IMG/VR virus record: IMGVR_UViG_3300007735_000449
Coordinates: 1-20,331 of that record
Length of the DNA: 20,331 bases
Source of the DNA: a virus
Reading direction: 5' to 3' (one strand)
Shown: positions 1-20,331 of the stretch, one piece after another
How positions within the stretch are numbered: the stretch's first letter is position 1
Layout: each line of letters opens with the position of its first letter
Notes under the pieces: generated by a model
Database searches by the model: none
Seen by the model: only the letters and a program-made list of their open reading frames with translations
Told to the model about the DNA's origin: nothing
Position numbers and translations under genes: made by a program

Positions 1-2
1 TG

Positions 3-140
3 AACACCCTAAATGCTTTCGGGCAGGGCAGCGTGGTGGTGTATGCTGCGGCCAGCCAGAATATCTCTTACACGACCACGGTATCGGGAGCGACGGGTTC
101 GCCCCAGTACTACATCTACGTCAGGATCGAGAAGCTCTAG
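3..140 (+). CDS. C-terminal end of a phage structural protein (partial)
   Basis: The reading frame is open from the left edge and ends at TAG 138-140, giving 45 residues of a gene that starts outside the window. The peptide is rich in Thr, Ser, Val and Tyr and ends QYYIYVRIEKL, which suggests the last beta-strands of a beta-rich protein such as a tail or fibre component. The next gene starts 9 bases later in the same direction behind a good ribosome-binding site, and the following genes look virion-associated, so a structural role is inferred from context. No family is recognised. Confidence 0.6.
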   Translation, partial: NTLNAFGQGSVVVYAAASQNISYTTTVSGATGSPQYYIYVRIEKL

Positions 141-149
141 GAGGCAGGT

Positions 150-848
150 ATGGCGGGTTACATCGCACCTACCCTTGAAGAACAGTTCGGCGTTACAGGC
201 ATGCTTGGAAAGGCTCCCGGAGCAATCCCGGCATTATCAGGCGGAGGGCTAGGCGGACTGCTCGCTGGTCTTGGTCCGATGGCCCTGCCGCTGCTCATGT
301 CGTTCGCACCAGCCATCTTCAGCAAGGTGATGGACCAGATTCGCGGAAACCCACAGCAGCGTCTCCGTGACGAAATTGCGAAGCTCCAGTCCCCCGAGAA
401 TGTCGCGGCACTGGCGAACAAGTACTACCAGACCGCGATGGCCGGTCCCGCCTATCAGGGCGCATTGGGCTCAATCGCCTCAGGAGCCAACCAGACCGCC
501 GGAAACCTCGCCCAGAGCCTCGGTGCTCGAGGCATCGGCACGACGGGCACTGGAGCCATCCTGAGCAGCCTGACGCCGTCCATCGTGGGTAGCCAGCAGG
601 CCGCTCTGCGGACGAAGGCATACGAGAGCTCTCAGCAGCAGGCGATGGATGAGATCAAGGCGCGCATCTCGGCCCTGACCGGGACGCAGGGCCCGAGCCA
701 GACCCAGCAGTACCTGGGTGCCGGACTGAGCGCGATCTCCCCGTACCTGCAGCAGTTCCTGAAGAATAAGTACCCGGGTACGTTCGGCGACATGAACACG
801 GGCCAGAACACGGGTATCCAGCATGGGCAGGAACAGGTCAAGCAGTAG
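150..848 (+). CDS. Virion-associated / DNA-ejection-type protein, 232 aa
   Basis: ATG 150 sits behind a good Shine-Dalgarno (AGGAGGCAGG). The protein has a Gly/Ala/Leu-rich hydrophobic stretch at about residues 30-60 that could enter a membrane. A Gln/Ala/Ser-rich helical middle (about 95-180) and a polar tail ending in EQVKQ follow. The segment with GARGIGTTGTG followed by a glutamine-rich helix resembles internal or DNA-transfer proteins of short-tailed phages. It is the first of three consecutive genes of this character lying between a structural gene and the lysis genes. Ejection or injection function is inferred from composition and position; no enzymatic motif is visible. Confidence 0.6.
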   Translation: MAGYIAPTLEEQFGVTGMLGKAPGAIPALSGGGLGGLLAGLGPMALPLLMSFAPAIFSKVMDQIRGNPQQRLRDEIAKLQSPENVAALANKYYQTAMAGPAYQGALGSIASGANQTAGNLAQSLGARGIGTTGTGAILSSLTPSIVGSQQAALRTKAYESSQQQAMDEIKARISALTGTQGPSQTQQYLGAGLSAISPYLQQFLKNKYPGTFGDMNTGQNTGIQHGQEQVKQ

Positions 849-860
849 CTAGGAGGAATC

Positions 861-2054
861 ATGGCAGAAGCTCTCAATCAAGCCCAGACCCCGACGCTTG
901 CGGGGACCATGCCGACGCTCGAGCAGGCACTCCAGCAGGCCGCTCAGGGACTGCCTCCCGACGCTTTGCAGCAGGCCCTCGGCATGGGCAAGGCATACGA
1001 TCCAATGCTGGCTGAGCAGGCAGCCCGACGGCAGAACGAGCTCAGGCCGTCCATAGCTCAGGCCGAGGCTGCTGCGAAGGAATATGAGACACAGGCTGCC
1101 GCTCCCCCGCCCGGGATTTCGGGTGCTCGAGCCGGGCTGAACGAGCTTCTGGGCAGCGTAGCTTCCATCCTAAGTGGCAACCAGACCTACCGTGAGTCCG
1201 CAGCCACCCGACTCCAGAAGGAGCAGCAGGCCCTCCTCGACTCCCGCAGCCAGAACCTGACCCGACTCAAGGACCTGTACGACAAGCGTGCGGAAGCGGC
1301 CAAGAGCCTCGGCAACGACATCGCCGAGGAGGAGAACCGGATCAAGAAGGACCGTATCGAGAAGGCCCTCGAGCCCATCAACAAAGCCCGCGAGCACCAG
1401 TACCAGATGCAAGAATCGGCTGCGCGAGAAGGGTCGTTGAAAAGGGACCGGCAGGCATCTCAGCTCGTCAACCAGGCAACCATCCGATGGTCCAAGCCTT
1501 CGCAGGACATGGAAACAGTCACGGACTATCGCAACCAGATTATGCAGACATCGGAAGACAGCGTCGGCGATCTTTTGATGCTTAGGTTCCTTGCACGAAT
1601 CAGCGATCCGAGGACGGGCGTTAGGGAACAAGAGTTCGAGACATTCAAGCGAGCCGAGGGAGAGCTCAAGCGGGTATTCAATGCTCCTCGGTCGTGGTTC
1701 GGACAGGGCATGCTTACCCCTGAGGGACGGCGCGCATTACGTGCAGAAGCAGAAAAGATGTTCCGACAGAAACTGTCATCGTTCGATGCCCGTCGAGAAC
1801 AGGTGCGTGCCATGTATATCAGGCAGGGCATGGATCCGCTGGACGCAGACACCGCAATCTACGATGTCGTCGGGCCATATCGAGACGGGCTTTCTGCAAC
1901 AGAAAAAGCCCTTGGGCTAGAGGGTAAGGTTTACTCAGGAGTTAGAAAGTCTAGCGGTACTAGTACGGAATCCGGCACCGGAAAATCCGCATCTCCCGAA
2001 CCATCCGGACTGACCAAAGAGAAACTGGCCGCGTTGAAAACGAGGAAGGGGTAA
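861..2054 (+). CDS. Coiled-coil virion-associated protein, 397 aa
   Basis: ATG 861 follows a strong ribosome-binding site (AGGAGGAATC). The N-terminal 60 residues are Gln/Ala-rich (for example EQALQQAAQG). A long charged helical region from about 105 to 200, rich in Lys, Glu, Arg and Gln, is probably coiled coil. The C-terminal third is mixed, and the last 40 residues are a Ser/Thr/Gly linker ending in a lysine-rich tail. There is no catalytic motif. Size, helix content and position between two other large unknowns suggest an internal virion protein or a tail-associated scaffold. The next gene begins 3 bases after the stop. Confidence 0.6.
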   Translation: MAEALNQAQTPTLAGTMPTLEQALQQAAQGLPPDALQQALGMGKAYDPMLAEQAARRQNELRPSIAQAEAAAKEYETQAAAPPPGISGARAGLNELLGSVASILSGNQTYRESAATRLQKEQQALLDSRSQNLTRLKDLYDKRAEAAKSLGNDIAEEENRIKKDRIEKALEPINKAREHQYQMQESAAREGSLKRDRQASQLVNQATIRWSKPSQDMETVTDYRNQIMQTSEDSVGDLLMLRFLARISDPRTGVREQEFETFKRAEGELKRVFNAPRSWFGQGMLTPEGRRALRAEAEKMFRQKLSSFDARREQVRAMYIRQGMDPLDADTAIYDVVGPYRDGLSATEKALGLEGKVYSGVRKSSGTSTESGTGKSASPEPSGLTKEKLAALKTRKG

Positions 2055-2057
2055 CAC

Positions 2058-3599
2058 ATGGCTCCCATCTTTGGAGAGAACCCGTTCCTCGTAGACGGCG
2101 AGGATGTTCGCGGGTCCGTGTACATGAAGGGGTCTGTCGACGGGCAACCTATCCAGACATGGATTCCCAAGGAGAATGTGGCCGAGGCACGCAAAGCGGG
2201 GCTCGTTCCTACCGAGTTCGTCGTGCGTCAGACTCGACGGGCTGGCGGCAAGGACATCGTCAGCGAGCGCAAGTTGCCGGCAAACGTGTATGCGAATGTC
2301 CCGACTACAGGGTTCGGAGGAGCGGTCGCATCCGATCCGCTCGGGGCCGCGCTCATGGCACTCGCTGGAGGTGGTAGACAGGCACCTGGGCCGAGTGGTG
2401 GGCAGGTCGTGCCTAACGAGCAGGCGACAGGCGGGACTCCAATGCGGGAGGCGTTACAGGCAAGCCTGATGCAGTCAGGTATGGAGGCTGCGCCGCTGGT
2501 ATTGCAGCAGCTGATTTCTGGTGGCGTACCGTTGCGTGGATTTCCAAGTTGGTTGGGCCGCGCCGCACTTACTCTTGGCGGTCAGACCGGGCTGAAGATG
2601 GCCGAGCAGAAGCTTGAGGGCGAGAAGGTTGACCAGCAGGCCGCGATGACGCGCGGTGGATTCTTGGGCAATCCAGTTGCCATGACCACCATCGGTGCTG
2701 TCGCCGATGTCCTACCGTTCGCGGCTCGTGGCGCAGGACGACGACTGGTCAAGGGTGGGCTTGGCCCATCACCCATCGGTGCCGAGGAACAAATCATGGA
2801 GCCGTCGATGCGGCTACGCGTGATGAATCCTGTCACCGGCAAGGTGGAACTACAGAGCCCTCGCCCTACTGCCGAGTGGACTAAGGCGGCAACTGAGGAG
2901 ACAACCATCCTCGGCAATCGCAACCAGGCACTTGCCAAGGCAGCTTCAGAAGGTGCCGATGCACCGAAGTTCGACCCGCTTCGGCTGCGGAAGGTCGTCG
3001 AAGACGACATCCGCGACCTCAGTCAGACCGACATCATGTCGGGCGGACCCGAAAAGGTTTCCCAGACCGTGATGCAGCGTCTCGAGAAGGTACTCGGAAT
3101 CAAAATTGCTGGCGGGTTCAACCCTGAGCTTCGGGCTGAACCAATCACGATGGATCGTCTCTTTGCCATCACCCGCAAGGCTGGAGACTACGCCTCAAGA
3201 GCGATGCAGGCGAGACTTGCTGCTGCCAAGGCAGGTAATGCCCTGCCCGATGCTGATGCGATGGAGGTACTTGCGCGTAAGCTGTGGGCTGAGGGCAAGG
3301 CGATGATGGCAGAGTCGGGCGGAGCTGGTCAGGCAATTGCGGCTAATGCTGAACGCCAGTTCAGGCTTATCGAAACCAACAACCTGATGAAGCACGCCGG
3401 AACCAGATCACTGAGCCCGTTCGAGTTGCTGACGCCACGCGGCGGGATCCCCGTCGGCACATCGCTGATGCAGTTCGGTATGCAGCCGAGCATCGCTCCA
3501 ATCCTGCAGGGTGCCGGTGCTACCACGCCGTTGTTCAACGCCCTGAATCCTCCGCGTCAGCAGTCGACCACCGGACCTATCCCCATCATGGGTGAGTAA
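2058..3599 (+). CDS. Large internal virion / ejection-type protein, 513 aa
   Basis: This is the largest protein wholly within the window; ATG 2058 follows the upstream TAA by 3 bases. The N-terminus (to about residue 70) looks like a small folded domain with PIQTWIPKENVAEARKAGLV. It is followed by a Gly/Ala/Pro-rich stretch, a hydrophobic segment around 160-230 and a helical, Ala/Lys/Arg-rich region from about 270 to 430. The tail (about 450-513) is Pro/Gly/Thr-rich. No enzyme motif is seen. Being the third large protein before the endolysin, it fits the internal core or ejection proteins of podovirus-like genomes, which is an inference from order and composition. Confidence 0.6.
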   Translation: MAPIFGENPFLVDGEDVRGSVYMKGSVDGQPIQTWIPKENVAEARKAGLVPTEFVVRQTRRAGGKDIVSERKLPANVYANVPTTGFGGAVASDPLGAALMALAGGGRQAPGPSGGQVVPNEQATGGTPMREALQASLMQSGMEAAPLVLQQLISGGVPLRGFPSWLGRAALTLGGQTGLKMAEQKLEGEKVDQQAAMTRGGFLGNPVAMTTIGAVADVLPFAARGAGRRLVKGGLGPSPIGAEEQIMEPSMRLRVMNPVTGKVELQSPRPTAEWTKAATEETTILGNRNQALAKAASEGADAPKFDPLRLRKVVEDDIRDLSQTDIMSGGPEKVSQTVMQRLEKVLGIKIAGGFNPELRAEPITMDRLFAITRKAGDYASRAMQARLAAAKAGNALPDADAMEVLARKLWAEGKAMMAESGGAGQAIAANAERQFRLIETNNLMKHAGTRSLSPFELLTPRGGIPVGTSLMQFGMQPSIAPILQGAGATTPLFNALNPPRQQSTTGPIPIMGE

Positions 3600-3601
3600 G
3601 T

Positions 3602-4102
3602 ATGGACCTCGGCAAGCGTCTCTCCCCGCACTTCACCATCGGCGAGTTCCTGCCTCGCGGCCTGACCACCGTCCCCGTGCAGGTCGAGCAGGAGCTGACG
3701 GACCTGTGCGTCGAGCTGCTCGAGCCGATCCGTGAGGAGTTCGGGCCCCTCATCATCCACAGCGGGTACAGGCCCGTGGGTCTGAACTCGCAGCTTGGTG
3801 GTGTGCGGGGTTCCGACCACACCCGTGGGAAGGCTGCGGACTTCCACGTGATGACGGACGACGTCCGTTCGTGGGAGGATCTGACGCAGGCCGCCTACCA
3901 TTGGGCGGTGGAGAACCTTGCCGGCAAGTACGGGCAGGTCATCCTCGAGGACCACCGACAGCACTACGACTCTCCCGGCAAACTATGGGTGCATATCTCG
4001 ACGCCTTCGGCCAAGCATCCCGGAACCTCGTCCGACCGGAACTCGACGCTCGTGTCGTGGGAGCCCGGCAAGTACGAGCCGTATGGGGGGACCAGTGCGT
4101 GA
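3602..4102 (+). CDS. Endolysin: M15-family zinc peptidase
   Basis: The 166-residue protein carries the M15 (VanY/D-Ala-D-Ala carboxypeptidase-like, Peptidase_M15_3) signature. SGYRPVGLNSQLGG (54-67) leads into SDHTRGKAADFH, with zinc ligands His73 and Asp80. A later WVHIS supplies the third ligand His131, and Glu116 in GQVILED is the likely catalytic acid. Phage enzymes of this fold cut the peptide part of peptidoglycan (L-Ala-D-Glu or D-Ala-D-Ala bonds). The protein is a single domain with no signal peptide or separate wall-binding module, so it needs a holin for export. It starts 2 bases after the upstream stop and overlaps the next gene by GTGA, in a lysis-type cluster. Confidence 0.88.
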   Translation: MDLGKRLSPHFTIGEFLPRGLTTVPVQVEQELTDLCVELLEPIREEFGPLIIHSGYRPVGLNSQLGGVRGSDHTRGKAADFHVMTDDVRSWEDLTQAAYHWAVENLAGKYGQVILEDHRQHYDSPGKLWVHISTPSAKHPGTSSDRNSTLVSWEPGKYEPYGGTSA

Positions 4103-4296
4103 GCGTGGACCATCTCATTCAGGTCGGTGGGTTCGTCATGATGCTCATCCTTCAGTTCGCCAACCTCAAGAGTTCGCTGGCTTTGAGGGAGCGCGACCGG
4201 GAGGACTTCGAGTTCCTGCGGCAGGACTACGAGCGATTGAAGAACTCGTACCACGCTCTGTCGGAGAGGGTGGTGCGTCTCGAGGCTCACGAATGA
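4099..4296 (+). CDS. Small membrane-anchored coiled-coil protein, 65 aa (lysis-associated?)
   Basis: The GTG start at 4099 overlaps the endolysin stop (GTGA); GTG 4105 is an alternative start. Residues about 5-20 (LIQVGGFVMMLILQF) form one membrane segment. The rest is a charged heptad-like helix (LRERDREDFEFLRQDYERLK) running to the C-terminus. A membrane anchor plus coiled coil next to an endolysin is the layout of an inner-membrane spanin or a holin-accessory protein. No lipoprotein partner with a clear lipobox is seen, so the spanin call is only a possibility. Its stop overlaps the next start (ATGA). Confidence 0.65.
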   Translation: MSVDHLIQVGGFVMMLILQFANLKSSLALRERDREDFEFLRQDYERLKNSYHALSERVVRLEAHE

Positions 4297-4391
4297 GCCG
4301 ACGGACGCTGTGCATGATCCACATCGCCATCACCATCCTGTCGGCGGTGGTGACAATCCTGGTGTCCGTTGCTGCTCTCGCAAAGAGATGA
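4293..4391 (+). CDS. 32-aa single-span membrane miniprotein
   Basis: ATG 4293 overlaps the preceding stop (ATGA) and the frame ends at TGA 4389-4391. The peptide MSRRTLCMIHIAITILSAVV continues as a hydrophobic segment to about residue 28 and ends in AKR. A basic N-terminus, about 20 hydrophobic residues and a basic tail suggest a single transmembrane helix. Tight coupling to the previous membrane protein and to the endolysin suggests a lysis role such as a pinholin-like or regulatory peptide. The only cysteine (position 7) is not in a lipobox, so an outer-membrane spanin is unlikely. Confidence 0.5.
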   Translation: MSRRTLCMIHIAITILSAVVTILVSVAALAKR

Positions 4392-4392
4392 C

Positions 4393-4740
4393 ATGCTGAC
4401 CTATCAGGGGCTGGAGGCTAGGCTACGGAAGGCCTTGCTGGACCCGGCCACGAGGTTGCAGCGGCATGTGCTGGACGGCGACACCTTGGCTTGGGTGGAG
4501 TACGAGGGGCGCAAGGTCGAGGTGGCCGTAGACCCCATGCGTGGCGGGCTAATCGAGTGCGTCGTGCATGAGCTGCTGCACGCGGTCTGCCGGGAGGAGC
4601 TGGCTCGGTGGGGGGAGTTCGAGGAGTGCATCGTGCTCGCCATCGAACGGGAACTGGTCTGTCAGATCAACGCCAGTCGGCGCAGGGTGCGCTGGTGGCG
4701 GGAAGCCATCAACCGTAAGTTGACCAAGGAGGGTCGATGA
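4393..4740 (+). CDS. HELLH zinc-metallopeptidase-like protein, 115 aa
   Basis: ATG 4393 lies one base after the upstream stop. The protein has the zincin-type motif VVHELLHAV with His59, Glu60 and His63. It is preceded by a beta-like strand (KVEVAVDPMRGG) and followed by a helix rich in Glu and Arg that could supply the third ligand. At 115 residues it is a minimal metallopeptidase domain, comparable in layout to short SprT- or DUF-type zincins of phages. Substrate and role are unknown. The gene overlaps the phosphoesterase gene by ATGA, so the two are probably co-translated. Confidence 0.6.
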   Translation: MLTYQGLEARLRKALLDPATRLQRHVLDGDTLAWVEYEGRKVEVAVDPMRGGLIECVVHELLHAVCREELARWGEFEECIVLAIERELVCQINASRRRVRWWREAINRKLTKEGR

Positions 4741-5579
4741 AGCGCAAGAAGCCCGACGGCCTGCGGTATCTGGCCTGCGTGTCGGACCTGCACTCAGGAT
4801 GCCGGCTGGCCCTGATGCCACGGGGCGGGTTCGTGCTGGATGAGGGGACCGAGGTCAAGCCGTCCAAGATCCAGCTCAAGCTGAACGACATGTGGGACGA
4901 GTACTGGCAGTGGGTTGAGGATGAGACCAATGGGGAACCCTACGGTGTCGTGGTGAACGGCGACGCGACCGAGGGCGTCCACCACGGGTCCGTCACCCAA
5001 TGGACCCAGAACCTCGACGACCAGGTGCGGTGCTCACGGGTGCTGCTCGAGGATGTGGCTAGGAAGGCCGCAGGACGCTTCTACATGGTCCGTGGCACCG
5101 AGGCTCATGTCGGCAAGTCCGCGCAGCAGGAGGAGGCACTGGCGCGCGAACTAGGGGCGGTCCCGAACGAGGAAGGGCAGCACGCCCACTGGCAGCTCTG
5201 GCTCCGGCTGGGCGGGCACCTGATCCACTTCGCCCACCACATCGGCACGACCTCGAGCCCGTTCGCGGCGTCGGCTGGTCTCCAGCGGGAGATGGTGTCC
5301 GGGTACGTGGAGTCGGGGCGGTGGGGTGACGAGCCTGCGGCCATGTATGTCCGGTCGCACCGGCACTTCTCGAGCGAGGTACGGGAGCCGTCGAAGCATG
5401 GCGTGACGGCGGTGGTGGTCACGCCGGCGTGGCAGCTCAAGACCCCGTTCGGCCACAAGACTGCGGGGCGCATGATGCAGCCCCAAGTCGGTGGTATCCT
5501 GATCTGCGTGGGGGACAATGGACCCTACGTCAAGTCCAAGGTGTGGCGCATCGAGCGGTCCAAGGAGGTGACCCTGTGA
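4737..5579 (+). CDS. Calcineurin-like metallophosphoesterase
   Basis: The 280-residue protein shows the ordered metal-binding blocks of the calcineurin-like (Metallophos) superfamily. These are VSDLHSG (Asp17, His19), VVNGDATEG (Asp76), a variant RGTEAH in place of GNHE (119-124), FAHHIG (His167/His168) and a final SHRHF (207-211). The change of Asn to Thr-Glu-Ala in the GNHE block is unusual, and the first catalytic His is retained as His124. Relatives hydrolyse phosphodiesters or phosphomonoesters using two metal ions; the phage substrate cannot be told. ATG 4737 overlaps the upstream stop and the 3' end overlaps the next gene by GTGA. Confidence 0.82.
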   Translation: MKRKKPDGLRYLACVSDLHSGCRLALMPRGGFVLDEGTEVKPSKIQLKLNDMWDEYWQWVEDETNGEPYGVVVNGDATEGVHHGSVTQWTQNLDDQVRCSRVLLEDVARKAAGRFYMVRGTEAHVGKSAQQEEALARELGAVPNEEGQHAHWQLWLRLGGHLIHFAHHIGTTSSPFAASAGLQREMVSGYVESGRWGDEPAAMYVRSHRHFSSEVREPSKHGVTAVVVTPAWQLKTPFGHKTAGRMMQPQVGGILICVGDNGPYVKSKVWRIERSKEVTL

Positions 5580-5836
5580 CGAGCATCAGGCATGACGAGT
5601 ACATGAACGAGCTGCTCAGGTTGCGGGCGGAGTCGAACCCGAAGGATCCGGGCAAGACCTCGCAGGAGTGGGCCGACGAGGTGGGGCGGAACATCTTCTG
5701 GGTGAGAAGCATGTTGTACCGGGGGCTGAAGTCTGGCACGCTGGTTCGAGGCAAGGCGACACGCGAGCGGTTGGACGGGCACTGGTACACGACCTCCGTC
5801 TATTCGTTCGCTCCACAGAAGAAGAAAGGAAAGTGA
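5576..5836 (+). CDS. Small putative winged-helix protein, 86 aa
   Basis: GTG 5576 overlaps the phosphoesterase stop (GTGA); starting further upstream would mean deep overlap. The N-terminus is helical (HDEYMNELLRLRAE). The region TSQEWADEVGRNIFWVRSML resembles a helix-turn-helix, and LVRGKATRERLDGHWYTTSVY could be the beta-wing. The C-terminus is a lysine cluster (KKKGK). DNA binding is therefore plausible but rests only on pattern. It sits between the phosphoesterase and the holin candidate in the late-type cluster. Confidence 0.6.
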   Translation: MTSIRHDEYMNELLRLRAESNPKDPGKTSQEWADEVGRNIFWVRSMLYRGLKSGTLVRGKATRERLDGHWYTTSVYSFAPQKKKGK

Positions 5837-5837
5837 C

Positions 5838-6140
5838 ATGGACCTCCAGAGCATCCTCCTGACCGTACTCCCCATCGCGTTCGGCTTCGTGGTGAAGTAC
5901 CACCCGAGCTGGAAGGGCGTCCCCAACGCTCTCATCCCCTACTTCACCTTCGCCATCGCGCTGCTGACCAAGCTCGCGGGCGTCGGCGGTGATGCGGCGA
6001 CGGTGGCTTACACGACGGTCGGCTTCAGCTCCGTCCTCGGCACGGTGGTTTCCGCTGCCTGGGTCGCCATCCAGAACAGCCTCATCTACGAGGTGTTCCT
6101 GAAGGGCGCGGCGAGCAAGGTTCTCCAGAAGCCTGTCTGA
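5838..6140 (+). CDS. Holin-like multi-span membrane protein, 100 aa
   Basis: ATG 5838 follows AAAGGAAAG, a purine-rich ribosome-binding site, one base after the upstream stop. Three hydrophobic segments are visible at about residues 5-20, 31-49 and 60-83, with a short lysine-containing C-terminus (KGAASKVLQK). Small size, three spans, a charged tail and closeness to the M15 endolysin fit a phage holin that would release the endolysin across the inner membrane. It is the last gene of the rightward block, directly before a strong hairpin. Another membrane role cannot be excluded. Confidence 0.65.
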   Translation: MDLQSILLTVLPIAFGFVVKYHPSWKGVPNALIPYFTFAIALLTKLAGVGGDAATVAYTTVGFSSVLGTVVSAAWVAIQNSLIYEVFLKGAASKVLQKPV

Positions 6141-6161
6141 CGATCTCCTCGTCAGCGACGG

Positions 6162-6189
6162 GCCCCGGTGGTCTCACGACTGCCGGGGC
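6162..6189. terminator. Hairpin between convergent gene blocks
   Basis: GCCCCGGTGGTC pairs with GACTGCCGGGGC around a TCAC loop, a 12-bp stem with two G-T wobbles. It lies 22 bases after the holin-like gene and 11 bases before the stop of the facing leftward gene. The downstream + strand has only a weak T-rich stretch (CGTTTCTACTT), so this may be a shared or rather inefficient terminator. Confidence 0.7.
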
Positions 6190-6199
6190 TCCATCGTTT

Positions 6200-6613
6200 C
6201 TACTTGACCCGAATCTCCATCGTGTTCAGCAGGGTCTGTAGATGCTCGAGCGTAGCCTCTCTATCAATCTTGTCTCCCCGGAGGAGCTTGTGACGGAGCT
6301 GGTCGGCCTTCTCCTCCCCGACCAAGCCTATCCACCACTGGACCATCCGGGCAGGCTGGTGATGCCACAGCAGGTGCGCTCCGGCGGACAGGCACATGGA
6401 GTTGTCGGGATCCCAACGGATGGACTTGTACCGACGACTGTAGACGTGGGCCCACTGGAGGTGCTGGGTGCTGCCGTCGTACAGGCACTTGTACCCGTCG
6501 CGGGCGAAGACGACGGCACGGCAGGCCTGGTCAAGCATCCGGTCGGTGATGACAGGCTTACGGGCCCGCACCTTTCGGATGCGAGCCCGTCTGCGTAAAC
6601 CGCTCCGCTTCAC
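6200..6613 (-). CDS. HNH/NinG-like nuclease or recombination protein, 137 aa
   Basis: The start is taken as the GTG at 6613, which overlaps the upstream stop (GTGA); the frame is open further upstream but overlaps another gene. The N-terminus is very basic (KRSGLRRRARIRKVRARK). The core RDGYKCLYDG, WAHVYSRRYKSIRWDPDNSM and HLLWHHQPA follows the Cys-(Trp)His-Asp/Asn-His spacing of HNH proteins such as lambda NinG. Only one cysteine of each usual CxxC pair remains, so the zinc site is degenerate. It may act in recombination or packaging-linked DNA cleavage. It is the last gene of the leftward block. Confidence 0.6.
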   Translation of the reverse strand: MKRSGLRRRARIRKVRARKPVITDRMLDQACRAVVFARDGYKCLYDGSTQHLQWAHVYSRRYKSIRWDPDNSMCLSAGAHLLWHHQPARMVQWWIGLVGEEKADQLRHKLLRGDKIDREATLEHLQTLLNTMEIRVK

Positions 6614-6792
6614 TTCTTCCCCAGCTTCTTGAGAACTCGAGGAGCCTTGCGAGGCTCCACGTAGTCCGGGTGCCAGTTCTTGTCGGACCACTTGTAGTCC
6701 GACTTGTCGGGCTTGGGGCGAATGGTGATACCCCAGAGCAGTGCAATCAGGATGACGCCACACCAGAAGCCACCCCAGAAGTCAACGCCCAT
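6610..6792 (-). CDS. Small membrane protein, 60 aa
   Basis: ATG at 6792; both ends overlap neighbours, so it is part of the leftward operon. Residues about 5-23 (FWGGFWCGVILIALLWGITI) form one membrane helix. The remaining 35 residues are a charged, Trp/Tyr/Lys-rich tail ending VLKKLGKK that should lie in the cytoplasm. No family is recognised. Confidence 0.6.
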   Translation of the reverse strand: MGVDFWGGFWCGVILIALLWGITIRPKPDKSDYKWSDKNWHPDYVEPRKAPRVLKKLGKK

Positions 6793-6976
6793 CGCGGATC
6801 TCCTTCAGTACGCGGTCGATACGGGTGGTCGAGTGTTTCCCGACGGCACCCTTGGTGGCCGCCATCCTACGCCACTGCTTCAGCTTCTCTCCACTCCTAC
6901 CGAAGTCCGGGGAGTCCGGGCACCTCGAGCTGTCGTGGTCCTTACCGCATCGTGTGCAGGGATCGTACTCTCCCAT
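6782..6976 (-). CDS. Small zinc-binding-like protein, 64 aa
   Basis: ATG 6976 follows AGGGAGGCAGC, a good ribosome-binding site. The N-terminus has CTRCGKDHDSSRC, a compact cysteine/histidine cluster able to hold one zinc. A basic helical remainder (KLKQWRRMAATKGAVGKH) follows. It overlaps the next gene by 11 bases. Nucleic-acid or protein binding is possible, but function is unknown. Confidence 0.6.
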   Translation of the reverse strand: MGEYDPCTRCGKDHDSSRCPDSPDFGRSGEKLKQWRRMAATKGAVGKHSTTRIDRVLKEIRDGR

Positions 6977-7154
6977 GCTGCCTCCCTATCTGGTTAGCGG
7001 GCCGCCCCCGGTGCCGCGTCCGGTACCGCCCATGTTGGCCCGGGGGCTCGCCGCCCGCATCTACTGGGGAGGGGTGCGGGACCGACGTCATCACCGGAGC
7101 CTTGGTGGTGTCCCTGCCGCCTGCACGCACAGGTACGGTCCCCTCCCCACATCC
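6977..7154. other. 178-bp gap without a confident gene
   Basis: This GC-rich stretch lies between two leftward genes. On the minus strand three weak candidates compete. One is a 52-codon frame starting 2 bases after the upstream stop (7152-6994). One is a 62-codon frame (7130-6942) with higher GC at third positions that overlaps the next gene by 35 bases. The last is a glycine-rich 22-codon frame ending just before the next ribosome-binding site. None looks like a known protein, so I do not call one. A CGGTACCG palindrome lies at 7021-7028. Confidence 0.4.
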
Positions 7155-7406
7155 TCATCCCCGCTGCATCATCGCGATGATCTGCTCCCCCATCAGCGGG
7201 GTGAATGTATCACGACGCTCGAGGGTCTGCGTCTCCAGCTCTGCAATACGGTCCACCGCCTGCTGGCGGAGGTTAGCCTTGTGCTTCAACCTGGCTTTTG
7301 AGTACCTACGCTCGTCCCGCTGGCACCCGTAGCAGATGGGCTTGGCGGTCAGTCGGGCCGCGATGAAGTTCCTGCCGCACCCGACGCACTGCATCTTCGT
7401 CTTCAT
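7155..7406 (-). CDS. Zinc-ribbon protein with helical tail, 83 aa
   Basis: The start is ATG 7406, overlapping the upstream stop (ATGA); the longer frame upstream would overlap that gene. CVGCGRNF and ICYGCQRDE form two CxxC knuckles of a zinc ribbon at about residues 7-31. A charged helix (KARLKHKANLRQQAVDRIAELE) and a short hydrophobic end follow. Such proteins often bind nucleic acid or host proteins. It is one of several zinc-ribbon miniproteins in this leftward block. Confidence 0.65.
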   Translation of the reverse strand: MKTKMQCVGCGRNFIAARLTAKPICYGCQRDERRYSKARLKHKANLRQQAVDRIAELETQTLERRDTFTPLMGEQIIAMMQRG

Positions 7407-7603
7407 TCCTCTCCCCGTAGGCTGTTGATGAACTTCTGGGTTTCGCGTTTGGCCGACTGCGAGGTCTTCACTTCGTCCGGTCCCACGTACCATTCCTGGT
7501 AGTTCCCGAGGGCCCGGGTGACCGCAGCGTAGTCGTCCTTATCCAACGCCTTCTTCATCTGGTACAGGTACTTCAGTCTGCGGATTCCCTCAGTCGGAGC
7601 CAT
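7403..7603 (-). CDS. Small helical protein, 66 aa, unknown
   Basis: ATG at 7603. It overlaps the DUF6165-like gene upstream by 14 bases and the zinc-ribbon gene downstream by ATGA. The sequence is mostly charged helix (IRRLKYLYQMKKALDKDDYA), then YQEWYVGPDEVK, then a basic tail. No family or motif is recognised. Confidence 0.6.
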   Translation of the reverse strand: MAPTEGIRRLKYLYQMKKALDKDDYAAVTRALGNYQEWYVGPDEVKTSQSAKRETQKFINSLRGEE

Positions 7604-7976
7604 GCTGCTTCACCTCCACGATGTCGGAGTCCAGCAGGGTGTTGATGGTCGCCTTGATGCGGGCCCGGTAGTCGTTCTCGGAGCTGATGCACAGAGCCAC
7701 CCCGGACATCAGGTAGGCGTCGGCGCGGACCATCGGGGATCGGACCTCGTTCTCGAGATGCCACAGCCGCTCGTTTACCGCCGCTAGGTCGGCCATCAGG
7801 CTCTCGATGCCGGCGGACCTCAGGTAGGGTGAGTCCTCCCAAGCCTGCTCGAGCAGGGCGTACTCGCGGGCAATCTTCACCCGCTTGTGCTCATCGGTGA
7901 CGTGCTTGGCCTTGACGGACAGGATGGTCAGCTTGTCGAGCAGCTCGCCGGGCGACACGGGGATCTGGATACCCAT
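7590..7976 (-). CDS. DUF6165-like protein, 128 aa
   Basis: The protein opens with IPVSPGELLDKLTILSVKAK and ends with a block ENDYRARIKATINTLL followed by DSDIVEVKQH. These two ends and the total length match the pattern I know for DUF6165 proteins, which typically begin VPVSxGELLDKITILxIK and end with NDxRAxxKxxINxxLxSxIVEEK. The middle is helical and charged. DUF6165 has no established function and is found in bacteria near surface-polysaccharide genes as well as in phages. Start ATG 7976 lies one base after the upstream stop. Confidence 0.75.
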   Translation of the reverse strand: MGIQIPVSPGELLDKLTILSVKAKHVTDEHKRVKIAREYALLEQAWEDSPYLRSAGIESLMADLAAVNERLWHLENEVRSPMVRADAYLMSGVALCISSENDYRARIKATINTLLDSDIVEVKQHGSD

Positions 7977-7977
7977 G

Positions 7978-8178
7978 TCAGTTCATCCCCGGCATGGTCT
8001 TGCGGAACTCCCGCGTGATGTCGTCGACCGCGATGGCCAGCTCACACTCGGCCAGAATCTTTTCCTCGAGGGGCGCGTTTCGCCACTGGAGGGCTCGGTT
8101 GATGAGGTTGGCCAGGGCTTCCGCCATCTCGTCGGTCGAGTCCACGAGCTCCAGGGTCACTGTCGGGTACTGGTCCAT
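7978..8178 (-). CDS. Small acidic helical protein, 66 aa
   Basis: ATG 8178 follows AGGAGGCTGA, a strong ribosome-binding site, supporting this start. The sequence MDQYPTVTLELVDSTDEMAE begins with a beta-strand and continues as acidic helices (LEEKILAECELAIAVDDI). No family is recognised. Its 5' two-thirds overlap the 3' part of the upstream frame. Confidence 0.65.
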   Translation of the reverse strand: MDQYPTVTLELVDSTDEMAEALANLINRALQWRNAPLEEKILAECELAIAVDDITREFRKTMPGMN

Positions 8179-8308
8179 GTTCAGCCTCCTGCGGCAGCGG
8201 GCCGCGATCCACCTTCACCCATCCGTTGGTGCTCCAGAACCACACCGTTCCGTCGTCGGCCAGTCCCAGCTGTCCCCGGTCGCCGGTGATGCTGATGAGC
8301 TTCCTCAC
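8042..8308 (-). CDS. Small protein with deep 3' overlap, up to 88 aa
   Basis: GTG 8308 overlaps the upstream stop (GTGA). The first 35-45 residues (MRKLISITGDRGQLGLADDG, then VWFWSTNGWVKVD) look like a genuine small beta-rich phage protein. After about residue 42 the frame runs for 137 bases through the next gene, and the sequence becomes low-quality Pro/Gly/Arg-rich. A neighbouring frame stops at TGA 8183-8181, just before the next start, which is where an ordinary gene of this operon would be expected to end. Either the overlap is real or a frameshift (biological or sequencing) is present. Confidence 0.5.
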   Translation of the reverse strand: MRKLISITGDRGQLGLADDGTVWFWSTNGWVKVDRGPLPQEAEHGPVPDSDPGARGLDRRDGGSPGQPHQPSPPVAKRAPRGKDSGRV

Positions 8309-8748
8309 GCCTTGGCCTTCTTGGGTCGACCCCGCTTCTTCGGGGGCTCGGTCCCGCCCAGCGTGGCGGCGGCCTCGAGGTCGGCCTGCACCTCCCGCTG
8401 GATGGCCCGCAGGACGATGCCACGGATTGACCCCACCTCCCGGTCGGTCAGCTGGACGTCACGCCCCTTCCACGACGCCAGCCCGTCAAGGACCACGAGC
8501 AGGAAGGACGGGACCGCGGTGGCCTCCACGGGCTCAGGCTTGACCCTGCGCGGCACCAGAGGGCTCGGTGGGGACTTGGGCTCGGGCTCAGGCTCAAGCC
8601 ATTCCTTGGGCACGCCAGACCCCTCCGTGGGGATGTACGGGGGAGGGGGAGGGGAGCCGGGCTCGAACCCCGCGATGACGCGGGGATCGGGCAAGGGTTC
8701 GCGACCGGACATCTCGCGGATGCGGGCGAGGTCGTTGATGAGTCCCAT
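8305..8748 (-). CDS. Proline-rich protein with C-terminal AT-hook-like motif, 147 aa
   Basis: ATG 8748 overlaps the upstream stop (TGATG). Residues about 25-75 are a Pro/Glu/Lys-rich linker (EPGSPPPPPYIPTEGS and EPEPEPKSPPSP). A folded-looking helical domain runs from about 78 to 133 (PSFLLVVLDGLASWKGRDVQ, then REVGSIRGIVLRAIQREV). The C-terminus is PPKKRGRPKKAKA, which contains the GRP core of AT-hook minor-groove-binding motifs. DNA binding is therefore plausible. Function is unknown. Confidence 0.6.
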   Translation of the reverse strand: MGLINDLARIREMSGREPLPDPRVIAGFEPGSPPPPPYIPTEGSGVPKEWLEPEPEPKSPPSPLVPRRVKPEPVEATAVPSFLLVVLDGLASWKGRDVQLTDREVGSIRGIVLRAIQREVQADLEAAATLGGTEPPKKRGRPKKAKA

Positions 8749-8942
8749 CAGGCCTCCGTGGTCAGGGTCAGGGTCACCGCCTGGCCGATGTCGAGCGTGT
8801 GGTCGGGAAGGAACAGGACGGTGCCGTTCTCGAGCGTGGTGCGATAGCTGGTCACGACAGCCGGCGGGTCCAGCGTCAGGTCCATGCGGTTCATCTTCTC
8901 GATTCCCCGCACGGCGGTGGTCACTTCATAAACGGTCGTCAC
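8748..8942 (-). CDS. Small beta-rich protein, 64 aa, unknown
   Basis: The GTG start at 8942 overlaps the nuclease stop (GTGA), and the 3' end overlaps the next start. The peptide alternates Thr/Val/Leu (VYEVTTAVRGIEKMNRMDLT and VLFLPDHTLDIGQAVTLTLT), suggesting a small beta-sheet domain. No family or motif is recognised. It is translationally coupled to the RecB-like nuclease, which may hint at a partner role. Confidence 0.6.
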   Translation of the reverse strand: MTTVYEVTTAVRGIEKMNRMDLTLDPPAVVTSYRTTLENGTVLFLPDHTLDIGQAVTLTLTTEA

Positions 8943-9754
8943 TTGGCCTCCTTGGCGAACATGTCGTACAGCGTCAGAGCTGCGTTGAACCCGTCCATCA
9001 GCTGCGCGTAGTTGTAGTCGGTGCCACCCTTGTGCTGCACCCCGTCGCGGTCCTTGTAGTCGTATCGGCAGTCTCCCACGCGCCGGACCTCGACGTCGGG
9101 ATCACCGACCACCTTGGGCACCCGCACGATACCACCGATGAGCACCGGCTCGCCTGCGAACCTCGAGGCGGCTGCTGCATACGCTGCCACCTGCAGGTGG
9201 TAGGACTCGTAGATTCCCTTGCCAGACTTCCAGTCCCAGACCTCGAGGGCTCCATCCTCAGCCCGGGCGATGAGGTCGACGGTGCCGGCGTAGCGGTCGG
9301 TCCATACCGGCTGCTCAATGCGGACGGGGACCAGCCGGGCCCCCGCCCACCACGCCTTCCACGCCATGAACGCCCAGGCAGCCTCCTCGGGCATCTGCGG
9401 CTTAGGGCCCTGCTTCTCCCCCAGCTCACCCTTCAGGGTCCACTGGATCATGTTGTGGATGCTCGAGCCGATGTCGGCGGCCTTGGACAGCTTGCGCTGA
9501 TGCTGACGGGCCGGGCCCACGCGGGCACGGACGGCGGACACGAATTCGTCCGGCGTGCCGTGCTCACCATGGGCGTAGACTTCCCCAGCAGCCTCGAGCA
9601 CAGCGTCGCGCTCGAGGTCAGCCGACCACCGGATGAGGGCATCCGTGCCCAGCCCCAGCACCTTCAGGATCGTCGTCACGCGGGGCTTGAGACCATCCGG
9701 GGTCTCATAGCCCCTGCTCGTGACGCGGACATCCTTGTCCGTCGGCCAGGTCAC
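8939..9754 (-). CDS. Cas4/RecB-like PD-(D/E)XK nuclease, 271 aa
   Basis: GTG 9754 overlaps the upstream stop (GTGA). The RecB-family nuclease motifs appear in order: ADIGSSIH (His100), RYAGTVDLIA (Asp160), VWDWKSGKG (Asp174, Lys176) and HLQVAAYAAA (Gln188, Tyr192). Relatives (PDDEXK_1, Cas4, phage exonucleases) are metal-dependent DNA exonucleases or nickases used in recombination and repair. The four-cysteine iron-sulphur site of true Cas4 is not seen. The preceding zinc-ribbon gene is translationally coupled and may encode an accessory protein. No annealing protein is obvious nearby. Confidence 0.85.
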   Translation of the reverse strand: MTWPTDKDVRVTSRGYETPDGLKPRVTTILKVLGLGTDALIRWSADLERDAVLEAAGEVYAHGEHGTPDEFVSAVRARVGPARQHQRKLSKAADIGSSIHNMIQWTLKGELGEKQGPKPQMPEEAAWAFMAWKAWWAGARLVPVRIEQPVWTDRYAGTVDLIARAEDGALEVWDWKSGKGIYESYHLQVAAYAAAASRFAGEPVLIGGIVRVPKVVGDPDVEVRRVGDCRYDYKDRDGVQHKGGTDYNYAQLMDGFNAALTLYDMFAKEAK

Positions 9755-10041
9755 ATGTCCCCCTTGAACGTCGAGAGGGCCCGCTCCGCAGCCTCGAGAG
9801 CGGACTGGTAGTCCCCGGTGCCCTGATAGACCTTGCCGGCGAAGTCGAGGGCCGCGATGGTCAGCAGGTACTGCGGGGTCGCGCTCGAGGGCGGGGCGAC
9901 GGTAGCGGCGGGCTTGGGCGCACCACCCTTGCCGGGCTTGTACTTGCACCACGAGCCGTCGGGGTTCTTGGTGGGGCAGAACATGCCGAACTTGCCGGGG
10001 CGCAGCGGGGTGCCATGCTCGGGACAGAGGGCGTCACTCAT
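9751..10041 (-). CDS. Zinc-ribbon protein coupled to the nuclease, 96 aa
   Basis: ATG 10041 lies inside the 3' end of the upstream gene. CPEHGTPLRPG and FCPTKNPDGSWCKYK form a zinc ribbon at residues 6-34. A Pro/Ala/Lys linker (about 35-55) and a helical C-terminus (YLLTIAALDFAGKVYQGT, then ALEAAERALSTF) follow. Similar zinc modules occur on phage single-strand-DNA or recombination factors. The GTGA overlap with the RecB-like nuclease suggests that the two act together, which is an inference from context. Confidence 0.65.
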   Translation of the reverse strand: MSDALCPEHGTPLRPGKFGMFCPTKNPDGSWCKYKPGKGGAPKPAATVAPPSSATPQYLLTIAALDFAGKVYQGTGDYQSALEAAERALSTFKGDM

Positions 10042-10213
10042 GATCGTCTCCTAGCTTGAGTAGATGGTCGGACTCGCACGGGCCACATGCCCACAACCCC
10101 GTGCCATTGTTAGTGGTTACAGCCGATACCGTACCGCACATGTCGCAGACCTGGATGATGATTCTGCGGGGAATGCCAGTCCCGTTTTCTGCTAGTGCCT
10201 TGCGTCGTGTCAC
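10034..10213 (-). CDS. 59-aa zinc-ribbon miniprotein
   Basis: GTG 10213 overlaps the stop of the XRE-type gene (GTGA), and the frame ends at TGA 10036-10034, overlapping the next gene's start. The peptide has CDMCGTVS and ACGPCESDHL, two CxxC knuckles 17 residues apart, forming a classic zinc ribbon. It is preceded by a basic N-terminus (VTRRKALAENGTGIPRRIII). The two coupled junctions and the clean zinc site make it a convincing gene despite its size. Confidence 0.75.
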   Translation of the reverse strand: MTRRKALAENGTGIPRRIIIQVCDMCGTVSAVTTNNGTGLWACGPCESDHLLKLGDDHE

Positions 10214-10482
10214 TCGTACTGCTCCAGCATCCGCCGGGCGAGAGTCTTGCAGCCCTGCAGGGCAGCCCGTTCGATAGCAGCCTCGTCCCTGCCATACGCT
10301 CGCGCCATGCGCTGGATGATCGCCTGCGACGGCATCTGCGCGCCACGTTCCACCCGCAGCAGGTAGCTCCGGGTGATGCCACCGATAGCCACCGCACGTT
10401 CCGCGCTGGTAGGGAACCCCGCCTGCTGGCCGATGATGGACAGCGGGTTACTGGTAAGTCGCACTCGCCTAAGCTCCGACAC
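10210..10482 (-). CDS. XRE/Cro-like helix-turn-helix regulator, 90 aa
   Basis: GTG 10482 follows CGGAGGAC. The core from about residue 13 (NPLSIIGQQAGFPTSAERAV) through IGGITRSYLLRVERGAQMPS to IIQRMARAYGRDEAAIERAA has the order of an XRE/lambda-repressor fold: helix 1, helix 2, recognition helix ITRSYLLRVERG, then PSxxxxxRMARAYG. The insertion between helices 1 and 3 is longer than usual. It is probably a DNA-binding regulator of phage promoters and could act on the shared leftward promoters. There is no peptidase (LexA/CI) tail. Confidence 0.75.
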   Translation of the reverse strand: MSELRRVRLTSNPLSIIGQQAGFPTSAERAVAIGGITRSYLLRVERGAQMPSQAIIQRMARAYGRDEAAIERAALQGCKTLARRMLEQYE

Positions 10483-10512
10483 GTGTCCTCCGATAGGTGA
10501 GAGAAAGAGGGC

Positions 10513-10545
10513 CCGGGGAGAAGGGGGGGCACCTTCTCTACCCGG
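10513..10545 (-). terminator. Leftward terminator-like hairpin
   Basis: CCGGGGAGAAGG pairs with CCTTCTC-TA-CCCGG (12 bp with a two-base bulge) around a GGGGGCA loop. On the minus strand it is followed by CCCTCTTTCTCTC. It lies in the 144-bp gap between the leftward gene ending at 10627 and the XRE-type gene, so it may reduce readthrough into the regulator. I see no clear promoter in the rest of the gap. Confidence 0.6.
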
Positions 10546-10626
10546 CTTGCGCCGCCTAACCAGGGCGGACCCTCGAATTGTCCCCGTGCTACGCCCCCAA
10601 CACCCCCGGACCGCAGGGTGCCACAG

Positions 10627-10776
10627 CTACCACCGTTCCGCAAGTCCCGCCGGCGGCCCACCGTGCAGCCGGTAGAAGTCCGCCAGCTCCTGCTCGAGGG
10701 CCTTGCGTGCCACCGGATCGTCCTCAGCCTCGATAGCATCCCAGAAAGACTCTGCCACCCGTGCGAACGTGCTCAC
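10627..10776 (-). CDS. 49-aa helical miniprotein
   Basis: The GTG at 10776 overlaps the upstream stop (GTGA); a GTG three bases earlier is also possible. The peptide VSTFARVAESFWDAIEAEDD continues through ARKALEQELADFYRLHGG to a Pro-Gly-Leu-Ala end. It is acidic and amphipathic. No family is recognised. Confidence 0.6.
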   Translation of the reverse strand: MSTFARVAESFWDAIEAEDDPVARKALEQELADFYRLHGGPPAGLAERW

Positions 10777-11006
10777 CACGTGCCTCCCCTCATGGCCCGC
10801 TGCTCGTCGTGCCAGCACTCTCGGGCCTCCTCGAGCGCGGCCTCGATGCACTCCACGCACCGGTCGTCGTCCTCACCGTCCAGCAGGTGCCCGCAGCTCG
10901 AGCACCGCACGTGCTGGCAGGCCTCGCACATCTCCTCGAACGCGGTCCTGCCACCGCCCCCGGACCCATCCCCACAGAACACGCACTGCGCCTTGGTCGC
11001 CGGCAT
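10773..11006 (-). CDS. Eight-cysteine zinc-binding miniprotein, 77 aa
   Basis: ATG 11006 overlaps the upstream TAA (TAATG). Four CxxC pairs are present: CVFC (8-11), CEAC (27-30), CSSC (35-38) and CVEC (50-53). They could hold two zinc ions in a tandem or interleaved ribbon. A helical, Glu-rich C-terminus with a further Cys and His (ARECWHDEQ) follows. Related arrangements occur in RING-like or rubredoxin-like host-interaction proteins, but no assignment is possible. Confidence 0.7.
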   Translation of the reverse strand: MPATKAQCVFCGDGSGGGGRTAFEEMCEACQHVRCSSCGHLLDGEDDDRCVECIEAALEEARECWHDEQRAMRGGTW

Positions 11007-11338
11007 TAGAACGCCTCCCCTGCCAAGTTGTGGATCGCCTGCGCCAGCCGAACGTAGATGTCCGTGGCGCGCTCCCGTGCCATCCGATACTGCGCCCGCC
11101 GCTCCGTGCCATCCCCGAGCATGATGAGAGATCGAGAGAGGGCCTGCTCCTCGCGCACGCGGGCCGCAGCGTACAGCCTCGAGAGGCGCAGGATGCGCCG
11201 CTCCGCCTGCCGGCGCATCCGTGCCATGTCCCGCGCCTGCTCCGCCTGCCAGTCGAACCCCTCGAGCCGGTGCGGATCGCGCAGGAACGCGCGATTGTTA
11301 GCGTCGGCCTCGAGCCGTTCCAGCGTCTTCTCGGTCAT
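11006..11338 (-). CDS. Helical basic protein, 110 aa (paralogue of the upstream gene)
   Basis: The start is ATG 11338, overlapping the upstream stop (TGATG) behind a G-rich ribosome-binding stretch; the frame is open upstream but overlaps the previous gene. The sequence is Arg/Glu/Ala-rich and almost all helix (RRQAERRILRLSRLYAAARV). It shares an order of blocks with the upstream gene: ANNRAF, then R-RILRLSRLYAAA, then YVRLAQAIHNLAG. This suggests a tandem duplication. Function is unknown. Confidence 0.65.
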   Translation of the reverse strand: MTEKTLERLEADANNRAFLRDPHRLEGFDWQAEQARDMARMRRQAERRILRLSRLYAAARVREEQALSRSLIMLGDGTERRAQYRMARERATDIYVRLAQAIHNLAGEAF

Positions 11339-11577
11339 CACATCCCCCCCATGTCGCGCACGGCCTGCTGCAGCCGGCAGTAGTAGTACACGGACCGCTT
11401 GTGCCACTCGGTGAAATTACCGGGGCTCACCGCACGCGCCTGCTGCCGCATCGCGACCCCGTACAGTCGGGCCAGGCGCATGACGTTGCGGACCTTGCGG
11501 GCCCGCTCATCGGCCACCGGATTGGCATCCTGGCCCCACACCCCTCGAGCCTGCTCGACATAAGCATTGTTCGCCAC
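11338..11577 (-). CDS. Helical protein, 79 aa (tandem paralogue)
   Basis: GTG 11577 is chosen because GGGGG lies exactly 6 bases upstream in a leader shared with two other genes. The protein runs VANNAYVEQARGVWGQDANP, then RKVRNVMRLARLYGVAMRQQ and ends YYYCRLQQAVRDMGGM. The blocks ANNAY, RNVMRLARLYGVA and YCRLQQAVRDMGG align with the downstream gene. It is the first gene behind the promoter at 11620-11648. No domain is recognised. Confidence 0.65.
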   Translation of the reverse strand: MANNAYVEQARGVWGQDANPVADERARKVRNVMRLARLYGVAMRQQARAVSPGNFTEWHKRSVYYYCRLQQAVRDMGGM

Positions 11578-11648
11578 TGTGTTCCCCCTAGGTTGTGCGG
11601 GCCCCTGCCCGCCGTGTACACCGTACAACACCTGCCAGTCGACTGCAA
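11578..11648 (-). promoter_or_regulatory. Leftward promoter plus structured leader
   Basis: The -35 TTGCAG (11648-11643) and -10 TACGGT (11625-11620) are separated by 17 bases. The leader contains the hairpin GCGGGC-AGGG-GCCCGC (11612-11597). It then has the 16-mer AACCTAGGGGGAACAC (11594-11579), with the G run 6 bases before the GTG start. The -10 is weak, but the layout matches two other leftward leaders in the window. Confidence 0.6.
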
Positions 11649-11651
11649 GTG

Positions 11652-11879
11652 CTATCTGTCCGTGTCGGGTTCGTGCCACATGCACAGCGGCCCAACGTTG
11701 AAGTGCCACGAACCATCATTAAACCGCTCGAGCCCCTGCGACAGCCACCCGCCCCGGATCAGAGACACGCCCCACAGGTCGCGCCGGCAATCCCCCAGCG
11801 TGTCCCAGGTGCGACGCTCGAGTCGGACCATCGGGGTCCGTGTCGGGCCCCAGTGCCACTGCCATTCACGCGCGGTCAT
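11652..11879 (-). CDS. Tryptophan-rich small protein, 75 aa
   Basis: ATG 11879 follows GGGGGTGTGAC, in which the upstream gene's last codons provide the G-rich ribosome-binding site. The sequence contains seven Trp (MTAREWQWHWGPTRT, RDLWGVSLIRGGWLS, SWHFNVGPLCMWHE) and looks like a compact beta-domain. It ends four bases before the -35 of the next promoter. No family is recognised. Confidence 0.6.
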   Translation of the reverse strand: MTAREWQWHWGPTRTPMVRLERRTWDTLGDCRRDLWGVSLIRGGWLSQGLERFNDGSWHFNVGPLCMWHEPDTDR

Positions 11880-11880
11880 G

Positions 11881-12045
11881 TCACACCCCCAAGTTATCGG
11901 CGCACGGCAGGCAGAATTCCTGCCAGTCTCCCGTACGGTAGAATTCCGTGCCACGAATATTCGTGCCACAATTGTCGCACACCCTGTGCGCCGGATCATG
12001 GAACCCCCACAGGATCGCATCCGCACGTCCACCGTTGCCGGTCAT
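11881..12045 (-). CDS. 54-aa zinc-ribbon miniprotein
   Basis: ATG 12045 is preceded by the same GGGGGTGTGAC junction as the next gene. CDNCGTNIRG (Cys23, Cys26) and FCLPCADN (Cys45, Cys48) form a four-cysteine zinc ribbon with a beta-hairpin between (TEFYRTGDWQE). The N-terminal 20 residues (MTGNGGRADAILWGFHDPAH) are unassigned. The frame is open upstream but overlaps another gene. It resembles single-zinc-ribbon phage proteins that bind nucleic acid or host factors. Confidence 0.65.
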   Translation of the reverse strand: MTGNGGRADAILWGFHDPAHRVCDNCGTNIRGTEFYRTGDWQEFCLPCADNLGV

Positions 12046-12046
12046 G

Positions 12047-12262
12047 TCACACCCCCATGTCGCGCACGAGGCGCGCGTTGAATTCATCCCCGGCCATGCA
12101 AGCTTCCACCATTGCATTATCGGCCGCGTCCCGGAATTCATCCGCCGACAGTGCGTCCAGGGTAGGATGCGCCATCCGCATCCACGCTTCCACGGCCGCC
12201 GGCGTAACCGTGTCGCATTCACACTCGCGCATGAGCTCGAGAATCAGGGCACGGTAGCTCAT
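12047..12262 (-). CDS. Small acidic helical protein, 71 aa
   Basis: ATG 12262 overlaps the upstream stop (ATGA). The peptide is mostly helix (MSYRALILELMRECECDTVT, then FRDAADNAMVEACMAGDEFN) and ends RLVRDMGV. Its last codons form the ribosome-binding site of the next gene. No family is recognised. Confidence 0.6.
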   Translation of the reverse strand: MSYRALILELMRECECDTVTPAAVEAWMRMAHPTLDALSADEFRDAADNAMVEACMAGDEFNARLVRDMGV

Positions 12263-12504
12263 TCCGCCACCATGCTTTCCACAGTATCGCCCGCGCGAAT
12301 GTTGCGGTCAGTGGAGACGCCATTGATGCACGCGTGCCACCAGTAGGATCCGGTTTCATCATAGACGTGCACCGCGCGGCCGGTCTCATTATGGAACCGG
12401 CGTGCCAGTGCCACCGCCTGTTCATAGGGACCGTAGAAATTCACGTCGTCCGATTGCATGGACGGCCGGGGCCGCTTGACCTCAATTCGATAGACGCCCG
12501 CCAT
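12259..12504 (-). CDS. Small alpha/beta protein, 81 aa
   Basis: ATG 12504 lies 6 bases after GGGGG in the shared leader and is the first gene behind a strong promoter. The sequence (VYRIEVKRPRPSMQSDDVNF, then YEQAVALARRFHNETGRAVH, then VYDETGSYWWH) has a beta-helix-beta look with aromatic residues. Small phage proteins of the pattern strand, PYEQAxxLARRF, strand are common, but no named family can be given. Confidence 0.65.
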   Translation of the reverse strand: MAGVYRIEVKRPRPSMQSDDVNFYGPYEQAVALARRFHNETGRAVHVYDETGSYWWHACINGVSTDRNIRAGDTVESMVAE

Positions 12505-12582
12505 TGTGTTCCCCCTAGGTTCGTGTCACGGGACCGTCCCGTGCCACGCCTGCAGTATAGTGCCACAAGATACTAGCGTCAA
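12505..12582 (-). promoter_or_regulatory. Strong leftward sigma70-like promoter plus structured leader
   Basis: The -35 TTGACG (12582-12577) and -10 TATACT (12559-12554) have exact 17-base spacing. CACGGGA-CGG-TCCCGTG (12543-12527) is a perfect 7-bp palindrome or hairpin just downstream of the start region. It extends by three more pairs after a mismatch. The 16-mer AACCTAGGGGGAACAC (12521-12506) provides the ribosome-binding site. The palindrome could be an operator or a leader hairpin. Confidence 0.8.
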
Positions 12583-12616
12583 GTGTCTTTTTTCACGCCT
12601 GCCATGCCCGCCCGCA

Positions 12617-12699
12617 GTGCCACCCGTGCCCGCCTAGCCTGCCGTGCCACGCCTACCGCGCCGTGCCACGCCTACAGGATCGCACGCCTACCGTGCCAC
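12617..12699. repeat. GTGCCACG-centred short repeats
   Basis: GCCGTGCCACGCCTAC occurs identically at 12641-12656 and 12660-12675, 19 bases apart. Degenerate partners are CGCACGCCTACCG (12681-12693) and GTGCCACGCGG (12693-12703). Another GTGCCAC starts at 12617. They are the densest part of a wider same-orientation GTGCCAC array. Confidence 0.75.
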
Positions 12700-12873
12700 G
12701 CGGCCGCGCCTACGGGCCCCGGAGCCTAGGCTAGCACCTTGGGCTTCCCGATAGACTCGGGCCCGCTGTAGGGCATTCTCGGCGCGCTCGAGCGTATGGG
12801 CCGCTCGAGTGTCGGCCAGGGTCAAGGTTAGGGGATCGCACGCGCTCGAGCGTAGGGTTCCCATAGGAAAGGA

Positions 12874-12895
12874 CCCCTAGCCTTTCGGCCAGGGG
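12874..12895 (-). terminator. Leftward terminator after the gene at 12918
   Basis: CCCCT-A-GCC-TTTC-GGC-C-AGGGG forms a stem of 5 plus 3 bp around one mismatch with a four-base loop. It lies 22 bases beyond the stop of the leftward gene and is followed on the minus strand by GGTCCTTTCC. The T-run is short. Confidence 0.6.
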
Positions 12896-12917
12896 CCCCG
12901 TAGGATTGCGTGCCGAT

Positions 12918-13118
12918 TCAGTCCAAGATCGTATCGTACAAGTCCCCATAACCTTCGGCTTCCAGAATTTCTGCGATAGCATGTCGTGCCGCGTCCGTAG
13001 GTTCCATCCCTTCGTCGAATGCGTCCCGATAATTCCAGTCGGGCAGATCGCCGGCTCCCAACCCATAGTGCGCGGCCATTATTGCGTCGACCTTGGCAAA
13101 CCAATTCTTGAATTCCAT
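12918..13118 (-). CDS. Small acidic protein, 66 aa
   Basis: ATG 13118 follows CTGGAGGGATGCT, a good ribosome-binding site; a GTG 30 bases upstream (13148) is an alternative. The protein (MEFKNWFAKVDAIMAAHYGL, then LPDWNYRDAFDEGMEPTDAA) resembles a small family widely seen in phages and plasmids. Its pattern is F-x2-W-x3-VD, then DLPD-x3-RD-x-(Y/F)-x-(D/E)-G-x-x-P. The family has no known function. A terminator follows and a hairpin precedes it. Confidence 0.7.
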   Translation of the reverse strand: MEFKNWFAKVDAIMAAHYGLGAGDLPDWNYRDAFDEGMEPTDAARHAIAEILEAEGYGDLYDTILD

Positions 13119-13159
13119 AGCATCCCTCCAGGTTAACGGGGCCCCCACAATAGGGGCCC
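13119..13159 (-). promoter_or_regulatory. GGGGCCC hairpin and ribosome-binding leader
   Basis: GGGCCCC (13159-13153) pairs with GGGGCCC (13144-13138) 13 bases beyond the stop of the previous leftward gene. It is followed by GTTAACCTGGAGGGATGCT before the next start. The T-run is weak, so partial termination or RNA processing is as likely as full termination. Confidence 0.5.
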
Positions 13160-13171
13160 ATGGTTACCGCA

Positions 13172-13888
13172 TTAGGATCGCGCGACCTTGTCGGCCTTAC
13201 CCTTGCCGATACCATGGGCCGGAAAGCCGATAATCGCGCTCCGGCCTGAGGCCGCGCACGCCCCGCACGCTGCGCAATTGGGCCGCGTCCCGGTAACAGC
13301 GGGGCACACTTGGATCACACGTCCGGCCGGAGTGTGCAACTTGGGCCCGTGCTTTTCCAGGGTATCGGCCGGAAGCACAACGGCAACGGGCCCGATTCCG
13401 AGACTGGCCAGTCTGTCGGCATGCGCCGGATTGTTAGCCGAAAGGTTAATCGTAAAGCCGTTGGCATTAGCGTGCGCGATTGCATCGCGGTTCGCCTTAA
13501 ACGCGGGCCCGAATACGGGTTTATGGGTATAAGTGTAGCCTCGCCGGCCGCGGTTAGCCTCCACAAGGGCGCGGAGCGCGGCCGCGTCAATCGCACCATT
13601 AACACCAGGAAGGTCGCCGGCGATATTGTGGCGCCACAATGCGCCAGTCTTAATTGCCCGCACCTTGACCAGGAACCCGGCCCACCGAACCGAGTTTTTC
13701 CCGCGCCGAGTTACGCGGTTCCAAGGCGTGCTGGTGCGGATGCCATCGGCAAAGCACCCGTTGCGCTTCAACGGACACGCGTCAGGGCATGACTGCCGGC
13801 CGCTGTAGGTGGCCGTCATGGGGCCCAATTTTGCGGCCCCGGTACGCTTGACAACAAGGACGGACGGGATGGATCGGTTAAACGTCAT
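13172..13888 (-). CDS. Cysteine-rich phage protein (DUF7227-like), 238 aa
   Basis: ATG 13888 overlaps the upstream stop (ATGA). The N-terminus NRSIPSVLVVKRTGAAKLGP is followed by the cluster SCPDACPLKRNGCFADG (about residues 33-49). A second cluster QVCPAVTGTRPNCAACGACA lies near the end, so metal binding is likely. The pattern KTGxxPVxxTxxxSCPxxCPLxxxGCYA is one I associate with phage proteins placed in DUF7227, whose function is unknown. The middle ANGFTINLSANNPAHADRLA is alpha/beta. The family call is from memory and not checked. Confidence 0.6.
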   Translation of the reverse strand: MTFNRSIPSVLVVKRTGAAKLGPMTATYSGRQSCPDACPLKRNGCFADGIRTSTPWNRVTRRGKNSVRWAGFLVKVRAIKTGALWRHNIAGDLPGVNGAIDAAALRALVEANRGRRGYTYTHKPVFGPAFKANRDAIAHANANGFTINLSANNPAHADRLASLGIGPVAVVLPADTLEKHGPKLHTPAGRVIQVCPAVTGTRPNCAACGACAASGRSAIIGFPAHGIGKGKADKVARS

Positions 13889-14115
13889 GAGCGGCCCCCG
13901 TTAAAGATCGCGGCCGACAGTCGGTTCGCGAAGTAGCACGCGGCCCCAAGACCGGCCCACGTTGCCGCGCTGCAAAGATACTGCGCCACGCTACCGGCCG
14001 GGGTCACCTTGACCCCGACAGTCGCGGCCGTTGCCGCGGCCCCGAGACTTCCAAGGATCATAATCGCGCGGGCCAGAATGCGTCCGATGCGGCACGTCGT
14101 GCAGTGACACTTCAC
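13885..14115 (-). CDS. Small two-span membrane protein, 76 aa
   Basis: GTG 14115 lies 6 bases after GGGGG in the shared leader sequence. The N-terminus has CHCTTC (3-8), followed by two hydrophobic segments at about 14-36 and 43-64, with few charges. It is translationally coupled to the cysteine-rich gene downstream. It might insert in the host membrane early in infection. No family is recognised. Confidence 0.6.
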   Translation of the reverse strand: MKCHCTTCRIGRILARAIMILGSLGAAATAATVGVKVTPAGSVAQYLCSAATWAGLGAACYFANRLSAAIFNGGRS

Positions 14116-14162
14116 AGTGTTCCCCCTAGGTTAGAGAAGAGGGCCCCCGTACTAGCGGGCCC
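14116..14162 (-). terminator. GGGCCC hairpin terminator and shared leader
   Basis: GGGCCC (14162-14157) pairs with GGGCCC (14146-14141) 8 bases after the stop of the gene ending at 14170. The minus strand continues TCTTCTCT, giving an intrinsic-terminator shape. It is followed directly by the 16-mer AACCTAGGGGGAACAC (14132-14117) in front of the next gene. There is no promoter between, so genes beyond depend on readthrough. Confidence 0.65.
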
Positions 14163-14169
14163 GATAGGA

Positions 14170-14496
14170 TCACTCAGCCTTGCCAGCAGCGTGCGCGTCG
14201 CGGGCCGCGATAACCTTGGGCACCAGGGCTTCCGCGGCTTCCGCAGCATACAGAATCGCCAGCGCGAACCGGCGCGCTTCCGCCGGCGATACCGAACCGC
14301 ACGCGGCCCAATTGACAGTCGGCTTAAGGTTCGCATCGTCGCGCTTACCGTGAAGGTACTCAGCCACGCTGGGCTCCACCGCGTAAGACACAAGGGCCAG
14401 CGTGCGCCTTTCACTCAGTCCGAGGATGTCACCATGGGACCTACAGCCAAAGCCGACCGCTATGCCTTCGGAAAGTTCGTAGGGACGGATCGCCAT
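14170..14496 (-). CDS. First leftward gene, 108 aa, unknown
   Basis: ATG 14496 lies 6 bases after GGGGGG and is the first gene behind the strongest leftward promoter. The protein begins MAIRPYELSEGIAVGFGCRS, has a mixed middle and ends with Ala-rich helices (AEARRFALAILYAAEAAEAL, then PKVIAARDAHAAGKAE). Such first early genes often act on the host. No domain is recognised. Confidence 0.65.
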   Translation of the reverse strand: MAIRPYELSEGIAVGFGCRSHGDILGLSERRTLALVSYAVEPSVAEYLHGKRDDANLKPTVNWAACGSVSPAEARRFALAILYAAEAAEALVPKVIAARDAHAAGKAE

Positions 14497-14572
14497 TATG
14501 TTCCCCCCGTTATCGCGGGCCGCACCATGCGGCCCACGTACGCAATTTAGACTAATCGGCATCTACTGTCAA
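14497..14572 (-). promoter_or_regulatory. Consensus leftward sigma70-like promoter plus structured leader
   Basis: The -35 TTGACA (14572-14567) and -10 TAAATT (14549-14544) are 17 bases apart. The leader holds the perfect hairpin GGGCCGC-ATGGT-GCGGCCC (14535-14517) and a GGGGGG ribosome-binding run (14508-14503), 6 bases before ATG. Upstream, TACACTTGACA shares the ACTTGAC core with the promoter near 12580. Confidence 0.85.
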
Positions 14573-15257
14573 GTGTAGTGCACATACAAAGCGCAAGCGT
14601 AGGGGTCCACCTAGTGCAATTCCCCCAGGTCCACTATTGCTCAAGTGTGCAGTAGAGGGGGTCGATACACCGCATGCACTGGTGTGCAGGATACCGCCAC
14701 GACCGGCCAAATTTTGACCAGTACTCGGGCCTGCACAGGCGTGCAGTGTGCTAGTGCACGTGCGTGCAGCGACTTGCACGTGCGTGCAGTAGGCGCGGAT
14801 CGCATGCCCTAGTGGCCAGGAACCGACTCCCCCACCACCTACCCTGCGCTGGAGCGTAGGCTAGGCGTGCGCTGGAGCGCGGCGGCGGCGGCGTGCGCGG
14901 GCGCGATGCGGCGGTCGGCCGAACCGGGACCGCCACCCCGGGGCCCCCCAACGCTCGCTTGGCATTTCGAGATAGCAGCGACCCGAAATGTGCGCAAAAA
15001 TTCTGGGCAGAAAACGGGCGGCGGCGGGGGCGTAAGGCGTTGCGGCGAGCGGATTTTGCGGGAAAAGAGCGATCAGGGGGTTGACGATATGTGGGAGTGG
15101 ATACAGACTGTGGGTGCGAGACGACACGGAAGGACGCTGGTGCCGGCCTCACTCGTCGTCTCGCAGCGCGGGAGTGGGGATGGAACCCTGCTATGGGGCC
15201 GGTACTGGCGTCCTTTTGCTATGGGAGGGTTGTGTGGAGGCAGGGAGGTGGGCCCGG
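14573..15257. other. Divergent control region without a gene (685 bp)
   Basis: This separates the leftward and rightward blocks. It contains TGCAC/GTGCA motifs, described separately, and TGCGCTGGAGCG twice (14845-14856, 14868-14879). A very GC-rich stretch (14876-14950) is followed by an inverted repeat CATTTCG/CGAAATG (14963-14969, 14984-14990) and a short A-rich segment (GCGCAAAAATTCTGG, 14993-15007). A rightward promoter must be near, but I could not fix it: TTGACG at 15081 lacks a good -10. Frames here are GC-driven and unconvincing. Confidence 0.65.
14578..14789. repeat. TGCAC-rich motif cluster with 15-bp direct repeats
   Basis: About eleven TGCAC/GTGCA pentamers lie in 212 bp. The longest unit, TGCACGTGCGTGCAG, occurs at 14755-14769 and 14775-14789, exactly 20 bases apart, and each copy is nearly self-complementary. 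Placement next to a divergent promoter suggests operators or initiator-binding sites. Confidence 0.7.
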
Positions 15258-15938
15258 ATGAACCTGGTGGTGGCGGAGGCGATGGCGGAGATCCGCTCGA
15301 GGCAGCTGACGCTGGAGGAGCAGGGGCGGCTGGCGTTGGCGTGGATGGATGTTTATGTGATGGGGTGTGGGGCGGGGGCGGACGAGGGAACGTGGCGTAA
15401 GGCGTTGGGGTACAGCGAGGAGGAGTGGGCGGGGGTCCGGCCTGGGTACCGGGATGTCCTCGAGCATGGTGAGGGGTGGTGGGGGCTGCGGTTCCTGCAT
15501 GCGGAGGTGGTTAGGCAGGGGCAGGTGAGCGAGAAGCAGCGCGGGAACGTGGGTAAGCGTTACGGTGGTATACCAAACCCTACGGTGGTAGAATCTGGTA
15601 TACCAACTCCTACCACCGTATACCAGATGCCTACGGTGGTATACCCTGCCACTGCCACTGCCACTACCACAGAACCTAAACCTTCGGTGAGAGTGCCTGT
15701 GGGGTTCTTGGAGTTCTGGGAGGGGTACAGGTGTGAGCGGAGGAGGAACAAGCCTGCGGCGATGAGGGAGTGGGTGAAGCAGGGGTGTGAGGAGATCTGG
15801 GCGGACGTGGTGGGGGGGCTCGAGAGGTTCAGGGAGACGAAGCAGTGGCGTGAGGGATACATGCCGGAGCCCCACCGCTGGCTGAAGGCCAGAGGGTGGG
15901 AGGACGAAGTGGTAGAGTCCAAGGGCGAAGACTGGTAG
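15258..15938 (+). CDS. O-like replication initiator (DUF1376-type N-terminus), 226 aa
   Basis: ATG 15258 follows GGGAGG; GTG 15234, behind another GGGAGGG, is an alternative start. Residues 10-100 (IRSRQLTLEEQGRLALAWMD, then GYSEEEWAGVRPGYRDVLEH and SEKQRGNVGKR) follow the pattern of DUF1376-type winged-helix domains of phage initiators. Residues 103-140 are a low-complexity Pro/Thr/Val linker whose DNA carries iterons. Residues 149-217 (GFLEFWEGYRCERRRNKPAA to PEPHRWLKARGWED) match the C-terminal region of lambda-O-like replisome organisers. It probably binds the origin and recruits the helicase encoded downstream. Confidence 0.72.
   Translation: MNLVVAEAMAEIRSRQLTLEEQGRLALAWMDVYVMGCGAGADEGTWRKALGYSEEEWAGVRPGYRDVLEHGEGWWGLRFLHAEVVRQGQVSEKQRGNVGKRYGGIPNPTVVESGIPTPTTVYQMPTVVYPATATATTTEPKPSVRVPVGFLEFWEGYRCERRRNKPAAMREWVKQGCEEIWADVVGGLERFRETKQWREGYMPEPHRWLKARGWEDEVVESKGEDW
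15561..15645 (+). repeat. Iterons inside the initiator gene: candidate replication origin
   Basis: The decamer TACGGTGGTA occurs at 15561, 15581 and 15632 on + and at 15611-15620 on -, with start-to-start steps of 20, 30 and 21 bases. TGGTATACCA is a perfect palindrome at 15566-15575 and 15596-15605. The copies lie in different reading frames, so protein sequence alone does not explain them. The site within the linker of an O-like gene is where the lambda origin lies. A GCCACT repeat follows. Confidence 0.75.
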
Positions 15939-15960
15939 GACCCAACTCCCAGGAGGAACG

Positions 15961-16209
15961 ATGAAGACTCCAGCGTGGCAGCGCAAGGAAGGCAAGGATC
16001 CGCAGGGCGGACTGAACGCGAAGGGCCGGGCTTCGGCTCGAGCGCAGGGGATGAACCTGAAGCCGCCGGCACCGCACCCGAAGAACGAGCGTGATGCGGC
16101 ACGGCGGGAGTCGTTCTGTGCCCGGATGGGAGGGATGCCGGGGCCGATGGAGAAGAACGGGAAGCCGACCCGCAAGGCACTGGCTTTGAAAGCGTGGAAC
16201 TGCAAGTGA
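15961..16209 (+). CDS. Short DUF6321-like protein, 82 aa
   Basis: ATG 15961 follows AGGAGGAACG. The opening MKTPAWQRKEGKDPQGGLNA continues KGRASARAQGMNLKPPAP, then RRESFCARMGGMPGPM and KNGKPTRKALALKAWN. This is the signature I know from phage DUF6321 proteins (KTPAWTRKEGKNPxGGLNAKGRASY, then RRASFCARMxGMPGP, then PTRxxLAxxAWxC). Usual members run on for another 20 or so residues. This one stops at KAWNCK, so the tail is short. The function is unknown; the protein is small and very basic. It ends 2 bases before the helicase start. Confidence 0.75.
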   Translation: MKTPAWQRKEGKDPQGGLNAKGRASARAQGMNLKPPAPHPKNERDAARRESFCARMGGMPGPMEKNGKPTRKALALKAWNCK

Positions 16210-16211
16210 AC

Positions 16212-17468
16212 ATGACCAAGGGGGTGGATGTGTTTCAAGACGAGACCGCAGAGCGCGCGGTCCTATCAGCCATGCTGTTGGACAATGGTGTGATCCAGTC
16301 CGTGATGGACAGCCTCGAGCCCGAGGACTTCTTCTACGTCCGCAACCAGCTGGTGTTCAGGGCCATCAAGGGGCTGCATCAGGTGAAGACCCCGGCCGAC
16401 CTCGTGACGGTGGTCGAGAACATGCGGATGACCGGGAACCTCGACCAGGCTGGTGGCAGCGGCTACGTGGCCGGTCTGCTGGGGGAGGTCACGACTGCGG
16501 CCAACGTAGGTTCCCATGTAGGCGTGGTGAAGTCCCGCAGCACGTCCCGCCGTCTGATGAAGCTCCAGAATCGGTTCAAGGAGAACATCGAGAGCGGCAT
16601 GTCCGGCCCGGAGGTCGTGGCGCAGCTGACGGCTGAACTCGAGGGCGTCGCCACCCGTACCGGGACTTCTGATCCCGAGCACATCGGTGACTCGCTGCAC
16701 GAGCTGTTCGTGGGGAAAAAGCCCAACATCCCCATCGGGCTCGAGCCGTTGCAGAACCTCAAGGTGGTGCCCGGGAATGTCTGCGTCATCGGAGCCCGAC
16801 CGGGTGCCGGCAAGACGGCGTTCCTCGGGACGCTCGCCCTGTATGCGGCCAAGAACGACTGGGACTGTCTGTTCCTCTCGCTCGAGATGCCGTCGTCCCA
16901 GATTCGCCAGCGACTGATGGCGGCGAACAGCAGCATTGACCTGTCGGTCATCCAGAACGCGGAAGACCCCAAGCTGGTGCAGGCGTCCTACGACCTGCGG
17001 GTGCTGCCCATCTGGATCATGGACGCTTCGCTCCGGCTGGATATGGAGGCCATCGCCTCGACGGTGCGTAAGTTCGTAGCCTCGAGACCGGGGCGGAACA
17101 CGGTGGTGTTCATCGACTACCTGCAGCTCATCACCTCGCGGGCCAAGTACGAGAAGCGGTACGAGCTGCTCGGCCATATCTGCCGGGAGTTGAAGCGGCT
17201 CGCGCTGGCGGTCAATGTCCCGCTGGTGGTGGCGGCCCAGCTGTCCCGGGCAGCGGAGAACAGGGGGAAGGATGCCAAGCCGCAGCTGTCAGACCTGCGA
17301 GAGTCCGGGGAGATCGAGCAGACCGCAGACCAGGTGCTGCTCATCCACCGAGAGCCTGACCGCGCGATGGTCCGAGTGGCTAAGTACCGAATGGGCCCCG
17401 TGTGGACCGCCGAGTTGCGGTTCGTCGGGGAGCGGTGTTACTTCGATGATTTCGGTGGTTGGCGATGA
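16212..17468 (+). CDS. dnaB: DnaB-like replicative helicase, 418 aa
   Basis: ATG 16212 is chosen (two bases after the upstream stop) because it places the typical N-terminal domain start DETAERAVLSAMLLDNGVIQ near residue 9; GTG 16194 is an alternative. The N-terminal DnaB domain spans about 8-110. The RecA-like domain has Walker A GARPGAGKT (194-202), catalytic Glu in LSLEMP (225), Walker B VVFIDYLQL (298-306), and AAQLSRAAENR with the following SDLRESGEIEQTAD motif. It unwinds DNA as a hexamer at the fork. It is downstream of the initiator that should load it. No separate primase is visible. Confidence 0.92.
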   Translation: MTKGVDVFQDETAERAVLSAMLLDNGVIQSVMDSLEPEDFFYVRNQLVFRAIKGLHQVKTPADLVTVVENMRMTGNLDQAGGSGYVAGLLGEVTTAANVGSHVGVVKSRSTSRRLMKLQNRFKENIESGMSGPEVVAQLTAELEGVATRTGTSDPEHIGDSLHELFVGKKPNIPIGLEPLQNLKVVPGNVCVIGARPGAGKTAFLGTLALYAAKNDWDCLFLSLEMPSSQIRQRLMAANSSIDLSVIQNAEDPKLVQASYDLRVLPIWIMDASLRLDMEAIASTVRKFVASRPGRNTVVFIDYLQLITSRAKYEKRYELLGHICRELKRLALAVNVPLVVAAQLSRAAENRGKDAKPQLSDLRESGEIEQTADQVLLIHREPDRAMVRVAKYRMGPVWTAELRFVGERCYFDDFGGWR

Positions 17469-17521
17469 CGGATGGTGTATGGTTCCGGCAGTCGCCGTGG
17501 TGGTGACGACGGAGGTGTGAT

Positions 17522-17698
17522 ATGGCGCGTAAGAGCCCCAAGGCCGCTATGGGTGGCCGCATGAAGAACGACGAGGCTGGTGAAGGCACGATGCACAAGA
17601 CGCTCGGCGTGAAGATGAAGCACGGCATGAAGGAAGAAGCCGCCGAGAAGAAGGGCGCGAAGAAGGCCGGGATGTCGTACGGCATGAAGGGTTGTTGA
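17522..17698 (+). CDS. 58-aa lysine-rich basic protein
   Basis: ATG 17522 follows GGAGGTGTGAT. The peptide MARKSPKAAMGGRMKNDEAG, then KHGMKEEAAEKKGAKKAGMS is rich in Lys, Gly, Met and Ala with no hydrophobic core. It may be disordered or bind nucleic acid. It is one base from the DUF6496-like gene, and both are small and basic. It is too short for many gene finders. Confidence 0.65.
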   Translation: MARKSPKAAMGGRMKNDEAGEGTMHKTLGVKMKHGMKEEAAEKKGAKKAGMSYGMKGC

Positions 17699-17699
17699 T

Positions 17700-17867
17700 A
17701 TGCCGTACACGAAGGTGATGAGCGAGTTCAAGAAGGGCAAGTTGCACAGCGGGTCCAAGAAGGGTCCGGTGGTGACGAACCCGAAGCAGGCTGTCGCGAT
17801 CATGCTCTCTGAGAAGCGCGACGAGCAGGCTAAGCGCGGCGCGAAGCCGGCGAGAAAGGCACGATGA
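17700..17867 (+). CDS. DUF6496-like protein, 55 aa
   Basis: ATG 17700 comes one base after the upstream stop, and its own stop overlaps the next start (ATGA). The sequence MPYTKVMSEFKKGKLHSGSK, then KGPVVTNPKQAVAIMLSEKR matches the DUF6496 pattern KVMxEFKxGKLxSGSxxGPxVxxxKQAIAIALSE, ending in a basic tail (KPARKAR). The family is common in phages and some bacteria; its function is unknown. Confidence 0.8.
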   Translation: MPYTKVMSEFKKGKLHSGSKKGPVVTNPKQAVAIMLSEKRDEQAKRGAKPARKAR

Positions 17868-18676
17868 GTCACGCTGGGGGATACTGCCCGAACTGCGAAC
17901 AATACGTCAGTCCTCCGTTGTTGCCGCTGGACTACTACCAGTGCAACAACTGCATGATGACGATCCACGCCGATGACCTTGTTCGCAAGCGCAGCATGGC
18001 TATGGGTGGAGGCGGTATCCCCAGGTCGTTCGACATGGGACTTATCGGATACTCCGTGCTCTATGACGGTGCTCAGGTCGCGGACACGGTTAATGTCTCA
18101 TGCAACTACAACAGCAACGACTGGCTGTTCGTTGTGGTCTCGACATACGGAGCGAACCAGTTCCCGAACACGGTTACGGCTGCGGGTACACCGCTCGTGC
18201 AGCTGGTGTCCGCAGGTTCGCAGTCGCACAGCAGGACGTCGATCTACTACGGCAGGGCTCAGGCTGGCGGGAACTCGCTGTCTGTATTCTGGACAGGGCA
18301 GCACCCCAACGCGGCGGTGGTATCTGTGCTCCGCACCAGCACGGCTGCGGCATCCCCAATCCTGAACAGCGGCGGTAACGCAGGGAATGCCAGCTCAACA
18401 TCGGCAACGCTTGGAACAAACCAGAGTCCTACTGCAAGCAACGCCTACTGTATCTATGCGGTCGGAGTCGAGTCAGGACAGGGGACCATAACCAATGTCC
18501 CAGCAGGTTACACGCTTTCGAATTTGCAGAGCACGGGTTCCGCGCAGAATCCAGTAGACACAGAGCAGGCCGTATTCGTGCAAGACCTTACAAACTCAGC
18601 GACGGTAGGTTCTGTCACCAACCTGAGCGGAACCAACTACTACTCGCAGGTCATGGTGATCGTGGGCAAGTCATGA
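17864..18676 (+). CDS. Zinc-ribbon plus beta-rich domain protein, 270 aa
   Basis: The N-terminal 45 residues hold CPNCEQYV (Cys8, Cys11) and CNNCMMTIH (Cys27, Cys30), a zinc ribbon with HADDLVRKR after it. From about residue 57 the protein becomes a Ser/Thr/Asn/Val-rich beta domain (SNDWLFVVVSTYGANQFPNT, then SIYYGRAQAGGNSLSVFWTG), typical of secreted or virion-decoration modules. The last residues are YYSQVMVIVGKS. Base usage is less GC-skewed than in the neighbours. A cytoplasmic zinc module joined to a surface-type domain is unusual. It may be a capsid or tail accessory placed before the packaging genes. Confidence 0.65.
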   Translation: MSHAGGYCPNCEQYVSPPLLPLDYYQCNNCMMTIHADDLVRKRSMAMGGGGIPRSFDMGLIGYSVLYDGAQVADTVNVSCNYNSNDWLFVVVSTYGANQFPNTVTAAGTPLVQLVSAGSQSHSRTSIYYGRAQAGGNSLSVFWTGQHPNAAVVSVLRTSTAAASPILNSGGNAGNASSTSATLGTNQSPTASNAYCIYAVGVESGQGTITNVPAGYTLSNLQSTGSAQNPVDTEQAVFVQDLTNSATVGSVTNLSGTNYYSQVMVIVGKS

Positions 18677-19197
18677 GCGAGAAGCAGCCGCTATCACTCG
18701 ATGAGGCCATCGGTCTCATCAGCGACATCGCCCGGCATGGCGAGGGCGCGGACAGGCTACGGGCACTCAAAGAAATCCGTGTCATGGCGCAGGAGACGGG
18801 GTCGGTCACGCTACCCGACCCCATGTCCGACGCCGAGGTCATCGAACGGCTCGCGAGGCTCATCAAGGCCGCTGGTCCTACGGTGGCGCAGCTCGCCTAC
18901 AAGCAGGCGTTCCCGTTCTCGAAGAAGACCGTACACGAGGCTATACCGAAAGTTCTCGAGTCCGACCTCGGTATCGACAAGAGCAAGCTCCCGGTGAACC
19001 TGCGCCAGCTGTACAAGATGTTCCCAGAAATCAAGCGGTCTGGCATCCCGCAGGGATACCCTCGAGGACGTGGGCTGGCGGTGGTGAAGAAGTGGTGTCA
19101 GGACAAGGCGATGCAGATGATCATCGACCGCGAGCAGGGACGCATCGCGGAACAGGCCAAGACCGAGGGAACGGATGTCGACACCCAAGAAGCGTGA
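18673..19197 (+). CDS. Probable terminase small subunit, 174 aa
   Basis: ATG 18673 overlaps the upstream stop (ATGA). The gene directly precedes and overlaps the terminase large subunit, the usual place for the small subunit that selects DNA for packaging. Residues about 58-95 (VIERLARLIKAAGPTVAQLA, then FPFSKKTVHEAIPKVLESDL) could be helix-turn-helix. The middle KLPVNLRQLYKMFPEIKRSG and a lysine/glutamine-rich tail follow. The call rests on position and a helical pattern rather than on a diagnostic motif. Confidence 0.6.
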   Translation: MSEKQPLSLDEAIGLISDIARHGEGADRLRALKEIRVMAQETGSVTLPDPMSDAEVIERLARLIKAAGPTVAQLAYKQAFPFSKKTVHEAIPKVLESDLGIDKSKLPVNLRQLYKMFPEIKRSGIPQGYPRGRGLAVVKKWCQDKAMQMIIDREQGRIAEQAKTEGTDVDTQEA

Positions 19198-20331
19198 GCC
19201 GGCGTCGTGGGCGGGCGAGGACGAGATTGAGCTCCTGAGGCACTTCTGCCGGCAGGACTTCTGGACGTTCTTCCTGTACTGCTTCGGTGCATGGGCAAAC
19301 CCGAAGGGCCGTCGATGGATTGACCCCGAGGTCCATGAGCCGATGGCCCGGTGGTTCCAGAAGCACATCGACGAATGGCAGCAGTGGCGCAAGGACGGGG
19401 TGGGGAAGCAGAAGCACCTCGCCATCCTGGTCCACCGAGAGATCGGCAAGACCACCCTGTTCACTCGAGCCGGGCAGCTGTGGCTGCACCTGCGAGACCC
19501 CGAGATTGCGACCGCACTCGGAGCCGAGAAGGAAGGTCTCGCGGCCAAGATGCTCGAGGCCATGAAAGCCGTACTGGACGGGTCGGACTCCCACGCCCTA
19601 TGGACCCAGCTCTACGGCAACTGGTCCGAGAACGCCCGTAAGTGGACCAACAAGGAAATCGTGCACTCGGGTCGCAAGAACACCTCGCGTCAGGATCCCA
19701 GCGCGGTCGTGTTCGGCGTCGAGACGTCCATCACGGGTTCACACCCCGACGTCCTGTTCTACGACGACCCCATCTCCTACGAGCGTCTGACCACGGACAC
19801 CAACTGGCTGGCGTCGGTGAACTCGCAGATCTCATCGCTCATCCCGGTCATTCAGGGCGACGGATTGCTGGTGTGGGTCGGCACACGGTACGACGACGAG
19901 GACCATTTCGGCGTGGCGTTCCGCACCCAGGGCGTTGCCTCGGTGGAGGGGATGCAGACGGACAGCATCCCGCTGGACCCGGACGGGAACATCCACGTCT
20001 ACTTCATGGCTGGTCGGGACATGGATGGCAAGCCCACCACCCCGAACGTATGGCCCGAGGAGCGGCTCAAGCGGTACGAGAAGGCCGAGCCCCTGCGGTA
20101 CGCGGCCCAGATCATGAACGACCCCAACATCTCGGAACTGAACCCCATCACCCGCGACCAGATTGTCCAGTGCGCGGTGGAGAAGAAGGACGTTCCGTGG
20201 TCGAGTCTGCGGTTCGCCATCTGTTGCGACACCGCGTTCTCCGATGGAAGCAAAGTCAGCTCGAAGGACGAGACCGTGATGGTGGTGCATGGCTATCCGA
20301 GGAACGGATCGGGAGACGTGTACATCACCGT
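19175..20331 (+). CDS. terL: Terminase large subunit (partial, 385 codons seen)
   Basis: ATG 19175 overlaps the small-subunit gene by 23 bases, and the frame runs off the right edge. The ATPase has a variant Walker A LVHREIGKTT (85-94) and Walker B VLFYDDP (193-199), with the motif LLVWVGTRYDDEDH (231-244). The start of the RNase-H-like nuclease is RFAICCDTAF with Asp352. It powers DNA packaging into the prohead and cuts the concatemer. The C-terminal nuclease residues lie outside the window. Identity is clear from motif order and size. Confidence 0.92.
   Translation, partial: MSTPKKREPASWAGEDEIELLRHFCRQDFWTFFLYCFGAWANPKGRRWIDPEVHEPMARWFQKHIDEWQQWRKDGVGKQKHLAILVHREIGKTTLFTRAGQLWLHLRDPEIATALGAEKEGLAAKMLEAMKAVLDGSDSHALWTQLYGNWSENARKWTNKEIVHSGRKNTSRQDPSAVVFGVETSITGSHPDVLFYDDPISYERLTTDTNWLASVNSQISSLIPVIQGDGLLVWVGTRYDDEDHFGVAFRTQGVASVEGMQTDSIPLDPDGNIHVYFMAGRDMDGKPTTPNVWPEERLKRYEKAEPLRYAAQIMNDPNISELNPITRDQIVQCAVEKKDVPWSSLRFAICCDTAFSDGSKVSSKDETVMVVHGYPRNGSGDVYIT

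Follow-up and report, generated by a model that had tools for sequence, protein, structure and literature searches.

In an uncultured phage, one exact heptamer, GTGCCAC on the plus strand, is written in a single orientation through a promoter-like gap and the small genes that follow it. The array is real, strongly non-random, and oriented, and it is probably functional at the DNA level. At a probability of roughly 40%, we favor the reading that its copies are operator- or stoperator-like sites in double-stranded DNA, read by a sequence-specific DNA-binding protein that would control the leftward early operon. The window analyzed here is the whole stretch of DNA, an IMG/VR record of 20,331 bp with 63% G+C.

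A second record, G002 (IMGVR_UViG_3300011116_000747), runs backwards relative to the window and overlaps it by 3,612 bp at one end (99.9%) and by 127 bp at the other (100%). The phage is therefore about 36 kb and circular or permuted. Its gene set includes a terminase, portal, major head protein, endolysin, DnaB-like helicase, initiator-like protein, and PD-(D/E)XK exonuclease. Megablast of the sequence against phages returned no match, and neither did a terminase search of genome contigs. The window is rich in CTCGAG (53 versus 9.2 expected under an order-2 model), and the ~36-kb genome has 82 CTCGAG versus 9 GAGCTC; a maximal-order model accounts for much of this excess (65 expected). The divergent gap before the replication genes (14563–14866) has a one-sided word of its own, GTGCAG, with five copies on the plus strand and one on the minus strand.

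The 14 copies listed in the first-pass annotation are all present, exact, and on the plus strand (starts 11401, 11673, 11703, 11853, 11948, 11963, 12334, 12408, 12541, 12560, 12617, 12644, 12663, and 12693), with none reversed within 11401–12699. The genes here run on the minus strand, so in coding-strand terms the word is GTGGCAC. Two extra copies in the same orientation (10618–10713, minus strand; plus-strand starts 10618 and 10707) lie between the gene at 10773–11006 and the helix-turn-helix (HTH) gene and stretch the cluster leftwards. Across the window, GTGCCAC occurs 17 times on the plus strand and once on the minus strand, at 5092, where 5.07 are expected on both strands together. A total of 18 was reached in 0 of 100 shuffles of the window. 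The remainder of the phage adds one copy, reversed. The strand bias asserted earlier is upheld by strand-specific counting. Sixteen of the 17 same-orientation copies in the window, and 16 of the 19 known genome-wide, are packed into 2.1 kb (10618 to 12699). The random expectation, previously put at well under one, is 0.19 per 1.5-kb stretch under a Markov model (log10 P about −21). For the core hexamer TGGCAC, the minus strand of 10600–12720 holds 21 copies and the plus strand of 10500–13900 holds 0. Orientation relative to transcription is identical in 16 of 16 copies in 10600–12720. No sequence conservation beyond the seven bases was found in the copy flanks, and no helical phasing was found among the 21 TGGCAC copies of that interval. 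When 141 sources of at least 8 kb were compared, the GTGGCAC array was the top-ranked 7-mer cluster with diverse flanks and non-frame-locked spacing.

Eight copies lie in four small genes on the minus strand (11401–12414; starts 12408, 12334, 11963, 11948, 11853, 11703, 11673, and 11401). They occupy all three reading frames, which excludes a protein repeat, as had been claimed. The same annotation had spread the copies over five genes, a promoter spacer, and a gene-free gap. Spacer and gap stand, and the genes of the interval that hold copies are four: two copies in 12259–12504, two in 11881–12045, three in 11652–11879, and one in 11338–11577, with none in 12047–12262 and six in the gap. The first operon gene (12259–12504, minus strand) encodes 81 amino acids of no family, and its low-confidence mixed alpha/beta model has no evident HTH. 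The small genes at 12047–12262, 11881–12045, and 11652–11879 (11652–12262 overall, minus strand) follow; the product of 11881–12045 is Cys-rich and zinc-ribbon-like below cut-off, and that of 11652–11879 is Trp-rich. Two neighboring small genes, 11338–11577 and 11006–11338 (minus strand), are paralogs with 34% identity. Searches found no relatives of the 12259–12504 and 11006–11338 products. A leader, AACCTAGGGGGAACACA, stands directly before the start codon of two genes (starts 11577 and 12504), at 11578–11600 and 12505–12525. Further left, 10210–10482 (minus strand) encodes a 90-amino-acid XRE-type HTH protein with 45% identity to the syntenic protein of G009. Its position makes it the nearest candidate reader of the motif. 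What had been called a RecB-like nuclease, encoded at 8939–9859, is a PD-(D/E)XK phage exonuclease whose similarity to RecB-like proteins and Cas4 is sub-threshold.

The array is densest in the promoter gap, with six copies in 216 bp. Reading leftward, the order is the DUF7227 gene (PF23872, phrog_2554; 13172–13888, minus strand), a small gene, a hairpin, the gap array, a promoter-like site, the small genes, and the two further copies. DUF7227 lies upstream of the array and served as the position marker in other phages. The hairpin that separates the DUF7227 operon from the gap (12870–12899, minus strand) is strong and terminator-like, and is absent from the T-run scan calls. The gap array spans 12541–12699 on the minus strand (plus-strand starts 12541, 12560, 12617, 12644, 12663, and 12693). 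A sigma-70-like promoter, TTGACG-17-TATACT (12582–12554, minus strand), is predicted from a consensus match at 10 of 12 positions. Four gap copies lie upstream of its −35 box, the fifth is inside its spacer (12560–12566), as first annotated, and the sixth is at the predicted start. An imperfect inverted repeat at that start site (12522–12548, minus strand) holds the motif copy 12541–12547 in one arm; the corresponding RNA hairpin, at about −17 kcal/mol, is a weak signal (z −2.0). Several gap copies sit within a degenerate GTAGGCGTGGCACGG unit. The gap also contains a 19-bp near-tandem repeat, and an A+T-rich stretch lies beside the promoter, which direct repeats flank. Rfam and tRNA searches gave no match.

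We took the word from the gap alone (12505–12720) and counted its recurrences in 10600–12504. Defined in this way, GTGGCAC is found 10 more times downstream, where 0.18 are expected (P = 7e-15). Three words that are likewise repeated in the gap, AGGCGTG (5 copies there), GTAGGCG (4), and GCGTGGC (4), recur 0 times in 10600–12504, and duplication of gap DNA is therefore no explanation. Recurrence there is seen for TGGCACG (10) and GGCACGG (4), two gap words overlapping the motif. The 8 in-gene copies compare with 3.0–3.4 when synonymous codons are redrawn (8 reached in 0 of 5000) and with 0.34 when codon order is shuffled. For TGGCAC, the in-gene count is 13 versus 5.3–5.7 with synonymous codons redrawn. 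The pair Trp-His, coded by TGG CAC, occurs 6 times in the genes versus 0.5 expected. The recurrence and the in-gene copies both exceed expectation, so the word appears to be maintained as a DNA sequence. It may have shaped the encoded proteins too.

No comparable GTGCCAC cluster was found in 15 terminase-bearing records, which have at most 5 copies per strand and most of which do not cover the region. G009, which is syntenic up to the HTH gene, lacks the array. Loss in close relatives, named in the first-pass annotation as a point against the motif, is thus seen in part, in relatives none of which is near-identical over this region. Several candidate analogues were rejected. A strong one-strand cluster in G009, GGGCCGCTGCG, is a 12-bp minisatellite in coding DNA that specifies an Ala-rich stretch. 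A scan of viral contigs for a triple-GTGCCAC pattern gave at least 120 stretches, and among the matches listed nearly all spacings are divisible by three, as in protein repeats. An unrelated phage, L118, carries 29 GTGCCAC (19 plus, 10 minus) over 11 kb, which is a different phenomenon.

DUF7227 loci of other phages show other words: TTGGTCA (L138), GCGCTGG/GCTGGTGG (L149, L150), TTATCCAC (L136), CTGCACTCC (L171), and others. L138 is the closest parallel to the GTGGCAC array. It has DUF7227, a hairpin-like sequence, a non-coding TTGGTCA array, a promoter-like TTGACT...GATAGT, and the next genes, with the hairpin, the promoter, and a TGGTCA within the promoter-like spacer identified by eye. The next genes hold 5 TTGGTCA versus 0.14 expected (P = 3.5e-7). 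On the array strand the word occurs 0 times outside 10601–12700, and the opposite strand of the whole locus has 3. In L314, CTCGCGC occurs 10 times with 0 reversed, versus 0.9 expected in the locus, and is scattered through small genes. L136 has 7 copies of TTATCCAC in one orientation at the comparable place. Six closely spaced copies of TTATCCACA, also in one orientation, adjoin A+T-rich DNA downstream of its DUF7227 gene (L136:5733–5814). Both L136 words are DnaA-box-like.

Arrays behind DUF7227 were scanned for in 2.5-kb windows, counting one-orientation arrays at log10 P ≤ −7. Only same-orientation counts are meaningful: any word read on one strand appears as its complement on the opposite one, which makes strand labels arbitrary. 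For the first set, 37 of 54 loci were used after apparent near-duplicates and short loci were removed by hand, and 32 had 2 kb downstream. Arrays occurred in 10 of 32 windows behind DUF7227 versus 2 of 72 control windows (p = 1e-4), at cut-offs picked after viewing the discovery set. The second set comprised 105 of 107 loci (L245 and L300 left out; the L300 DUF7227 locus is on the same record as L148), from which 10 near-duplicates were dropped, giving 77 downstream and 128 control windows; DUF7227 occurs on about 600 contigs in all. In this set, whose contigs may partly be related to the first, arrays occurred in 13 of 77 versus 7 of 128 windows (p = 0.008), about threefold; at log10 P −8 the counts are 9 of 77 versus 6 of 128 (p = 0.058). 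The DUF7227-associated arrays are probably not all of one kind: some are simple tandem spacers, and the L136 member looks like a DnaA-box array. The literature searched contained no mention of DUF7227. Titles and abstract openings of papers naming GTGGCAC with phage show no such array, and a search for similar phage arrays likewise found none by title or abstract opening.

Several other explanations were weighed. A neutral, mutational origin, in which slippage and short duplications built up the word in orphan genes and rapidly changing spacer DNA, is unlikely. The near-tandem repeat in the gap, the word-rich spacers of similar kind in L150, L303, and L325, and the relatives without the array would all fit it, but the downstream copies have unrelated flanks, the other gap words do not recur, and one exact heptamer exceeds the codon-choice expectation. 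Iterons of an origin or a partition site, to which an initiator or a centromere-binding protein would bind, are improbable in light of the replication region. Direct repeats do flank the promoter beside the A+T-rich stretch, and the one-orientation boxes of L136 occupy the comparable place. However, an initiator-like gene at 15.2–15.9 kb, assigned by initiator family and likely encoding the replication initiator, contains its own TACGGTGGTATACC repeats (15561–15646, plus strand; seen by eye). These resemble lambda-O-type origin iterons and are more likely the origin of replication, making an origin at the array less likely. No partition gene was recognized among the proteins scanned, and irregular spacing, a flankless 7-bp core, and copies within genes as far as 2 kb off also argue against iterons. 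TGGCAC matches the −24 half of the consensus recognized by sigma-54. Promoters of the sigma-54 type, in which it would be the −24 element, are nonetheless excluded here, since GC at the required −12 spacing (GG-N10-GC) is found in 0 of 21 copies.

The first-pass annotation described a nucleotide-level, oriented motif that could be a recombination (Chi-like), segregation, or nuclease-protection signal. Its DNA-level nature and orientation are borne out; the three suggested roles are conjectural, and the Chi-like one is doubtful, with copies confined to 2.1 kb and no support in the genomes tested. Here the word would be the Chi of a host RecBCD/AddAB-type nuclease, packed near the origin, where the enzyme stops degrading and starts recombination. 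In its favor, the word is short, exact, flank-independent, and oriented, in coding and non-coding DNA alike. In lambdoid phages that lack a recombinase, Chi sites are reported to cluster near the origin (PMC3784561), and the E. coli Chi octamer GCTGGTGG occurs on one strand in the comparable gap of the DUF7227 phages L150 (9), L149 (6), and L170 (4). However, a Chi-type signal is expected to be more spread than 16 of 19 genome copies in 2.1 kb, the phage encodes its own exonuclease, and an order-4 Markov model of the L150 array explains its octamers (9 seen, 8.4 expected; order 3, 3.3). We also counted the word in 12 Acidobacteria genomes, eight with a CTCGAG excess like the phage's and four without. 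In every one of the 12, GTGGCAC occurs less often than its reversed control, although this may not be the host's group, and the host search through CTCGAG excess found it unenriched in the CTCGAG-rich Acidobacteria. Among Acidobacteria with that excess, G107 for example has 618 close CTCGAG pairs versus 8 for the control. A signal at the RNA level, with GUGGCAC of early transcripts read by an RNA-binding protein, RNase, or small RNA, is just as doubtful. The transcribed strand carries every copy, 10 of the copies follow the start of the first gene, and TAACTGA heptamer repeats have been proposed as post-transcriptional sites in Beggiatoaceae (PMC4679880). Yet the predicted start has five copies ahead of it, one in the spacer and four above the −35 box, and only transcripts that read through the strong hairpin would include these. 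Because copies occur upstream of and in the promoter, an RNA signal alone cannot explain them all.

We therefore favor the operator/stoperator-like reading because the word stands above, in, and at the start of the promoter and then runs through the same transcription unit, and because it changes between phages while its place is kept. The array does not extend beyond a single transcription unit and the region that controls it. L138, with the same layout and a different word, and the enrichment behind DUF7227 in two sets add support. A binding protein would recognize the double-stranded core (G)TGGCAC and control a leftward operon starting at about 12547, from a promoter that is presumably early. 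Sites upstream of, within, and just past the promoter would act as operators. Scattered in-gene copies would be stoperator-like roadblocks or local loading sites in the same unit. The reader is probably phage-encoded; its co-evolution with the word is our proposed reason why the word differs between phages at the comparable place. No integrase or immunity repressor was recognized among the proteins scanned, so a lysogeny-type repressor role is unsupported. Seven exact bases with neither conserved flanks nor helical phasing would make a short and rigid operator, operators are seldom packed densely into genes, and the roughly threefold enrichment of the second set weakens the case as well. The main weakness is that a 7-bp, exact, flankless, in-gene word resembles Chi. 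If the copies are binding sites, the phage imposes a DNA code atop the protein code in a single operon, and a gap-defined word that predicts downstream copies is a handle for cognate DNA-binding proteins of uncultured phages. More speculatively, and with odds well against it, the array could represent a widespread, undescribed class of phage early-region control elements. Such a phage-specific heptamer would be dense between a transcription stop and the next early promoter and would continue through the genes beyond, constraining their codons and even their amino acids. It would be read by a fast-diverging phage protein acting on initiation and elongation, at a locus marked by DUF7227.

Known repeated elements resemble the array in part. 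The start-associated sequences of Cluster K mycobacteriophages are repeated, one-orientation phage elements tied to start codons, unlike GTGGCAC, which is not tied to start codons. The Beggiatoaceae TAACTGA repeats are likewise heptamer direct repeats, but they are chromosomal, come in sets of two to six, and mostly stand just before start codons (PMC4679880). Chi in lambdoid phages shares the short, exact, oriented word and its concentration near replication genes, yet GTGGCAC reaches about 11/kb over 1.3 kb versus 0.2/kb in recombinase-less phages, according to Bobay et al. 2013 (PMC3784561). If it were Chi, the array would identify the recombination signal used by an uncultured host, at a packing far denser than that paper describes. 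The stoperators and operators of Cluster A mycobacteriophages (L5, Bxb1), as described in PMC6550527 and PMC9283540, are many asymmetric one-orientation sites, some in early promoters, with a word that varies between phages. GTGGCAC is likewise asymmetric, in one orientation relative to transcription, and present within a promoter, presumably an early one, and its word too differs between phages. In contrast to the 13-bp Cluster A sites, found genome-wide and mostly in short intergenic spaces, it is an exact 7-bp core with no flank conservation, confined to 2.1 kb and largely in genes. The candidate counterpart of the Cluster A repressor, which pairs an HTH with a Stoperator domain, is the 90-amino-acid XRE protein, the only one nearby. 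On present evidence, the GTGGCAC array is best placed with binding-site arrays rather than with a categorically new system.

Follow-up and report, generated by a model that had tools for sequence, protein, structure and literature searches.

A probable replication origin inside the initiator gene of an uncultured high-GC phage, and repeat arrays at the same position in related phage initiator genes

In lambda, P22 and phage L, iterons lie inside the gene encoding the replication initiator, and they are different iterons in each phage (PMC8022706; PMC7466680). Lambda has the order O – ori-lambda – P (NC_001416), with four iterons in the middle of O (PMC7466680). In P22 (NC_002371), where the order is gene 18 – ori – gene 12, the origin falls within the coding sequence of the initiator (32840-32984) and a phage DnaB-type helicase follows. 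Gene 18 of Salmonella phage L carries six imprecise copies of an 11-bp iteron, proposed from sequence as the origin, and a DnaB-type gene 12 belongs to the same replication module; L gp18 has been described as a distant homologue of O and gp18 (PMC8022706). A further set of initiators, those of the families phrog_9474, phrog_9327 and phrog_270, is represented in Gordonia phages Gsput1 and Catfish and in Paraburkholderia phage IPK, and several of these also have repeats in a linker. In a partial coverage of the literature, we found no papers on in-gene iterons of DUF1376-type or phrog_270-type initiators.

The phage considered here is represented by IMG/VR record IMGVR_UViG_3300007735_000449, positions 1 to 20,331 of which were analyzed (the window). 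Its initiator gene (15258-15938, + strand) encodes 226 amino acids and, as in lambda, carries four iterons near its middle, in an array at 15561-15645 that corresponds to codons 101-129. There follow a gene for an 82-aa DUF6321 protein (PF19846, phrog_4689; 15961-16209, + strand) and, one gene downstream of the initiator, the gene for a DnaB-type replicative helicase (phrog_19; PF00772 and PF03796; 16206-17468, + strand). The preliminary description placed the helicase directly after the initiator, as in lambda. The helicase is indeed close by, but the DUF6321 gene intervenes, and the likeness to lambda fails on this point, since the gene after O is P and not a DnaB helicase. Lambda P is a helicase loader. 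The lambda record labels it a DNA replication protein. An initiator and then a phage DnaB is the layout of P22, which is the nearer model for the window, although in P22 no gene stands between the two. In Gsput1 and Catfish too, the helicase is directly downstream of the initiator.

The array has four exact copies of TACGGTGGTA, three on the + strand (iterons 1, 2 and 4, at 15561-15570, 15581-15590 and 15632-15641) and one inverted (iteron 3, 15611-15620, − strand). Their start-to-start steps are 20, 30 and 21, and all lie just where they had been reported. Interleaved with these copies are GGTATACC palindromes. Two palindromes had been noted earlier and are present as TGGTATACCA, one overlapping iteron 1 (15566-15575) and the other at 15596-15605; a third occurrence of GGTATACC (15638-15645) overlaps iteron 4. 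There is also a match to CGTATACC at 15617-15624. From 15561 onward, the array can be read as a near-decamer series, TACGGTGGTA TACCAAACCC TACGGTGGTA GAATCTGGTA TACCAACTCC TACCACCGTA TACCAGATGC C TACGGTGGTA TACC. Copies 2 and 3 point toward one another across the central TGGTATACCA in a 40-bp inverted repeat (15581-15620) that is 85% complementary, and the composite unit TACGGTGGTA-n5-TGGTATACCA is legible from either strand of this dyad. Iterons of 10 bp accompanied by palindromes, with one copy inverted, differ from the 18-bp units of lambda; phage L, like the window, has short iterons, but its repeat word is another. It had been argued as well that steps near multiples of 10 bp put the sites on one face of the helix. 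For a helix of 10.5 bp per turn, their positions work out to 0, 326, 274 and 274 degrees, so the argument is weak; the proven iterons of lambda are likewise not in helical phase.

Over the whole 20,331 bp, the array ranks first for repeated 8-mers and also for repeated 10-mers, and its 86 bp hold 8 of the window's 33 TGGTA/TACCA half-sites. Four copies of TACGGTGGTA were reached in none of 5,000 synonymous codon permutations that kept the peptide and in none of 5,000 uniform recodings of the initiator gene. The peptides encoded by iterons 1 to 4 are YGGI, PTVV, TTVY and PTVV. Given an array beyond every synonymous shuffle and peptides that differ, the repeating element is DNA and not peptide, and the constraint on this part of the gene acts at the level of DNA, as the preliminary description held. 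Its appeal to different codon phases stands only in part: copy 1 (phase 0) differs from the rest and copy 3 is inverted, but copies 2, 3 and 4 are all in phase 2.

In a stability scan, the lowest-stability 60 bp of the whole window fall at 15569-15628, a candidate opening site. GC content at the array goes down to 48-55% (53-55% in the flank), compared with about 63% around it and overall. A scan of the flanks found no strongly AT-rich tract beside the array, in contrast to lambda, where such a tract adjoins the iterons. Local GC skew flips sign, from about +0.5 on both sides to -0.44 at its lowest inside the array region. The minimum of cumulative GC skew is at about 14.5 kb. Since leftward genes meet rightward genes there, the minimum is confounded by gene direction and does not provide independent evidence, and we dropped it as an indication of an origin.

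Repeats of other kinds occur elsewhere in the window. In the intergenic region at 14637-14792, which separates early genes running leftward from replication genes running rightward, an imperfect TGCAC-n-GTGCAG motif is present in four spaced copies, two of them perfect TGCACGTGCGTGCAG; a phage regulator likely uses these copies as operators. Second in repeat density within the window are five GCCTGCCGTGCCACGC-like repeats at 12534-12701, in an apparently intergenic stretch. At 12783-12857, the sequence CGCGCTCGAGCGTAkGG appears twice, 58 bp apart, with the palindrome CGCTCGAGCG in each.

The initiator protein has no match in Pfam (E ≤ 1) or NCBIfam, and searches of PDB by sequence and by fold yielded nothing useful. 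Its C-terminal part matches the phage replication-initiation families phrog_9474 (E 1.8e-5), phrog_9327 and phrog_270, carries the motifs F..FW..Y, K..A and WL...WEDE of their proteins, and is found at E 4e-21 by a profile of this C-domain made from relatives. An AlphaFold2 model (alignment of 60 sequences, mean pLDDT 75.6) places a helical N-domain at residues 2-88 and, with confidence, a C-domain at 150-218; confidence is low between about 75 and 120. We describe the protein as a helical N-domain (about 2-88), a disordered linker (about 89-149) and a C-terminal replication-initiation domain (about 145-222). By this model, the two folded domains flank a stretch predicted to be disordered, the linker, and the codons of the array fall within it. 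Possibly, the N-domain is DUF1376-like but divergent: comparison of profiles over residues 2-85 gave E 0.0015 to DUF1376 (PF07120) with a probability of only 17%, which is suggestive only, and the best viral fold matches of the model, at low TM-scores, include DUF1376 proteins and replisome organizers. The protein had been called an O-like initiator with repeats in its linker. The position in the linker agrees with the model, but membership in the lambda O family does not hold, as there is no match to Phage_rep_O (PF04492), and neither lambda O nor P22 gp18 is matched by the C-domain profile.

A search by peptide pattern found no close relatives of the window's initiator in IMG/VR or GTDB genomes. 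The same phage is present as IMG/VR contig 3300011116_000747, which is 99.9% identical from 16719 on (window 16719-20330) and starts within the helicase, without the initiator. That record, of 19,183 bases, runs past the end of the window, so the phage genome must be considerably longer than the window. Another locus, L074, encodes a helicase 72% identical to the window's, and from that gene rightward it matches the window at 79% identity along some 4.1 kb. A different gene lies just upstream (L074:1-383), an unrelated reading frame, methyltransferase-like by eye, that replaces the initiator and DUF6321 genes. The comparison of the two sequences suggests a mosaic breakpoint at the start of the helicase.

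The exact 14-mer TACGGTGGTATACC occurs in IMG/VR at 71 loci, with a single match at each and no clusters like the window's, and we read these matches as chance. Paired TACGGTGGTA was found at 20 loci and paired TGGTATACCA at 58, but only L250 and L272 have such pairs in initiator genes with the window's C-domain. In these two, which have another N-domain, the pairs are of TGGTATACCA, the window's word, and lie in the linker (L250:3624-3656 and L272:270-312). Convergence or shared recognition is possible. We treat the two as a lead only, because they represent a single family and GTATAC palindromes are uncommon in the other linkers.

Relatives with the same C-domain were gathered from IMG/VR, GTDB genomes and phage records. 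They were picked by one C-terminal peptide pattern, so the survey samples that domain family and not all phage initiators. For each gene, 9-mers repeated within 150 bp, on both strands, were compared with those in 400 synonymous permutations of its own codons. Genes were collapsed at 50% identity, significance was set at p ≤ 0.01, and neighboring ORFs, with 200 permutations, served as controls. The test recovers the annotated origins of lambda (codons 115-142) and of P22, whose iteron words are other than the window's (gene 18, codons 119-155 of 271). Significant in-gene arrays are present in 35 of 62 independent viral or phage genes (the window counted in) and in 23 of 35 genes of bacterial genomes independent of the viral set, compared with 4 of 105 control ORFs (Fisher p below 1e-13 for each set of relatives). 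Among significant arrays in genes whose C-domain could be located, the centers lie in the 75 codons preceding that domain in 32 of 34 viral genes and 21 of 23 genome genes (about 93%, against an expected 28%). An array in the linker thus recurs across the class and is common even in distant relatives.

The words that are repeated vary from family to family, and the arrays of many relatives are direct repeats. The N-domains are diverse as well, including HTH_36, DnaD_N, Phage_rep_O, DUF6291, DUF1376 and others, and PF04492 is matched by 5 of 72 aligned relatives. The described initiators of phrog_9474, phrog_9327 and phrog_270 have the window's C-domain, but their N-domains vary, their repeat words differ from the window's, and the arrays of Gsput1 and Catfish were not significant in the strict test. 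Paraburkholderia phage IPK and its relatives (L077, L093, L103, L107 and L159) combine a lambda-O-like start with the shared C-domain, and their linkers carry GTTATCaAAAcGATAAC-type iterons and a run of CAAAAGACAACTC with a period of 13 bp. About one third or more of the relatives are without a significant array, so the C-domain can do without one. Of 130 relatives whose sequence sufficed for the check, 29 have a DnaB match downstream, so within this class a phage DnaB is one partner among several.

Conservation of the repeats in related genes, beyond that of the peptide, had been proposed as a test. For the class, it is observed: across ten related pairs, where two proteins share a residue, their genes also share its codon more often within an array than elsewhere (pooled odds ratio 1.95, z 3.65, p 0.0003). 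The amino acids themselves are often less conserved within arrays than outside. In the pair L088/L101, for example, residues are identical at 18 of 40 positions inside the array and 137 of 206 outside, while codons are the same in 13 of 17 cases inside and 47 of 127 outside. Two of these pairs, L114/L144 and L112/L078, show the opposite trend; their members did not attain significance (p ≤ 0.01) when tested for arrays. Within one family, the word is GGGGCGTC in L088, L109 and L133 and GGGGCGAC in L158, and the copies agree within each. A word that changes between relatives while its copies stay in agreement suggests concerted change.

The array very probably constitutes the phage's theta-type replication origin, situated inside the initiator gene. 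Several copies of the 226-aa initiator would bind the TACGGTGGTA/TGGTATACCA sites through their N-terminal domains and bundle the DNA. An overlapping or adjacent stretch of low stability would then open, and the C-domain, tethered by the linker, would direct the phage's DnaB-type helicase (16206-17468) onto the opened strands. These steps of binding, melting and recruitment are inferred. An origin can sit inside a gene at this point because nearly any sequence will do for the linker peptide, which leaves the DNA free for binding sites.

The array might instead be an operator, at which the initiator or some other phage regulator represses the transcription that passes through its own gene and the helicase gene, with no replication starting there. 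Plasmid initiators do autoregulate at iterons, the mix of inverted and direct sites and 10-bp palindromes is what dimeric regulators typically use, and sites inside a gene could block elongation. The array nevertheless lies about 300 bp into the gene, far from its start. Most relatives use the same linker position despite having DNA-binding domains of different types, and in lambda and P22 that position is the origin. We therefore consider an operator improbable.

Less probable again is that the 40-bp dyad acts in the transcript as an RNA hairpin, by way of attenuation, mRNA stability, or translational control of downstream genes. The stretch does fold as RNA better than shuffled sequences do (-35.1 kcal/mol, z -2.7), but as single-stranded DNA it also beats shuffles (z -3.3), as any set of inverted repeats must. 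No U-run follows the dyad, and of the three further copies, two are in direct orientation. A hairpin has no need of direct repeats, and many relatives have arrays made of them. Perhaps the repeats merely mirror a linker peptide that is repetitive or of low complexity, and have no function as DNA. The linker is rich in Pro, Thr and Val, and PTVV and GIP occur in it twice each. Still, this is the hardest explanation to credit, contradicted as it is by the shuffles, where no peptide-preserving permutation matched the observed repeats, by the inversion of one copy and the different peptides that the copies encode, and by the conservation of array codons beyond the peptide in related genes.

An origin in the initiator gene of this uncultured high-GC phage is a specific candidate that can be tested. 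In-gene origins were already known for lambdoid phages; the survey adds statistical evidence for this position in the majority of a different protein family. The general pattern, extending over a superfamily of non-lambdoid initiators, is a more useful result than the single case. It offers a practical rule, that phage origins be sought in the linker of the initiator by sequence alone, across DNA-binding domains of differing types. Conceivably, across a large superfamily of initiators from phages and prophages, the N-domain and the linker DNA move as one self-contained specificity cassette, a protein reader together with its own sites, set upon a constant C-domain, and the window has one such cassette; we hold this idea tentatively, at a little short of even chances. 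If it is true, the specificity of an origin would be swappable in one recombination event, while the recruitment of the helicase would stay fixed.
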